Source: Candidatus Kryptonium sp.
GTDB lineage: Bacteria; Bacteroidota; Ignavibacteria; Kryptoniales; Kryptoniaceae
DNA length: 64,000 nucleotides
Assembly: GCA_025060635.1 (NCBI GenBank)
Contig: JANXBN010000003.1
Span: 54,429-118,428 of the forward strand
Reading direction: 5' to 3'
Shown here: positions 1 to 64,000 of the stretch, piece by piece
Numbering within the stretch: the stretch's first letter is position 1
How the letters are laid out: each line of letters starts with the position of its first letter
Notes under the pieces: model-generated
Told to the model about the DNA's origin: nothing
The model's database searches: none
Seen by the model: the letters and a program-made list of their open reading frames with translations, nothing else
Program-made: the position numbers and the translations under genes

Positions 1-2169
1 TTTATAACCACAAATCTTATCGCACAATTGGGGGAATGGAAGAATTATACGGATATGAAAAATATTCGTAAAATTTTCGTTTCCGATACTGCAATTTTTG
101 CTGGAACTGAGGGCGGGATCTTCATATTTTATCCCGATAAATGGGAAAGCAAAAGAATTTTAAAGGTTGATGGTTTATTTGATGTTGATGTCAAAGCAAT
201 AGCGGTTATGCAAAGCAAAAGTATCTTCGTCGGATTTTCAAACGGAGTAATTGATATATTGAAACTCCAATATAATCCGTATAAAATCACTCGCATCTTT
301 GACATAAAGAACTCACCTGAGCCAGATAAGACTATAAATTTTTTGAAAGTTTTCGGCGACACGCTTTTCATCGGGACTAACTTCGGGCTTTTGACTTATA
401 GGATCTCAAAAAACGAATTTATTGACACATACAGGCGAATTTTCCCAGATGTTGAACGAGTTAGAGTTTTTGATCTTGTGATTTTAAATGACACAATTTA
501 TGTTGCGACATCCGAGGGGATAGCGAAGGGATATAGATTTAGTCAAATTCTCGTTTCGCCAGCTGGTTGGAAATCATATAAAATTTCAAGAGGTGTAAAA
601 AGCATAGCGATTTTAGAAGGCAAAATCTATTTCGGTAATGTTGACGGATTTTATCTGTTTGAAGGTGATAATTTTATCAAAGTTTTATCTTTACCTGTTG
701 ATTTGCTCTATAGCGCTGGTGATTCAATTTTAATTACAGCGTGGCGCGAGATTTTTTCATACAAATATACTCATTTTAGAAAAATAACAGAAGTGCCTGC
801 AGGATATATAACAGATGTTTCAACATGGCGTGGTAAAATCATCGTTGGTGTTTACGAAAACGGGCTTGGTATTTTTGAAAATGGAAGATGGAAATTTTAC
901 TATCCTGACGGACCAAATGGAAATCAATTTTCAAATATGATAATTGATAAAGAAGGTAATTTGTGGGTTGCATCTTCAAGATTTGCTGGTAAAGGATTTT
1001 ACAGATTTAGTCCTGGATCACACGATAAATTAAAAAAAGAAAAATGGACTAACTTTGCGAAAAAGGATTTCCCGCGAATGTCGGATGATTGCTACAAAGT
1101 CAGATTTGTCAAAAATCATGTCTGGGTTGGGACATGGGGAGGGGGAGTGATAAGAGTTGATAAAAACGATTCAATGAAAATCTTTTCAAAAAGAGAAGGA
1201 ATAATGGGTGTTGAAGAGGATACTAATTTTGTTGTGATAACCGATATCGCTGAGCAAGGTGACTACATTTGGCTTTTAAATTACAAGCCGAGAAATTTTA
1301 ACATACTATATTTGATGCGGGGTGATTCAGTTATTTATTCATTTGCCAACGATTATAATATAAGATATTTCCTTAACACGCAGCTTGAAATAGACGAAAA
1401 GGGAAGAAAATGGATCGTGTCTGACCATGGATTTATCTTCGTTTTTGACGATAAAGGAACAATTTTTGACAGAAGTGATGACAGATGGATTGCTATTTCA
1501 AGGGCAAATGGTTTAAATGGGGAACCAACGGTTATAAGGTTTGACCAAAGAGGAGATTTATGGGTTGGAACAAAATATGGGCTTAATGTAATTGTCAATA
1601 CGGATGAACCACTAAGAACTGGTAGCATAAGAAGTGTTTTTGCTCTCCAAGATTTTTATATCAATGACATTGCGGTTGATGGAGCAAATAACAAATGGGT
1701 TGCAACTAAAAATGGTGTATGGGTTTTATCACCAGACGGAACAAATGTCCTTATGCATTATAACACAACTAATTCACCAATACTAAGCGATGATGTCAAA
1801 TCAATTGCGTTTGACCTCAACTCTGGTATCGTATATTTCGGGACCGATAAAGGTTTAACGAGCTTAAAAACGGAGTTCGCTAAGCCAGTTGGAACTTTTT
1901 CAACGATAAAAATTTATCCCAATCCATTTCGCCCAGTTAAGGATTTAAATGTCGTAATAGATGGGCTTGTTGAGAATTCAACAATCAAAATTTTTACAAT
2001 AAGTGGCGATCTCATAAGAACAATTCTAACTCCCGGCGGTAGAATAGGTGTATGGGACGGAAAAGATGAAAAAGGGCAATATGTCCCCACCGGGGTTTAT
2101 ATCATTGTTGCATACAGCGAAGATGGAACACAGGTTGGGATTGGGAAATTAGCTGTCTTACGAAATTAA
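1..2169 (+). CDS. Secreted beta-propeller protein with T9SS/FlgD-like C-terminal domain (5' end outside window)
   Basis: The reading frame is open to base 1. The codons before the TTG at 28 read FITTNLIAQ, which looks like the end of a signal peptide, so TTG 28 is probably not the start and the gene begins upstream. The body carries repeated blades of the two-component-regulator-propeller type: short motifs such as [16 protein letters not shown] and NKWVATKNG, each after a 'D..G' turn. The C-terminal about 85 residues begin at IYPNPFRP and contain [18 protein letters not shown], the FlgD-like/T9SS type A sorting fold. I infer an outer-membrane or secreted protein exported by Sec and then T9SS. 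There is no kinase domain in the visible part. The stop overlaps the stop of the convergent rho gene within the four bases TTAA. The ligand or target cannot be told from the sequence. Confidence 0.8.
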
Positions 2170-3464
2170 GTGCTCATTGACTTCAAGAACTCCTTATTGT
2201 TTTTTGTTCCCCTCATGTTTTCAAGCAAGAATTCCATTGCCTCAACTGGGGACATTTCACTTAAAAGTTTTCTCAATATCCAAACACGATTTAGTTCTTC
2301 AGGTTCAAGAAGTAATTCTTCTTTTCGTGTTCCAGTTTTATTTATATCAATTGCGGGAAAGATTCTTTTATCTGCAAGTTCTCGCGTCAAAACGACTTCC
2401 ATATTACCTGTCCCTTTGAATTCCTCAAATATAACCTCGTCCATTCTGCTACCTGTATCTATTAGAGCAGTTGCTACGATAGTTAAGCTTCCAGCTTCTT
2501 CTGTATCTCTTGCGGCGCCGAAAAACTTTTTCGGTTTTATCAATGCACTTGCGTCAATACCACCAGAGAGAATCCTTCCACTATGTGGTGTCACGAGGTT
2601 GCTTGCTCTCGCAAGACGTGTCAAGCTGTCAAGAAGTATAACTACATCTCTACCTGATTCAACTAATCTCTTTGCTTTTTCAAGAACCATATCAGCAACT
2701 TGCATATGTCTTTCGGGTGGTTCATCAAATGTTGAACTGATTACTTCAACATCACGACCAACTGAACGTTCCATATCAGTGACTTCCTCGGGTCTCTCGT
2801 CAATCAAAAGAATTATCAACTTGATCTCGGGATGATTTCTAATTATGCTATTTGCCATTTTCTGTAAAAGAACGGTTTTTCCAGCTTTTGGTGGAGAAAC
2901 TATCAAACCACGCTGTCCTTTTCCAATTGGGGCAAATAGATCAAGAATTCTCATTGAATATTCCCCAGGTACCGTTTCAAGGCGAATCCTCTTAGTTGGA
3001 TAGAGAGGCGTCAGATTCTCAAAAAGAATCCTTTCCCGCGCTTTTTCAGGTGGAAGCCCGTTAACGGTTTCTATTCTAAGCAAAGCGTAAAATCTTTCAC
3101 CTTCTTTCGGTGGACGAACTTGTCCAGCTATTGTGTCCCCAGTTTTTAAATTAAACTTCTTTATCTGAGACGGAGATACATAAATATCATCCGGTGAAGG
3201 TAAGTAATTATAATTTGCGGATCTCAAGAAACCATACCCATCTGGCAAAATTTCAAGCACACCATTGCTAAATATAATCCCATTTTGTTCCTCAATTTCT
3301 TCCACTTCACTGGTAGTTGATTTTTGTTCCTGCATCTTCTCAAGAATTTTCATTATCAGATCCTGTTTTTTCAAATCACTGTAACCAGTTAAGCCAAGTT
3401 CTTTGGCAATTTTCTGAAGCTCGGCAACCTTTTTAGACTGCAATTCTGCAATGTCCATGACCAT
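2166..3464 (-). CDS. rho: Transcription termination factor Rho
   Basis: ATP-dependent hexameric RNA helicase that ends transcription at Rho-dependent sites; cytosolic. The 432-residue length is normal. Domains in order: SAP-like Rho_N about 5-45, an acidic linker, the cold-shock RNA-binding domain with RNP1 motif DGYGFLR at 75-81, then the ATPase with Walker A ending SPPKAGKT (191-198) and the conserved [12 protein letters not shown]. An AGGGGTG Shine-Dalgarno lies 7-8 bases before the first ATG; a second ATG two codons later is also usable. It is last in a minus-strand run TPR lipoprotein-pyrK-pyrD-folC-rho, 31 bases after folC. Its stop codon lies inside the stop region of the convergent propeller gene, leaving no room for an intrinsic terminator between them. 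Confidence 0.97.
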
Positions 3465-3495
3465 TGAAGTATCACCCCTTTTTGTTTTTAATTTT

Positions 3496-4827
3496 TTAAA
3501 TTAAACACTCAATTTTTCGCTTTTCAATATGAGCAATAATTTCGCCAACCAAATAAGTGGAGCCAGTTATCAAAATCAAATCATCTTCCTCGGCTTTGTT
3601 TAATATAAAGTCAAATGCTTTATCAGAGTCCTGGATATAAGTTGAGCTGATCCCATGCTTTTGAAAAATTTCATATATAGTTTTTGCATCAAGTGCTCTT
3701 CCTATCTTAGGTTGAGTTGCAACTGCAAAATCAGTTATCTCGGATAGTTTTCGTATCATTTTTTCGTATTCTTTATCCCGCATCACGGCAAAAAGAAGTA
3801 AAAGTTTTTTGCGTTTAAAAATCTCAAGTTCAGAAACAAGTTGAGTTATAGCTGGGTAGTTATGTGCGACATCAATTATAATTTTCGGATTTTTGGAGGT
3901 GTTAGATAAGTTTATGATTTCAAGCCTACCTCTCAATCCAGAGAAACTTCTTACATTCAAAAGCCCTTCGTATACGCTTTTCTTATCAAAACTTAGAAGC
4001 CCGAGATCAGTGAGAAGTTCGTAAACTAAAATCGCAAGTTGTGAATTTTTTAGTTGGAATCTTCCAGAAACCCCCGCAACCAGATCAGGATAAAAATTTT
4101 TCTCTGTTTTGAGATCAAATTTCAAACTATTTTCATCTACCGACTTAACATTTACCTTTGAGATTTGATCGGCTATTATCAGTTTTGATTTTTTTTCTTT
4201 CGCAACCTCTTTAATTACATTTAATGCTCTTTCATCGTCGCATCCAGTTATGCAGGGGGTTTCATCTTTAATTATCCCCGCTTTTTCAAGAGCGATCTTT
4301 TCAATTGTATCACCAAGCACATCCATATGATCGTAAGAGATCGTCGTTATCACAGACACAGCTGGCTTAATTACATTCGTTGAATCAAGTCGTCCACCAA
4401 GCCCAACCTCAACGACTGCGAAGTCAACTTTTTCATCAGCAAAGTATTTAAAAGCAATTGCTGTAGTTGCCTCAAAGAAAGTCGCCTTCAGATTAACGAT
4501 CTCATCTTGAAGAATCTTTACATATTCAACAACTCTTTCTCTCGGGATCGGAATACCGTTAATTCTTATTCTTTCAGTGAAATCAACGAGATGTGGCGAA
4601 GTGTATAAACCTACTTTATAACCACTCGCCTTTAAAATAGATGCTATGAACGAAGATGTTGAACCTTTGCCGTTTGTTCCAGCTACATGAATAGATATAA
4701 ACTTTCTCTCAGGATTCTGAAGTAATTTAAGCAATCTTTCTATATTTTGCAAACCAAGTTTGATCCCAAAGCGTTGTAGTGAATAAAGAAAGTTTATCAT
4801 TTCAATGTAGTTTTGAGATTGTTTCAT
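3496..4827 (-). CDS. folC: Folylpolyglutamate synthase / dihydrofolate synthase
   Basis: Mur-ligase-family enzyme that adds glutamate to dihydropteroate and/or to reduced folates with ATP; cytosolic, folate pathway. The P-loop [12 protein letters not shown] sits at about 48-59. The family signature [17 protein letters not shown] follows, then the Mur central motif around [14 protein letters not shown]. The C-terminal glutamate-ligase domain includes [10 protein letters not shown]. The 443-residue length is normal for bifunctional FolC. Whether both activities are present cannot be decided by eye. It lies 20 bases downstream of pyrD and 31 bases upstream of rho in the same minus-strand run. 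Confidence 0.95.
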
Positions 4828-4847
4828 GGATTTCCCTCGTTATCGGT

Positions 4848-5780
4848 TTATTTTTCAACTTTTGGTGAGTCGATAACTATTGAACCAACAATTTCGTTAA
4901 CATCATAAATTTTGTTTTCTTCACAATATCTTATTATCCCTGAGATGATTTGAAGTGAAGCGGTAGGGTCAATAAAGTTAGCAGTCCCAACTTGCACCGC
5001 TTTTGCTCCAGCTATCATAAATTCAACTGCGTCTTCCCATGTCGTGATACCACCAATTCCGATAATAGGAATATCAACATTTCTAAAAACTTCAAAAACT
5101 TTCGCTATGGCTATCGGTTTTATTGCAGGACCTGAAAGCCCTCCAGTGATACTTGCGATTTTGGGTTTTCTGGTTTTTATATCAATTGCCATTCCAACGA
5201 CTGTGTTGATTAAAGAGACCGCATCTGCTCCTTCTTCTTTACAAACTTTGGCGAAGTCGGAAATTCGTGTTACATTTGGTGTGAGTTTAATTATCAAAGT
5301 TTTATCAGTAAGCTTTCTTGTTTCTTTTACGATCTTAGCTGTCATGGAAAGATTTGTGCCAAATTCAAGCCCACCTTCTTTTACATTTGGACAAGAAATG
5401 TTGATTTCATATGCGCTTACTCCTTCAGCGTCTTCAAGTCGGTTTATTATCTCGCAATAATCTTCAACTCTTTTCGCAGCTATATTTACAATTATTGCAG
5501 TATCATAGTTTCTTAAAATAGGTAATTTTTCCGTTATAAACTTGTCAACACCAATGTTTTCAAGTCCAATTGAATTTAACATACCACAAGGAGTTTCCGC
5601 AATTCTTGGTGGTGGATTTCCAATTTTCGGTTTTAATGTTAATGACTTGGTTACGATTCCGCCAAGTTTATTTATGTCAACAGTCCCAAGTAATTCATCT
5701 CCATAACCAAATGTTCCAGAAGCAACGAGGACGGGATTTTTAATTTTTAATTTTCCTATTACAACTTCGGTTTTTATCAT
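4848..5780 (-). CDS. pyrD: Dihydroorotate dehydrogenase B (NAD+), catalytic subunit
   Basis: FMN-dependent TIM-barrel enzyme that oxidises dihydroorotate to orotate in pyrimidine synthesis. ASGTFGYGDE is at about 20-29. The active-site loop NISCPNVKEGG has Cys130 as catalytic base, which marks class 1B; class 2 enzymes use Ser. FMN phosphate-binding glycines GIGGI and AGAKAVQVGTANF are near the C-terminus. At 310 residues it is full length. Class 1B enzymes need PyrK for electron transfer to NAD+, and pyrK is immediately upstream with a 4-base overlap (5777-5780), so the two are probably translationally coupled. Confidence 0.96.
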   Translation of the reverse strand: MIKTEVVIGKLKIKNPVLVASGTFGYGDELLGTVDINKLGGIVTKSLTLKPKIGNPPPRIAETPCGMLNSIGLENIGVDKFITEKLPILRNYDTAIIVNIAAKRVEDYCEIINRLEDAEGVSAYEINISCPNVKEGGLEFGTNLSMTAKIVKETRKLTDKTLIIKLTPNVTRISDFAKVCKEEGADAVSLINTVVGMAIDIKTRKPKIASITGGLSGPAIKPIAIAKVFEVFRNVDIPIIGIGGITTWEDAVEFMIAGAKAVQVGTANFIDPTASLQIISGIIRYCEENKIYDVNEIVGSIVIDSPKVEK

Positions 5781-6550
5781 AATACAATTTCGTTTGAATT
5801 AAAAACTGGACCATCTTTGCAAGCGAGTTTATAGATTCCGCCTTTTGATCTTACGGCACAGCCCCGACATAAACCAGTCCCACAAGCCATTTGAGTTTCA
5901 ACGGAAATCTCACAATTTAGGTTTAGTTCATTACATAGGTTAACAAGTGCTTTTAACATTGGATTTGGTCCACAGCCAAAAATTTTAAAGGTGGATAAAA
6001 AAGAGGTTAAGTCCGTATTCGTTATATTTGACTTCAAAAATTCAATAATAGTTCCTTTGTATCCAAGAGAACCGTCATCGGTTGCTATTTTGATGTTTTC
6101 AAGCCCGTCGGTTACGAGCTGATGTTTGGTTTTCGCTCCAATGAATGTGATTATTTTTTTATTTTTTTCCTTTAAAATTTTCGTTAAAAATGGAAATGGC
6201 GCAATTCCAAGCCCGCCTGCAACAATAATAGCAGTGTCAAATTCATCGGTTGTATTAAATCCGTTCCCAAGCGGACCAATTATGTTGATTGAAGCACCAG
6301 CTTTAAAAGTTGAGAGAATCTTCGTTCCTTTTCCTATAGCGTTGAAAATAATTTGAATTTTATCTTCAATGGCATTATAAATACTAAAGGGGCGTGGTAA
6401 AAGTGGATCAAAATTTTCTGAAACTTTTATATTTATAAACTGCCCAGGTTTTGCGTTTTGTGAAATTTCGGGCGCTAAAATTTCCATTCGGTATATGTTT
6501 TCTGCAACAAGTTCATTAGAAACGACAAGCGCAGTTGTTTTAATAATCAT
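5777..6550 (-). CDS. pyrK: Dihydroorotate dehydrogenase B, electron transfer subunit
   Basis: FAD and [2Fe-2S] subunit that passes electrons from PyrD to NAD+. The N-terminal ferredoxin-reductase fold has the FAD motif LLPRPFSIYNA. The nucleotide-binding domain has IIVAGGLGIAPFPFL. The C-terminal cluster motif is C-x4-C-x2-C-x12-C, seen as ACGTGLCRGCAV followed by KLAC. At 257 residues it is full length. Its start overlaps the 3' end of the TPR lipoprotein gene by 11 bases, and its stop overlaps the pyrD start by 4. Confidence 0.95.
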   Translation of the reverse strand: MIIKTTALVVSNELVAENIYRMEILAPEISQNAKPGQFINIKVSENFDPLLPRPFSIYNAIEDKIQIIFNAIGKGTKILSTFKAGASINIIGPLGNGFNTTDEFDTAIIVAGGLGIAPFPFLTKILKEKNKKIITFIGAKTKHQLVTDGLENIKIATDDGSLGYKGTIIEFLKSNITNTDLTSFLSTFKIFGCGPNPMLKALVNLCNELNLNCEISVETQMACGTGLCRGCAVRSKGGIYKLACKDGPVFNSNEIVL

Positions 6551-8462
6551 CTATTATTATCCTTCTTTTCTTACCATCTCTTGTCGTCGGTGCTTCGTCA
6601 ATAATTTCTTCAATTTCTTTTGTCTTCATTTTCTCTTGTTCAATTGGCTTTGGCAATGTTTGTAATGGCAAGGTTTGTGGTTGCTGTCCTAAATTTTTCT
6701 CGGGATTTAATTTAAGCTCAGCCATCTTTGCATATTCCGAACCTGGGAATTTCTCCAAAACATTTGTATAATACTCTTTCGCTTTTGCGAAGTTTTTTAG
6801 TTTATATTCGTTTATCCAACCGATTGCATAAAGTGCCTTTGCTTTGATAGGGGAATTGGTATTTTGATTAAAAATTAAAGTAAGCATTTTAATCGCAGCT
6901 TCAGGATCTGTGTCAATCATTGATATTGCCTTGTGATAAATTTCATTCAATGTGTCTTTTACAACTTCGTTCTTAATCCCAAGTAATTTCATTAAGTGCG
7001 TTGAAAATTCACTGTGAGGGAATTTCCTTATAAGCTCAAGGTAAATTGTTCTTGCTTTTGCGGTGTCAATTGATTCATAAATTGTTCCAAGGAGATAATA
7101 GGAGCGTGGAACTATGTTAGATTCTGGATATTTATCAATTATGCTCTCAAGATAATAAATTGCTGAGTCGGTTCTGTTAAGGAACATGTAAAAGGTCCAG
7201 GCAAGCGAATACTTTGCTTGTGATATCAAGCTTTTTAGAGAATCAGTATTTATCACGATGGCTGAGTCAGAATTATGTATCACAGATTTTAAAATGCTGT
7301 CGTTTCTTGTGATGATATCGTGATAGCGAAAGTAATCGTTTAATATCGTTGATTTTTTCAGTGCTTGTTTTGCTACATCGCTTTGTGGGAATTCAATAAA
7401 GGCTCTTTCGTAGAAGATTTTCGCTGAGTCGTATTTTCCAAATTTTGTTTCATAGATTTGACCAAGTTCAAAATATCCAAATGCTGATTCCTCAGTCCTT
7501 CTGTAGGTCGTATCAAGATAGTTATAAGTTTGAATTGCGAGATCTATTTTTCCCGAAATATAGTGAGTACGCGCAAGCTCAAGATAAACTTTTCTTTCGT
7601 AATCTTTGTCTATGTTTGAAAAGATAAGATCGTTTAAAACTCTTTCAGCAAGTTCATAATTTCCGATCTTGCGTTGTTGAACAGCGTATTTTATCAACGA
7701 ATAGATTTTAAGATTATTTCTACCAGTTGCTTTGGAAGCATTATTGTAAAATTTTGCGCTTTCGGTTGGATTTCTAATTTCGCTAATTTCACCGAGATAG
7801 AACAAAATTTCTGCTTTATCTTCGCCTTTCGCTTGCTGTGCTGAAAGATTGAGGTAATGAATTGCGCTATCAATTTCGCTAATTCTATATTTTACCAATC
7901 CATAAATTTTATAGAGCTTCCAGAGATCTTTATTTCTTGGACTTTGGGGCACCTTGGTTTGGAATGCTATTATGGCATCTTCATATTTCTTTTCTTTTGA
8001 AAGCGTTAACATCAGGAAGTAAAGCGCATCATTGTAAAGTTTGCTTTTGGGAAATGTTGATATAAGCTCCGCGAACTTTCGTTCCGCAGCGAGATAGTTA
8101 TCTTGATAAAGGTAGGATTTTCCTATCATAAGCAGAGCATCATCGCCGACGGATGTATTAAGGTGATACTGTAGGATTTTTGAGCACTTTTTTATGACAT
8201 CGTCAAGTTTGGCTTTATCGTTTGGAGGTATGTTGAATTCGGAATCAAATTTTTCAACTGATAAAAATTTTTCATAGGCAAATCTATTCTGTAAAGCCTC
8301 TTCTACTTGTTCAAAAATTACTTGGGCATTATAATAAGTGTTGAAGTATGCGTTAAATTCACTGCGCATGCTTTTCCAAATTGAACAGCCAGAAAATATT
8401 AAAATTGATAATATAAACGGGGTTAATTTTTCTACCTTGCGGTTCAAGTTTAGCTTTTGCAT
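6540..8462 (-). CDS. TPR lipoprotein, PorW/SprE-like
   Basis: A 640-residue exported protein. A hydrophobic segment ends in IFSGC, so lipid attachment at Cys26 is likely. Just after it comes FNAYFNTYYNAQ, a motif I associate with PorW/SprE-type TPR lipoproteins of the T9SS. The rest is a long array of tetratricopeptide-like helical pairs, for example ALLMIGKSYLYQDNYLAAE and ALYAIGWINEYKLKNFAKA. The last about 45 residues are charged and proline-rich and end RRIIIDDY. In Bacteroidota such proteins link the T9SS motor or ring to the outer membrane, which fits porU/porV elsewhere in this window, but the assignment is from motifs only; it could be a general TPR scaffold. It heads the minus-strand run with pyrK, pyrD, folC and rho. 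Confidence 0.6.
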   Translation of the reverse strand: MQKLNLNRKVEKLTPFILSILIFSGCSIWKSMRSEFNAYFNTYYNAQVIFEQVEEALQNRFAYEKFLSVEKFDSEFNIPPNDKAKLDDVIKKCSKILQYHLNTSVGDDALLMIGKSYLYQDNYLAAERKFAELISTFPKSKLYNDALYFLMLTLSKEKKYEDAIIAFQTKVPQSPRNKDLWKLYKIYGLVKYRISEIDSAIHYLNLSAQQAKGEDKAEILFYLGEISEIRNPTESAKFYNNASKATGRNNLKIYSLIKYAVQQRKIGNYELAERVLNDLIFSNIDKDYERKVYLELARTHYISGKIDLAIQTYNYLDTTYRRTEESAFGYFELGQIYETKFGKYDSAKIFYERAFIEFPQSDVAKQALKKSTILNDYFRYHDIITRNDSILKSVIHNSDSAIVINTDSLKSLISQAKYSLAWTFYMFLNRTDSAIYYLESIIDKYPESNIVPRSYYLLGTIYESIDTAKARTIYLELIRKFPHSEFSTHLMKLLGIKNEVVKDTLNEIYHKAISMIDTDPEAAIKMLTLIFNQNTNSPIKAKALYAIGWINEYKLKNFAKAKEYYTNVLEKFPGSEYAKMAELKLNPEKNLGQQPQTLPLQTLPKPIEQEKMKTKEIEEIIDEAPTTRDGKKRRIIIDDY

Positions 8463-8481
8463 TGAGTTTGTTCAGATTTAA

Positions 8482-8508
8482 TTTATAACAATCGTTCTCA
8501 ATTTGCAA
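8482..8508 (-). promoter_or_regulatory. Candidate sigma70 promoter for the TPR-pyrK-pyrD-folC-rho run
   Basis: Read on the minus strand, TTGCAA (8503-8508) is followed after 15 bases by TATAAA (8482-8487), about 20 bases before the ATG at 8462. The spacer is short for sigma70, so support is modest. It lies in the 196-base divergent gap between this run and fur. Confidence 0.3.
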
Positions 8509-8597
8509 ATTTTTGAAAATTTGTTCTATCGTCAAATGATTCGGGTTAGAAGGGGAAACTTGAACTTAAGGAAGCTTGCTGATTTGTTGCTTTGAAT

Positions 8598-8639
8598 TTG
8601 CTTTTTAGGTGCGAAATGTTTAATTTTATTTAGATTAAA
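8598..8639 (+). promoter_or_regulatory. Candidate fur promoter with overlapping AT-rich inverted repeat
   Basis: TTGCTT (8598-8603) and TAATTT (8621-8626) are 17 bases apart and resemble a weak sigma70 promoter. The -10 overlaps an inverted repeat, TTTAAT (8619-8624) with ATTAAA (8634-8639). That placement would suit autorepression by the downstream Fur protein, but the sequence does not match the classic Fur box closely and could be chance in AT-rich DNA. Confidence 0.25.
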
Positions 8640-8658
8640 TTTAAAATAGGTGAGCGAA

Positions 8659-9111
8659 ATGGCAAGCGCAAAATTAATAGAAAAAGTTCAAGCAGATTTT
8701 AAAAATTATCTTAAACGAGGAAATCTCAGAGCAACTGAGCAAAGATATGAAGTTCTAAATTCTATCCTTCAAATAGATGGACACTTTGATGCGGAGGAAC
8801 TTTTCATCAAAATGAAAAGTGAAGGTAAAAAGGTCTCAAGAGCGACGGTTTATAATACGCTTGATCTTCTCTTTGAGCTTGGCGTTGTTTCAAGGCATAA
8901 GGTGGGGAATGTGTTTGTGTATGAAAGAGCATTTGGGCGAGCGCATCACGACCATCTAATATGCGTTAATTGTAGATCAATAATTGAATTTAGAAGCGAA
9001 GAAATTGAAAGATTACAAGACGAGATCTGTAAAAAATATAAATTCAAGCCGATAAGGCATACGCACCAAATTTTTGGGCTTTGTGCAAAATGCGCAGAAA
9101 AAGAGAAATAA
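8659..9111 (+). CDS. fur: Fur-family metal-dependent repressor
   Basis: Start chosen at ATG 8659, which has an AGGTGAG Shine-Dalgarno 5 bases upstream; a GTG at 8650 in the same frame overlaps that site and is less likely. The protein has 150 residues. The N-terminal winged helix has the recognition helix SRATVYNTLDLL at 60-71. The regulatory metal site includes HHDH (96-99). Two structural zinc pairs follow, Cys102-x2-Cys105 and Cys142-x2-Cys145, with HTH at 134-136. It is followed by feoA and feoB with short gaps, so I infer iron-responsive control of ferrous iron uptake and probably of itself. PerR or Zur specificity cannot be excluded by sequence, but the feoAB context favours Fur. Confidence 0.88.
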   Translation: MASAKLIEKVQADFKNYLKRGNLRATEQRYEVLNSILQIDGHFDAEELFIKMKSEGKKVSRATVYNTLDLLFELGVVSRHKVGNVFVYERAFGRAHHDHLICVNCRSIIEFRSEEIERLQDEICKKYKFKPIRHTHQIFGLCAKCAEKEK

Positions 9112-9125
9112 AAAAAGAAGAGCTT

Positions 9126-9344
9126 ATGAAATTAGCAGATGTAGAACCGGGAACAGAAATTGAAATATGCGAATTACCAAGCGGAAATATAAAAACTCAT
9201 TTTGTTCGTCTTGGTGTAATAGAAGGGACAAAAGTTAAATGTGCCCATAAGTTGCCCGGAGGAACAATAGTAATTTCAAAACGACATCGTGAAATTGCTG
9301 TCGGAAGTGAAATAGCGAAAAAAATTATCGTCAAAAAAATTTAA
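9126..9344 (+). CDS. feoA: Ferrous iron transport protein A
   Basis: Small SH3-like cytosolic protein of 72 residues that supports FeoB. ATG 9126 is preferred because AAGAAGAG lies just upstream and the resulting length suits the family; an in-frame TTG at 9081 would add 15 lysine/arginine-rich residues that overlap fur. Recognisable features are LADVEPGTEIEICEL, the glycine turn RLGVIEGT, and the end VGSEIAKKIIV. It lies 14 bases after fur and 7 bases before feoB. Confidence 0.9.
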   Translation: MKLADVEPGTEIEICELPSGNIKTHFVRLGVIEGTKVKCAHKLPGGTIVISKRHREIAVGSEIAKKIIVKKI

Positions 9345-9351
9345 AATTTTT

Positions 9352-11364
9352 ATGTATACACATCAACGAGCCGAGATTGAACTTGAAAAAGGATTAAAGA
9401 AACTTGTTTTGGTTGGAAATCCGAATGTCGGTAAATCTATCTTTTTCAATTATTTCACAGGACTTTATGTTGAGGTCTCAAACTATCCTGGGACAACTGT
9501 AGAAATTTTGAAAGGCAGATATAAAAACTTCATCGTATATGATACTCCAGGAATCTATGGACTTTCATCATTTAACGATGAGGAGAGAATCGCAAAGAAT
9601 ATGATTATGGAAGCCGATGTAATTTTAAATATAGTTGATGCTGTGAACCTTGAGAGAGATCTTTTCCTCACGCTTCAACTCATAGATACGGGGAAACCCG
9701 TTGTTGTTGCTTTGAACATGATGGACGAAGCTGAAAAGAAAAAGATAAAAATAAACATTGAGCGACTTTCAAAACTGCTCGGCGTTCCAGTTATTCCAAC
9801 AATTGCGGTAAAGCAACAGGGTTTTAAAGAAGTAGCTGATGCAATTGAAAAAGCAACTATCGGGAATAGAGATAAAAAAATTCAAGAGAAAATCTCAACG
9901 ATATCAAAGAAATTCAAAGTATCTGAAATTGAATCCCTTTTGATAATTGAAGGTGATTCGGAAACGATAGATAAACTCAAGTCAAAGTTTGATGGTGAAA
10001 TTTACAACTTTGATGAGAGAGAGAAAATCTATATTGAACGACGCAACAAAGCTAACCAGATTGTCGCTGAAGTTGTAAGCATTGATACAGCTGGTGGAAA
10101 AGTTTCTGGTTTAATCGGGAGGTTGGCTATCCATCCAATTTTTGGTCTTTTTTTCATCGCCATTGTGCTTTATCTTGCATATCTCGTCGTCGGGAAATTG
10201 ATCGCTCAAGATCTTGTAAGCTTTACTGAAAATGAGATCGGAAGCAGAATTTATGAGTATAACATTAGAAAGTTTGTGGCAAATTATTTTCCTGTAGAAA
10301 TAAATGTTAATGTCCTTGATGAAAATGAAGAGATAGTTGAGGTCAAGAATTTCGTTTTTGAACATGGTTTGAAGAATTCACCGAATACTTTGAACGAACT
10401 GCAAAATTTCGTAAGAGATAAAAATGTTGAATATGAATTTAACTTTAAAAGCCCAGTTCTAACTATACTTTTTGGTGAATTTGGAGTTTTAACGATGACT
10501 GTGAAATATCTTTTGTTTTTACTTTTGCCTTTGGTCATTGGGTTTTATCTTATGCTTGCAATACTTGAAGATAGTGGTTATCTGCCGCGACTTGCAACTT
10601 TCGTTGATAGATTGATGAACTATGTTGGTTTAAATGGGAAAGCTGTCATTCCAATGATACTTGGCTTTGGATGTGTAACGATGGCAACGATTACGACGCG
10701 TCTTCTTTCAACAAGTAGGGAAAAGAGAATAATGACAGCGATTTTGCAAATAACGATTCCATGTTCTGCACAGCTTGCCGTGATAACGGCACTTCTTATG
10801 AGAGCTGGGTTTCAGGCAACACTGATATATCTTTTGACAATGTTTTCTGTTTTCGTAACAGTTGGCGTTGTTTTGAATAAAGTTCTGCCTGGTAGCGCAA
10901 CGCCACTCTTGATAGATTTGCCACCGATGAGAATTCCAAGGATTGACAATCTTGCAAGAAAAACCTGGATGAGAACCTTCTATTTTATAAAAGAAGCCGG
11001 GATGTGGTTCTTCATTGGTGCTTTTTTAATTGGAGTAATGCAAGTAACTGGTTTGCTTGAAAAATGGATTCAAGTGCTTTCACCTTTGACCATTAATTGG
11101 TTACAGTTACCTGCCGAGGCTTCAAGAGCTTTTATAATGGGAATTGTCAGAAGAGATTTTGGGGCTGCTGGTTTTTATGCGCTTGATTTAACGCCGATGC
11201 AAACAGTAGCTGGTCTTGTAACGATAACTTTATTTGTTCCGTGTATCGCTTCACTTATGGTTATGCTTAAGGAAAGGGGAGCTTTTGAAGGATTAATAAT
11301 ATGGGCTTCAAGTTGGATTATAGCTTTTACGGTTGGTGGTATAGTTTCACAGATTCTAATTTAA
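9352..11364 (+). CDS. feoB: Ferrous iron transporter B (GTPase-permease)
   Basis: Inner-membrane Fe(II) uptake protein of 670 residues. The N-terminal G domain shows G1 GNPNVGKS (22-29), G3 DTPG (64-67) and G4 NMMD (122-125). A helical cytosolic spacer follows to about 250. The membrane part has two Gate-type repeats with the conserved LEDSGYLPRLA and GFGCVTMATITTR, and the metal-path Cys in PCSAQLA. Between the first membrane helix (about 262-283) and the next (about 383-404) there is a loop of about 100 residues, including an unusually acidic stretch at about 314-366 that most FeoB proteins do not have. The stop overlaps that of the convergent queE in TTAA. No strong Shine-Dalgarno precedes the ATG; coupling to feoA is likely. 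Confidence 0.95.
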   Translation: MYTHQRAEIELEKGLKKLVLVGNPNVGKSIFFNYFTGLYVEVSNYPGTTVEILKGRYKNFIVYDTPGIYGLSSFNDEERIAKNMIMEADVILNIVDAVNLERDLFLTLQLIDTGKPVVVALNMMDEAEKKKIKINIERLSKLLGVPVIPTIAVKQQGFKEVADAIEKATIGNRDKKIQEKISTISKKFKVSEIESLLIIEGDSETIDKLKSKFDGEIYNFDEREKIYIERRNKANQIVAEVVSIDTAGGKVSGLIGRLAIHPIFGLFFIAIVLYLAYLVVGKLIAQDLVSFTENEIGSRIYEYNIRKFVANYFPVEINVNVLDENEEIVEVKNFVFEHGLKNSPNTLNELQNFVRDKNVEYEFNFKSPVLTILFGEFGVLTMTVKYLLFLLLPLVIGFYLMLAILEDSGYLPRLATFVDRLMNYVGLNGKAVIPMILGFGCVTMATITTRLLSTSREKRIMTAILQITIPCSAQLAVITALLMRAGFQATLIYLLTMFSVFVTVGVVLNKVLPGSATPLLIDLPPMRIPRIDNLARKTWMRTFYFIKEAGMWFFIGAFLIGVMQVTGLLEKWIQVLSPLTINWLQLPAEASRAFIMGIVRRDFGAAGFYALDLTPMQTVAGLVTITLFVPCIASLMVMLKERGAFEGLIIWASSWIIAFTVGGIVSQILI

Positions 11365-12026
11365 ACTCCTCGTGCGGTTGGAGACCAGATATATTTGTGT
11401 AATTGAATTTGGAATCTAACGGGAAGTTTATCTTCAAGTATCCAAGTTACAATTTCAACCGGTTCAATTTCCCCAAAGACGGGAGAAAATAGAATAGTAC
11501 CAACTCTTTCTGCGAGATTAAATTTATTTATTACCTCCTTAGCCCATTCGTAGTCGCTTCTATCTTTTATGACGAATTTAACTTCATCTTTTGAGGATAA
11601 ATAATTTATGTTTTCCCATCTGTTTTTATGGCTCATCTTGCTTCCGGGACATTTGATATCCATTATAATATGAACTCTCGGGTCAACTTGGCTTATGTCT
11701 CTATGACCACCTGTTTCAAGCAAAACTGTAAAGTTTTCATCACATAATCGTTTCATTAATTTAAGTGAGTTTTCCTGTAAAAGTGGCTCTCCCCCTGTTA
11801 TCTCAACGAGTTTACAATTGTATGACTTTACTTTTTCAATTATTTTATCAATTGTCATGTCGGTTCCTTCATAAAATGCGTACTCAGTATCACACCATAT
11901 GCATCTCAGATCGCAATACGTTAATCTAACGAAAACGCACGGAAGACCAACCCAACTTGATTCACCTTGAATGCTGAAAAAAATTTCGTTTACCGTGAGT
12001 ATGTTTTCGTCTTTATTTATGGACAT
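11361..12026 (-). CDS. queE: 7-carboxy-7-deazaguanine synthase
   Basis: Radical-SAM enzyme that converts 6-carboxytetrahydropterin to 7-carboxy-7-deazaguanine on the queuosine/preQ0 path. The cluster motif C-x3-C-x2-C is seen in YCDLRCIWCDTEY. An N-terminal SIQGESSWVG precedes it, and EITGGEPLLQ follows, the SAM-binding GGEP. At 221 residues it is a normal, compact QueE. It is 5 bases downstream of queD, which makes its substrate, so the two are one operon. The window has no queC or queF. Confidence 0.93.
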   Translation of the reverse strand: MSINKDENILTVNEIFFSIQGESSWVGLPCVFVRLTYCDLRCIWCDTEYAFYEGTDMTIDKIIEKVKSYNCKLVEITGGEPLLQENSLKLMKRLCDENFTVLLETGGHRDISQVDPRVHIIMDIKCPGSKMSHKNRWENINYLSSKDEVKFVIKDRSDYEWAKEVINKFNLAERVGTILFSPVFGEIEPVEIVTWILEDKLPVRFQIQLHKYIWSPTARGV

Positions 12027-12031
12027 CGGAT

Positions 12032-12403
12032 TTATTCTTGATAAATTGCAGTATACTTTTCCGTTTCCCAGATCTCAACCAAGTCAATTTCAAGGTTATT
12101 ATATTTACCAAGTTTTACTTTTAATTCATCGTAGAAAAATTTAGCAAGGTTTTCTGCAGTCGGTTGGATTTTATCAAATGGTGGTATATCGTTAAGGTGA
12201 TAGTGATCAAGTTTGTCGACAATTTCATTTAAAATTTTTGCTAATTCTTTGAAATCAATCGCCATTCCAAAGTTATTAAGTTCTTTCGTTTTAACTACAA
12301 CCTTCACATTCCAATTGTGCCCGTGTAAGCGACCGCATTCGCCAGGATAATCTCGTATTATATGGGAAGCGGAAAATTTTTTTTGGACAGAAATTTTATA
12401 CAT
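12032..12403 (-). CDS. queD: 6-carboxy-5,6,7,8-tetrahydropterin synthase
   Basis: PTPS-family enzyme making carboxytetrahydropterin from dihydroneopterin triphosphate, the step before QueE. The Zn-binding histidines are seen in FSASHIIRDY and LHGHNW, and the catalytic Cys in GECGRLHGH. LDHYHLND holds the catalytic-triad His. The 123-residue length is typical of bacterial QueD. Its start overlaps the end of trkA by 8 bases, so the queuosine genes may be co-translated with the potassium uptake genes. Confidence 0.93.
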   Translation of the reverse strand: MYKISVQKKFSASHIIRDYPGECGRLHGHNWNVKVVVKTKELNNFGMAIDFKELAKILNEIVDKLDHYHLNDIPPFDKIQPTAENLAKFFYDELKVKLGKYNNLEIDLVEIWETEKYTAIYQE

Positions 12404-13064
12404 AACTTCGCGATATTATTTTTTTAATGTCTTTATCTTTGCCGAAAATTAAAAGCTCATCTTCTGGCTCAATTTTCGCATCTGGATCTGGAACACCGAG
12501 TGGTTTTTTGTTTTTTATAACGGTGATTAGAAGAACATTATAATTTTTTCTAAGTTCAAGTTCGCGAATTGTTTTCCCAATGAAATCCTTAGGCGCCTTA
12601 ATCCAGGCTACTTCATAATCTTTGGTTATTTCAAAAAATTCTATAAATCCATCGCTTAAAAGCAGTTTTGAAACATGCTTTGCAACTTCTTCTTCGGGGG
12701 AGATTATGTCTTCTTCACTGATGCCGATGCTTTTTAAAATTTTCTTGTGAATTTCTTCAGTTGCCCTCGCAATTATTCTTTTAGCTCCAAGCTCTTTCAA
12801 AAGAACGCAGGTTAAAAGCAGTGCTTCAAAGTTTTCGCCTATTGTGACTATGACTGCGTCCATATCCTTAAGACCAAATCTCTCAAGTTCTCTTATATCG
12901 GTGCTATCAAGTTTTACAGGGACGATGTTTGGATGGGATAGTTCGTTTATTCTTTCTTCGTTTAAATCAATTGCGAGAACTTCAACATTGGCCTCTGCGA
13001 GATCAAGCGCGAGATTTTTGCCGAAGGTCCCTAATCCTATTATAGCGAATTTCTTTTTATTCAT
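12396..13064 (-). CDS. trkA: Potassium uptake regulatory subunit TrkA/KtrA
   Basis: Cytosolic nucleotide-binding gating subunit of a Trk/Ktr potassium channel. The RCK_N Rossmann motif IIGLGTFGKNLA is at about 8-19, with acidic AIDLNEE at the end of beta-2 for NAD(H) or ATP/ADP. The RCK_C domain covers about 135-222. A single RCK pair in 222 residues matches KtrA rather than the doubled E. coli TrkA. Its ATG directly abuts the stop of trkH with no spacer, which supports coupled translation with its membrane partner. Confidence 0.94.
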   Translation of the reverse strand: MNKKKFAIIGLGTFGKNLALDLAEANVEVLAIDLNEERINELSHPNIVPVKLDSTDIRELERFGLKDMDAVIVTIGENFEALLLTCVLLKELGAKRIIARATEEIHKKILKSIGISEEDIISPEEEVAKHVSKLLLSDGFIEFFEITKDYEVAWIKAPKDFIGKTIRELELRKNYNVLLITVIKNKKPLGVPDPDAKIEPEDELLIFGKDKDIKKIISRSYV

Positions 13065-14843
13065 TTATGTGACGAGGACATTTTCTTTTTGATATTCATA
13101 TTTTCTCTTCTCAATCCTTCCAAAAATCGCAAACGAAAATACAAGTGGACCAACTCTTCCGATAAACATCATCATAATGATAATTAACTTTCCGAAAATT
13201 GTCAAATCAGCGGTTATACCTCTGCTTAGTCCCACTGTCCCAAAAGCCGAGACGACCTCAAAAAATATGTCAACGAGCTCAAAAGTTTTTTCCGTTATAG
13301 TTAAAATAAATGTTGCAGTAAGTATCAAAAAAGCCGATAGCAAGGCGGAAACGAACGCCCTTGAAATACTTTCTTCGCTTACTTGTTTTCTGAAAATTTC
13401 AACCTTATCTTTTCCTGTTATCATTGCGTAAATCTTTAATATAACTAATGCGAATGAGGTTGTTTTTATTCCGCCACCAGTTGAGCCTGGGGATGCACCT
13501 ATCCACATAAGCAAAGAAATGAAAAGCGCTGTTGGTACTCCAATCTTTGAAATTTCAAGCGTGTTGAAACCAGCAGTTCGTGGGGTCACAGCTTGAAAAA
13601 ATGCGTGAATAATTTTGCCCCAAAAGTTTTCCGTTCTTAAAGTGTTGTTAAATTCAAGCATTAAAAATATCAAAGTCCCCAAAATTATTAAAATTACCGT
13701 GGTGTAAATTGTTAATTTTGAATGGAGCGAGAAAACAATCGTTTGAGGTGGAATTTTGTCGTGGATAAATTTAATTCTTCTTATGGTTTTTAAAAATGGC
13801 TTTTCAATTGATTCGGTCAAAGCGATGAAACCAAGACCGCCAAGGATGAAAAGTAAGGCAATTGTGAGAATTGCAGGTATGTTGTCTTTTATATCAATCA
13901 AGTTATTTGAAAATGTGGAAAATCCAGCGTTACAGAAGGCAGAAATTGAGTGAAAAATAGAATGAAAAACTTTTTCCATCTTGCTCTTGAAAATTGAATC
14001 AGGAAGAAAATAAAAAAGAGCGATAGCCCCGAGCGCTTCAACTGAAAATGTAAGAATTAAAATTCTTGACACAGTTGATGAAATCTTTGATAGATTTTTC
14101 TCGCTGAAAATTTCACTTAGCAAAATTTTCTCTTTTATTCCCATCCCGCCACTTAAAAGAATTACAAAAAATGTGGTAAATGTCATTATCCCAAGTCCGC
14201 CAAGTTGAATTAAAACTAATATGATTATTTGTCCCAATCTTGTAAAATGCGTTCCCGTATCAACCACAATTAATCCAGTCACGCAAACGGCACTTGTTGC
14301 GGTAAAGAGAGCATCAATAAACGAAATCCCATGATAAGTTGCTTTTGGCAAAAACAAAAGAAATGTCCCCAACAGGATCATTATTAAAAAACTCAAAACA
14401 AGAAGTTGCGCTGGATGGATAGATTTTTGGATCAAGCTTTGGCTGTATCTTAATGCTTTAAGTGCAATGTCAAGCGTTAGATAAATTTGAGATGAAGCTA
14501 TGTAGATTCTTGTTATGGTTTTTATGTCAATTATTTGCGCTCCGTGAATATAGAACAAAAATCCGATGCTTTGAATTATGATTAGAAATGTTAAGATAAA
14601 TTCAAGCCATTTTTTGCGGAAATATGAAATTGGATCGGGGTTAAGTATAAGCTTTGAAAGATTGAAGAAAACGAAGTAAAAAATAGCAATTGAGTTAAAT
14701 TGATGTAAAATTCGCTCCGTTAGTTCATCAATGTGAAAACCATATTCAATCACAAGTGTGGCTATAACAGAGCCAGCAACAACGATCATTATCCCGTTAA
14801 GTATGTCGGTGATCTTTTTTAACCTATCGGAATGGTGGAGCAA
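13065..14843 (-). CDS. trkH: Potassium transporter membrane subunit TrkH/KtrB
   Basis: Inner-membrane K+ channel-like transporter of 592 residues. Four selectivity-filter pore loops are visible: SAVCVTGLIV, SAFCNAGFST, TPRTAGFNTL and SAFGTVGLSRG. The segment SPGSTGGGIKTTS is the conserved loop before the fourth repeat. The N-terminal about 140 residues hold extra hydrophobic helices before the first pore repeat, longer than in typical KtrB. It is followed immediately by trkA. The gap of 15 bases to the amidohydrolase upstream suggests the same transcript. Confidence 0.94.
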   Translation of the reverse strand: MLHHSDRLKKITDILNGIMIVVAGSVIATLVIEYGFHIDELTERILHQFNSIAIFYFVFFNLSKLILNPDPISYFRKKWLEFILTFLIIIQSIGFLFYIHGAQIIDIKTITRIYIASSQIYLTLDIALKALRYSQSLIQKSIHPAQLLVLSFLIMILLGTFLLFLPKATYHGISFIDALFTATSAVCVTGLIVVDTGTHFTRLGQIIILVLIQLGGLGIMTFTTFFVILLSGGMGIKEKILLSEIFSEKNLSKISSTVSRILILTFSVEALGAIALFYFLPDSIFKSKMEKVFHSIFHSISAFCNAGFSTFSNNLIDIKDNIPAILTIALLFILGGLGFIALTESIEKPFLKTIRRIKFIHDKIPPQTIVFSLHSKLTIYTTVILIILGTLIFLMLEFNNTLRTENFWGKIIHAFFQAVTPRTAGFNTLEISKIGVPTALFISLLMWIGASPGSTGGGIKTTSFALVILKIYAMITGKDKVEIFRKQVSEESISRAFVSALLSAFLILTATFILTITEKTFELVDIFFEVVSAFGTVGLSRGITADLTIFGKLIIIMMMFIGRVGPLVFSFAIFGRIEKRKYEYQKENVLVT

Positions 14844-14858
14844 TTTCAGAGGTGATTT

Positions 14859-16046
14859 TTATTTTGATAAGATGGATATCACAAGATAGGCAAGAAGGGA
14901 AGAGCCGTATTTCATTGCTTCTTCGTCTATCGTGAATTTTGAACTGTGAATGTCATATTTTGAGTTTTTGTCTCCAGCACCAAGCCAGATGAAGCATCCA
15001 GAAACTTTCTGAAGATAGTATGCAAAATCTTCTGCTCCCATAACAGGTCTTGCTTCAAAAACTTTGTCTTTCCCAAAGAGTTCAATTGCTTTTTGTTTCA
15101 CAAATTCTGTCATTTCGGGGTCATTTACAAGGACAGGATAACCTTGGTTTATTTTTAGTTCATAACTTGCTCCATAAGTAGATGTTATACCGTGCACGAT
15201 TTGTTTTATCATTTTCCAAGCTTTCTTTCGCCATTCTTCGTTCATCGTTCGCAAAGTTCCGGAAATTGTAGCTTCGTCTGGGATTATGTTTGTGGCAGTT
15301 CCAGCATGTATTGAGCCAATTGTCAGAACTCTTGGTTCAATTGGGTCGAAAAATCTACTTGTTATCTTTTGCAAAGCAATGACAATTTCAGAAGCAATTA
15401 CGATTGGGTCAATTGTAAAGTGAGGTCGGGCGCCATGCCCACCTTTACCTTTAATCTTAATATAGATTTCATCAGAGGAAGCCATAAGCGCACCTTCTTT
15501 TAGAAAAATTGAGCCTGCTTCAGCATCAGGACGAACATGAAGCCCAAATATATAATTAACTTTGGGATTATCAAGGACTCCTTCGTTTATCATTAATTTC
15601 GCACCGCCTGGGTTCTTCTCTTCGCTTGGTTGAAAGATGAATTTAACAGTTCCATTTAATTCATTTTGAAATTGTTTTAATATCATTGCCGAACCGAGGA
15701 GTATCGCAGTATGCGCATCATGTCCACAGGCGTGCATTTTCCCAGGTATTTTTGAAGCAAATGGTAGGTTTGTTTGCTCAAGTATAGGAAGTGCGTCCAT
15801 ATCAGCGCGAAGTGCAACTACTTTACCATTTCTTGCTCCTTTAAGAATTCCGACAACTCCCGTTTTGGCGATTCCAGTTTTAACTTTCAGTCCGATTGAC
15901 TTAAGAGTTCGTTCAACAAGTTTGGATGTTTTATATTCCTCAAAGGCAAGTTCGGGATATTGGTGAATTTTTCTTCGTATTGAAACGATTTTTGGAAAAA
16001 TTTGTTCCGAGATTTGAAAAATTTTATCACGAATTAAACTATTCAC
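14859..16046 (-). CDS. M20D-family amidohydrolase (hippurate/N-acyl-amino-acid hydrolase type)
   Basis: Metal-dependent amidohydrolase of 395 residues that would cleave N-acyl amino acids or related amides. The metal site includes MHACGHDAHTA. The following E-E pair is in FQPSEEKNPGGA, and later histidines are in FGLHVRPDAEAG and YDIHSSKF. RRKIHQYPELAFEEYKTS at the N-terminus is the family signature. There is no signal peptide, so it is probably cytosolic. The true substrate is unknown; family members annotated as IAA-amino-acid or hippurate hydrolases often act on other amides. Its start overlaps the rlmB-like gene by 8 bases. Confidence 0.9.
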   Translation of the reverse strand: MNSLIRDKIFQISEQIFPKIVSIRRKIHQYPELAFEEYKTSKLVERTLKSIGLKVKTGIAKTGVVGILKGARNGKVVALRADMDALPILEQTNLPFASKIPGKMHACGHDAHTAILLGSAMILKQFQNELNGTVKFIFQPSEEKNPGGAKLMINEGVLDNPKVNYIFGLHVRPDAEAGSIFLKEGALMASSDEIYIKIKGKGGHGARPHFTIDPIVIASEIVIALQKITSRFFDPIEPRVLTIGSIHAGTATNIIPDEATISGTLRTMNEEWRKKAWKMIKQIVHGITSTYGASYELKINQGYPVLVNDPEMTEFVKQKAIELFGKDKVFEARPVMGAEDFAYYLQKVSGCFIWLGAGDKNSKYDIHSSKFTIDEEAMKYGSSLLAYLVISILSK

Positions 16047-17010
16047 TTTTTTCGGTCTTCTTGGTTTTCTTCTTCGTTTTTGTTTTTGAATCAGATTTTT
16101 CTACTTCGGGTTCTAACTTAGATTCAGAAGATATGATCTCTTTTTCTTTCGGTGCATTATACATAAATATCGGCTCGTTCAAATTTAAGTATGGGTTCAT
16201 GATTTTTCTCTTTTTCAAATCTCTTGCTCTAACAACTTCGTACATTATTAATGCTCCAGCAACGGAAGCGTTAAGCGATTCAACTTTACCATACATTGGG
16301 ATTTTCACGAGGAAATCACATTTTTGTTTCGTGAGGAATCTAAGACCTCTTCCTTCGTTTCCTATTACAATTGCAACTGGCATGGTGTAGTCAATCTCGT
16401 AGTAAAATTTTGATGCGTTTGCGTCAGCTCCGATGATCCATATTCCTTTTTCTTTTAATTCGTCAAGGGTTTGAGCAAGGTTTGTAACTTTTGCGATGCC
16501 AACATGTGCAACTGCGCCAGCTGATGCGCGAGCTACGGTTGAGTTTATAATTGCGGTATGATGTTTTGTAGTTATGATTCCATGAACGCCGGCACATTCG
16601 GCAGTTCTCGCAAGAGCTCCGAAGTTTTGTGGATCAACAATTTCATCAAGTATTAAAATAAAAGGTGGTTCATTTCGTTCTTTTGCGACATTTAAAATTT
16701 CATCAACAGTTATATATTTCGCTTCGCTTATGATCGCTATAACTCCTTGAGTTGCAACATCGCTTGCAAGTTCACGGAAGCGTTGTTTGTTTATCTCTAC
16801 AAATGGGACGCCCTTTTTACGTGCGAGATTTCTGATTTTATCAATTTGACTTCCTCTTATCCCGTGAAGAAGATATATTTTTTCAATCATTACGCTTTGT
16901 GATTTTAGAGCTTCAATAACGGGTTGCCTTCCTGCTATTATTTTGGGCTTTGTCTCTTCTTCAGACATCTGTCCTTCGGGCGTTTGAATGTTTTCTCTTT
17001 CCATATCCAT
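16039..17010 (-). CDS. rlmB: SpoU/TrmH-type RNA 2'-O-ribose methyltransferase (RlmB-like)
   Basis: SPOUT methyltransferase that probably modifies 23S rRNA (Gm2251 in E. coli). An N-terminal substrate-binding domain (GRQPVIEAL at about 27-35) precedes the catalytic domain with LDEIVDPQNFGALARTAE, VIGNEGRGL and IPMYGKVESLNASVAGAL, the three SPOUT motifs. The start has GGGAGTG about 7 bases upstream. At 323 residues it is about 70 longer than E. coli RlmB: an N-terminal acidic leader of about 23 residues and a C-terminal tail of about 50 ending in KTKKKTKKTEKSE. The lysine-rich tail may bind RNA (inference). The exact target could also be another rRNA position or a tRNA. Confidence 0.88.
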   Translation of the reverse strand: MDMERENIQTPEGQMSEEETKPKIIAGRQPVIEALKSQSVMIEKIYLLHGIRGSQIDKIRNLARKKGVPFVEINKQRFRELASDVATQGVIAIISEAKYITVDEILNVAKERNEPPFILILDEIVDPQNFGALARTAECAGVHGIITTKHHTAIINSTVARASAGAVAHVGIAKVTNLAQTLDELKEKGIWIIGADANASKFYYEIDYTMPVAIVIGNEGRGLRFLTKQKCDFLVKIPMYGKVESLNASVAGALIMYEVVRARDLKKRKIMNPYLNLNEPIFMYNAPKEKEIISSESKLEPEVEKSDSKTKTKKKTKKTEKSE

Positions 17011-17076
17011 AGTATTTCACTCCCGAGTTTTTTGTTTTGAAAAAATTTATTTGATTAAACCAGGAAAGAAAACAAG

Positions 17077-18447
17077 TTAAAATGGTTCAGTTATCCCATA
17101 TCGCTTCAGCTTCAGGTAGAGCGTTTTTAAACTGATCCCGAGAATCTCTGCTGTTCTTGACTTATTCCAGTTGTTAGCTTTTAGAACATTTTCAATGTGA
17201 ATTTTTTCAAGTTCGGCAAGTGATAAAGTGTTTACAGGTTTCTTAATAAGTTTTGCGTAGTAATCTTCTTTAAGTTCAGGTTTAAGAGCGAGGTCTTCGG
17301 GTCTTATTATATCATCTTTGGCTAATATGGCAGCTCTTTCAACAACATTTTCAAGTTCGCGTATATTTCCTGGCCAATCATAATCTAACAATACTTGCAT
17401 TGCTTCGGGACTCATTTTCTTTCTACCACGGGTCTTTTTATTCAGGAAATGTTCAACAAATAATGGAATATCTTCCTTTCGTTCTCTCAACGAGGGAAGA
17501 CGGATTGTGACAACATTTAATCTATAAAGCAAATCCTCTCTAAAGTTACCTTTTTTAACTTCTTCATTTAAATCCTTATTTGTTGCTGAAATTATTCGGA
17601 CATCAACTTTAAGTATATTGTTGCCTCCAACTCTTCTAAATTCACCAGTTTCAATAAATCTTAGAATTTTTGGTTGAACATATTGACTTAAATCTCCAAC
17701 CTCATCAAGGAAAAGTGTTCCACCGTTTGCGATTTCAACAAGTCCTGGTTTAGATGTATGTGCATCGGTGAAAGCGCCTTTTTCATGACCGAAAAGCTCA
17801 GATTCAATTAGTGTATCTGGAATCGCGGCGCAATTTATCGCAACGAAGGGTTTATCTTTTCGCGGACTGTTTTTATGAATTAAACGTGCTATCACCTCTT
17901 TACCTGTTCCGCTTTCACCTTGAATTAAAACGGTTGCATCGGTTCCAGCAACACGAGCAACGATGTCAAGAACTTCTCTAAAAATTTTGCTTTGACCGAT
18001 CACCTCATCGGTATGAATTAACCTTGAGAGCTCATTTTGCATCAAACGATTTTGAAGTTTCAAACGACGTTTTTCAAGTGCATTTTGAATTGACACAAGG
18101 AGCTCGTCAAAATTATACGGTTTGGTTATGAAATCAAACGCTCCAAGTTTTATTGTTTCAACTGCAAGTTTTATATCTCCAAATGCTGTGATCATTATTA
18201 CTTCCGTGTCTGGTGTGTATTCTTTTATAAATTTTAAAACCTCAATTCCAGAAATCCTTGGCATTTTTATATCAAGAAGGACGATGTCATAAATTCTGTT
18301 TTGAATTATGTTAATCGCCTGCGCTCCATCATTTGCCACATCAACCTCAAATAAATTCGTTGAAAGCAATTCATCTTTCAGTAATTCACATAGATATTCT
18401 TCGTCGTCCACAACAAGCACTCTTGCTTTAACATTTCTCTCGTTCAT
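17077..18447 (-). CDS. NtrC-family sigma54-dependent response regulator
   Basis: 456-residue transcription activator. The receiver domain (about 8-120) has acidic DDEE at 14-17, phosphoacceptor Asp59 in LLDIKMP, and Lys109. The AAA+ domain has Walker A GESGTGKE (177-184). The sigma54-contact loop is GAFTDA (224-229), a variant of GAFTGA seen in some family members. The Fis-type helix-turn-helix is at the end, NNWNKSRTAEILGISLKTLY. It requires RpoN, which is not in this window, and I saw no clear -24/-12 site nearby. Six bases separate it from the receiver-DHp gene upstream, so the two are probably a signalling pair. Confidence 0.93.
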   Translation of the reverse strand: MNERNVKARVLVVDDEEYLCELLKDELLSTNLFEVDVANDGAQAINIIQNRIYDIVLLDIKMPRISGIEVLKFIKEYTPDTEVIMITAFGDIKLAVETIKLGAFDFITKPYNFDELLVSIQNALEKRRLKLQNRLMQNELSRLIHTDEVIGQSKIFREVLDIVARVAGTDATVLIQGESGTGKEVIARLIHKNSPRKDKPFVAINCAAIPDTLIESELFGHEKGAFTDAHTSKPGLVEIANGGTLFLDEVGDLSQYVQPKILRFIETGEFRRVGGNNILKVDVRIISATNKDLNEEVKKGNFREDLLYRLNVVTIRLPSLRERKEDIPLFVEHFLNKKTRGRKKMSPEAMQVLLDYDWPGNIRELENVVERAAILAKDDIIRPEDLALKPELKEDYYAKLIKKPVNTLSLAELEKIHIENVLKANNWNKSRTAEILGISLKTLYLKLKRYGITEPF

Positions 18448-18453
18448 TCTCTA

Positions 18454-19221
18454 TTATTCCTTTTTTGTGGAGTCAGATTTATTGGATAAATCAAACATTC
18501 GCAACCTGCCCACATATGGGACGATTTGATCGCTTTTTAGTTCCCTTAGTTTAAGAATTGTTTGTTCTATTCTGTCTGTGTTTTCTTTGATGATTTTGAT
18601 GTAGGTTTTTATATCTGATGGAAGTTCCTTTTTAAGTAAAATGTTTGCAGCAAGCTTTATAGCAGCAAGTGGATTGTTGACCTCATGTGAAACCGTTATA
18701 ACTATTTCTTGTATCGCTTCAATTTTTTGGGATTGTTCGCCTTTGTCTTTTTCTATTTGCTTTTTTAGGTTTTCCTTTTCAATTGCATTTGTTATAATAA
18801 TCGGCAGAAGAGGTCCAATTATATCTTCTTTCATATAGTAATCAAACGCACCGAGCTTTAAAACCTCGCTCATCACTTCCTTTTCCTTCGCACTTGATAA
18901 CATGATCACAGGTATATCTATATTCCGTGCTTTTATAATTTTAAGAGCTTCAACGCCATTTATTTCAGGTAAGTAGTAATCTAATAAGATCAAATTATAG
19001 TTTTTGGGCATTATTGATAACTTCTCAACCCCTTTTTCTGCTGTATCAACCCAATCAACTGAAAAGAAATAATTTCTATATGAATTGAGATAATACTTTA
19101 TTAAACCCGCAATGCTTGAGTCATCTTCAATCAAAAGAATGTTGATTATTTCTTTGTTTTCAGACACAACACTTATCCCGCTAAATTTATTTTTATGCGA
19201 GTTTTGCAAGAACGCCGACAT
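18454..19221 (-). CDS. Receiver plus DHp (HisKA-like) protein lacking an ATPase domain
   Basis: 255 residues. The receiver domain (about 26-150) has acidic residues EDD at 32-34, phosphoacceptor Asp81 in LLDYYLP, Ser/Thr switch region MLSSAKE, and Lys131. A coiled-coil linker (about 150-170) follows. The DHp helix has the H-box TVSHEVNNPLAAIK with His179, and a second helix runs to about 225. The protein ends about 30 residues later with no N, G1 or G2 boxes, so it cannot bind ATP as a normal histidine kinase. The remaining parts suit a phosphotransfer intermediate or a dimeric phosphatase. It lies 6 bases before the NtrC-type gene, its likely partner. The stop codon is clean and the tail shows no kinase remnants, so it does not look like a recent truncation. 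No clear Shine-Dalgarno precedes the ATG. Confidence 0.85.
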   Translation of the reverse strand: MSAFLQNSHKNKFSGISVVSENKEIINILLIEDDSSIAGLIKYYLNSYRNYFFSVDWVDTAEKGVEKLSIMPKNYNLILLDYYLPEINGVEALKIIKARNIDIPVIMLSSAKEKEVMSEVLKLGAFDYYMKEDIIGPLLPIIITNAIEKENLKKQIEKDKGEQSQKIEAIQEIVITVSHEVNNPLAAIKLAANILLKKELPSDIKTYIKIIKENTDRIEQTILKLRELKSDQIVPYVGRLRMFDLSNKSDSTKKE

Positions 19222-19485
19222 CGTGAGATTTTTTATCGCCTTAATCAGTATGATATATTTAATTTTGCTTCAGCATTTGCCGTTTTTTCCTAATTACCCT
19301 TTTTGAGGAAATTCATTTAATAATACAAATTTTTGAATACAAAATCAAACAAGTTGGTTTCTTTATTATATCTAGCTGACCGCAGGACTTAAAAGATATT
19401 TAAACAGCTGATAAATAAATTTTCTAAAAATTGTGATTTGGAACACATTAATCTAGTTGAATTTTTAAAATCTCTAATTTCTTAC

Positions 19486-19514
19486 TTGACATCAGCAAAA
19501 AAATTTTATATATT
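19486..19514 (+). promoter_or_regulatory. Near-consensus sigma70 promoter in the 655-base gap
   Basis: TTGACA (19486-19491), 17-base spacer, TATATT (19509-19514): a perfect -35 and a -10 with one mismatch to TATAAT. The predicted start is about 19521. No gene begins nearby; the next start codon is 368 bases downstream, past a nested inverted repeat. The tRNA-Ser and secA genes in this window have the same -10 and spacer, which supports this reading. Confidence 0.65.
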
Positions 19515-19520
19515 TAGGCT

Positions 19521-19705
19521 AAGGTAACTGTATTTTGAGGTCATTGAGCCCCTAATTAGTCAGGTTTAATGTTCAAGGGCTTTCTGCAATATAGAGTATC
19601 CTTAATGAGTTGAAGCACATTCTCAAACTTGTCATATAAAAAACCTATATATAACCACCTTAAAAGCCCTACTGAACTAGCATCTTACTGATTATTAGGG
19701 GTAAA
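19521..19705 (+). ncRNA. Candidate structured RNA (rod-like fold, 6S-like outline)
   Basis: Downstream of the strong promoter, nested inverted repeats fold into one long rod. Outer stem: 19549-19563 with 19688-19701, 13 pairs with one T-T mismatch and a one-base bulge. Middle stem: 19571-19583 with 19663-19677, 13 pairs with a 2-base bulge, including AGGGCTTT with AAAGCCCT. Inner stem: ATATAG (19589-19594) with CTATAT (19645-19650). An open region of about 13 x 15 bases and a weak apical stem near 19608-19629 complete it. No open frame of note crosses it. The size and shape, with closing stem, large bubble and apical hairpin, recall 6S RNA, but I cannot match family sequence. It might instead be a long 5' leader of the cargo gene. 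The 3' end is not marked by an intrinsic terminator, so the boundary is approximate. Confidence 0.45.
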
Positions 19706-19782
19706 CTGAAATTAATTGAAAAATTCTTGTTTGTTAAGTTTTGGAATGTATGTTGTAGCGGTGGATGATTAAAAATGCGGGG

Positions 19783-19842
19783 TATAATTTAAATTTTGAT
19801 CAAATTTCCTGATTTTTCTCTATCAAAAGGGAGAAAATCAGG
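19783..19842 (+). promoter_or_regulatory. Candidate -10 element and leader hairpin before the first cargo gene
   Basis: An exact TATAAT lies at 19783-19788 without a good -35 match. The predicted leader then contains a hairpin: CCTGATTTT..CTC (19808-19820) pairs with GAGAAAATCAGG (19831-19842), 12 pairs with one bulged T and a 10-base loop. No T-run follows, so it is not an intrinsic terminator. It may stabilise the mRNA or block read-through from the upstream candidate RNA. Confidence 0.4.
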
Positions 19843-19888
19843 AACGGGATAAAAGCATAGATTTAAAACTAAACTTATGGAGGTAGCT

Positions 19889-22429
19889 ATGACGAGAGTA
19901 ATTCATATTTTTTTGGTGAGCGTATTTTTCAGCTCACTTCTCCTTTCATCTAATGTAGGTTTCACTCCCAATATGGGACAACTTGCCGATTTGGAGGGCA
20001 ATAAGGTTAAAGATGTTATCTTCTATGCCAGTGGTAAAAATTTTAAGATTTTTGTAAAAGATGGTGGAGTTAGTTATGTAATTTATAAAATTGAAGGTAA
20101 AAGTGAAGGTGAATTGAAGTTTAGATTTAAGGATGCTAACAATCCTGATAGAGCTAAACTTGATTATGCAAGGATAGATATAGATTTTGTTGATGCAACC
20201 AAGATTTGGAACGATATTGAGTTCATTAAGCCAATCTCTGGATATACCAATTATTATTATGCTCATTGCCCAGAGGGGATATTGTTTGTCCCAACATATG
20301 AAGAAGTTAAAATCAAGGGAATTTATCCTGGGATTGATTGGATTTGGAAATATGTTGACGGAGTTGTTCACCATGAATTTGTGGTTAAATCAGGATTTGA
20401 TATTGGACAAATAAAGTTTAAAGTAAAATATGCAGATGTTGAAGTTGTTGATGGAAAAGAAATATACTTGAAGACACCGATCGGAGAAATAAAGGATGGT
20501 GAGCTATTTGCCTATGAAATTTCAAGTGGTGCGAAGGTTGATTTAAGATACAAAATTGAAGGTGAAGAGGTAAAATTTGAAGCAAAGGAGAAAATAAATG
20601 GCTCAATAGTTATTGATCCGCCATTGAGTCTTATATGGTCCACATACTATGGAGGTAACTGGCGTGATGATGGAAATTCAATTACAACAGATTTGAATGG
20701 TAATGTGTATATTGCGGGAGTGACACAGTCAGATATTTTTCCGACCTATGATCCTGAAGGATTTGATGACTACTTTCAGGGAACACACGCTGGGGCTATA
20801 GATGATGCTTTTATCTTGAAATTTAATAATAGCGGTGTAAGGCAATGGGCTACTTATTACGGAGGGAATGGCAACGATTACGCTTTTTCGTCTGCAACAG
20901 ATTCATTGGGGAATGTATTTGTGACAGGAGCGACATTGTCAAGAAATTTCCCGACATATAACCCAAGAAATGGGGCTTTCTATCAAGGGAATCTTGGTGG
21001 TATATTTACATATCCTGATGTTTTTATCTTAAAATTTGACAAAAATGGTATAAGAAAATGGGCTACTTATTATGGTGGTTCTGCGGGAGAATATGGATAC
21101 TCAATAACTGTGCATGCTTCAACAGGTATCGTATTTGTCACTGGATATACTGCATCAGAAGATTTTCCGACATATAATCCAGGAATATCCGGCGTTTATT
21201 ATCAACCAAATATCGCCGGGGGTTCAGATGCTTTTATTTTACAGTTTACTAACATCGGAGTAATAAAGTGGGCTACTTATTACGGTGGAAATTATGGTGA
21301 GGTGGGATATGCTATTACAACAGATAAATTTGAAAATGTTTTGCTGACTGGATATACTAATTCAACAGATTTCCCTCTATATAATCCTGGAAACGCGTAT
21401 ATTCAGAATATGCTTAAAGGTAATATTGATGCTTTCATTTCAAAATTCAGCATTAGTGGAGTAAGACAATGGGCTACTTATTATGGAGGGAATAAGACAG
21501 ATGTAGGTTATTCTATCGTAACTGATGATAATGGAAATATATTTGTAGCTGGAGAAACAAATTCAACTGATTTTCCAGTATATAACCCAGGTGGTGGAGC
21601 TTATTTTCAAGATACATTAGGCACTTATCCATCTTTCTCTTACGAAGATGTCTTTATTCTAAAGTTCAATAGTTCTGGACAAAGGATGTGGGCTACTTAC
21701 TATGGTGGGGAACAAACTGACTGGTCACCATCTATTACAACTGATTTAAATGGGAATGTATATGTAACTGGTGCTACTCAATCTAACATATTACCCACCA
21801 GATGTCTTCTTGCTGATTCATATTGCCGAGATAGACCTGCTGCGGGCACTGATATTTTCATTTTGGGATTTAACAATTATGGTGTAAGATTTTGGGCTAC
21901 ATATTTTGGTGGTGCTGTTAATGAAGGGGGTAGTTCTATTACAACTGATTTGCGAGGAAATATATTTGTAACTGGATGGGTTAATAGTACCGCATCTAAT
22001 TATATTCCTTTCCCAACACGAAATCCTGAAGGAGGTGCTTATTTTCAACCAGATAACAATACTATTGGTTGGGGTAATGATGCTTTCATATTGAAATTTG
22101 AAGGTTTGCCAAGAGATTTCGTTGTATCGGTTCAAGATGGGAAAAACGATTTCGCAATCCCAGATAAGTTTGTTTTGTATCAGAACTATCCAAATCCTTT
22201 CAATCCTCAAACAGAAATAAAATTTGATTTGCCTGAATCAGGACATGTTAAGATTGAAGTATATAATTTGCTTGGACAAAGAGTAGCAGTTTTATATGAT
22301 GGGTATATGGAAGCTGGATATAATAAAACTGTTAAGTGGTACACTAAAGAAATGCCAAGTGGAATATACTTTTATAGAGTCACGACAGGTAAATATGTTG
22401 AGGTTAAGAAAATGGTTTTGATGAAGTAG
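19889..22429 (+). CDS. Seven-bladed SBBP-repeat propeller protein with T9SS sorting domain
   Basis: Start chosen at ATG 19889: GGAGG at 19879-19883 is 5 bases upstream, while the in-frame ATG at 19877 overlaps that site. The protein has 846 residues with a signal peptide (MTRVIHIFLVSVFFSSLLLSS). An N-terminal domain starting GFTPNMGQ resembles the domain often found before SBBP repeats. Seven repeats of about 70 residues follow, each with a core like WATYYGG, then 'TD..GNV.VTG.T' and 'FPTYNP', enough for one closed propeller. The C-terminal about 86 residues start FVLYQNYPNPFNP and end VKKMVLMK, a T9SS type A sorting domain. I infer a secreted or surface-anchored T9SS cargo. The binding partner is unknown. 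It is followed 66 bases later by another cargo gene with a related C-terminus. Confidence 0.9.
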   Translation: MTRVIHIFLVSVFFSSLLLSSNVGFTPNMGQLADLEGNKVKDVIFYASGKNFKIFVKDGGVSYVIYKIEGKSEGELKFRFKDANNPDRAKLDYARIDIDFVDATKIWNDIEFIKPISGYTNYYYAHCPEGILFVPTYEEVKIKGIYPGIDWIWKYVDGVVHHEFVVKSGFDIGQIKFKVKYADVEVVDGKEIYLKTPIGEIKDGELFAYEISSGAKVDLRYKIEGEEVKFEAKEKINGSIVIDPPLSLIWSTYYGGNWRDDGNSITTDLNGNVYIAGVTQSDIFPTYDPEGFDDYFQGTHAGAIDDAFILKFNNSGVRQWATYYGGNGNDYAFSSATDSLGNVFVTGATLSRNFPTYNPRNGAFYQGNLGGIFTYPDVFILKFDKNGIRKWATYYGGSAGEYGYSITVHASTGIVFVTGYTASEDFPTYNPGISGVYYQPNIAGGSDAFILQFTNIGVIKWATYYGGNYGEVGYAITTDKFENVLLTGYTNSTDFPLYNPGNAYIQNMLKGNIDAFISKFSISGVRQWATYYGGNKTDVGYSIVTDDNGNIFVAGETNSTDFPVYNPGGGAYFQDTLGTYPSFSYEDVFILKFNSSGQRMWATYYGGEQTDWSPSITTDLNGNVYVTGATQSNILPTRCLLADSYCRDRPAAGTDIFILGFNNYGVRFWATYFGGAVNEGGSSITTDLRGNIFVTGWVNSTASNYIPFPTRNPEGGAYFQPDNNTIGWGNDAFILKFEGLPRDFVVSVQDGKNDFAIPDKFVLYQNYPNPFNPQTEIKFDLPESGHVKIEVYNLLGQRVAVLYDGYMEAGYNKTVKWYTKEMPSGIYFYRVTTGKYVEVKKMVLMK
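20637..22107 (+). repeat. Seven tandem intragenic SBBP repeats, about 200-218 bases each
   Basis: Repeat cores encoding W(A/S)TY(Y/F)GG start near 20637, 20843, 21056, 21268, 21469, 21687 and 21892. Inner copies share DNA such as GGGCTACTTATTA, so recent copying or gene conversion between blades is likely. All are inside the propeller coding region. Confidence 0.85.
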
Positions 22430-22495
22430 AAAAGATTTTTTATCAAACATACAAAATAACAAAACAAACAAAACAACAAAAAAGGAGGCAGAGAT

Positions 22496-24541
22496 ATGAA
22501 GCGAGGATTAATTTTACTTTTGATATATTTTCTTTTTGTTAGTGTTGCATTTGCACAGACGGTAAAAAAGTGGGATCGTGGAGCTAATACTGATAATTGG
22601 AATGATGCTGCGAATTGGAATCCAGATGGTGTTCCTGGTTCAAATGATGAAGTTGTTTTGGATAATACTTATGTTTCTGGTGATTATTCGGTTTATTTAC
22701 CAGGTGGTAATACCACTGTTCAAATCAGGAAACTTGAAATAAGCCCAGCGTCAGGTAGAAGTATATATTTGACTTTGCCGCACACAAATACAGCTAATCC
22801 TGGATTAATGGTTGGTGACAATATATCGGGTAATTATGATATAGTGCTTAAAGACGGTGCTTTTTTGCACAATTTAAGTAGTGCTTCATCTGGTTCTGGG
22901 GTTGCTTTAGGAGTTGGTGATTCGTTGCGTATAGAAAATGGAGGCGTTTATGCTCATCAAGCGATCAGAGATCATGAATCTTTGGTAGATGCACTTTCAA
23001 GGGCACCTGGGACAGAAAATGGAGTGTTTATGTTTAGTATTGGTGGTTCTGGCACATATGCCGTTGCTTCATCTGGGAAAACATATGGATATTTGTATTT
23101 AAGCGGATTACGGACATATACCATCACTGGCAGTTCAAATTTAGTAGTTAGAGGTAACTTTTACATTGGAAGTGATGCTACATTATCAAGCGATATGACA
23201 GGAGATTTTGTTTTTAGAGGAAGTCATTGGCTTAATTACGGAACTTTTACAACATCAACTCAAAAGGTTAAGTTTCAGGGCACAGGGGTACAACAAATAA
23301 CTGGACAAACTACTTTTTATAAACTTGAGATTGATAATCAAAGTGGTGTCACGATATCAGCGGGAATACACGTGACGGATGAGTTGATTTTCACATCAGG
23401 TGTGATAGAACCATTTATGCCATTTTTTGGTGGTGTATCACTCAAGGTCAGTGGTGGGATAAGCGGGGCAGGAGCTGGTAAATTTGTAAGGTATATGCCA
23501 TTAATTATGCCAGTTTCTTCAACTGGTTCAAAGAAATGGGATCTTGGATATGGTAATGATTATTTGCCATTGACGATTAATTTTACAAGTTTAAATGGTT
23601 CAGGTGATGTTGAAGTTAGGGTGTATGATAGGACAAGCTTTTTGGGTCCTCAACCAGGAGATGCAGTGGGTGTGGGTAGTAATCTTGTTTTAAATAGATG
23701 GTATTATGTTTACAAGTCTTCAGGAATTACGAATTTTACGGGTAATTTTACACTTTCATATACTGATGCTGATGTTTCTGATCAGGGCATAAGTGATGAG
23801 AATTCGCTTCGTGTGTTTATGTGGGATGGGACGCAGTGGCAGGAGTTGTCAGTTACGAGCAGAAACACGGTGAATAATACGATAACTGTTTCAAATGTAA
23901 ATGTGAACACGCCATATGTTCATCTTGTAATATCAGGTACTGGCGATACGCCATTGCCAGTAAGTTTGAAATCATTTGTTGCAAAGGCAGTAGGCAATAG
24001 GGTTCAATTGATGATTGAGACGGAGACGGAGGATAGAGGTTTTAGTGGATTTAATGTATATCGCAAGCAGGAGGGTGAAGAGTTTAGGATGGTAGCAACA
24101 TATGTTAATGATGTTAATTTGAAGGCGAAAGGTGAGGAAGCTTTTGGTGCGAGGTATAAATGGGAGGACAATTCAGTTGAGTCGGGTAAGAGATATTATT
24201 ACAAGATAGGAGCAGTTGGTTTGTTAGGTGAGAGATTGATTGATAAGGTTGTTGAGATTGTTGCTGGTGAGGTTCCGAGTTCATTTGTGTTGTATCAGAA
24301 TTATCCGAATCCATTTAATCCGACGACGACGATAGAGTTTGGTATACCTGTGGATTGTGATGTAAAGTTTGAGTTGTTTAATTTGCGAGGGGAGCGGGTT
24401 GCTGAGTTGATAAATAAGAGATTGGAGGCTGGTTATTATAGTGTTGAAGTTGATTTTAGCGGGATGCCAAGTGGGATATATTTTTATAGGTTGAGAGCGA
24501 ATAATTTCGTTAGTGTTAAGAAAATGGTATTGATGAAGTGA
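22496..24541 (+). CDS. Secreted T9SS sorting-domain protein (putative surface cargo)
   Basis: 681 residues with a signal peptide ending VAFAQ. An AAAGGAGG Shine-Dalgarno lies just upstream, after an A/C-rich leader with few other bases (22444-22484). The N-terminal region (KKWDRGANTDNWNDAANWNPDGVP) is the type found at the start of large Bacteroidota surface proteins with beta-helical repeats. The middle is Gly/Ser/Thr-rich and beta-strand-like. A segment from about LPVSLKSFVAKAVGNRVQL to GLLGE resembles a fibronectin-III-like domain. The last 85 residues (FVLYQNYPNPFNP to VKKMVLMK) are a T9SS type A sorting domain, closely similar to that of the preceding gene. Codon use shifts in the last about 700 bases toward TTG, GAG and GGG, unlike its neighbours. 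No enzymatic motif is visible, so the function beyond export is unknown. Confidence 0.85.
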   Translation: MKRGLILLLIYFLFVSVAFAQTVKKWDRGANTDNWNDAANWNPDGVPGSNDEVVLDNTYVSGDYSVYLPGGNTTVQIRKLEISPASGRSIYLTLPHTNTANPGLMVGDNISGNYDIVLKDGAFLHNLSSASSGSGVALGVGDSLRIENGGVYAHQAIRDHESLVDALSRAPGTENGVFMFSIGGSGTYAVASSGKTYGYLYLSGLRTYTITGSSNLVVRGNFYIGSDATLSSDMTGDFVFRGSHWLNYGTFTTSTQKVKFQGTGVQQITGQTTFYKLEIDNQSGVTISAGIHVTDELIFTSGVIEPFMPFFGGVSLKVSGGISGAGAGKFVRYMPLIMPVSSTGSKKWDLGYGNDYLPLTINFTSLNGSGDVEVRVYDRTSFLGPQPGDAVGVGSNLVLNRWYYVYKSSGITNFTGNFTLSYTDADVSDQGISDENSLRVFMWDGTQWQELSVTSRNTVNNTITVSNVNVNTPYVHLVISGTGDTPLPVSLKSFVAKAVGNRVQLMIETETEDRGFSGFNVYRKQEGEEFRMVATYVNDVNLKAKGEEAFGARYKWEDNSVESGKRYYYKIGAVGLLGERLIDKVVEIVAGEVPSSFVLYQNYPNPFNPTTTIEFGIPVDCDVKFELFNLRGERVAELINKRLEAGYYSVEVDFSGMPSGIYFYRLRANNFVSVKKMVLMK

Positions 24542-24557
24542 TAAAATAGTTTCTTGT

Positions 24558-24603
24558 CCCTCTCTCTACTTTGTGTGGGGAGAGGGATTGTTTGATTTTT
24601 TTA
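24558..24603 (+). terminator. Intrinsic terminator after the cargo genes
   Basis: CCCTCTCTCT (24558-24567) pairs with GGGGAGAGGG (24577-24586), ten pairs counting two G-T wobbles, with a 9-base loop. The T-rich tract ATTGTTTGATTTTTTT follows. Confidence 0.75.
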
Positions 24604-24620
24604 ATGATAGAGTTTATATT
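24592..24620 (+). promoter_or_regulatory. Candidate promoter of tRNA-Ser
   Basis: TTGATT (24592-24597), 17 bases, TATATT (24615-24620). The predicted start near 24627 is 12 bases before the tRNA. The -35 is embedded in the T-tract of the preceding terminator. Confidence 0.5.
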
Positions 24621-24638
24621 TTAAAGTGAGTTTTGGTT

Positions 24639-24729
24639 GGAGAGGTGGCCGAGTGGATGAAGGCGCACGCCTGGAGAGCGTGTAGCCCGCCAAAAAGCGG
24701 GCTCGTGGGTTCGAATCCCACCCTCTCCG
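24639..24729 (+). tRNA. tRNA-Ser (anticodon GGA)
   Basis: The acceptor stem GGAGAGG pairs with CCTCTCC, discriminator G at 24729. The D arm contains GAGTGGATGAAGG. The anticodon stem CACGC/GCGTG encloses the loop CTGGAGA, anticodon GGA reading UCC/UCU. A long variable arm, AGCCCGC with GCGGGCT, marks a class II serine tRNA. GGTTCGAATCC forms the T loop. The CCA end is not encoded. Confidence 0.97.
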
Positions 24730-24749
24730 CTTTTCCACTTCCGACAATT

Positions 24750-24778
24750 TTGTTTATGACCCTAATTATTTTTATATT
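24750..24778 (+). promoter_or_regulatory. Candidate sigma70 promoter of the secA run
   Basis: TTGTTT (24750-24755), 17 bases, TATATT (24773-24778). The predicted start near 24785 gives a leader of about 40 bases to the secA ATG. Confidence 0.45.
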
Positions 24779-24825
24779 TCTACCTGAAACAAATTAAAAA
24801 CAATCTTTTGCTTAATTAAAAGGGT

Positions 24826-27800
24826 ATGCTCATAAAACTTTTGCGTAAGCTTTTCCCGAGCAAGAACGAGAAAGATTTAAAAGCTTTGATTCCAATCGTT
24901 AATCGCATAAATGAGATTTATTCAACTCTTAACACATTGACCGACGCTGAACTTCGGGCTAAAACTGACGAATTTAAAGCCAGAATTAAAGAACGAACAA
25001 AACATATTGAAGATAGAATTGAAGAGCTTAAAACTCGTGTTCGTGAAGATAAGGAGTTAACACGAGATGAACGACTTGAAATTTATGATGAGATAGAAAA
25101 ACTTGAAAAAGAACTTTTCAGAGAAGAACAAAAAGCGTTGGACGAAATTCTGCCTGAAGCTTATGCTGTTGTTAAGGAAACTTGCAGAAGGTTGGTTGGT
25201 AAAAGCTGGGAAGTGACCGGACATAAGATCGTCTGGGATATGATCCCATTTGATGTTCAATTAATGGGAGCGATCGTCCTGCATCAGGGTAAAATCGCAG
25301 AGATGGCCACAGGTGAAGGTAAAACGCTTGTAGCTACTATGCCAGCGTATCTTAATGCCTTGACTGGAAGAGGTGTTCATATCGTAACAGTGAATGATTA
25401 TCTTGCTTTAAGAGATAGCCAGTGGATGGGGAAGATATACGAGTTCCTTGGTTTAACTGTAGGTTGCATTCAAAATTGGATGAATACCGAACAAAGGAAA
25501 GCCCAATATAATTGCGATATAACATACGGAACTAACAATGAGTTTGGGTTTGATTATCTTCGTGATAATATGGCTATTGATCCAAATGATATAGTTCAGC
25601 GGGGACATTATTACGCTATAATTGATGAAGTTGACTCTATTTTAATTGACGAAGCAAGGACACCGCTTATCATAAGTGGTCCTGTGCCAGAGACAGAGCA
25701 CAAATTTGATTGGATGAAGCCAAAAGTAGAAAGATTAGTCACTGCACAAATTAATCTTGTCAGCAAGATAGTTGATGAAGCAGAAAAGCTTTTAAACGAG
25801 GGGAAATTTGATGAGGCTGGAGTTTTGCTTCTAAAAGCACATAGAGGAGCACCTAAACATAAAAAGTTAAGAAAATTACTCGCTGAACCCGAATATAATA
25901 AATTGCTTGTTGATACCGAGCTTGAGTTTCTAAAGGATCAGGGTATTAAGATGCGTCAAATAGATGAGGATTTATATTTTGTTGTTGATGAGAAAAATCA
26001 CATAATTGATTTAACTGAAAAAGGTAGGGAGTTTTTGGCAAACCTTTCACCTGAAGACAGAGAATTTTTCGTCCTGCCCGACCTTGGAACTGAAATAAGT
26101 ATAATTGAAAATGATCCATATCTTACCCCAGCGCAAAAGCAAAGGAAAAAAGAGGAACTATATCGTCTTTATTCAGAGCGAAGCGATAAAGTTCATTCAA
26201 TTAGACAATTGCTCAGAGCCTATATCATGTTTGAAAAAGATGTTGATTACATTGTGCAAGATGGGAAAGTTTTAATTGTTGATGAGTTTACAGGTAGAGT
26301 GTTGCCCGGAAGGAGATATTCTGAAGGATTACATCAAGCAATTGAAGCAAAGGAAGGTGTCAAAGTTGAGCAAGATACGCAAACGCTTGCGACTATTACT
26401 ATTCAGAATTACTTCAGGATGTATAAGAAACTCGCTGGAATGACTGGTACAGCAGCGACTGAGGCGCAGGAGTTTTGGGAAATTTATAAACTTGATGTAG
26501 TTGTTATCCCAACAAACAAACCGTGCATAAGAATTGATTATGACGATGTAATTTACAGGACGAAGAGGGAGAAATACAACGCTGTAATTGAAGAAATAGA
26601 GCGAATGCATAAAATTGGTCGCCCTGTGCTTGTTGGAACCACAAGCGTTGAAGTTTCTGAACTTTTGAGCAGAATGCTTAAGCGTCGCGGGATTCCGCAT
26701 AATGTCTTGAACGCTAAACATCATCAAAGAGAAGCAGAGATCGTTGCAAACGCTGGGCTTCGTGGAATGGTTACGATTGCAACGAATATGGCAGGACGCG
26801 GAACCGATATTAAACTCGGTCCAGGAGTTGCAGAACTTGGAGGATTGCACGTGATCGGAACAGAAAGACACGAGGCAAGGAGAATTGATCTTCAATTGAG
26901 GGGACGTTCAGGAAGACAAGGTGATCCAGGTTCGTCAAGATTTTTCCTTTCTCTTGAAGATGACCTCTTGCGTTTGTTCGGAAGCGAAAGAATTGCAAAT
27001 ATAATGCAACGACTTGGATATAAAGATGGTGAGCCAATTCAGCATCCGATGGTGACGAAAAGCGTTGAAAGAGCACAGAAGAAAGTTGAACAAAATAACT
27101 TTGCAATAAGAAAAAGATTGCTTGAATATGACGATGTGTTGAATAAACAAAGAGAAGTTGTCTATAGCCTGAGAAGACACGCACTTTTAGGCGAGAGGAT
27201 TGAAGACGATCTACTTGATATGTTAATTGATTATGTTGAAGATATAGTTGAAAGATATTATCCAGCGCTTGATTATCAAGCTCTTAAGGAAGAATTGGTG
27301 AGAACACTTCTTATTGACTTAAAGATCACACCTGATGAATTTGAAAAGCTCGGGAAAGAAGGTCTCAAAGAAAAAATTTATAACGATGCGCTTGAGTTTT
27401 ATGAGCAGAAAAAATCGCAACTTGGAGAGGAATTGATGTTTGCTTTAATAAAAATGGCGATGCTTCAAGTTATAGATCAAAGATGGCAAGAACATTTAAG
27501 AGAAATGGATGAATTGCGAGAGGGAATTCACCTGCGTGCGTATGCTCAAAAAGACCCACTCGTTGAGTATAAAACCGAGGCATTTGAAATGTTTATGGAG
27601 ATGATGAGAAGGATAAGAAGTGGAGTTTTAAGCATCGTGTTTAGGATGTTTCCACTCGTTCCTGAAGAAGTTGTTGAAAGAAGACCGAGAAGACCAAGAA
27701 GAGAGCAACTTAACCTTGTGCATCAGGAGTCAATCGGTATGGGCTTGAAAGTTATGACCGGCGAAACAGATGTTGCAACTGCCACTGCTGTTAAACCAAA

Positions 27801-27903
27801 TGTGAAATTACAACCTATTAAGGTCACTCAAAAAGTCGGGCGAAATGACCCTTGCCCGTGCGGAAGCGGGAAAAAATATAAACATTGTCACGGGAAAATA
27901 TAA
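24826..27903 (+). CDS. secA: Preprotein translocase ATPase SecA
   Basis: Motor of the Sec pathway, driving unfolded proteins through SecYEG at the inner membrane. 1025 residues, longer than E. coli SecA (901), mainly through an insertion at about 305-375 (KAHRGAPKHKKLRKLLAEPE) that I associate with Bacteroidota SecA. Motifs: Walker A GEGKT (163-167), DEAD-type DEVDSILIDEARTPLIISG, TGTAATEAQEF, NMAGRGTDI, and LQLRGRSGRQGDPG. The C-terminal SEC-C zinc motif is Cys1010-x-Cys1012-x8-Cys1021-His1022, for SecB or lipid contact. It starts a plus-strand run in which porU follows after 12 bases and porV after that, so the inner-membrane motor and outer-membrane sortase may be co-transcribed. Confidence 0.97.
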   Translation: MLIKLLRKLFPSKNEKDLKALIPIVNRINEIYSTLNTLTDAELRAKTDEFKARIKERTKHIEDRIEELKTRVREDKELTRDERLEIYDEIEKLEKELFREEQKALDEILPEAYAVVKETCRRLVGKSWEVTGHKIVWDMIPFDVQLMGAIVLHQGKIAEMATGEGKTLVATMPAYLNALTGRGVHIVTVNDYLALRDSQWMGKIYEFLGLTVGCIQNWMNTEQRKAQYNCDITYGTNNEFGFDYLRDNMAIDPNDIVQRGHYYAIIDEVDSILIDEARTPLIISGPVPETEHKFDWMKPKVERLVTAQINLVSKIVDEAEKLLNEGKFDEAGVLLLKAHRGAPKHKKLRKLLAEPEYNKLLVDTELEFLKDQGIKMRQIDEDLYFVVDEKNHIIDLTEKGREFLANLSPEDREFFVLPDLGTEISIIENDPYLTPAQKQRKKEELYRLYSERSDKVHSIRQLLRAYIMFEKDVDYIVQDGKVLIVDEFTGRVLPGRRYSEGLHQAIEAKEGVKVEQDTQTLATITIQNYFRMYKKLAGMTGTAATEAQEFWEIYKLDVVVIPTNKPCIRIDYDDVIYRTKREKYNAVIEEIERMHKIGRPVLVGTTSVEVSELLSRMLKRRGIPHNVLNAKHHQREAEIVANAGLRGMVTIATNMAGRGTDIKLGPGVAELGGLHVIGTERHEARRIDLQLRGRSGRQGDPGSSRFFLSLEDDLLRLFGSERIANIMQRLGYKDGEPIQHPMVTKSVERAQKKVEQNNFAIRKRLLEYDDVLNKQREVVYSLRRHALLGERIEDDLLDMLIDYVEDIVERYYPALDYQALKEELVRTLLIDLKITPDEFEKLGKEGLKEKIYNDALEFYEQKKSQLGEELMFALIKMAMLQVIDQRWQEHLREMDELREGIHLRAYAQKDPLVEYKTEAFEMFMEMMRRIRSGVLSIVFRMFPLVPEEVVERRPRRPRREQLNLVHQESIGMGLKVMTGETDVATATAVKPNVKLQPIKVTQKVGRNDPCPCGSGKKYKHCHGKI

Positions 27904-27915
27904 AAAACTGGGAAG

Positions 27916-30900
27916 ATGAAAATTTTCAACTTGTTCCTGTTTTTCTTTTTGTTTTTTAAAATTTCGTATGCCCAAGAACTTTTTAACCTAATTGATCACG
28001 GAGTCACTAAAGAGCTTGAAATTAAATTTGAGAAACCGCAGGTAAGAGAAATTCAAATTGCTGGAAATACATATTCTGTTATATCACTTGAAAATTTCAC
28101 CAATGTCTCTCTCCTTCCAAATTTCATCCCTTACTATAGCTTTTTTCTCTCATCTACACAAACCCCAAGAATTGATATACTTAATTTTGAGTTTGACGAA
28201 ATTGTATTGAATCATCCATTGCCGATGATGAAGGAGTTTTCTTTACCAGATAAAGTTGAATTTAAAGAGGAATTTTTCACAGGTGAAAAAATTTACGATT
28301 TGGTTTACCTTGGCAAGCTACGCGGTGTTGATCTTTTCGGCTTGCTTGTTTTTCCGTACAGAGTTGAGGAAGGGAAGTTGAGATACTTAAAAGAGATAAA
28401 ATTTTTAATTTCATCCGGCACAATTTCAAAAGTTGATGTTGAAAAAATTTTTTCAACTCCGAAGATAAACGCATATAACATTAACTTCAAATCTCAACAA
28501 ACCTCGCAAGAGTTTGAATACAAAATCTTCATCAGAAAAGATGGAATTTACAAGATAACATATGAGGATCTTAAAAAGTCAGGAATTGATTTGAAAGGAA
28601 CTAAAGCATCAAAGTTGAAGCTTAAAAACAACGGTCTTGAAATTCCTATCTATGTTTATTCAGGTGGTGACGGAATTTTTAATGAAGGTGATTACATTGA
28701 ATTTTATGCCGAGGGGAGAAAAAATAAATTCGCTAATGGAAAAAGAGATCTTTACAATGATCCGTTTACAGATGTAAATGTTTATTTCCTTGAAATTGGT
28801 GAAAGCGATGGTATGAGATTAGCAGAGGAAACTGGAGTTAGATTTTTTGATAATTTCATCAATCTCCGTGGCGCTTCGTTTCATTCAACGCTTCATTTTG
28901 AGAAAGATTTTATTTTTGATAGGTTGGATGAGATTGATCTCAATTTAACTTATGATCATCGCGATCATTGGTTTTGGGCATATTTAAATTCAAATCAACA
29001 GAGAGATTTTGAGGTTTATATACCTACTCCTGATCCGTTAAGTTTAGACAATGTGAAAATTAAAGTCGCATTTCACGGGATAACATCAACTGCTTCAATT
29101 AATCCTGAACACATTGCGGATGTTTTCGTTAATAATCAAAGAATTTTAACAACCCGGTGGGATGATCAGACACTTCACATAATATCATCCGAGGTTTCAG
29201 GCTACCCCGTACCAAATAATTATCTGAAAAGTGGAACAAATAAGATAACAATCTCTAATTCAAGCGACGGCAAAATTGCTAATACATCATTTGCAGTTAA
29301 CTGGTTTGAGATAACCTATAGACGACTTTATCAAGCGGATAAAGATGAAATAAGATTTAAAATTCCACCCGAATACAAAAGCGGTTATTTCAGATTTGAA
29401 CTTTTTGGATTCAAGAACCCAAACATAAGTATCTATAGGATCGGAACTTCAAAAATTTCAAATGTTGAAGTTGTGAAAGCAACTGATGAGAAGCTTGGGG
29501 AAAATTATCATGCAATTTTCTATGCAAATGTTTTATCACAAGATGTGGAATTTATCGCCGTCAGCGAAATCGCAAAGCTTAAACCCGATAGCATTGCGAA
29601 AGATTTGAAGTCAAATTTAAAAAATACAACAAATTCATTTGACTATCTTATAATAACCCATCCATTTCTTTACGACAAGCAAAGGGAAGTGAATAATGTT
29701 GAACATCCGCTGAACAAGTTGAAAAATCATTATGAGTCAAAAGGCTTGAAGGTTAAAATCATAAGTGTTGATGATATCTATGACGAATTTAACAATGGGA
29801 TAAAGAGTCCTTACGCTATAAGGGAGTTTTTAAAATACGCTTATTTCAACTGGTCAAAAGCCCCGACCTATGTTCTTCTTGTAGGTAGCGCGGTTTATGA
29901 TAACCGACGCTATCCAGAACTTGACATGATCCCGACTATGTTCTATCAATCCTATTGGTATGGTGCAACATCAGCGGATGCTTGGTTTACATTTATTGAC
30001 GGCGAAGATTTGCTTGGTGATATATTGCTTGGTAGATTGCCCGTAAGAGATAGGGAAGAACTTAAGAATGTAGTTGATAAAATAATTTCTTTTTGGAATC
30101 AGAAGCCGCAAAGTTGGAATAAGAATGTCCTTATGATCGCTGGCGAAGGGAAAGATTTTGAATCTCAAACCGATTACCTTGTGATGAATGTTTTGCCCAA
30201 GTATTTGAACATAAATCGTTTGTATGTAATTGCTGGTTCTATTTTTTCTGGCGGAACTTCAAAACTTTTAAATTATTTTTCAGATGGGCAGATCCTTGTG
30301 AATTTCGTCGGTCACGGTGGTGGAGCGATATGGGCTGATAATGGTTTGCTTAAAAATGAAGATATACCAAAGATGACGAATAAAGATAGATATCCGTTAA
30401 TAACGAGTATGACTTGTTTTTCGGGGGCGTTTGACTATCCACAAAAAACAGCGTTGGGAGTTAATCTTGTAGTTGAGAAAGAAAAAGGCGCAATTGGAGT
30501 CCTTGCATCAAGTGGGGTTGGATGGCTTCTTAATGACTACTTTATGATATTGAGCATCTTTCCATATATGTTTGATCCAAACCGAACCGTTGGTGAAATT
30601 ATAACACTTGGCAAAGCAAGGTATTATTCAAATTATTTCTTTTGGCCGCAGGCGAAATCAATGGTTTATCAATATAACTATATCGGTGATCCAGCAATAA
30701 AACTTCCTTTCCCAGAAAACAAAACAGTTGTCAACATTGAAAGAAAAATTATCTCTACATTAGATTCGTTAAAAATTCAAGTTCAATCCCAAATTTCAAG
30801 TGGGACTGCTTCGGTCATAATTTCGGATAGCATTCATGTTTTAAGGAATGAGTTTTCGGTTCCAATCCAAAATGGGAGAGGAAACATTACAATTAGACCA

Positions 30901-32739
30901 ACTGTAAGATCTGGATTTGTTAAAACCTTTATAAACGATGGGCAACGAACTGAAGCTGGCTTTAGTGTATTTAGAATTGGCGGTGCGTTTGTCGGTGATT
31001 ATTCTTTTGTTCCAGATAATCCGAAACCAGGCGATAGTTTGGCTTTGTTTGGTAGAGTTGAGATTGAGAACCGAAATTTGCCTGATTCTGTTAAGTTTGT
31101 TGTTTACAGATACAAAAGTAGAAATGGAAGATTTGACTTTTTGCTTGGGCGTGATACTTTGCTGTGTGAAAGTAGCGGAACAAATGTTTATCGTGCGGTT
31201 AAAAAAATCCCGATCATTGCCGGAACAAGATATCATATTCATATGATAGCGTATTCAGCAGGTAGAGTTTTCGTTGGCGATTGGAGGGAAATTATTGTTA
31301 AGGGATTGCCTGATCCATCGCTGATCCCACAACAATTGAATCAGTTCCAAAGTTCAATTTACCTCAAAAGCCAGAATCTAAAATTTGTAGCTGACTCAAC
31401 CGTTAAACTTTCGCTAAAAGTTTATAATCTCAGCGATGTTGATGCGAATGATTTTAAAATCAAAGTTTATCATACTTTCAGAGATGAAAACTATTTGATC
31501 GGTCAAACAAGGTTTTCGGTTCGTGGTAATTCCACTGCCGATGTAGTTGTCCCAATTGATAAAAATCTTAACATCAGGACATATACAATCTATGCTGTGA
31601 TTGAAAGCGATTCTTTGTCTGGTGATGATTTGGACTATTCAAATAATCTCGTTTATAACACGCTGACTTATAGCTTTGTGAAATTTAATTCTGATTCAAT
31701 TTCCATCACGCAAAACATTTCATTGAAGCGAGGTTCTGAATCTGTCTCTCTTATCTCTTTTGAATATCCAACAGCAGTTCAATTTTCATATGCAGGCAAT
31801 AATTTTTATCCTGTAAGACCGCTTGGGGAGCAACAAAATTTCATTGTTAAATACAACACCGTAAATAGCGACGGTGAGGTTGTGGTTTTCGTAAAAATTG
31901 ACCTTGCGGATCAAAATCTAAATCAGAATAAAGACAAAATAAAACTTTATCAGTATGACGAGAAAACAAGAATTTTTAGAGTGAAAGGTGGAAGTGTCGT
32001 TGGCGAATGGTTTCAGGCAAGCTTCAATGAATCGGGAATTTATGCAATTGGCTTTTCAAATGATTCAAAAGCTCCAAGAGTTGAAGTCACAGTTGAGGGA
32101 CAGAGTTTTAGAGATGGAGCGCATGTTTCTGCAAATCCTGTGTTTAGCATTTTAATTGAAGATGATGAAGGGGTGGATATCTCAAAAGAGTCGTTGAGAT
32201 TTAAGATTGATGGAAGAGAAGTTAAATATTCTGATATAACAATTCCAGATACGATCACAAATCCGAAAAGTGTTTTTGTGAAATTAAATCCGAAGTTAAC
32301 CGAAGGAGAACATTGGGGAAGCTTTTCTGCAAGAGATATCAACGGGAATTGGTCAAATGAAGTTAGAGTTTCATTTAAAGTTGTTTCAAATTTTGATGTA
32401 AAGATCTATGGAAACTTCCCAAATCCATTTTCGGATAGAACTTTCTTTGCGTATGAAATTTTTGGTGCCCCGGTTGAAGAAGTTGAATTCAAAATTTATA
32501 CAGTTGCTGGTAGATTGATTCAGAATTTCAAGTTCCCATCTAATGATCCGAGGGAAATTTATGGTTTTCAAATCGGTGGCACAGGAATTCCAACCGCAAT
32601 TGGTTATCATGAGATATGGTGGGATGGAACAGATAGAGATGGAAACGAGGTCGCAAATGGAGTTTATTTCTATAAATTTTCGGTAAAGAGAGAAGGAAAA
32701 ATTCAAAACTTTACAGGAAAAATTGCGAGGGTTAGGTAA
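27916..32739 (+). CDS. porU: C25-family (gingipain-like) peptidase, PorU-type T9SS sortase
   Basis: 1607 residues with a signal peptide ending ISYAQ. The central C25 domain (about 580-930) has LLVGSAVYDN, then VNFVGHGGG with His800 and SMTCFSGAFDYP with Cys834, the catalytic dyad of gingipain-type Cys peptidases. beta-rich domains flank it. The last about 95 residues (IYGNFPNPF to FTGKIARVR), with WWDGTDRDGNEVANGVYFYKF, form a FlgD-like/T9SS C-terminal domain. In Porphyromonas gingivalis PorU carries such a domain, removes cargo sorting domains and joins cargo to anionic LPS, and its gene neighbours porV. Here porV begins 2 bases after the stop, which strongly supports PorU over an ordinary secreted C25 protease. 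At 1607 residues it is longer than I would expect for PorU, so extra beta-domains are present. Confidence 0.82.
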   Translation: MKIFNLFLFFFLFFKISYAQELFNLIDHGVTKELEIKFEKPQVREIQIAGNTYSVISLENFTNVSLLPNFIPYYSFFLSSTQTPRIDILNFEFDEIVLNHPLPMMKEFSLPDKVEFKEEFFTGEKIYDLVYLGKLRGVDLFGLLVFPYRVEEGKLRYLKEIKFLISSGTISKVDVEKIFSTPKINAYNINFKSQQTSQEFEYKIFIRKDGIYKITYEDLKKSGIDLKGTKASKLKLKNNGLEIPIYVYSGGDGIFNEGDYIEFYAEGRKNKFANGKRDLYNDPFTDVNVYFLEIGESDGMRLAEETGVRFFDNFINLRGASFHSTLHFEKDFIFDRLDEIDLNLTYDHRDHWFWAYLNSNQQRDFEVYIPTPDPLSLDNVKIKVAFHGITSTASINPEHIADVFVNNQRILTTRWDDQTLHIISSEVSGYPVPNNYLKSGTNKITISNSSDGKIANTSFAVNWFEITYRRLYQADKDEIRFKIPPEYKSGYFRFELFGFKNPNISIYRIGTSKISNVEVVKATDEKLGENYHAIFYANVLSQDVEFIAVSEIAKLKPDSIAKDLKSNLKNTTNSFDYLIITHPFLYDKQREVNNVEHPLNKLKNHYESKGLKVKIISVDDIYDEFNNGIKSPYAIREFLKYAYFNWSKAPTYVLLVGSAVYDNRRYPELDMIPTMFYQSYWYGATSADAWFTFIDGEDLLGDILLGRLPVRDREELKNVVDKIISFWNQKPQSWNKNVLMIAGEGKDFESQTDYLVMNVLPKYLNINRLYVIAGSIFSGGTSKLLNYFSDGQILVNFVGHGGGAIWADNGLLKNEDIPKMTNKDRYPLITSMTCFSGAFDYPQKTALGVNLVVEKEKGAIGVLASSGVGWLLNDYFMILSIFPYMFDPNRTVGEIITLGKARYYSNYFFWPQAKSMVYQYNYIGDPAIKLPFPENKTVVNIERKIISTLDSLKIQVQSQISSGTASVIISDSIHVLRNEFSVPIQNGRGNITIRPTVRSGFVKTFINDGQRTEAGFSVFRIGGAFVGDYSFVPDNPKPGDSLALFGRVEIENRNLPDSVKFVVYRYKSRNGRFDFLLGRDTLLCESSGTNVYRAVKKIPIIAGTRYHIHMIAYSAGRVFVGDWREIIVKGLPDPSLIPQQLNQFQSSIYLKSQNLKFVADSTVKLSLKVYNLSDVDANDFKIKVYHTFRDENYLIGQTRFSVRGNSTADVVVPIDKNLNIRTYTIYAVIESDSLSGDDLDYSNNLVYNTLTYSFVKFNSDSISITQNISLKRGSESVSLISFEYPTAVQFSYAGNNFYPVRPLGEQQNFIVKYNTVNSDGEVVVFVKIDLADQNLNQNKDKIKLYQYDEKTRIFRVKGGSVVGEWFQASFNESGIYAIGFSNDSKAPRVEVTVEGQSFRDGAHVSANPVFSILIEDDEGVDISKESLRFKIDGREVKYSDITIPDTITNPKSVFVKLNPKLTEGEHWGSFSARDINGNWSNEVRVSFKVVSNFDVKIYGNFPNPFSDRTFFAYEIFGAPVEEVEFKIYTVAGRLIQNFKFPSNDPREIYGFQIGGTGIPTAIGYHEIWWDGTDRDGNEVANGVYFYKFSVKREGKIQNFTGKIARVR

Positions 32740-32741
32740 TT

Positions 32742-33770
32742 ATGAAAACTAAATTTTTAAAGGTGCTTTTTCTTTTTTTGATTTTCTCGCTTGCATATTC
32801 GGATAACTCAAAGTATGCAGGCGAGTTTTTAAGAATCCCTGTTGGAGCAAGAGCTCTTGGTATGGGCGGAGCTTTCATAGCAATTGCAAATGATGGTTCC
32901 TCTTTTTATTACAATCCAGCTGGCGTTGCGATATCTGGTAGTGGTATTTTATCATTTATGTATTCGTCTCAATTTGGTGGAATTACAAGCCCGCTTGCTT
33001 CTTTTTTCCATCTTGGTTTCATTCAAAATGTTCAGAATCTCGGAATTGCTGTTAATTGGGTAAGATTAAGCGTTGATGATATCCCTCTTACTCCAGATTT
33101 TACATCTATTCAAACGCCAGTGGATAGGGAAAACCTTGTTAAGGGCTATACGGGTGGCGGTTTATTCAACGATATTGAAGATGCGTTTTATTTTTCATTT
33201 TCAAGGGAATTTAGGTTTGATGTAAATTTTGGTTGGTCAAGATACAGAGTCCCGGTTTCAATGCCGATCGGGATGAACTTCAAATTGTTGAATCAAAAGC
33301 TTGGTTCGGAAAAGGGAACTGGTTTCGGTTTTGATTTAGGTGTCATGTTTAGATTTAGCATGGATGATTTTTTGCAGAGCGAAAATACTGGCGATGTTTC
33401 AATTTCACTTGCGATTAAAGATCTGGGTAAGACGAGAATTGCTTGGAGCACAAGGCGTGAACATTTCGTTGAGTCAACTATAATGTTTGGCATTGCTTAT
33501 ACCTTGCCTGTTAACTTCATTTCGGGTAAAATCACAGTTGCATATGGTAGTCAAAATTCTTATCTTACAGATAGATTATACGGGTTTGAATATAGTTACA
33601 GGGACTTGTTATTTGTTCGTTTTGGGAAAAACGCTGAAAACTTAACAATTGGCGCTGGTGTAAAAATTGATTTTTTGACTGTTGACTATGCTTTCCTTGC
33701 CCATGATCTCGGAGCAGTTCACAGGGTAAGTGGTTCGTTAATAATAGAAAAAATTCTAAAGAAGCTATGA
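32742..33770 (+). CDS. porV: PorV/PorQ-family outer-membrane protein
   Basis: 342 residues with a signal peptide ending SLAYS. The family signature follows at once: GEFLRIPVGARALGMGGAFIA and SSFYYNPAGVA. The rest is alternating beta strands with a terminal strand, as in FadL-like 14-strand barrels. PorV shuttles cargo from the T9SS translocon to PorU. Its position 2 bases after porU matches the Bacteroidota porU-porV pair, favouring PorV over PorQ. It overlaps the next gene by 4 bases (ATGA). Confidence 0.88.
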   Translation: MKTKFLKVLFLFLIFSLAYSDNSKYAGEFLRIPVGARALGMGGAFIAIANDGSSFYYNPAGVAISGSGILSFMYSSQFGGITSPLASFFHLGFIQNVQNLGIAVNWVRLSVDDIPLTPDFTSIQTPVDRENLVKGYTGGGLFNDIEDAFYFSFSREFRFDVNFGWSRYRVPVSMPIGMNFKLLNQKLGSEKGTGFGFDLGVMFRFSMDDFLQSENTGDVSISLAIKDLGKTRIAWSTRREHFVESTIMFGIAYTLPVNFISGKITVAYGSQNSYLTDRLYGFEYSYRDLLFVRFGKNAENLTIGAGVKIDFLTVDYAFLAHDLGAVHRVSGSLIIEKILKKL

Positions 33771-34486
33771 AAGTGAAATTGCAAATAATTCTTTTCATCA
33801 GCATTAGCTTATTATTTTTCTCGTGCAGTCCAACGAAAGAAAGTTTACCGGCGCCTGATGTCCCTAAAATTTATCCTGTTCCAGATCCGCTTTCTGAAAT
33901 GGACATCGGAAGCGGAGCGATCCCAGAGGTGGATGGTATAAAAATCATTTGGAGCAAAGTTGCAAATGCCTCTGGATACAAAGTTTATCGCGGTGAGGTA
34001 AAATCTAATAAACTTGAATTTAACTTACATGCTGATATAAAAGCACAAGCAGGAATTGCAGATACATTTTTCGTCGATACAAATGTTGAATTTCGCAAAG
34101 TTTATTACTACTATGTCAAAGCGTATAATCGGGACAATGTTGAAAGTAGATCATCAGATACGATTTCATTTGAGCTATATTTAAAACCAAGATTGATCAC
34201 GCCAGGAAATAATGCCCAAGTTAGAGCAGATTCAGTCATTTTCAAATGGGACGATCCTAACGGTGGCGGTGACTTTGTGATAAGAGTTAAAAACGCACAG
34301 ACCGATAGAATTATTTGGATATATAATTATAGAAGCTTTGGGGATTTTTCTGTAAAGTTTAATCTTGATTCAAGAGCAAGTGAAAATCTCGTTTCAGGAC
34401 GACAGTATAAGTGGCGCGTTGATAGAGTGCAATTTGGTCAAAGTGCGGGTTCAAAATCAAATTGGGGTGTTTTCAATGTTAAATAA
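33767..34486 (+). CDS. Lipoprotein with fibronectin type III-like domain
   Basis: 239 residues. The hydrophobic leader ends LLFFSC, giving a lipidated Cys20. A proline-rich stretch (PAPDVPKIYPVPDP) follows. One Fn3-like domain (about 50-130) has VDGIKIIWSKVANASGYKVYRGE and RKVYYYYVKAYNRDNVESRSSD. A second beta-rich half ends RQYKWRVDRVQFGQSAGSKSNWGVF and also looks Fn3-like. Start and stop of the porV gene overlap here as ATGA, so translation is coupled. The position suggests an outer-membrane accessory of the PorU/PorV attachment complex or a T9SS-related lipoprotein, but no known T9SS subunit is recognised. Confidence 0.75.
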   Translation: MKVKLQIILFISISLLFFSCSPTKESLPAPDVPKIYPVPDPLSEMDIGSGAIPEVDGIKIIWSKVANASGYKVYRGEVKSNKLEFNLHADIKAQAGIADTFFVDTNVEFRKVYYYYVKAYNRDNVESRSSDTISFELYLKPRLITPGNNAQVRADSVIFKWDDPNGGGDFVIRVKNAQTDRIIWIYNYRSFGDFSVKFNLDSRASENLVSGRQYKWRVDRVQFGQSAGSKSNWGVFNVK

Positions 34487-34509
34487 AATAACGGAGGTGA
34501 ACTGAAATT

Positions 34510-35353
<844 letters not shown>

Positions 35354-35458
35354 CGAGATTCCCACCTACTTTTTGAAAATACTTTTGACTTGAAACTTAA
35401 TCCATAAATTGTTAGATTAAAAATCGTTAAGGATGAAAAAGTAAAGTCAAAAATTCCG

Positions 35459-36277
35459 ATGGGAAAGGTTATCGCAGTTGCAAATCAAAAAGGTGGGGTT
35501 GGAAAAACAACTACAGCTGTAAATGTTGCTGCATATCTTGCTGCGATGGAGAGATTAACACTTTTAATTGACATTGATCCTCAATCAAATGCTACCAGCT
35601 CGCTTGGGGTTGAACCTGAATATGAAAAAACAATATACGAAATTTTACTCGGTAAAATAAAAGCCGAGGACGCTGTTATAAGTTTCTCAGATCCATATTT
35701 AAAATTTCTTGAGCTCATCCCCTCCAAAATAGAGCTTGTTGGAAGCGAATACGAGTTAATTGAGTTTCAAGGTAGAGAGCGTATTCTTTCAAAAGCAATT
35801 GAAAGGTTGAGAAATAAGTATGACTACATTTTAATTGACTGTCCCCCATCGCTTGGACTTTTAACTGTAAACGCCTTAACTGCTGCTGATTCTGTTCTAA
35901 TTCCCGTTCAATGCGAGTATCTACCGCTTGAAGGACTTGGTCAGCTTCTTAACACTATTAAAATCGTAAAGGAAAGGTTAAATCCAAACCTTGATATAGA
36001 AGGAGTTCTTTTAACGATGTATGATGGAAGATTGAAATTATCAAATGAAGTTGCCGACGAAATAAAACGATATTTCAGAGATAGAGTTTTTGAGGCGAGG
36101 ATTCCAAGAAATGTAAAATTGAGCGAAGCACCAAGCCACGGGAAACCAATTCTGCTCTACGATGCCAAATCCCCAGGTGCTATTTCATATGCGAAGGTTG
36201 CTGAGGAAATTATAAAGCGAAATGAAAAAATAGAACCTGAAAAGGTTCAAAGACAAGAAACAATGAGGCAAATATGA
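35459..36277 (+). CDS. parA: Chromosome partitioning ATPase ParA (Soj)
   Basis: 272 residues. The deviant Walker A AVANQKGGVGKTTTAVN is at about 6-22. Walker A' IDIDPQSNATSSL and Walker B LIDCPPSLGLLTVNAL follow. Absence of an N-terminal HTH marks the chromosomal Soj type. It acts with ParB at parS in segregation of the origin region. parB overlaps its stop by 4 bases. The upstream gap of 105 bases shows no promoter I would defend. Confidence 0.96.
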   Translation: MGKVIAVANQKGGVGKTTTAVNVAAYLAAMERLTLLIDIDPQSNATSSLGVEPEYEKTIYEILLGKIKAEDAVISFSDPYLKFLELIPSKIELVGSEYELIEFQGRERILSKAIERLRNKYDYILIDCPPSLGLLTVNALTAADSVLIPVQCEYLPLEGLGQLLNTIKIVKERLNPNLDIEGVLLTMYDGRLKLSNEVADEIKRYFRDRVFEARIPRNVKLSEAPSHGKPILLYDAKSPGAISYAKVAEEIIKRNEKIEPEKVQRQETMRQI

Positions 36278-37197
36278 GTAAACAAAGATTGGGAAGAGGA
36301 CTTGATGCATTAATCCCTCGCGCGGCAACACGAGAGATAAGTATTGATTCAAAAGATTTACGATTTGATGATGGCCAATCCGTCGGTGTAATTGCCAAAA
36401 TTGAAATAGCCAAGATAAAGCCAAATCCATATCAACCTCGTGAAAGTTTTGATAGAGATTCGCTTGAGGAACTAAAACAGTCAATAATTGAGAAAGGCGT
36501 AATTCAACCTATAACGGTTAGAAGATTGCCCGGAGGAATGTATGAACTAATTGCTGGCGAAAGAAGAGTAAAAGCATCAGCAGAAGCTGGATTTACACAT
36601 ATTCCAGCATACATCATTGAAGTTGAGTCGGAGAAAGAGCTTCTTGAGCTTGCGCTCATTGAAAATATACAGAGAGAAAAACTAAATCCAATTGAAATTG
36701 CAAAAGCATATCAGAGATTAATTGAGGAATTAGGATACACCCAAGAAGAGATCGCTAAAAAAATCGGTAAAGATAGAACAACAGTTGCAAACTTTATAAG
36801 ATTGCTTAAATTGCCAGACCAAATTCAAGAAAGCTTGAAGAAGGGAGAGATAACGATGGGACACGCAAGAGCGTTGATAAATATCCCAAATAAAAAACTT
36901 CAAATTGAAATTTGGAATAAGATCATAAAACAAGGATGGTCGGTAAGAAAAGTTGAAAAGGCAGTTAGAGATCTATTGAAAGGGAAAGATTCGGAAGGCA
37001 AAGCGCAAAAGAGAAAAACTCATACACCCGCAGGTTTGAGAGAAATTGAATCAAAGCTCAAACGAATTTTTGGAACGCAAGTTAAAATTAAACAGTCAAG
37101 CAACAACAGAGGCGAGATAATCATTGAGTTTTATTCAAACGATGACTTTGAACGCTTGCTTGAACTTTTTGAAATAATAGAAAAACACTACAAATAA
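36274..37197 (+). CDS. parB: Chromosome partitioning protein ParB (Spo0J)
   Basis: 307 residues. The N-terminal [11 protein letters not shown] contacts ParA. The ParB/Srx CTPase domain includes [36 protein letters not shown] and [15 protein letters not shown]. The parS-binding helix-turn-helix is [24 protein letters not shown] with GHARALINI after it. A C-terminal dimer domain ends [11 protein letters not shown]-like as [14 protein letters not shown]. Start overlaps parA as ATGA. I looked for a parS palindrome (TGTTTCACGTGAAACA type) and saw none in the window. Confidence 0.96.
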
Positions 37198-37201
37198 AGT
37201 C

Positions 37202-37663
37202 ATGAAATTAACATTTATAATTTTTGCAGTTCTAACCCTGCTATTTTCGCTAACAATTAGTGGAGGCAAAGTGGAAAGAAAAACAATTTACACGGAGAAA
37301 GCACCAAAGCCAATTGGACCCTACAGTCAAGCCATAGTTGCTGGTGATTTCATCTTTACATCGGGACAGATCCCAATTGACCCCAAAACAAACCAAATTG
37401 TTCAAGGAGATATAAAAGAACAAACAAAGCAAGTTCTTGAAAACCTAAAAGCAGTCCTTGAAGCAGCAGGTGCAACATTTGACGATGTGGTAAAGGTTAA
37501 TGTTTATATGAGAGATTTAAATGAATTTCCCGCAATGAATGAGGTCTATTCTGAGTATTTTAAAAATTCACCACCTGCAAGGACAACTGTTGAAGTTTCA
37601 CGATTACCAAGGGATGTAAAAATAGAAATTGATTTAATCGCTGTTAAAAAACAGGCAAAATGA
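37202..37663 (+). CDS. RidA/YjgF-family enamine/imine deaminase with possible signal peptide
   Basis: Long form 153 residues. The RidA core starts at about residue 27 ([19 protein letters not shown]) and has the active-site Arg127 in [13 protein letters not shown] and Glu142 region IEIDLIA. RidA proteins hydrolyse reactive enamines/imines and normally sit in the cytosol. The ATG at 37202 adds a hydrophobic leader ([18 protein letters not shown]) that looks like a signal peptide but has no Shine-Dalgarno. An in-frame GTG at 37271 has GGAGG at 37262-37266 four bases upstream and would give a standard-length cytosolic RidA. Both starts may be used. The gene sits 4 bases after parB and overlaps the next gene by 4. 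Confidence 0.85.
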
Positions 37664-38127
37664 GATTAAAAGTTTTAACTCTGATTTTATTTTTAAGTTC
37701 AGTTGCATTTTCGCAAGCCGATACAGCTAAAAATGTAGCTGTTAAATCTCCGACAAAGGCAATGCTTATGAGCGCTGTTGTCCCTGGACTTGGACAGTTT
37801 TATAATGAATCGTACTGGAAAATCCCTATTATCTACGGACTTGCTGGTTATTTTATTTATGAGATAAGGCAAAATGATAAGAACTATCGGTATTACCGTG
37901 ACCTTTTCGTTCAGAGCATCAAAACAACAGGTGGGGACTATAGATATAAAAGGTTAAGGGATTTTTACAGAGATCAGCGAGATCTTTTTGGAATTTATCT
38001 TTTTGTCCTTTACATCGCAAACATCGTTGATGCTTATGTTGATGCACACCTTTATAATTTTGATGTCGGGGAAAATCTCTCAATTCAGTTATCGCCTGTA
38101 AAAATAAAACTTCACTATAAATTTTAA
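37660..38127 (+). CDS. DUF5683-type membrane protein
   Basis: 155 residues with a signal peptide ending VAFSQ. The core has [36 protein letters not shown], a charged RDLYRDQRD-like part ([12 protein letters not shown]), and a final hydrophobic helix with [18 protein letters not shown], the pattern of DUF5683. In Bacteroidota this family commonly sits just after parA-parB, as here with RidA inserted between. Two or three membrane helices are predicted. The function of the family is unknown to me. Confidence 0.8.
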
Positions 38128-38128
38128 A

Positions 38129-38995
38129 ATGAGATTTTTGTTTTTGATTTTTACTCTGCTTCTCGTGATGTTTGCACAACCCTTTCAAAGGGATGAGCGT
38201 CAAATTGATACCGCTTTTCTTTTTAAATTTGGAAACTTGAACCTGCCTCGTGGTATTTCCATCGGCCCAACAGGTGATATTTACATCGCTGACACGGGAA
38301 ATAATTCAATAAAAAAGTTTACAAGAGACGGAAAATTAATTCGTGATGTAACGGGTTATGGCTGGGGAGAGCTTGAATTTGACTCGCCTTACGATGTTGA
38401 TGCGGGAAGCGGTGTAGCGGTTTATGTCGCTGATTACAACAATCATAGAATTCAAAGATTTGACAAAAATTTAAATTTCATTGCCTCATTTCAAGGCGAA
38501 AGTGGAGGTGAAAGAACTTTTGGATTTCCTATTTCAGTAACGGTTTCAAAATTTGGAGAGCTTTTTATAATTGATGGCGAAAATTTAAGGTGTGTAAAAA
38601 TTAATAAGTTTAATCAGGTTGAAAAGACATTTGGAGGAATTGAAGCTGGCGCTGGACGACTTATAAATCCTGTTCAAATAACTCTAACTTTTCAGAACCT
38701 GATAGCCATTCTTGATGGTAATTATATCTTAATTTACGATTACTATGGAAACTTTTTAAGAAAGTTCGGGCAACAGTATCTAAAATCTCCAACAGGGTTA
38801 TTTGCGGATTCATTGCTTTATGTTGCAGATGGGAGCGAGATCTTTGTATTTGAACTTAATGGCAAACTTTGGGGCAAAATCACAGCGTCTGAAAAGATCT
38901 ACGATCTCGCCCGGCGGGGAAATTTGCTTTACTGCTTGACAGATAGCGAAGTCGTAGTTTATAAATTGACATTTTCAAGGGGCAAGGAAAATTGA
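38129..38995 (+). CDS. NHL-repeat six-bladed beta-propeller protein, exported
   Basis: 288 residues with a short hydrophobic leader ending VMFAQ. NHL-type repeats: LPRGISIGPTGDIYIADTGN.SIKKF, SPYDVDAGSGVAVYVADYNNHRIQRF, and weaker copies such as FPISVTVSKFGELFIIDGEN and SPTGLFADSLLYVADG. No T9SS domain or lipobox is visible, so it is likely periplasmic. It begins 1 base after the DUF5683 stop, so it is part of the same transcript as parAB. The ligand is unknown. Confidence 0.8.
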   Translation: MRFLFLIFTLLLVMFAQPFQRDERQIDTAFLFKFGNLNLPRGISIGPTGDIYIADTGNNSIKKFTRDGKLIRDVTGYGWGELEFDSPYDVDAGSGVAVYVADYNNHRIQRFDKNLNFIASFQGESGGERTFGFPISVTVSKFGELFIIDGENLRCVKINKFNQVEKTFGGIEAGAGRLINPVQITLTFQNLIAILDGNYILIYDYYGNFLRKFGQQYLKSPTGLFADSLLYVADGSEIFVFELNGKLWGKITASEKIYDLARRGNLLYCLTDSEVVVYKLTFSRGKEN

Positions 38996-39044
38996 TTAGG
39001 GGTTTGAGATAATAATAAATTATGCGCGATGAATAATTTTTATC

Positions 39045-39073
39045 TTGACATTTAATGCGAAATTTGTTAATAT
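39045..39073 (+). promoter_or_regulatory. Candidate sigma70 promoter of the small HTH gene
   Basis: TTGACA (39045-39050), 17 bases, TAATAT (39068-39073). The predicted start near 39080 gives a leader of about 32 bases that includes GGAGGAG. Confidence 0.5.
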
Positions 39074-39111
39074 ATAAGTGAAAACATTTAAACTTAACGG
39101 AGGAGACAAAG

Positions 39112-39306
39112 ATGAAGAAGTTAACACCGACGGACATCAAAGTGATGCTTTTGAAAAAGGGAATTAAGCAGAAAGACCTCGCAGAGGTGCTGGGAGTGAC
39201 AGAGTCCTATATCTCGCAGATCATCAAAGGTAAGAGAGTTGCGAAAAAGTATCGCGACAAACTCATTGAGATAATTCAAAAAGGATTGCCGAAGAAGAAA
39301 AAATAA
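39112..39306 (+). CDS. Small XRE-family helix-turn-helix protein
   Basis: 64 residues, almost entirely one HTH_3 domain: IKVMLLKKGIKQKDLAEVLGVTESYISQIIKGKRV. It ends in the basic tail KGLPKKKK. A GGAGGAG Shine-Dalgarno lies about 8 bases before the ATG and it has its own near-consensus promoter. Base composition is visibly richer in G+C than its neighbours (GACCTCGCAGAGGTGCTGGG for example), which may mean recent arrival or selection for expression. There is no sensor or partner domain. The target is unknown, and no obvious operator palindrome was seen at its own promoter. The ATP-grasp gene follows after 29 bases. Confidence 0.88.
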   Translation: MKKLTPTDIKVMLLKKGIKQKDLAEVLGVTESYISQIIKGKRVAKKYRDKLIEIIQKGLPKKKK

Positions 39307-39335
39307 TTTCATTGCTTTAAAGTAAGCATCGCTTG

Positions 39336-40247
39336 ATGGAAACGGTTTATCACTTAGGGATTGCTTGGGAATGGGAATACGATTTTGATTTTGTGAACTT
39401 GATTGAGAGTAAATGCAAGGAAAAAGGAATATCTGTTTGTTTAATCAGTCCAGAAAATTTGAAGGATATTTACAATAGGGTAAAAAGCGGGGATATCAAG
39501 TTTTTGAGCTACTTTGATAGAGCATCTGATACAAATGAAAACTTCCTTGAGTTAAATGTATTAGTTGAACGCTCTGGCTCAAGAAGCATCAACAGATACG
39601 AAGATATGATTCGCGCGCTTGATAAAGCTAAAATGCATCTTGAACTTTTAAACATCGGTGTTAACTTACCTTTTACATTTATCCTTCCCCCACTTGATTA
39701 TGATCCAGAATTGAAGTTAGGTGAAAAAGAGATAGAAAAAATTGGAACACCATTTGTCATAAAACCTTCCACGGAAACTGGAGGTGGATTCGGAGTTAAA
39801 ATTGGGTATTCAATTCAAGATATAATTGAGGCAAGAAAAGAAATTCCATATGATAGCTATCTTGTTCAAGAGTTGATCAAACCAATTTATCTTGGTGATA
39901 AAAAAGCCTGGTTTAGGGCTTTTTATGTTCTTGAGGAAGTATTAATTTGTTGGTGGGATAATGAAGATAAAATTTACGAAATCGTTGAGCCAAATGAACT
40001 TGTTAAGTGGGGACTTGAGGAAATTAAAAATATCATGTTCAAAATTCATAAGGTTTGTAATCTTGATTTCTTCTCAAGCGAGATCGCATTGATCATTAAA
40101 GATGGCGATAAAAAATTTGTTGTGGTTGATTATGTCAATGAAATTCCGGATATGCGTCTGAAATCAAAAGCAATTGATGGGGTTCCAGATGAAATCGTTG
40201 AAAGAATTTCGGATAGAATAGCCAAGTTCGTTGCAAATTTAAAATAA
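39336..40247 (+). CDS. ATP-grasp domain protein (RimK-like), unknown substrate
   Basis: ATG 39336 is chosen over the adjoining TTG at 39333; 303 residues. The ATP-grasp core has IGTPFVIKPSTETGGGFGVKIG (ATP-binding lysine and flexible glycine loop), DSYLVQELIKPI (hinge), AWFRAFYVLEEVLICWWD, and the metal-binding acidic end FVVVDYVNEIPDMR. The N-terminal about 100 residues form a Rossmann-like pre-ATP-grasp part. Such enzymes join a carboxylate to an amine or thiol, but the partner is not indicated. The neighbours (small HTH, recN) do not give a pathway. No signal peptide. Confidence 0.75.
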   Translation: METVYHLGIAWEWEYDFDFVNLIESKCKEKGISVCLISPENLKDIYNRVKSGDIKFLSYFDRASDTNENFLELNVLVERSGSRSINRYEDMIRALDKAKMHLELLNIGVNLPFTFILPPLDYDPELKLGEKEIEKIGTPFVIKPSTETGGGFGVKIGYSIQDIIEARKEIPYDSYLVQELIKPIYLGDKKAWFRAFYVLEEVLICWWDNEDKIYEIVEPNELVKWGLEEIKNIMFKIHKVCNLDFFSSEIALIIKDGDKKFVVVDYVNEIPDMRLKSKAIDGVPDEIVERISDRIAKFVANLK

Positions 40248-40300
40248 AGGTGGAATTTTTTAAATTAAATTTAAGGCAAAAACATAGTTAAAACGCGAAA

Positions 40301-42007
40301 ATGCTTCGTAGTTTGTATGTCAAAAATTACGCTTTGATAGAGGAGATACAGGTTGAGTTCAAGAGCGGGTTAAATATCATAACTGGAGAAACGGGTGCGG
40401 GTAAATCAATTTTAATTGATGCTCTTGGGTTGATCCTCGGTGAAAGGGCAAGTAGCGAAGTTGTAAGAAAAGGAGCAGATAAGACAGTGGTTGAGGGAGT
40501 TTTTTATGTAGGTGGAAATAAAAAGATCAAGAGAATTCTTGAGGAAAATGGAATTGAATTTTCTGATGATTTGATTTTGAGAAGAGAGGTTTCAATAAAA
40601 GGACAAAGCAGATGCTTCGCAAATGACACTCCAATTTCGCTCGCTGTAATGAAAGAAATTGGAAACCATCTCGTTGATTTACACGGGCAACACGAACATC
40701 AATCGCTTTTAAGAATTGAAACTCATATTGAACTCTTGGATGACTTCGGGGGATTGCTCGGGATGGTTGAAGAATTTAGGAAAGAGATCCACAAGTTGGA
40801 AAATCTTTATAAACAACTTGATGAACTGAAACAAAAAGAGAAACTACTGAAGGAAAAAAGAGAACTTTATGAATTTCAACTAAAAGAGATTGAAACAGTA
40901 AATCCACAAATTGGCGAAATAGAAGAGCTTGAAAGTGAGTTGAAACTGCTTGAGAATGCAGAAAAATTATATGAAGCAACCGCACAGATCTATTCGCTTC
41001 TTTATGGATCGGAAAAATCGGTGCACGATCTGATGGTTGTAGTTAGAAACCAACTTGAAGATTTGTCAACGATTGACAAGAGATTTCAATCTTATGTTGA
41101 AGAAGCGAGATCGGCGCAGGCAATAATTGATGAAATAACAAATTTCATTCAGAATTACAATTCAAGAATTGAATTTAACCCGGAGCGACTTGAATTCATC
41201 CGTGAAAGATTACATGCACTGAATAGGTTGAAGAAGAAATATGGTGGGGACATAGAGAAAGTGATTGAATATAGGGACAAAATAAAACAAGAGATTGAAC
41301 TTGCTGAAAACTTTGAAGAAGAAATTTCAAAACTTGAAAAGAAAATAAATGAGCAAATAAAGGTTTGTTCAGAAATTGCCGAAAGATTATCTTCAAAAAG
41401 ACGAGAGGTTGCGGAGATCGTAAGTGAAGCAATAGTTGGAGTTTTAGCAGAGCTTGGTATTGAAAATGCACGATTTGAGGTTAAAATAGAAAATCGTCCG
41501 AAGAAAAGTGGAAGATGCTATGTTAAGCTTGGCGATGAGTGTTATGAAACGACGAGTCGCGGAATTGATTTTGTTGAATTTTTTATTTCAACAAACATCG
41601 GTGAAGATCCGAAGCCTTTAGTGAAAGTTGCATCTGGTGGAGAGGTTTCAAGGATAATGCTTGCTTTAAAAAGCGTTCTTGCGAAATCCGAGCGTCTGCC
41701 GTTGTTGGTTTTTGATGAGATAGATACAGGGATAAGCGGAAGAATCGCTCAAAAAGTTGGACAAAGTTTGAAAAATCTATCAAAGTATCATCAGATAATC
41801 ACAATTACACATCTTCCACAAATTGCAAGTTTAGCTGATACTCATTTCGTCGCTGAAAAAGTAATTCAAGATGGGAGAGCTGTAACGAAAATAAGAGAAC
41901 TTGGAATTGAGGAGAGAATCCGTGAGATCGCAAAGCTTATGAGCGGTGAAGAGATAACTCAAGCATCTATTGAAAGTGCCAAAGAATTAATGGGATTAAA
42001 AAAATAA
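40301..42007 (+). CDS. recN: DNA repair protein RecN
   Basis: SMC-like ATPase of 568 residues that gathers DNA ends in double-strand-break repair. Walker A ITGETGAGKSILIDALGLILGE is at about 28-49 (motif GETGAGKS). Long coiled coils run from about 155 to 370. The ABC signature is VASGGEVSRIMLALK and Walker B is LLVFDEIDTGISG. The start MLRSLYVKNYALIEEIQVEF is typical. Followed 13 bases later by cysS. Confidence 0.96.
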   Translation: MLRSLYVKNYALIEEIQVEFKSGLNIITGETGAGKSILIDALGLILGERASSEVVRKGADKTVVEGVFYVGGNKKIKRILEENGIEFSDDLILRREVSIKGQSRCFANDTPISLAVMKEIGNHLVDLHGQHEHQSLLRIETHIELLDDFGGLLGMVEEFRKEIHKLENLYKQLDELKQKEKLLKEKRELYEFQLKEIETVNPQIGEIEELESELKLLENAEKLYEATAQIYSLLYGSEKSVHDLMVVVRNQLEDLSTIDKRFQSYVEEARSAQAIIDEITNFIQNYNSRIEFNPERLEFIRERLHALNRLKKKYGGDIEKVIEYRDKIKQEIELAENFEEEISKLEKKINEQIKVCSEIAERLSSKRREVAEIVSEAIVGVLAELGIENARFEVKIENRPKKSGRCYVKLGDECYETTSRGIDFVEFFISTNIGEDPKPLVKVASGGEVSRIMLALKSVLAKSERLPLLVFDEIDTGISGRIAQKVGQSLKNLSKYHQIITITHLPQIASLADTHFVAEKVIQDGRAVTKIRELGIEERIREIAKLMSGEEITQASIESAKELMGLKK

Positions 42008-42020
42008 ATTTTTATGCGAA

Positions 42021-43475
42021 ATGGCTCTTAAAGTTTACAACTCATTGACAAGAAGAAAAGAAGAATTCATTCCCGAGGTTAAAGGTTTTGTCAGAATGTA
42101 TGTCTGCGGGCCAACAGTTTACGCACATTCTCACCTTGGACATGCGAAAAGTTATGTTTCCTTTGATGTGATCGTGAGATATTTGAGATATCTTGGCTAT
42201 AAAGTTAGATATGTTCAAAATATAACTGATGTTGGGCATTTAACTGACAACGCTGATCAAGGCGAAGACAAGATAATAGCACAGGCAAGAAAGGAACGGC
42301 TCGAGCCGATGGAACTCGTTGAAATTTATATGAGAAGTTATTTTGAAGATATGGATAAACTTGGAAATTTAAGACCTGATATTTCTCCACGAGCTACTGG
42401 ACATATTCCAGAACAAATTGAACTCATTGAGATTTTGCTTGAAAAAGGCTATGCTTATGAAGTAAATGGTTCGGTTTATTTTGATGTTTTAAAATTTCCT
42501 GAATATGGTAAACTTTCCGGGAAAAGAATTGAAGATTTAATTGCTGGTGCAAGAGTTGAAGTTAGAAGTGAAAAGAAAAATCCGTTTGATTTTGCCCTTT
42601 GGAAAAAAGCAGAACCTGGACACATTATGAAATGGAAAAGCCCGTGGGGGATTGGTTATCCAGGCTGGCATATTGAATGCTCTGCAATGAGCATGAAATA
42701 TCTCGGTGAAACATTTGACATTCATGGTGGTGGAATTGAAAATCAATTCCCGCATCACGAATCTGAAATAGCGCAAAGTGAATCTGCAACTGGAAAACCA
42801 TTCGTCAGATATTGGCTACACAACAACATGGTTACGGTGAACGGAGTTAAAATGAGCAAATCGCTAGGAAATGTTGTTACATTGAAAGATGCATTTAAAA
42901 AATATCATCCACTAGTTATTAGATTTTTCATTCTATCAAGCCATTATAGAAGCCCCGTTGATTACAGCGATGAAGCACTTGAAGCAGCAAGCAAAGGGCT
43001 CGAAAAACTTCACAATACCGTTAAAATGTTAAGATACGAAATTTCAAAGTCTCAAACTGGAAAAGCTCACGAAATCAACCTTGAAGAATATAAACGAAGA
43101 TTCATTGAAGCGATGGATGATGACTTTAATGTTCCAGTTGCAATTTCAGTTTTGTTTGATCTTTCAAGAGAGGTGAATCAAGTTTTAAACTCTGGTGAAA
43201 TCTATTCTTCTGAATCCCTCCGCGAAATAGATAATTTTTACAGAGTATTTGGGGGCGATATTCTTGGATTGATCCCTGAAGAATTTGATGATAAAAAATC
43301 AGGTTCAAATATTGAAAGTCAATTGATTGAACTTTTAATCAAGATAAGAGCTAAGGCGAGGGCGGACAAAAATTGGGAGCTTGCCGACTGGGTGCGAAAT
43401 GAGTTGAAAAATTTAGGCATCATACTTGAAGATAGAAAAGATGGGACAACCATATGGCGATATGTTGAAATGTAA
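42021..43475 (+). CDS. cysS: Cysteinyl-tRNA synthetase
   Basis: Class I aminoacyl-tRNA synthetase of 484 residues, charging tRNA-Cys. The N-terminal Zn-binding CGPTVY is followed by the HIGH-box variant HLGHAK. The KMSKS motif is VKMSKSLGN at 276-284 (KMSKS 277-281). The zinc ligands GWHIECSAM and HHESEIAQSE are present. The DALR-like C-terminal region includes AMDDDFNVPVAI. Full length. A degenerate gene follows, and no terminator is obvious after the stop. Confidence 0.97.
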   Translation: MALKVYNSLTRRKEEFIPEVKGFVRMYVCGPTVYAHSHLGHAKSYVSFDVIVRYLRYLGYKVRYVQNITDVGHLTDNADQGEDKIIAQARKERLEPMELVEIYMRSYFEDMDKLGNLRPDISPRATGHIPEQIELIEILLEKGYAYEVNGSVYFDVLKFPEYGKLSGKRIEDLIAGARVEVRSEKKNPFDFALWKKAEPGHIMKWKSPWGIGYPGWHIECSAMSMKYLGETFDIHGGGIENQFPHHESEIAQSESATGKPFVRYWLHNNMVTVNGVKMSKSLGNVVTLKDAFKKYHPLVIRFFILSSHYRSPVDYSDEALEAASKGLEKLHNTVKMLRYEISKSQTGKAHEINLEEYKRRFIEAMDDDFNVPVAISVLFDLSREVNQVLNSGEIYSSESLREIDNFYRVFGGDILGLIPEEFDDKKSGSNIESQLIELLIKIRAKARADKNWELADWVRNELKNLGIILEDRKDGTTIWRYVEM

Positions 43476-43497
43476 ATCTTTACTTGACTAAATATAA

Positions 43498-44007
43498 GTT
43501 GTTGATGAATTTCTAAAGACAAACGTATTGCCAAGCCTATTTGAAATTAGTTTAATCGTGAGCGAAAAAGAGGATAATGAATTAAAAAGATTTTGACTGG
43601 AGCTACTGTGCAAGGTTCAGTGAATCTGTAAAAATTTGGAGTAATATAATTGAAAAATATAGCAATGATATGTGTAAAGAAGCGGTTTGTTTTTAGAGAA
43701 TGTTTCTTCTAAAAGAGGTGATGAGGTAGGTTTATTTGCAAATATGATGTTATACGAGTGTTATTTTAAAGCTGGCGTTCAAGATCTATGTGATGAAAAG
43801 TTCAAAATTGTAGAATAAGGCATAAAAAATTACAACAATCCTGAAATTCACAAATTTTGGAAAACGCTTAAAGTTAATTTAGAAGGGCAAGTCAAAGCCC
43901 GTTGGCATCTCCAGAGAAACGAAATTGTTAGAGTAAAAATCATAAAATTGGGGGAATTAGCGAGTTTTTTAATTTTTGTTTATTCACCGATCTTTGATTA
44001 TTTTTAA
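43498..44007 (+). pseudogene. Decayed unknown protein gene
   Basis: The 598-base gap between cysS and the heptose kinase gene holds remnants of one coding sequence broken by frameshifts and a stop. In order: a fragment DEFLKTNVLPSLFEISLIV...KEDNELKRF from about 43498, a fragment in another frame DFDWSYCARFSESVKIWSN with KYSNDMCKEAVCF, and then a fragment GDEVGLFANMMLYECYFKAG...FKIVE ending in an in-frame TAA near 43816, after which the same frame continues KNYNNPEIHKFWKTLKVNL to the TAA at 44005-44007. At least two frameshifts and one stop are needed to join them. No start codon remains. I do not recognise the family; the product would have been about 165 residues. Confidence 0.6.
43976..44004 (+). 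promoter_or_regulatory. Candidate promoter of the heptose operon
   Basis: TTGTTT (43976-43981), 17 bases, TATTTT (43999-44004), about 70 bases before the kinase ATG at 44074. It lies within the last part of the decayed gene. Confidence 0.35.
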
Positions 44008-44073
44008 TATGAACTTGTTAACTAAATCCAAGTTTAGGACCTTGTCTACTTAAAAATAAATTGCCTATCTTAA

Positions 44074-45078
44074 ATGATTAGATTCACAGAAGAGCGACTT
44101 CACAACCTATTTAAAAATTTTGAGAAAGCGAAGATTGCGGTCATTGGTGACATCATGCTTGACAGATATATTTGGGGGAATGTAAGTAGAATTTCTCCAG
44201 AAGCACCTGTGCCAGTCGTTGAGGTTGAAGATGAGGACTCAAAGCTCGGTGGAGCTGGAAATGTAGCAAACAATATAAAATCACTCGGCGCTTTTCCGTT
44301 ATTAATTGGGGTCGTTGGGGATGACAGGGAAGGGGAGATACTTTTTGAATTAATGAGGGAACAGGGTTTCAATACAGGTGGTATTATAATTGATAGCTCA
44401 AGACCAACAACAGTGAAAACCAGGGTGATCGCTCATAATCAACATGTCGTCAGAATTGATAGGGAATCAAAGGAGCCGATTAATTACACAATCCAAGAGA
44501 GGATAAAAGAGATAATCCTTCAAAATGTCTATGAGATAAACGCAATAATTATAGAGGACTATAACAAGGGGGTGATTGTAAAAAATTTGATTCATGACTT
44601 GGTTGAAATTGCAAAAAGATTTGGAATTGTGATAACAGTTGATCCGAAATTTGACAATTTTTTTGAATTTAAAAATGTAACTGTGTTTAAGCCGAACAGA
44701 AAAGAGGTTGAAGATGCTCTCGGCGAGAAACTTGACACTGAAGATAAGATAATTGAAGCTGGTAAAACAATTCTTGAGAAATTGAAGTGCGAATATCTTT
44801 TATTAACACGAGGTGAGAAAGGAATGACGCTTTTTAATAAAAATGGTGAAATCAAACATATACCAACGAAAGCGAGAAAAGTCGCCGATGTTTCTGGTGC
44901 TGGTGATACTGTCATATCAACGCTAACAGTTGCGTTAGCTAGCGGTGCTGATATAATTGAATCGGCAACTCTTGCAAACTATGCAGCGGGGATAGTCGTT
45001 GAAGAAGTTGGTGTTGTGCCTGTTGATAGAGAAAAACTTTTTAAAGTAGCACTTCTTGATTCAAGAGGTGAATGGTGA
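44074..45078 (+). CDS. rfaE1: D-glycero-beta-D-manno-heptose-7-phosphate kinase (RfaE domain I)
   Basis: PfkB/ribokinase-family kinase of 334 residues that phosphorylates heptose 7-phosphate at O-1 for ADP-heptose synthesis. Motifs: AVIGDIMLDRYIWGNVSRISPEAP (substrate site; GDIMLDRY), KLGGAGNVANN, and the C-terminal catalytic DVSGAGDTVIS with the GAGD anion hole. In E. coli this is the N-terminal half of fused HldE; here the two halves are separate adjacent genes. It overlaps the adenylyltransferase gene by a base or more (TGATG). Confidence 0.92.
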   Translation: MIRFTEERLHNLFKNFEKAKIAVIGDIMLDRYIWGNVSRISPEAPVPVVEVEDEDSKLGGAGNVANNIKSLGAFPLLIGVVGDDREGEILFELMREQGFNTGGIIIDSSRPTTVKTRVIAHNQHVVRIDRESKEPINYTIQERIKEIILQNVYEINAIIIEDYNKGVIVKNLIHDLVEIAKRFGIVITVDPKFDNFFEFKNVTVFKPNRKEVEDALGEKLDTEDKIIEAGKTILEKLKCEYLLLTRGEKGMTLFNKNGEIKHIPTKARKVADVSGAGDTVISTLTVALASGADIIESATLANYAAGIVVEEVGVVPVDREKLFKVALLDSRGEW

Positions 45079-45560
45079 TGGGGAAAGTTGTAAGCGTAGA
45101 TGAAATAGTAAAGATAAAAAATGAACTTAAAAGCCAGGGAAAGAAAATTGTCTTCACAAATGGTTGTTTTGATATTTTGCATAGAGGACATGTTGAATAT
45201 CTTGCGAAAGCAAAAGAGCTTGGAGATGTTTTAATAGTAGGATTAAATAGCGATTCATCAGTTAAACAAATAAAGGGTGAAGAAAGGCCAATAGTTCCAC
45301 AGGATGACAGGGCATTTATACTTTCAAATTTGGCTTTTGTTGATTATGTCGTGATTTTTGACGAACCTACACCTTATAATCTAATTTCTAAAATTATTCC
45401 TGATATCCTCGTCAAGGGAAGTGATTGGTCTATGGAAAATGTCGTCGGTAGAGAAATTGTTGAAGCAAATGGGGGTCGCGTTGTTTTGATAGAACTTACT
45501 CCGAATAGATCAACAACTAACATAATTAAAACTATCGTTGAACGATTCTGCAAGCGATGA
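45078..45560 (+). CDS. rfaE2: D-glycero-beta-D-manno-heptose 1-phosphate adenylyltransferase (RfaE domain II)
   Basis: Nucleotidyltransferase of 160 residues. ATG 45078 is preferred: GAGGTG (45065-45070) is 7 bases upstream, while the ATG at 45072 is only 1 base from it. Motifs: FTNGCFDILHRGHVEYL (HxGH motif HRGH), GLNSDSSV, and the ISSTSII-like end seen as NRSTTNIIKTI. Makes ADP-heptose for the LPS core. Its stop overlaps the start of the TamB-like gene by 4 bases. Confidence 0.92.
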   Translation: MGKVVSVDEIVKIKNELKSQGKKIVFTNGCFDILHRGHVEYLAKAKELGDVLIVGLNSDSSVKQIKGEERPIVPQDDRAFILSNLAFVDYVVIFDEPTPYNLISKIIPDILVKGSDWSMENVVGREIVEANGGRVVLIELTPNRSTTNIIKTIVERFCKR

Positions 45561-48500
45561 AGAGGTTTCTGAAAAAATTTTTTAAAGCAACATTTTACTT
45601 TTTCGCCTTACTTTTTATTCTGATTTCAATTGTTTTGATAATTTCGCAAACGGAAAAATTTAGAAGTATCCTTCATAGCAAAGTTGAATCGGAGTTAAAG
45701 AAACTTTTTGGAGAAGAAATCCATCTCGGCAAGTTCTATGGTAATATATTTACAGGTTTTGGTGTAGATGGCTTTCATATCAAGATAGATGGAAAAACTT
45801 TCATTAAAGCGTTGGGTCTTGAACTGAAATATAATCCTATTGGTTTGATAAAAGGTGGGTACTCGTTTCGTGAACTAATTCTTTATAAGCCAGAAGTTTA
45901 CTTGATCAGGGGGAAAGATGGTAAATGGAACTTTCAAAAGGTTTTTAAGCCCGGAGAAAAAAGGGAAGGCGTGGCTTTTTCTTTCTCTTGTGAGAAACTT
46001 GTAATTGATGATGGCAAGTTTGCTTTATTTGATTCTATCAACACCGATAGATCACGGCTTGCGGATAGTTTAAATTGCATTAATTATCACAATTTCGTGG
46101 TTCATGATATAAATGCCGTTTTAAGTGGTAGATATTCATCTGAAAAAATTGATTTGAGGAAGATAAATTTATCATTTGTAGTTGACACTGGTAAATTCAC
46201 AGCGAAAATAAATGGCAAAATTTACGCCGATAAAAACAGATTAAAAGCTGAAGATTTTGATATAACAACAGGGAATAGCAAGGTCAAATTTGATTTCACA
46301 GCTGTAACAAGAGATAATCTCTTTAAACTAAATATAGAATCACTTGAAAAAGTTTTAATGAATCTTTCTCTTCGTGCTGATAGTTTTAGTTTTGCTGAGT
46401 TGACAAAATTTATCCCATATGTTCATTTTCTCTCTGGTTCTCCATCTGTTGAAATTGATGCTGTCGGGACACTTGAATCACTTAAAGTGAAAGGAATAAA
46501 AATAAAAATTTATGACTCGGATATCTTTGTAAGTGGTGAGTTGAAAAATATAATAAGATTTCCCGAATTTCAAATCAACGCAGATGTCAGTAATACAAAA
46601 ATTAAAATTTCGGATATAAGTAAGTTTGTCACCCTTGTTAGGCTTCCGACATTCGGAGCTGAATATGTTGATGTAGAGGGGCAGTATATTGGACATCCAC
46701 TTGAATTCAATTCTAAATTAAATTTAAAACTTGGAGCCTCGTCCATAGATCTTGAGGGGAATTTCAAAATAAAAGATAACTTGGCATATAACTTAACTTT
46801 CAATGTCTCCGGCTTGAATCCTTATGATATTTTTGAAGAGGAAAATTTAAATGGGATACTAAATTTCTCGGGCAATTTGACTGGAGAAGGTGTTAAATTT
46901 GAAACAATGTCCTCAAGGGCAACTCTAAACATCGGGGAATCCTTGATAAATAAAGTTTTGATACCAAAGTCAAGCTTCTGGATTGAATTAAAAAATAGCG
47001 AGTTAAATGGTAGCTTTGTCTCTGTTTCTGAGGGGTTTAAAGGAGTTATTGATTTAAACTTAAAAAAATTGCACGAAAACGAATATCAACTTAGTTTAAG
47101 TGGTTCATTATCTGAACTTGATATATCGCAGATAAGGATTGATAAACCACATTTTTTGAGAAGTTATATCTCTGGTGATTTTAATGCAAATGTTTTGTTT
47201 GGAAAAGTTAGCAGAATGGAATTTTTCGCTCAGCTTAATCCATCTTTATTTGGGAATTATAAAATTAGTCGCCTCAGATTAAGTGCAAAATATATTGATG
47301 ATGTTAAGAAATATCTACTTGTCCAGTCAAACATGTTTGATTTAAATTTTGAAGGTGAATTTGATTTTGCCTCTTTAGCTAAATCTATGATCTACGCACT
47401 TGGAACGGTAAGCGGAAACCTTAAAGAGAAACTTAACTTCTCAACATATGAAAAGTTCAACTTTGCTGAAATAAAAAATCCTGTTTACGCTGAGTATAAG
47501 TTAAAGCTTAAAAATTTAACCCCAATTTCGCTTTTCTCAATTGGACAACTCTTTCAATCTGTTGGAAATATAAATGGTGTTTTCCTTGCTGATTCACAAG
47601 GATTTTACTTTTACAGCGATGCTAGCTTAAAGCAAATAAGGTATACAAATTACGAAAGAAACAAAATTGATACATTTGAAGCACGATCATTTAATGGCTC
47701 AATTGAGATAAGTTATAATCGTAATCTTCGGTTTAGGGTAAGAGGCGATTTAAATGGATTTGTTTCAAGTTGGTTTGAATTAAGTGATGTTAAATTAAAC
47801 TTGAACTATGATGAACCGGAGTTATATGCTGAAGTCTCAAGCGTTGGAGATAAGTGGAAATTTGAATCTGTTTCCGTTGCTCAATTTAGTCCCGAAGTGA
47901 ACAGGTATATCTTGAAGATGTTTAACGCTGATATTCACGATAATAAAATTTATTTAATTGATGAAATTGAAATCTTCCAAACGAAAAGCAGTGTTATAAT
48001 TAATCCTTCCTCTTTGACTTTCAATGATCAAGAAGTTTACATTGCTGGATTTATTGACAAAGAGACGCAGCAACTGAGGGTTTGGGGTGAAAATATAAAG
48101 CTTAACAAAATTTTCCTTAAAGGAAGTGAATTTCAGGGAAATGTTAATTTTTCAATATCTGTTTACGGAACGCACGATAAACCAAATTCGGAAATTGAAG
48201 TTTTTATTGATGACTTAAGATATAAAGATGTGCAAGCGGGGAAATTGCAATGTTTTGGTAAGATTGAAAACGATATGATAAGATTAAATTCTATGTTAGT
48301 GGCAACAGCTGGTGATTTAAGTTATAACGCGATGGATATATCAATTTCGTTTCCTATGTGGATTAGTCCTGATGTAAGGACGAAATATCAAGAACCATAT
48401 ATCTCTGGAAAGATAAGATTTTTAAGATTTCCTATTGCAATTTTTGAGACCGTCATAGGTGAAATTTCGGATTTGAAAGGTGATGTAACTGCGGACATTG

Positions 48501-49945
48501 ATTTGAGTGGGACTTTTGATAAACCAAATTTCAGGGGTAAGTTTTCGCTCCAAAATTGTATATTTAAGTTCAATCAAAACAGCAAATACTATCTTGTTTA
48601 CGGAACCGGGAGAGTTGATTCAAATGTAATTTACTTTGAGGATTTTAATCTGTGGAATAATCCAGATGATTATCGTGATGGCGAAGTTCAAATTAAAGGT
48701 AGAGTTTACCTTGATAGGTTTGCGATCGCAAGTGGTGAGTTTAACATCAACGGCAGGCTGCTTTTGATGGATAAAGAAGGATTCGGAAGCACAGGATTGT
48801 ATGGACGAGTTATTGCCGAAACAGGGAAAAATGGATTAGTTTTAAAAGTTGATACAACTGGTCTTTATCTCAATGGCGAGGTTTTGCTTTCCGATGTTAA
48901 TTTGAATTACTTCCCGAGGCATGCTGGTGGTATGATGCAAAGCACAGGTTTTGAATATGTTTATGTGAGCCCAATGGACACGATAAGAAAAGAAGAAATC
49001 GCAACAGAAGAATTGGTTTATCTTGATATCCCTGTTAGAAAAAACGATGGTGTTCAGAATGAAACAACGAAAAAAAATGGCGCCTTTTCAGAATTAAATT
49101 ACGATTTAAAGATCTCAACTTTAAAGGACGCGAAATTAAATGTTATTCTTAACGCGCAGACTGGCGAAGAATTTTACGCTGAATTTACAGGAAACTTAAA
49201 TCTCAGACATTATTCAGGTTCAACAATTGCTTATGGCGAGATAAATATACTTGATAGGTCTTATTATAACTTTTTCAGGAGATTCAATGCAACTGGCAAA
49301 TTAAAATTCACAGGTAACCTTGAAAATCCAGAAATTGATATAATTGCAAATTATACTGGAACACATACTGTATTAACAGATACATTAAGCGCTGGGAAAG
49401 TTGAAACAATACTTGTCCAACTTTTGATAAGTGGAACATTATCAAGACCGATTGTAAAAATTCAAATGTTCGTTGACGGCGAAGATTATCAAAAGGTTTA
49501 TCCGCATGGTGAAGTTGAGTCGGACGCGATTTCATTCCTCGTTACTGGTAGGTTCAAGGATGAGCTTACAAGAGGCGAAGTTACAATGTTTACAGAAAAT
49601 TTGTGGTCCTCAACTGGAGCAGGACTTTTAAGTAATGTCGTTTCTGGGGTTATGACAGATATTTTAAGAGATGTTCTTGGTGGAGTTATAACAAGCACTG
49701 AAATTGGATATTACGGTGGATTTAGAGGACTTAGAATAACTGGGAATATCGGGGGTGCAATTGTTCAAATCGGAGGAGATATTTTCACAGATATTTCGCG
49801 ATCCGTTGTTGTTGTGCAATATCCTCTTTTGAGAAAATTTTTAGGTGGAAGCTTGACAGTTGAATATCAGAGGAAACCCGTTCAGTTTTATCAAGAAAAG
49901 GAAATTTTAAACAAACTTGGACTTTATTACAGGATAAGGCTATGA
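45557..49945 (+). CDS. tamB: TamB/AsmA-like envelope assembly protein
   Basis: 1462 residues. A single N-terminal membrane helix (about 10-31, ATFYFFALLFILISIVLII) anchors it, and the rest is a long series of short beta strands with the AsmA-like N-terminal part (LHLGKFYG-like IHLGKFYGNIFTGFGVDGF) typical of bridge-like lipid transfer proteins. The C-terminal DUF490 portion includes GKLKFTGNLENPEIDIIANYTG, VQLLISGTLSRPIVKIQM and GRFKDELTRGE. Such proteins span the periplasm and move phospholipid or help outer-membrane assembly. It lies between heptose synthesis and rnr with 4-base ATGA overlaps on both sides, so the whole set is coupled. Confidence 0.88.
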   Translation: MKRFLKKFFKATFYFFALLFILISIVLIISQTEKFRSILHSKVESELKKLFGEEIHLGKFYGNIFTGFGVDGFHIKIDGKTFIKALGLELKYNPIGLIKGGYSFRELILYKPEVYLIRGKDGKWNFQKVFKPGEKREGVAFSFSCEKLVIDDGKFALFDSINTDRSRLADSLNCINYHNFVVHDINAVLSGRYSSEKIDLRKINLSFVVDTGKFTAKINGKIYADKNRLKAEDFDITTGNSKVKFDFTAVTRDNLFKLNIESLEKVLMNLSLRADSFSFAELTKFIPYVHFLSGSPSVEIDAVGTLESLKVKGIKIKIYDSDIFVSGELKNIIRFPEFQINADVSNTKIKISDISKFVTLVRLPTFGAEYVDVEGQYIGHPLEFNSKLNLKLGASSIDLEGNFKIKDNLAYNLTFNVSGLNPYDIFEEENLNGILNFSGNLTGEGVKFETMSSRATLNIGESLINKVLIPKSSFWIELKNSELNGSFVSVSEGFKGVIDLNLKKLHENEYQLSLSGSLSELDISQIRIDKPHFLRSYISGDFNANVLFGKVSRMEFFAQLNPSLFGNYKISRLRLSAKYIDDVKKYLLVQSNMFDLNFEGEFDFASLAKSMIYALGTVSGNLKEKLNFSTYEKFNFAEIKNPVYAEYKLKLKNLTPISLFSIGQLFQSVGNINGVFLADSQGFYFYSDASLKQIRYTNYERNKIDTFEARSFNGSIEISYNRNLRFRVRGDLNGFVSSWFELSDVKLNLNYDEPELYAEVSSVGDKWKFESVSVAQFSPEVNRYILKMFNADIHDNKIYLIDEIEIFQTKSSVIINPSSLTFNDQEVYIAGFIDKETQQLRVWGENIKLNKIFLKGSEFQGNVNFSISVYGTHDKPNSEIEVFIDDLRYKDVQAGKLQCFGKIENDMIRLNSMLVATAGDLSYNAMDISISFPMWISPDVRTKYQEPYISGKIRFLRFPIAIFETVIGEISDLKGDVTADIDLSGTFDKPNFRGKFSLQNCIFKFNQNSKYYLVYGTGRVDSNVIYFEDFNLWNNPDDYRDGEVQIKGRVYLDRFAIASGEFNINGRLLLMDKEGFGSTGLYGRVIAETGKNGLVLKVDTTGLYLNGEVLLSDVNLNYFPRHAGGMMQSTGFEYVYVSPMDTIRKEEIATEELVYLDIPVRKNDGVQNETTKKNGAFSELNYDLKISTLKDAKLNVILNAQTGEEFYAEFTGNLNLRHYSGSTIAYGEINILDRSYYNFFRRFNATGKLKFTGNLENPEIDIIANYTGTHTVLTDTLSAGKVETILVQLLISGTLSRPIVKIQMFVDGEDYQKVYPHGEVESDAISFLVTGRFKDELTRGEVTMFTENLWSSTGAGLLSNVVSGVMTDILRDVLGGVITSTEIGYYGGFRGLRITGNIGGAIVQIGGDIFTDISRSVVVVQYPLLRKFLGGSLTVEYQRKPVQFYQEKEILNKLGLYYRIRL

Positions 49946-52098
49946 AGAAAAGACCTGAAATTTCAGAGATCAAGGAGAGAATTCTAAAGTTTCTTAGAAA
50001 AAGAGAAAGAAGAGCATTCAAGGCTAAGGAAATAGCTAAAAAGTTGGATTTGATGGAAGAGTATGAGAGTGGGATTATAAAACAGGTTTTAATGGAAATG
50101 GTGGAACGCAACGAGATTGTGAAGTTGCCAAGAAATAGGTTTAAGTTTAAACCAAATCCCAAAATTTTCATCGGACGATTAACAGTAAATCCGAACGGTT
50201 ATGGGTTCGTGGAAGTTGAAGACGCACAAAAAGAAATAAAAGAAATTTTTATCCCACCGAGATTTATCCACACTGCAATTGATGGGGATAAAGTGGCGGT
50301 TTCCATTGTTGAGAGAAGAAAAGGAGAACTTCCAATAGGGGAAGTAGTTGATATAATTGAGCGGGGACGAAAATCTATCACCGGTGTTCTTTCAAAAAAG
50401 AAGGGAATCTATTTTGTTGTTCCAGATGATAAACATTTGATCCGTGATTTTTACATAAATGAAAAAAATGTCAAGAAATTTAATGCAAAGGTTGGAGATA
50501 AAGTTGTAATTGAGCTCGTTGATTGGATTGATGAAGGATTTGCCCCAGAAGGTAGGATTATTGAGGTATTAGGGCGAGCAGGTGAAAATGATGCTGAAAT
50601 TTTGGCAATAGCCAGAAATTACGATTTTTCCGCTCGTTTTCCTGATGAAGTTCTTGAAGAGGCTGAGAAAATCCCAGATGAGATCCCAGAGATTGAATAT
50701 AAAAAACGACTTGACCTAAGAAATTTAATTTGTTTTACGATAGATCCAGAAGATGCAAAAGATTTTGATGACGCTGTTTCGCTTGAAATTTTACCAGATG
50801 GGAAATATAAACTCGGTGTTCATATTGCTGATGTGAGCTATTATGTTAAGGAAGGGAGCAAAATTGATCTTGAAGCACTTAACAGAGGAACGAGCGTTTA
50901 TTTGGTTGATAGAGTTATCCCAATGCTACCTGAAAAGTTATCTAACAATGTCTGCAGTTTAAACCCAAATGTTGATCGTCTTGCTTATTCCGTTTTTATG
51001 ATCGTTAATTCAAAAGGTGTTGTTGAAGATTATTCTTTCCACAAGAGCATCATAAGAAGCAAGCGAAGGTTCACTTATGAAGAAGTTCAAGAAATAATTG
51101 AAACGGGCGTTGGTGATTATGCTGATATAATACTTCAAATGCATAAATTGAGCCAAATTCTCTTAAAGAAACGAATTCGCGAAGGTAGCATTGATTTTGA
51201 AACGCCAGAGGTTAAATTTAAACTTGATGAAAATGGAAATCCTCTTGAGATCGTTAAGAAGGTTCGCCTTGATAGCCATAGATTGATTGAGGAATTTATG
51301 CTTCTTGCAAATCAGACGGTTGCAAAACATGTCGGTAAGATGAACAAGAAAAATCGCAAGTATCCGTTTATTTATAGAGTTCATGATCTGCCAGATCCTG
51401 CCAAGTTAAAAAATCTTGCTGAGTTCGTAAGAAAGCTCGGTTTTGAATTTGAAATTGATTCAAAGCCACTTTCTAAATCAATTCAAAAATTGCTTGCTCA
51501 GGTTAAAGGCACTGAATATGAGTATCTTGTTAATGACATTGCAATAAGATCAATGGCAAAGGCAGTTTATTCGGAGAAAAACATCGGACACTTTGGTCTT
51601 GGTTTTAAATACTACACTCATTTCACATCGCCGATAAGAAGATATCCAGATCTTGTCGTTCATCGGCTTCTTTGTGAGTACACGAAAAAAGATGTAGATG
51701 AAAAAAGATTGAATGAAATAGCGAAGAAATTACCGCAGATTTGCAAACACTCATCTGAAATGGAGATAAAAGCAATGGAAGCAGAGAGAGAATCAGTTAA
51801 ATTGAAACAAATTGAGTATATGAAAGAGCATATCGGCAAGGTATTTGACGGAATTATTTCAGGTGTCGTTGAATTTGGTCTTTTCGTTGAAATAAATGAT
51901 ATTCTTGTTGAAGGGCTTGTTAAAGTTAGGGATTTGACGGATGATTATTATATCTACGACGAAACTCAATATGCTTTGATAGGTAAGTATACAAAGAAAA
52001 TCTATCGCCTCGGGGATAAAGTTAAAGTTCGTGTCACAAGAGTTGACGAAATCGCAAGGGAAATTGATTTCATCCTTCTTGGTAAAATATCAAGATGA
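49942..52098 (+). CDS. rnr: Ribonuclease R
   Basis: 3'-5' exoribonuclease of the RNB family, 718 residues. The N-terminal winged helix (about 8-60) is followed by cold-shock domains (GYGFVEVED). The RNB catalytic motif is DPEDAKDFDDAV at 268-279 with metal-binding aspartates 268, 274, 276 and 277. The highly conserved HFTSPIRRYPDLVVHRLL follows, and a C-terminal S1 domain (GKVFDGIISGVVEFGLFVEI). It overlaps tamB by 4 bases. Confidence 0.96.
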   Translation: MKKRPEISEIKERILKFLRKRERRAFKAKEIAKKLDLMEEYESGIIKQVLMEMVERNEIVKLPRNRFKFKPNPKIFIGRLTVNPNGYGFVEVEDAQKEIKEIFIPPRFIHTAIDGDKVAVSIVERRKGELPIGEVVDIIERGRKSITGVLSKKKGIYFVVPDDKHLIRDFYINEKNVKKFNAKVGDKVVIELVDWIDEGFAPEGRIIEVLGRAGENDAEILAIARNYDFSARFPDEVLEEAEKIPDEIPEIEYKKRLDLRNLICFTIDPEDAKDFDDAVSLEILPDGKYKLGVHIADVSYYVKEGSKIDLEALNRGTSVYLVDRVIPMLPEKLSNNVCSLNPNVDRLAYSVFMIVNSKGVVEDYSFHKSIIRSKRRFTYEEVQEIIETGVGDYADIILQMHKLSQILLKKRIREGSIDFETPEVKFKLDENGNPLEIVKKVRLDSHRLIEEFMLLANQTVAKHVGKMNKKNRKYPFIYRVHDLPDPAKLKNLAEFVRKLGFEFEIDSKPLSKSIQKLLAQVKGTEYEYLVNDIAIRSMAKAVYSEKNIGHFGLGFKYYTHFTSPIRRYPDLVVHRLLCEYTKKDVDEKRLNEIAKKLPQICKHSSEMEIKAMEAERESVKLKQIEYMKEHIGKVFDGIISGVVEFGLFVEINDILVEGLVKVRDLTDDYYIYDETQYALIGKYTKKIYRLGDKVKVRVTRVDEIAREIDFILLGKISR

Positions 52099-52105
52099 AA
52101 TTTGA

Positions 52106-52879
52106 ATGAGCAGAATTTACATCGGGACATCGGGTTATTACTACAAGCATTGGGTAGGGAAATTTTACCCGGAAAAACTAATCAAAGATAAATGGCTTGA
52201 GTATTACTCAAGAGTGTTTGACACGGTTGAATTAAATACAACTTTTTATCATCTCCCGAGAGCCAAGACAATTGAAGGTTGGATAAAAAGGACGCCTCTT
52301 TACTTCGTATTCTCTGCGAAGGTTCATCAAGTTATAACTCACATAAAAAAATTAAAAAATGTGCGAAGCGATTTTTATGGATTTATGAAGATTATAAAGC
52401 CGTTAAGAGTTTACAATCGTCTTGGATGCATTCTTCATCAATTTCCACCTACGCTTGAATATGACACATCTCTTTTAAGTGATTATATCTCTTTGCTTCC
52501 GAGGGGATATAAGCATGTTTTTGAGTTCAGAAATGTTGAGTTTTTTAACGATACAATTTTTCTTATTTTGAAGGAAAATAATATCGCTTTATGTATCTCT
52601 CACATGCGCGAAATTTTTACGCCTCCCGTTTCCACTGCGAATTTCGTTTACTTTAGATTTCACGGTCCTGAGGAAAGATACCGATCAGCTTACGACGATG
52701 AACAAATAGAAAGTTTTGCGAGATTGATATGGAACTTTTTAGTGGAAGATAAAGAAGTTTTTGTTTATTTTAATAACGATTTCAACGCTTATGCGGTTGA
52801 GAACGCTCTAAATTTAAAAAGGAAAATCTCAAAATTTATCAATTCAAAACAAATTGAGGGAAAAAATGAGAGCAATTAA
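52106..52879 (+). CDS. DUF72 family protein
   Basis: 257 residues. DUF72 TIM-barrel-like signature: IYIGTSGYYYKHWVGKFYPE, YYSRVFDTVELNTTFYHLP, FVFSAKVHQVITHIKKL, and late VYFNNDFNAYAVENAL. The biochemical role of the family is not settled; a nuclease or metal-dependent activity has been proposed. It follows rnr by 7 bases and its 3' end overlaps the start of the M28 peptidase gene. Confidence 0.88.
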   Translation: MSRIYIGTSGYYYKHWVGKFYPEKLIKDKWLEYYSRVFDTVELNTTFYHLPRAKTIEGWIKRTPLYFVFSAKVHQVITHIKKLKNVRSDFYGFMKIIKPLRVYNRLGCILHQFPPTLEYDTSLLSDYISLLPRGYKHVFEFRNVEFFNDTIFLILKENNIALCISHMREIFTPPVSTANFVYFRFHGPEERYRSAYDDEQIESFARLIWNFLVEDKEVFVYFNNDFNAYAVENALNLKRKISKFINSKQIEGKNESN

Positions 52880-54536
52880 AGCATTACTACTGATCCTGAT
52901 CCCTGCTATGACGATGTTTTCTCAAATAACGGTTGATAATTTCCTCACAGATGATGCGAAGAAAGCTATGAATTATATTACTGAAGATTATATCAGAGCG
53001 AATGTTCAATTTTTATCACATGACTTGCTTGAAGGAAGAGGCACAGGTTCAAGGGGCGAACTTCTCGCGGCGACATATATCGCGACACAGTTTAAACTTA
53101 TGGGGCTTGAACCAGGCGGAGATAAAGGTTCATATTTTCAAATGGTCCCACTTTCTGGGATAACTACTTATCCAGACAAAGAAATGGTTGTAAAGGGAAA
53201 AGGTAGGACAATAAGGTTCAAGTATTATGATGATTTTATAGCCGTTTCAGGTGTTAAGAAAGATTTTGTGTCAATAAAAGATGCGAGTATTGTATTTGTG
53301 GGTTATGGGATAGTTGCTCCTGAACAAAATTGGGATGATTATAAAGGTGTTGATGTTTCGGGAAAGATATTGCTTATGTTAAATGATGATCCACCCGCGA
53401 CTCCGGAAGAACCAAATCTTTTCGGTGGCAAAGCAAGAACTTATTATGGTAGATGGACTTACAAATATGAAATTGCCGCTAAAAAAGGAGCTCTTGGAGC
53501 GATAATAATTCATACCACCCCATCTGCTGGTTATGGCTGGAATGTCGTGCAAACTTCATGGTCTGGTGAAGAATTTGAACTCGCAAATGATACTGAACCA
53601 AGGATCTTGCTTAAAGGTTGGCTTACTGAAGATGCAACCAAAAAATTACTTGCACTTGCAGGGCAAAATCTGGATGAACTTGTGAAAATGGCGCAAACAA
53701 GGCAGTTTAAACCTGTTGATCTTGGTTTAAAACTCTCGCTGAACATGAAGGTTAAGGTTAGGGAAATCATTTCACAAAATGTTATTGGTGTTCTGCGTGG
53801 CGGAGATGAGAAATTGAAAGATGAATACATAATCATCACATCGCATCATGACCATCTCGGAATTGGTAAACCAGTTAATGGTGATTCAATTTACAATGGA
53901 GCGCTTGACAATGCTTCGGGTGTTTCTGCTTTGCTTTCAATTGCTAAAGCGTTTTCGGAGTTGAAAGTTAAACCGCGCAGATCTATTATGTTCGTTGCAG
54001 TAACTGCCGAGGAAGCAGGACTTCTTGGTTCAAAATATTTCGCCCAAAATCCACCAGTTCCGCCAGTTAAAATGGTGGCTAACTTGAATGTAGATGGAAT
54101 TAACATTTGGGGTAAAACGAAAGATGTTATTTTAATTGGGATGGAAAAGAGCACGATTGGTGAAATAGTAAGTGAAATAGCAAGTAAATATCAAGGTAGA
54201 TATGTAAAGCCAGATCAATTCCCAGAGCTCGGTATGTTTTATAGATCGGATCAGTTTAATTTCGCTAAAATAGGAGTTCCAGCCATATATTTTGATAATG
54301 GAGTTGAATACATTAACAAGCCGGAAGATTATGGCAGAAAGGTTGTTGAAGAATATATTGCAAAACATTATCATCAGCCAAGCGACGAATACAATGATTC
54401 ATGGGTTTTAGATGGAGCAGTTGAAGATGCGAAACTTGTTTTTCTTACAGCTTATTATCTTGCAAATGCGGATAAGAAGCCGGAATGGAAACCAGATAGC
54501 GAGTTTAGGTTGATAAGAGAACAAATGATGAGATGA
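52866..54536 (+). CDS. M28-family metallopeptidase with PA domain, exported
   Basis: ATG 52866 is used: GAGGGA lies just upstream, and the in-frame TTG at 52854 overlaps it. 556 residues with a signal peptide ending TMFSQ. A PA-type insert (about 140-250) has FVGYGIVAPEQNWDDYKGVDVSGKI. The two-zinc M28 site shows TSHHDHLG (His327, Asp329), GALDNASGVSAL, and AVTAEEAGLLGSKYF with Glu-Glu; the last ligand region is YHQPSDEY. It probably releases N-terminal amino acids or dipeptides from peptides in the periplasm or outside. A good terminator follows. It overlaps the 3' end of the DUF72 gene by 14 bases. Confidence 0.92.
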   Translation: MRAIKALLLILIPAMTMFSQITVDNFLTDDAKKAMNYITEDYIRANVQFLSHDLLEGRGTGSRGELLAATYIATQFKLMGLEPGGDKGSYFQMVPLSGITTYPDKEMVVKGKGRTIRFKYYDDFIAVSGVKKDFVSIKDASIVFVGYGIVAPEQNWDDYKGVDVSGKILLMLNDDPPATPEEPNLFGGKARTYYGRWTYKYEIAAKKGALGAIIIHTTPSAGYGWNVVQTSWSGEEFELANDTEPRILLKGWLTEDATKKLLALAGQNLDELVKMAQTRQFKPVDLGLKLSLNMKVKVREIISQNVIGVLRGGDEKLKDEYIIITSHHDHLGIGKPVNGDSIYNGALDNASGVSALLSIAKAFSELKVKPRRSIMFVAVTAEEAGLLGSKYFAQNPPVPPVKMVANLNVDGINIWGKTKDVILIGMEKSTIGEIVSEIASKYQGRYVKPDQFPELGMFYRSDQFNFAKIGVPAIYFDNGVEYINKPEDYGRKVVEEYIAKHYHQPSDEYNDSWVLDGAVEDAKLVFLTAYYLANADKKPEWKPDSEFRLIREQMMR

Positions 54537-54543
54537 AGGTCTT

Positions 54544-54570
54544 GGGGGCGCTTTATAGCGTCCCCTTTTT
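54544..54570 (+). terminator. Intrinsic terminator after the M28 peptidase gene
   Basis: GGGGGCGCT (54544-54552) pairs with AGCGTCCCC (54557-54565), nine pairs with one G-T wobble and a 4-base loop, followed by TTTTT (54566-54570). Confidence 0.9.
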
Positions 54571-54594
54571 GTCATAAAAAGGTTTAAAGTAAAA

Positions 54595-55488
54595 GTGAAA
54601 AATTACATAGAGTATATCGCTTTTAAATTTTTCGTTTTTCTTGCTCGTCTTTTACCTTTGCGAGTTTTGCAACGATTGGGGAGATCGTTTGGAATCTTTG
54701 CATATTATTTTCTTCCATATAGAAAGAAAGTTGCTTTTGAAAACTTAAAAAACTCCTTTCCAGACAAGAGCGAAAGCGAGATCCGACGAATTTTAAAAAT
54801 GGCATATGTGAATTTTTTCATAACTCTTTTTGAGTTTGTAAGCTTCCAAAAATTAAAGCCAGAAGATCTCAAAGATTTGGTTAGAATGGAAAACTTTAAT
54901 TATGTCACTGAGGCATTAAGTGAAGGGCGTGGTTTGATTTTAATGTCTGGACATTTTGGAAATTGGGAGTTAAGCGCTATCGTTTTGGGTATTGAAATTA
55001 ACAAACCACTAAACATAATAGTTAAAACACAAAGGAACAAGCTCGTTGATAATGAAATAAACAAATGGAGATGTAAGTTTGGAAATAGAGTTATACCAAT
55101 GGAAAAAGCCTACAGAGAATCATTAAGAGTTTTATCAACCGGTGGGGTGGTTGCACTCCTTGCGGATCAAAGCGCACCTAAGGAAGGGCTTTTTGTAAAC
55201 TTTTTAGGTAGACCTGCTTCAACATTTGCAGGTCCAGCGGTTATGTCCTTGCGAACTGGCGCTCCGATTGTGATGGGTTTTTCAATAAGAGAGAAAAATT
55301 TTAAATATCGTTTCGTCTTTGAAAAAGTTGATTTTAAACCGTCCGAAGATGAAAATGAAAACATAATTAAATTAACTCAACTTCACACAACAATTTTAGA
55401 AAAATATGTGCGTCAATATCCAGATCATTGGCTTTGGTTTCATAGACGATGGAAACATAGCCCACCACAAAGTTTTCAATCCGAATGA
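54595..55488 (+). CDS. LpxL/HtrB-type lipid A acyltransferase
   Basis: 297 residues, GTG start. The HX4E catalytic motif is GHFGNWE with His120 and Glu125. Other family motifs: RGLILMSGHFG, LLADQSAP, and FNFVGRP-like VNFLGRPASTFAG. An N-terminal hydrophobic segment (FKFFVFLARLLPL) holds it at the inner membrane. It would add a secondary acyl chain to Kdo-lipid A or a related acceptor. It is followed by a heptosyltransferase with a 4-base overlap, supporting a lipid A/core role. No strong Shine-Dalgarno precedes the GTG. Confidence 0.88.
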   Translation: MKNYIEYIAFKFFVFLARLLPLRVLQRLGRSFGIFAYYFLPYRKKVAFENLKNSFPDKSESEIRRILKMAYVNFFITLFEFVSFQKLKPEDLKDLVRMENFNYVTEALSEGRGLILMSGHFGNWELSAIVLGIEINKPLNIIVKTQRNKLVDNEINKWRCKFGNRVIPMEKAYRESLRVLSTGGVVALLADQSAPKEGLFVNFLGRPASTFAGPAVMSLRTGAPIVMGFSIREKNFKYRFVFEKVDFKPSEDENENIIKLTQLHTTILEKYVRQYPDHWLWFHRRWKHSPPQSFQSE

Positions 55489-56525
55489 ATATAGATATTA
55501 AAAACTGGAAAAAGATCCTGATAATTCAAACTGCATTTATCGGTGATGTGGTGCTTGCGCTTCCACTTTTGCAAGTTTTGCGTAGGAAATTGCCTAATGC
55601 TGAAATTGATTTCATGCTTATACCTAAAACTGCTGAACTTTTAAAAAATCATCCAGATGTCAATGAAGTAATAGTTTTTGACAAGAAAAATAAAGATAGG
55701 GGATTGAGCGGAATCTTTAAATTGGCTAAAAAGGTAGCTTTAAAAAGATATGATGTTGTGTTCATATTACAAAGACATTTTAGAAGCGCTTTGATTCCTT
55801 TTTTAGCGAAGATTAAAATTCGCGTCGGATTTAACAAAAGTGCCTTTAAATTTCTTTATACTCACATAGTCAAATATGAGAAGATCCACGAGATTGAAAG
55901 AAACCTTTCATTGCTCAAACCGTTTGGCATAGAAACAAGCAGGAAAGAGCTTCCGAATCTTTATCCATCTGATGATGAAAAACTTTATGTTGATCAACTT
56001 CTTTCTGGAGTTAACTCAAAAATCATCAGTATTGCGCCAGGTTCTGTGTGGGAGACAAAAAGATGGTTGAAAGAAAAATTTGCAGAGCTTGCGAAACTTC
56101 TTTCGGATGATGGATTTGTAATTGCTCTCGTTGGAGGTGTTGAGGATTTCAAACTATGTGAGGAAATAAAAACTATGAGCGATGCGAAGAATGTTATAAA
56201 TTTTTGTGGGAAGCTAAGTTTGCTTCAGACAGCTGAACTAATTCGTCGTTCTGTGCTCCTTGTTTCAAATGATTCTGCACCAATGCACATTGCAGTTGCA
56301 ATGCGAACGCCGGTGGTTGCTATATTTGGCTCAACTGTGCCTGAATTTGGATTTTATCCATATGGTGAAAAAGATAGAGTTGTGCAAGTTGAAAATCTAT
56401 ATTGTAGACCTTGTGGAACTCACGGGAGAAAAAAATGTCCTGAAGGACATTTCAAGTGTATGAAGTTAATTGATTCAGAGAGAGTTTATCTTGAGGTCAA
56501 GAGTTTAATCCAAGAAATTGAATAA
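55485..56525 (+). CDS. Glycosyltransferase family 9, LPS heptosyltransferase
   Basis: 346 residues, GT-B fold. N-terminal IIQTAFIGDVVLALPLLQVL and C-terminal APGSVWETKRWLKEKFAELA and VSNDSAPMHIAVAMRTPVVAIFG are the GT9 signatures for ADP-heptose binding. A C-terminal CRPCGTHGRKKCPEGHFKCM has a Cys cluster common in this family. It would transfer heptose from ADP-heptose, whose synthesis genes are at 44074-45560, onto the core. Its 3' end overlaps the 3' end of waaA by 29 bases in opposite orientation. Whether it is heptosyltransferase I, II or III cannot be told. Confidence 0.9.
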   Translation: MNIDIKNWKKILIIQTAFIGDVVLALPLLQVLRRKLPNAEIDFMLIPKTAELLKNHPDVNEVIVFDKKNKDRGLSGIFKLAKKVALKRYDVVFILQRHFRSALIPFLAKIKIRVGFNKSAFKFLYTHIVKYEKIHEIERNLSLLKPFGIETSRKELPNLYPSDDEKLYVDQLLSGVNSKIISIAPGSVWETKRWLKEKFAELAKLLSDDGFVIALVGGVEDFKLCEEIKTMSDAKNVINFCGKLSLLQTAELIRRSVLLVSNDSAPMHIAVAMRTPVVAIFGSTVPEFGFYPYGEKDRVVQVENLYCRPCGTHGRKKCPEGHFKCMKLIDSERVYLEVKSLIQEIE

Positions 56526-57804
56526 TTTTTTCTGTTGCTCCAAGGTTTGAGGAAACAAGCTCAAATGATCTTTTGCCAGATTCAGTTCTAAGTTTTTCGT
56601 CCGAAAGTAATTTTCTTAGAGTTTTATAAAATTCTTTTTTGTCTTTTACGATGAAGCCACCTCCAATTTTTGCGAGATTTTGCGCCTCTGGCGAGTTGTT
56701 TATCTTCGGACCGTATATCACTGGAATCCCATAAGTGGCAGGTTCAAGCACATTGTGGATCCCCTGCTTAAAGCTCCCTCCAACATATGCAACATCAGCA
56801 TAAGCGTAAAGCGACATAAGATAACCAACAGCATCAACTATTATAACTTTTTGATCAGTGTAATTTTCAATCGCAGAAAACCTAATAAAAGAAATTTTGT
56901 CTGCAAGTTCTTCTTCTATTTTTCTAATGTTTTCTTCGGTAGGTTCGTGTGGAACTATAATTGTTAAAAGTTTTGGCTCATATTTCTGAATTTTTACGAT
57001 CGTCGGTATTATGATTTTTTCGTCATCTTCCCAACTGCTTCCGACGACAAAAATTTTCTTCTTCTCGTCATTTTTTGTCTTTGTTACATTGCTTGGAAGA
57101 GATGCTTTTTTCTTGGATTCTTTACTTCTGATGAAAACCTGATCATATCTTGTGTCGCCAGTTGAAAATATCTTCGGTTTCTTTAGTTTTAATTTTGAAA
57201 TGTTTTTTTCGTCGTTCTTTGAGATCAAAAAGATATAATCGCATAACTCATAGAATGTGCTATAGAAAAATCGTTGTGGAAACGATGTCTTTTTCTCATT
57301 AACAATTGCGTTTGCTATGCATATCGTGAAATTGTTTTTTCGTGCCATATGGATATGGTTTGGCCAGATGTCGTACTTCATTAGAAAAAGATAAGTTTTA
57401 TGAGATTTTATTAGGTTTGTGAATTTTTTAGCGTTGAAGATTGAGTCAAAAGGGATGTAAGAGATCACATCTGCAAGTGGATAGTTTTTTGAATGTTCAT
57501 ATCCGGATGGAGAAAAGAAGGTTACGATTATATTTGGGTTAATTTTTTCTCTAATTTTTGCTATCAATGGTTTAGCCTGTTCAAATTCACCAAGTGATGA
57601 GGAATGAAACCAAAATGTTGGTTTTTGTGGGTTGAATTTTTGCTTTATTTTTAATTCAAGATTTTTGAAGAGATCTTTTCGCCCTTCTATGCCCTTTTTT
57701 GCTTTTTTATTCAGATGCCCGAGAATGTGAAAAGCGACGAAAAGAATCGGGATAAGAAATAAGTTGTAAAAAATCAGCGTTAGAATCAGATTAAATTTCT
57801 TCAT
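56497..57804 (-). CDS. waaA: 3-deoxy-D-manno-octulosonic acid (Kdo) transferase
   Basis: ATG 57804 is chosen, giving 435 residues that start MKKFNLILTLIFYN with the usual N-terminal membrane anchor; a longer frame to 57894 would add 30 polar residues that overlap the EnvC-like gene. The GT30 signatures are WFHSSSLGEFEQAKPLIAKI, PFDS, MKYDIWPN, and C-terminal VGGSFKQGIHNVLEPATYGIPVIYGP. It adds Kdo to lipid A precursor at the inner membrane. It is 10 bases downstream of the EnvC-like gene. Confidence 0.93.
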   Translation of the reverse strand: MKKFNLILTLIFYNLFLIPILFVAFHILGHLNKKAKKGIEGRKDLFKNLELKIKQKFNPQKPTFWFHSSSLGEFEQAKPLIAKIREKINPNIIVTFFSPSGYEHSKNYPLADVISYIPFDSIFNAKKFTNLIKSHKTYLFLMKYDIWPNHIHMARKNNFTICIANAIVNEKKTSFPQRFFYSTFYELCDYIFLISKNDEKNISKLKLKKPKIFSTGDTRYDQVFIRSKESKKKASLPSNVTKTKNDEKKKIFVVGSSWEDDEKIIIPTIVKIQKYEPKLLTIIVPHEPTEENIRKIEEELADKISFIRFSAIENYTDQKVIIVDAVGYLMSLYAYADVAYVGGSFKQGIHNVLEPATYGIPVIYGPKINNSPEAQNLAKIGGGFIVKDKKEFYKTLRKLLSDEKLRTESGKRSFELVSSNLGATEKIIQFLGLNS

Positions 57805-57814
57805 TATGGTATGT

Positions 57815-58993
57815 TTATTTTTTTGAAAGCCATATCTCTGGGTTTTGTTGTTGTCGTTCATACCATATTTCAAAATGAACAATTGAACCTTCAATTGAAT
57901 CCCCGCTTCTGCCTATGACCTGTCCTGACTTTACTGTTTCGCCTTCGTTGACAAATATATCTGATAAGTTAGCATAAACTGTTCTAAAACCACCGTCGTG
58001 TGTTATGATGATTATATTTTCAAAACTCGGTAGCCAAAAAATTTTTGAAACGATTCCGTCTGCGACTGCTTTAACCGGGCTATTTTCTGGAACTGCAATA
58101 TCAACACCATAATTTAGCGTAATAGTTTTAAGGGTAGGGTGTATTTGCTCCCCGAAACGAGATATTATCTTTCCATTATCTACGGGCCATGGAAGTTTAC
58201 CTCGTAGTTTAGCGAAGTTTCCTTCTATTTTTGGAATTTCTACATCTGTTTTCTTCTGTTCAAGTTTTCTTTTCCTTTCTTCTTCAATTAGTTTTGCGAT
58301 AACAGTTTCAAGCTCCTTAATTGCTTTTTTCCTCCGTTCAAGTTGTATTTGCAAATTTTGTTTATCTTTCCTTATCTTCGCAAGGATTTCTCTTTTTTCT
58401 CTTATGCTTGCCTGAAGATTAAGTTCTTCTTTTTCTTTCTGATTGACCAGATCCTTTTGTTTTGATAAGACAGATTCAAGTTCATTTTTTTGTTCTTTTA
58501 ACTTCGTATGTAATGCGTAGATGGAGTCAATTGTCTTTTTTCTGTATTCTGTAAATTTTTTAAGGTAAACAGTTCGCGTCAACATTTGATTAATTGATTT
58601 TGCGGTTAAAATCAATTCAAGATCGTGAGTTCTGCCCCGTTTGTAAAGTGCCCTGACATATTTAGCATACTGCTCTTTTAAGGTTTGGATTTCGCTTTCG
58701 GATTTGTAAATTTCGGTCTGAAGCTGATGGATCTGTTGTTCGTTTTCTTTGATTTGTTTTTTCAATTCAGCAATTAATCGTCTCAAGAGATTATCTTTCC
58801 TTTCGTAATCATCTATTAATTCCAGTGTGATCTTTTCTTCTCTTTGTGCTTGTTTAATTTTGTTTTCAAAAATCTCTATCTCTTTGCGAAGGCGATTTAA
58901 CTCTTCTCTTTTTTGCTTTATTTTATCCTGCGAGTTTTGCTCAGTGGTTGTGAGAAAAATTAGCAATAAACTTAAAATCCAAACTCTTTCCAT
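57815..58993 (-). CDS. EnvC-like coiled-coil protein with degenerate LytM (M23) domain
   Basis: 392 residues. A hydrophobic leader is followed by long coiled coils (about 22-245), then a LytM fold (about 265-390). Canonical M23 zinc ligands are replaced: HxGxD reads N294-Y-G-V-D298, the YxHLS His is Asn342, and the HxH pair is Ile371-Val-His373. So it probably cannot hydrolyse peptidoglycan and, like E. coli EnvC, may activate a separate amidase at the division site. Its start overlaps the end of the UbiD-family gene by 22 bases, and waaA follows. Confidence 0.88.
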   Translation of the reverse strand: MERVWILSLLLIFLTTTEQNSQDKIKQKREELNRLRKEIEIFENKIKQAQREEKITLELIDDYERKDNLLRRLIAELKKQIKENEQQIHQLQTEIYKSESEIQTLKEQYAKYVRALYKRGRTHDLELILTAKSINQMLTRTVYLKKFTEYRKKTIDSIYALHTKLKEQKNELESVLSKQKDLVNQKEKEELNLQASIREKREILAKIRKDKQNLQIQLERRKKAIKELETVIAKLIEEERKRKLEQKKTDVEIPKIEGNFAKLRGKLPWPVDNGKIISRFGEQIHPTLKTITLNYGVDIAVPENSPVKAVADGIVSKIFWLPSFENIIIITHDGGFRTVYANLSDIFVNEGETVKSGQVIGRSGDSIEGSIVHFEIWYERQQQNPEIWLSKK

Positions 58994-60762
58994 CGTTGAG
59001 TGATACTTTCTTTGACTTTTTCATCCATTTTTATAACTTCAAGCCACGGCTTGTGATGTCCTTCTTCTTCAAATTTTCTCGTGCAATCAATTGCCATTCG
59101 GCGACCAAAATAGGGAAGAACGCGATAATTTAAATTTCTCTCGTCAAAAAATATATCTCTCTCGGGATCAAATCTCGTAAATATCCCCCACACAAGTTCA
59201 GTTTTATCGTGGATGTTAACCTCTTCATCTACAATGAACATAATTCTGATCTTTCTACCGATGTCAAGATTCCATATTTCTCTTGCTATCTCTCTGGCTT
59301 TAAATGGTTTATCTTTTTTGATTTTTATTACAAGAATTCCATCAACTGGTCTTAATTCATCAATGATCTCGCTTTTACCTTTCAATTCAGGTATATCAAT
59401 TTTCTCTATCTCAAACGGTTGTCTTTCTTTTTTAGGGGTTGCATCAATTCCAAGTTTTGAACCGTGGTCCGTTGTTGGTCCTGCGACATCAAGTGTATCA
59501 GTGTGGGCATCTCTTACGAAGATCAAATCTTGTGAAAAGTCAACCCATTTTAAAATTTCAATTGCGACATCTTTTAGGTTTTCTGGATTTATGTTTTTGT
59601 CAACAGCTATCAAAATTTTAGTTAAAGAAAGTTGTCCAAGTCCCCAAACTCCCATCATTGCTTTAACTGCTTGTCGTGGGAAGTAGCTCTCAACAGATAA
59701 AATGCCCAAGTTATGGAAGCCAGCTTCTTCACTTATATACATCTTTTCTATTTCGGGAAGTTGCATTTTTATGATGGGGAAGAAAATTTCAGATATTGCT
59801 TTTCCAATCCAAGTATCTTCCATCGGAGGTTTTCCAACTATTGTTGCTGGGTAAATCGCATCTTTTCTATGAGTGATTGCAGTGACATGCAAAACGGGAA
59901 ATGGTTCAGAAAGTGAATAATATCCGAAATGATCACCAAACGGACCTTCAGTCCTGCGTTCAAATGGATAAGCATAACCTTCAATTATAAATTCAGCGTT
60001 TGCCGGAACTAATATTGGGATTGTTTTCGCTTTTACAAGACGAATTTTTTCATTAAGAAGATATGAGGCAAACATAAGTTCATCAAGATTAGGTGGTAGA
60101 GGGACGATTGCAGAAAAGATTAGCGCTGGATGTCCGCCAATTGCGATGGCTACAGGAAGTGGTTTGTTAAGTTTTTCAGCTTTCCAATAGTGATAAGCTC
60201 CTGTTTTATGGCTTTGCCAATGAAGCCCTGCGGTTTTTTCGTCATAAAGTTGAATTCTATACATCCCAACATTTCTTTTTCCCGTTTCTGGATCGTGAGT
60301 TATAACAAGTGGTAACGTGATGAACTTGCCTCCATCTTTAGGCCAGCATTTCAGCACAGGAATTTCAAAAAGGTTGGGATTAAGATTTACCACTTCTTGA
60401 ACAGGCGCGTTTTTAACAACTTTAGGTTTTAACGCTTTGAAAAGTTTAAAGAAATATCTTCTATTTTTGTAAATGTTTTTAGGCGTAGGTTTTTCAGTTA
60501 GAAATTCAACAAGCCATTTGAAAGTTTCCGCAGGTTCATTTTTGATTGCAAGCTTAACTCTCTCGTATGTTCCAAGTAGATTTATCGTTACGGGAAACTT
60601 ACTATCTTTAACGTTTTTAAATAAAAGAGCCGGACCGCTTGATTTTACAACCCTGTCTGCGATCTCGGTAATTTCAAGCTCTGTGGAAACTTCAGCGTTA
60701 ATTTCTTTAAGTTCGTTTCTTTCCCTTAAAATCTTCAGGAAACTTCTTAAATCTTGAGCCAA
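58972..60762 (-). CDS. UbiD-family decarboxylase (probably menaquinone pathway)
   Basis: 596 residues. UbiD/prFMN-type enzyme: conserved LITLPLVITHDPETGKRNVGMYR-like segment (FITLPLVITHDPETG), AIAIGGHPAL, and FIIEGYAYPFERRTEGPFGDHFGYYS, which has the Glu-Arg-Glu active-site pattern. C-terminal KFEEEGHHKPWLEVI. The length near 600 fits Bacteroidota menaquinone-biosynthesis decarboxylases rather than the 490-residue E. coli UbiD. It needs the prenyl-FMN cofactor from UbiX, not in this window. The acceptor is not certain. Divergent from the SDR gene across 53 bases. Confidence 0.85.
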   Translation of the reverse strand: MAQDLRSFLKILRERNELKEINAEVSTELEITEIADRVVKSSGPALLFKNVKDSKFPVTINLLGTYERVKLAIKNEPAETFKWLVEFLTEKPTPKNIYKNRRYFFKLFKALKPKVVKNAPVQEVVNLNPNLFEIPVLKCWPKDGGKFITLPLVITHDPETGKRNVGMYRIQLYDEKTAGLHWQSHKTGAYHYWKAEKLNKPLPVAIAIGGHPALIFSAIVPLPPNLDELMFASYLLNEKIRLVKAKTIPILVPANAEFIIEGYAYPFERRTEGPFGDHFGYYSLSEPFPVLHVTAITHRKDAIYPATIVGKPPMEDTWIGKAISEIFFPIIKMQLPEIEKMYISEEAGFHNLGILSVESYFPRQAVKAMMGVWGLGQLSLTKILIAVDKNINPENLKDVAIEILKWVDFSQDLIFVRDAHTDTLDVAGPTTDHGSKLGIDATPKKERQPFEIEKIDIPELKGKSEIIDELRPVDGILVIKIKKDKPFKAREIAREIWNLDIGRKIRIMFIVDEEVNIHDKTELVWGIFTRFDPERDIFFDERNLNYRVLPYFGRRMAIDCTRKFEEEGHHKPWLEVIKMDEKVKESITQRWKEFGF

Positions 60763-60779
60763 TGCGATGAAATTTTTTG

Positions 60780-60808
60780 TTTGTAAAATTTTTAGTATAA
60801 TTTAACAA
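60780..60808 (-). promoter_or_regulatory. Candidate promoter of the UbiD-EnvC-waaA run
   Basis: On the minus strand: TTGTTA (60803-60808), 17 bases, TACAAA (60780-60785). It overlaps the -10 of the oppositely oriented SDR promoter at 60796-60801. Confidence 0.4.
60796..60801 (+). promoter_or_regulatory. Candidate -10 element for the SDR gene
   Basis: Exact TATAAT, 14 bases before the ATG at 60816, with a T-tract (TTTTTT, 60773-60778) at the -35 position rather than a good hexamer. It would give a leader of only about 8 bases. Confidence 0.4.
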
Positions 60809-60815
60809 AATTCAG

Positions 60816-61931
60816 ATGGGCTTACAAACAAAAAATTACTTTGTAATGTCAGCTGCACTTTTCACGGGCTTTCCGGGATTTATCGGGGCGAGGTTGATAA
60901 AAAGACTGTTTGATTATAGGCGGGATATAGAGAGGTTTTATCTTATTGTTCAGGAAAAGTATCTTTCTCTTGCGAATGAGACGATCAAAAAAATTCTCAC
61001 AGAATTTCCGTCAATGTCAAAAGCATTTCAAGTTATAATAGGTGATATCACTCTACCAAATCTTGGAATTGAAAGTCCAGAGAAGATTAAAGATGAAATA
61101 ACGGAATGTTTTCATCTTGCAGCTGTTTATGATCTTGCTGTTCCTTTTGAGGTGGGTTACCGAGTAAATGTTTTGGGGACTGAAAATGTTGTTAATTTTT
61201 TGAAAAATTGTCCCAATTTGCGAAAATTTAACTATGTAAGCACAGCTTATGTTTCCGGTCTTGCGACTGGAGTTTTTAGTGAAGATGATTTTGACCTCGG
61301 ACAGGGTTTTAAAAATTTTTATGAGCAGACGAAATTTCTCGCTGAAAAAGTTGTGAGAGAAAATCAGAAGTTTATTCCCACGACGATTTATAGACCAGGG
61401 ATAGTTGTTGGTGATTCAAAAACTGGTGAAACCGCTAAATTTGATGGACCTTATTATGTCATTCTTTTGATGCTAAAGCTCCCAAACTATTCCCCGTTTC
61501 CTAAAGTTGGATCGGGTGAGGCAGAAGTTAACATTGTTCCTGTGGATTATGTGGTTGATTCAATTGCTTATTTGAGTGGACTTGATGAGACAGTTGGAAA
61601 AGTTTTTCATCTTACAGATCCGAGACCACACAAGGTTTTTGAGTTGGTTCAAATTTTCGCTGAACGGCTTGGAAAAAGTTTTATTTATTTCCGCATTTCA
61701 CCCCAAACAATGAAAAAGTTGATGAAACCTCAATTCTTGCAAAGAGTTGTTGGTATTCCTGTGCAGTTGATTGATTACTTTGATCATCATATTCATTATG
61801 ATTGTAGTTTTACAACTTCAATTTTAGAGCGAGGTTATATAAGGTGTCCAGATTTGCTTGATTATGTTGATGTCATGATTGAGTTCGTTCGTAGGAATAA
61901 AGGTAGGATTGCAAGACGGGGCTTAAGTTAA
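60816..61931 (+). CDS. Extended SDR-family NAD(P)-dependent reductase/epimerase
   Basis: 371 residues. Rossmann motif FTGFPGFIGARL near the N-terminus, and the SDR triad is suggested by YVSTAYVSG (Ser) and YEQTKFLAE (Tyr-x3-Lys). CFHLAAVYDL is the family's NAA-like motif. The N-terminal arrangement resembles thioester-reductase/fatty acyl reductase domains (NAD_binding_4) more than sugar epimerases. No thioesterase or carrier neighbour indicates the substrate. ATG 60816 is used; a second ATG at 60846 (MSAALFTGFPG) would be a more usual SDR start and cannot be excluded. Confidence 0.75.
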   Translation: MGLQTKNYFVMSAALFTGFPGFIGARLIKRLFDYRRDIERFYLIVQEKYLSLANETIKKILTEFPSMSKAFQVIIGDITLPNLGIESPEKIKDEITECFHLAAVYDLAVPFEVGYRVNVLGTENVVNFLKNCPNLRKFNYVSTAYVSGLATGVFSEDDFDLGQGFKNFYEQTKFLAEKVVRENQKFIPTTIYRPGIVVGDSKTGETAKFDGPYYVILLMLKLPNYSPFPKVGSGEAEVNIVPVDYVVDSIAYLSGLDETVGKVFHLTDPRPHKVFELVQIFAERLGKSFIYFRISPQTMKKLMKPQFLQRVVGIPVQLIDYFDHHIHYDCSFTTSILERGYIRCPDLLDYVDVMIEFVRRNKGRIARRGLS

Positions 61932-61939
61932 GGTAATTT

Positions 61940-61968
61940 TTGAGTTTAAATTCAAAAGGTTTTAAATT
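61940..61968 (+). promoter_or_regulatory. Candidate promoter of the phosphohexomutase gene
   Basis: TTGAGT (61940-61945), 17 bases, TAAATT (61963-61968), about 36 bases before the ATG. Match to consensus is moderate. Confidence 0.3.
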
Positions 61969-62004
61969 TAATCTGCACAAATTAAAAACAAAACCAAAAA
62001 GAAC

Positions 62005-63405
62005 ATGGCACATATAAAATTTGGAACTGATGGTTGGAGAGGTATAATTGCCAAAGATTTCACATTTGAGAATTTAACGAAGGTTGCAATTGCAACCGCC
62101 AAATTTTATAAAAGACATAAAAAAGCTAAAAACGGACTTGTCATAGGATATGACACAAGATTTCTCTCACGAGAGTTTGCTGAACATGTTGCAACCGTGA
62201 TATCGAATTTTGGAATAAAGGTTTTACTGTCCGACGGATATTGCCCAACGCCTGCAGTTTCATTAGCAATTCCAAAATTTAATTGTGCTGGAGGAGTTGT
62301 TATAACCGCAAGCCATAATCCTTATAAATACAATGGCTATAAGCTAAAAGCGGATTTCGGCGGTCCTGAAGAGATTGAGAACATAGAAAAAGTTGAAAAA
62401 GAAGCGAATAAACTCCCAAAGTCAGAAATTGAAAAAGTGAAAAAGTCATTTGAACAGCTAAAGGATAAGGGATTAATTGAACTTGTTGACTTGAAAAAAA
62501 TTTACATTGATGATTTAAAAACGAAAATAGATGTTGAAGCAATAGAAAGATCAGGGCTGAAAATAGCTCACGATGCGATGTATGGAGCAGGGCAAAAGAT
62601 TTTGAATGAGATTATACCTTCAGCGGTTGTCATTCATAATGAATTTAATCCTTCATTTGGTGGAGTAAGTCCTGAACCAATTGCGAAAAATCTTGCCGAA
62701 TTAATGCGACTTGTTCCAGAGAAAGGTTTTGATGTAGGTCTTGCAACGGATGGGGACGCAGATAGAATTGGCGCTGTTGATGAAAAAGGAAATTTCGTAG
62801 ATCCGCAAAGAGTATTTGCGATTTTGTTAAAGTATTTTTACGAAGATAAAGGTTTAAGAGGCGATGTTGTTAAAACTGTGTCCGTTGGATTAATGGTTGA
62901 TAAACTTGCGAATAAATATGGCTTAAAAGTTTATGAACTACCTGTTGGTTTTAAACATGTGGCAACGCTTATGGTTACTAAGGATGTGATGATCGGCGGT
63001 GAAGAAAGCGGCGGAATCGGAGTTAAAACTCATATACCAGAGCGAGATGGGTTATTTCTTGGATTGACAATTTGTGAAATGATGGTCAAAAGAGGGAAAA
63101 AACTTTCTGAAATAGTTGATGAAATTTTTGAAGAAATAGGTCCTCACTATTACAAGAGAATTGATCTTCACACCACAGAAGCACACAAACAGAAAATTCT
63201 TGGAAGGCTTAAGAAAGGATTAAAAGAAATTGCGGGTTATAAAGTTAACAATGTCCTAACAATTGATGGATTTAAATTCTTCTTTGATAATGGCTGGCTT
63301 CTTGTGAGGGCTTCGGGAACCGAACCATTGTTAAGATTCTATTGTGAAATGGATGATCCTGAGAAAGTTGATAAAGTCCTTGATTGGATTGTCAATCTAA
63401 AATAA
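62005..63405 (+). CDS. Phosphoglucomutase/phosphomannomutase
   Basis: alpha-D-phosphohexomutase of 466 residues interconverting hexose 1- and 6-phosphates for glycan precursors. The start FGTDGWRGIIAKDFTFEN is family-typical. The phosphoserine loop is TASHNP with Ser103. Mg binding is DGDADR at 249-254. The sugar-binding loop is GGEESGGIG, and the phosphate-binding loop is RASGTEPLLRFYCE. Glucose or mannose preference is not determined by these motifs; a phosphoglucosamine mutase is less likely. Confidence 0.92.
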   Translation: MAHIKFGTDGWRGIIAKDFTFENLTKVAIATAKFYKRHKKAKNGLVIGYDTRFLSREFAEHVATVISNFGIKVLLSDGYCPTPAVSLAIPKFNCAGGVVITASHNPYKYNGYKLKADFGGPEEIENIEKVEKEANKLPKSEIEKVKKSFEQLKDKGLIELVDLKKIYIDDLKTKIDVEAIERSGLKIAHDAMYGAGQKILNEIIPSAVVIHNEFNPSFGGVSPEPIAKNLAELMRLVPEKGFDVGLATDGDADRIGAVDEKGNFVDPQRVFAILLKYFYEDKGLRGDVVKTVSVGLMVDKLANKYGLKVYELPVGFKHVATLMVTKDVMIGGEESGGIGVKTHIPERDGLFLGLTICEMMVKRGKKLSEIVDEIFEEIGPHYYKRIDLHTTEAHKQKILGRLKKGLKEIAGYKVNNVLTIDGFKFFFDNGWLLVRASGTEPLLRFYCEMDDPEKVDKVLDWIVNLK

Positions 63406-63438
63406 AAACAAAAAACCCCGACTGTTTGAAGTCGGGGT
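63404..63438 (-). terminator. Intrinsic terminator of the acyl-CoA dehydrogenase gene (minus strand)
   Basis: CCCCGACT (63416-63423) pairs with AGTCGGGG (63430-63437), extended by A63415-T63438, with a 6-base loop. On the minus strand it is followed by TTTTTTGTTTTTATT. The plus side has no T-run after the stem, so it mainly serves the leftward gene. Confidence 0.85.
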
Positions 63439-63459
63439 CGCCCTTAAGTTTTAAGTTGT

Positions 63460-64000
63460 TCATGTAAATGCGGAATAACCAGTGATGTGCTCTCCAATAA
63501 TAAGTGTGTGAATGTCGTGTGTCCCTTCATAAGTTTTTACTGATTCAAGATTATTCATATGTCTCATAACTGGATACTCGTTCAATATTCCGTTTGCTCC
63601 AAGTATATCTCTTGCAAGGCGTGCGATTTCAAGTGCGTGGTAGACATTATTTCTTTTCGCAAGCGAAACTTGGACGAAGTTAGCTTTACCTTGGTCTTTC
63701 AATCTTCCAAGTTGAATGCATAAAAGTTGTGCTTTTGTTATTTCAGTAAGCATGTAAACGAGCTTTTCTTGGACGAGTTGGAACGAGGCAATTGGTTTAT
63801 CAAATTGTATTCTTGTTTTGGCATATTCAAGGGCTGTTTCATAGCATGCCATAGCAGCACCAACAGCACCCCAAGCAATACCATATCTTGCCTGTGTCAA
63901 ACACATAAGAGCTGATTTTAAACCTACCGCCTTGGGTAATATGTTTTCTTCAGGTATCCAGCAATCTTGAAATACAAGTTCACTTGTCACAGAAGCACGA
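63460..64000 (-). CDS. Acyl-CoA dehydrogenase, glutaryl-CoA dehydrogenase type (5' end outside window)
   Basis: The frame is open to base 64000; codons before the GTG at 63990 read RAS and continue into VTSELVFQDCWIPEENILP, a conserved internal segment of the family, so the start is beyond the window. The visible part is the C-terminal helical domain: ARYGIAWGAVGAAMACYE, KPIASFQLVQEKLV, ILGANGILNEYPVMRHMNNLE, and the catalytic Glu in YEGTHDIHTLIIG. This matches glutaryl-CoA dehydrogenase-like enzymes (FAD, oxidation of acyl-CoA). The exact substrate is not shown. Confidence 0.9.
   Translation of the reverse strand, partial: RASVTSELVFQDCWIPEENILPKAVGLKSALMCLTQARYGIAWGAVGAAMACYETALEYAKTRIQFDKPIASFQLVQEKLVYMLTEITKAQLLCIQLGRLKDQGKANFVQVSLAKRNNVYHALEIARLARDILGANGILNEYPVMRHMNNLESVKTYEGTHDIHTLIIGEHITGYSAFT

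Follow-up and report, generated by a model that had tools for sequence, protein, structure and literature searches.

In the window, by which we mean the whole 64-kb stretch of DNA analysed, the region of interest lies between a divergent upstream gene on the minus strand (18454-19221), whose product has a receiver domain and HisKA, and a downstream gene on the plus strand (19889-22429) for a T9SS cargo protein of 846 aa with DUF7948, SBBP beta-propeller repeats and a Por_Secre_tail. The product of the divergent gene is short, with the receiver followed by HisKA only and no ATPase domain; this gene adjoins an NtrC-type regulator and is conserved in the genus. Window positions 19222-24800, which separate the regulator pair from the tRNA-Ser/secA block, form a variable site, with different genes in each congener. 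The best start of the cargo gene is the ATG at 19889, preceded by the Shine-Dalgarno sequence GGAGG read at 19879-19883 on the plus strand.

The spacer contains a sigma-70-type promoter on the plus strand (19486-19514), consisting of TTGACA (19486-19491), N17 and TATATT (19509-19514) and having 11 of 12 consensus matches. The first-pass annotation had reported this promoter and an absence of gene starts over the following 368 bases, and both have been confirmed: transcription would start at about 19521, judging from the promoter, and the cargo ATG lies 368 bases past this point. It is the only consensus promoter within the spacer and is oriented toward the cargo gene, and no minus-strand promoter was detected close to the structured region described below. 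A TATAAT at 19783-19788, which has no -35 box, could be a candidate nearer promoter for the cargo gene.

Because TTGAC-N18/19-TATATT occurs 47 times in the organism's own genome, as against 8 times for the reversed control, we regard it as a true promoter type here. Almost all copies are found shortly upstream of genes, rRNA, tRNA or CRISPR arrays: about 30 of the 47 are at most 230 nt from an ORF start, two stand ahead of the 16S rRNA operon, two ahead of tRNAs and one ahead of a CRISPR array that was read directly, a second array having the identical promoter, while the remainder comprises about five matches within genes, the unclassified locus L141, and two or three close to contig ends that were left unjudged. 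The directly read array (L137, G000:C4:171016-172500) has the repeat GTTTGAATCGCACCTGTGAGGGATTGAAAC and stands immediately after a TTGAC-N18-TATATT promoter; the identical promoter (L147, G000:C9:900-2417) is near another contig end. Since nearly all mRNA-type copies have an ORF no more than about 230 nt away, the promoter class serves mRNAs. The promoter in the spacer is a clear outlier of this set, since the next ORF is 362-368 nt away; such a distance would suit a long leader and an independent RNA alike.

Downstream of the promoter, three nested inverted repeats had been described from the sequence, and all their arms are present at exactly those positions; RNAfold yields the same three helices on the plus strand. 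The outer helix H1 pairs CCCCTAATTAGTCAG (19549-19563) with CTGATTATTAGGGG (19688-19701), the middle helix H2 pairs GTTCAAGGGCTTT (19571-19583) with AAAGCCCTACTGAAC (19663-19677), and the weak inner helix H3 pairs ATATAG (19589-19594) with CTATAT (19645-19650). The 153-nt core of this rod has a folding energy of -36.2 kcal/mol (z -2.8; 3/200 shuffles), and looser boundaries weaken the signal (z -1.6 for 200 nt; z -2.3 and 18/1000 shuffles for 186 nt). The unusual part of the rod is its long-range nesting: 36 of its base pairs bridge 80 nt or more, a number equalled by one of 1000 dinucleotide shuffles, and no shuffle among 1000 matches it in both long-range pairing and stability. Among 912 sub-windows of the 64 kb, only that of the rod joins such long-range pairing with equal stability. 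The rod is thus somewhat better than chance, and these statistics are suggestive rather than conclusive because the site was picked post hoc among about 340 independent windows of the 64 kb. The rod is predicted to fold independently within the full leader, and the minus strand of the region folds about equally well; an RNA from that strand has been rejected, given the lack of a minus-strand promoter near the rod. Its GC content is 35%, as compared with 25% upstream and 30% downstream, yet one quarter of intergenic windows reach 35%. On neither strand does the spacer contain an ORF longer than 29 aa, and a small protein gene has been rejected.

A gene for reverse gyrase, a marker of extreme thermophily, is found near a contig start (G000:C13:22-3168; 1080 bits), and a thermophilic lifestyle is therefore supported. 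In being a genome of the FCB group with T9SS sorting domains, reverse gyrase and CRISPR, the present one resembles 'Candidatus Kryptonia', which is known from springs of about 70 C (PMC4737851). When the temperature is raised from 37 to 70 C, the predicted pairing probability changes from 0.8-0.9 to 0.76-0.86 for H1 and from 0.94 to 0.81-0.84 for H2, whereas H3 melts (from 0.66 to 0.07). H1 and H2 persist at 65-75 C, and the z-score of the rod at 65 C is -2.8. Since only H3 melts, what had been proposed as one rod with a large internal bubble holds for its two solid outer helices and is better called two stacked helices (H1 and H2) round a loose AU-rich loop of about 80 nt. Per 100 nt, the rod retains -6.3 kcal/mol at 70 C, about one third of the per-base stability of proven structured RNAs of the organism (-18 to -21 for its own 6S RNA, its tRNAs and the start of its 16S rRNA, which have a GC content of 51-66%).

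The rod is single-copy in its own genome. No homologue was detected in six congeners or in about 110 genomes of greater distance, whether DNA was searched in 119 relatives or a covariance model made from the one sequence was run on 100 genomes, even when all candidates in the six congeners were scored; the only above-background similarity in relatives is the promoter itself. An alignment near the regulator genes of one congener (G003), with a score of 45, was discarded as an AT-rich chance match because the shuffle maximum over all comparisons was 46.5. The rod is absent upstream of the orthologues of the response regulator and of the cargo gene. The divergent regulator has orthologues in five congeners, where the adjacent genes are different ones and the rod is missing; these genes are, as we read the translations, presumably an outer-membrane-like gene in G001 and G003 and a KaiC/RecA-like ATPase pair in G004-G006. 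Of the cargo orthologues, that of G003 is the nearest (55% identity); it lies beside the same tRNA-Ser/secA block with an unrelated upstream region, and upstream sequences of the cargo orthologues in G001 and G004 are likewise unrelated to the leader with the rod, so that a conserved leader of the cargo gene has been rejected. A repeated or mobile element has also been rejected on the basis of the single copy and the lack of matches in phage or plasmid records, and an exact-pattern search of viral contigs gave no match to the rod. On this comparison, the rod appears to be specific to one species or strain lineage.

Because the spacer has no consensus promoter other than that of the rod, we consider the most likely reading, held at about even confidence, to be that the promoter starts a 368-nt leader of the cargo gene, of which the rod forms the first part, lineage-specific and not 6S RNA. 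In this mechanism the promoter would start a transcript near 19521 that probably reads through into the cargo gene at 19889; the first 200 nt of the leader would fold into H1 and H2 stacked round the loose loop, and the role of the rod may be a generic one only, such as 5'-end protection or spacing, or none. The sequence from the rod to the cargo gene gave no terminator-like site. A second leader element, a perfect 11-bp hairpin (TTCCTGATTTT/AAAATCAGGAA; 19806-19844, plus strand; -17.6 kcal/mol at 37 C for 19804-19846), lies 45 bases ahead of the cargo start codon and is not a typical terminator because no U-run follows it. The absence of a better promoter nearer to the cargo gene, the presence of the real 6S RNA elsewhere and the lack of conservation of the rod in any relative are also counted for the leader. 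Against it, a leader of 368 nt would exceed all others of the promoter set; apart from those at contig ends, the remaining exact promoters more than about 230 nt from an ORF drive rRNA, tRNA or CRISPR arrays, and the TATAAT mentioned above could be a promoter nearer to the cargo gene. Furthermore, no cis-regulatory mechanism is visible, because the predicted pairing of the Shine-Dalgarno sequence and ATG is 0.50 both with and without the rod. Long structured bacterial 5' leaders of riboswitch or thermosensor type likewise have a promoter, a structured stretch, a Shine-Dalgarno sequence and an ATG on one strand, but the rod differs from them in that it matches no riboswitch in Rfam, shows no terminator/antiterminator switch, does not affect the predicted Shine-Dalgarno pairing and is absent from orthologous leaders. 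A 5' leader of the cargo gene, one of the readings offered by the first-pass annotation, would thus be the best fit.

The same annotation had also offered an undescribed small RNA, and we regard as a tentative possibility an independent lineage-specific RNA of about 185 nt, from 19521 to near 19705, that belongs to no described family. The strong promoter followed by 368 nt without an ORF, the fact that all other exact-class promoters lacking an ORF close by serve rRNA, tRNA or CRISPR arrays, and the persistence of H1 and H2 at high temperature with a z-score of -2.8 at 65 C argue for it; the missing terminator after the rod, the lack of comparative support, with no relative carrying the rod, and the low GC content and per-base stability argue against it. 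The fuller claim, that this is a recently arisen, structured small RNA of an undescribed family with its own promoter in a thermophilic Bacteroidota-like member of the FCB group, is rather improbable.

Unlikely as well is the explanation in which promoter and leader are real and the rod is a fold that arises by chance in a fast-evolving spacer. This would be consistent with a signal that varies with the chosen boundaries, with a site picked after the fact, and with absent conservation and low GC content in a genome with reverse gyrase, but it fits poorly with long-range pairing so rarely reached by shuffles and joined to equal stability in no other sub-window, and with outer helices that survive high temperature.

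A divergent 6S RNA, proposed for the rod on account of its long rod shape, open centre and length near 185 nt, is refuted as the main 6S RNA and has been rejected, since a clear 6S RNA stands elsewhere in the genome and the rod scores at noise level. The recommended Rfam check, including RF00013, gave no match on the rod at the gathering cut-off or at E<=5, and three spacer matches with E<5, all outside the rod, are eukaryotic or archaeal noise. With lineage-specific 6S models and filters off, the rod reaches at most 1.8 bits, as against 52.5 bits at the true 6S locus. The model R3, built solely from four 6S sequences of the sister family, has its only match in this genome on another contig, outside the window, at G000:C1:281598-281841 on the minus strand, between zapA and rny (E 1e-12). 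Although the rod shares the general shape of SsrS RNA, it is not beside zapA, is AU-rich and is unconserved; as to a central bubble conserved across relatives, it has a predicted open loop, but no relative carries the sequence.

R3 finds the zapA-rny 6S RNA in all six genus genomes searched. In the sister family, RF00013 gives two genomes above the cut-off and weaker matches in others, located between zapA and a gene that we take, from its protein, to be that of RNase Y. The RNA in the zapA-rny gap of the genus is about 220-236 nt long and strongly conserved (e.g., L051:1235-1470); RF00013 does not report it at E 0.1, and eight of its base pairs are backed by two-sided changes. It represents a divergent 6S RNA, genus-wide and overlooked by Rfam. 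In proteobacteria, too, zapA and ssrS are known as neighbours (PMC7641849).

If the leader reading holds, the gene for the secreted protein simply has a long 5' UTR of an ordinary kind; a small RNA, if that is what the region encodes, would add another to the orphan sRNAs beyond the reach of comparison alone. The more useful by-product is the 6S RNA of the genus at the zapA-rny locus, for which a lineage model now permits searches.
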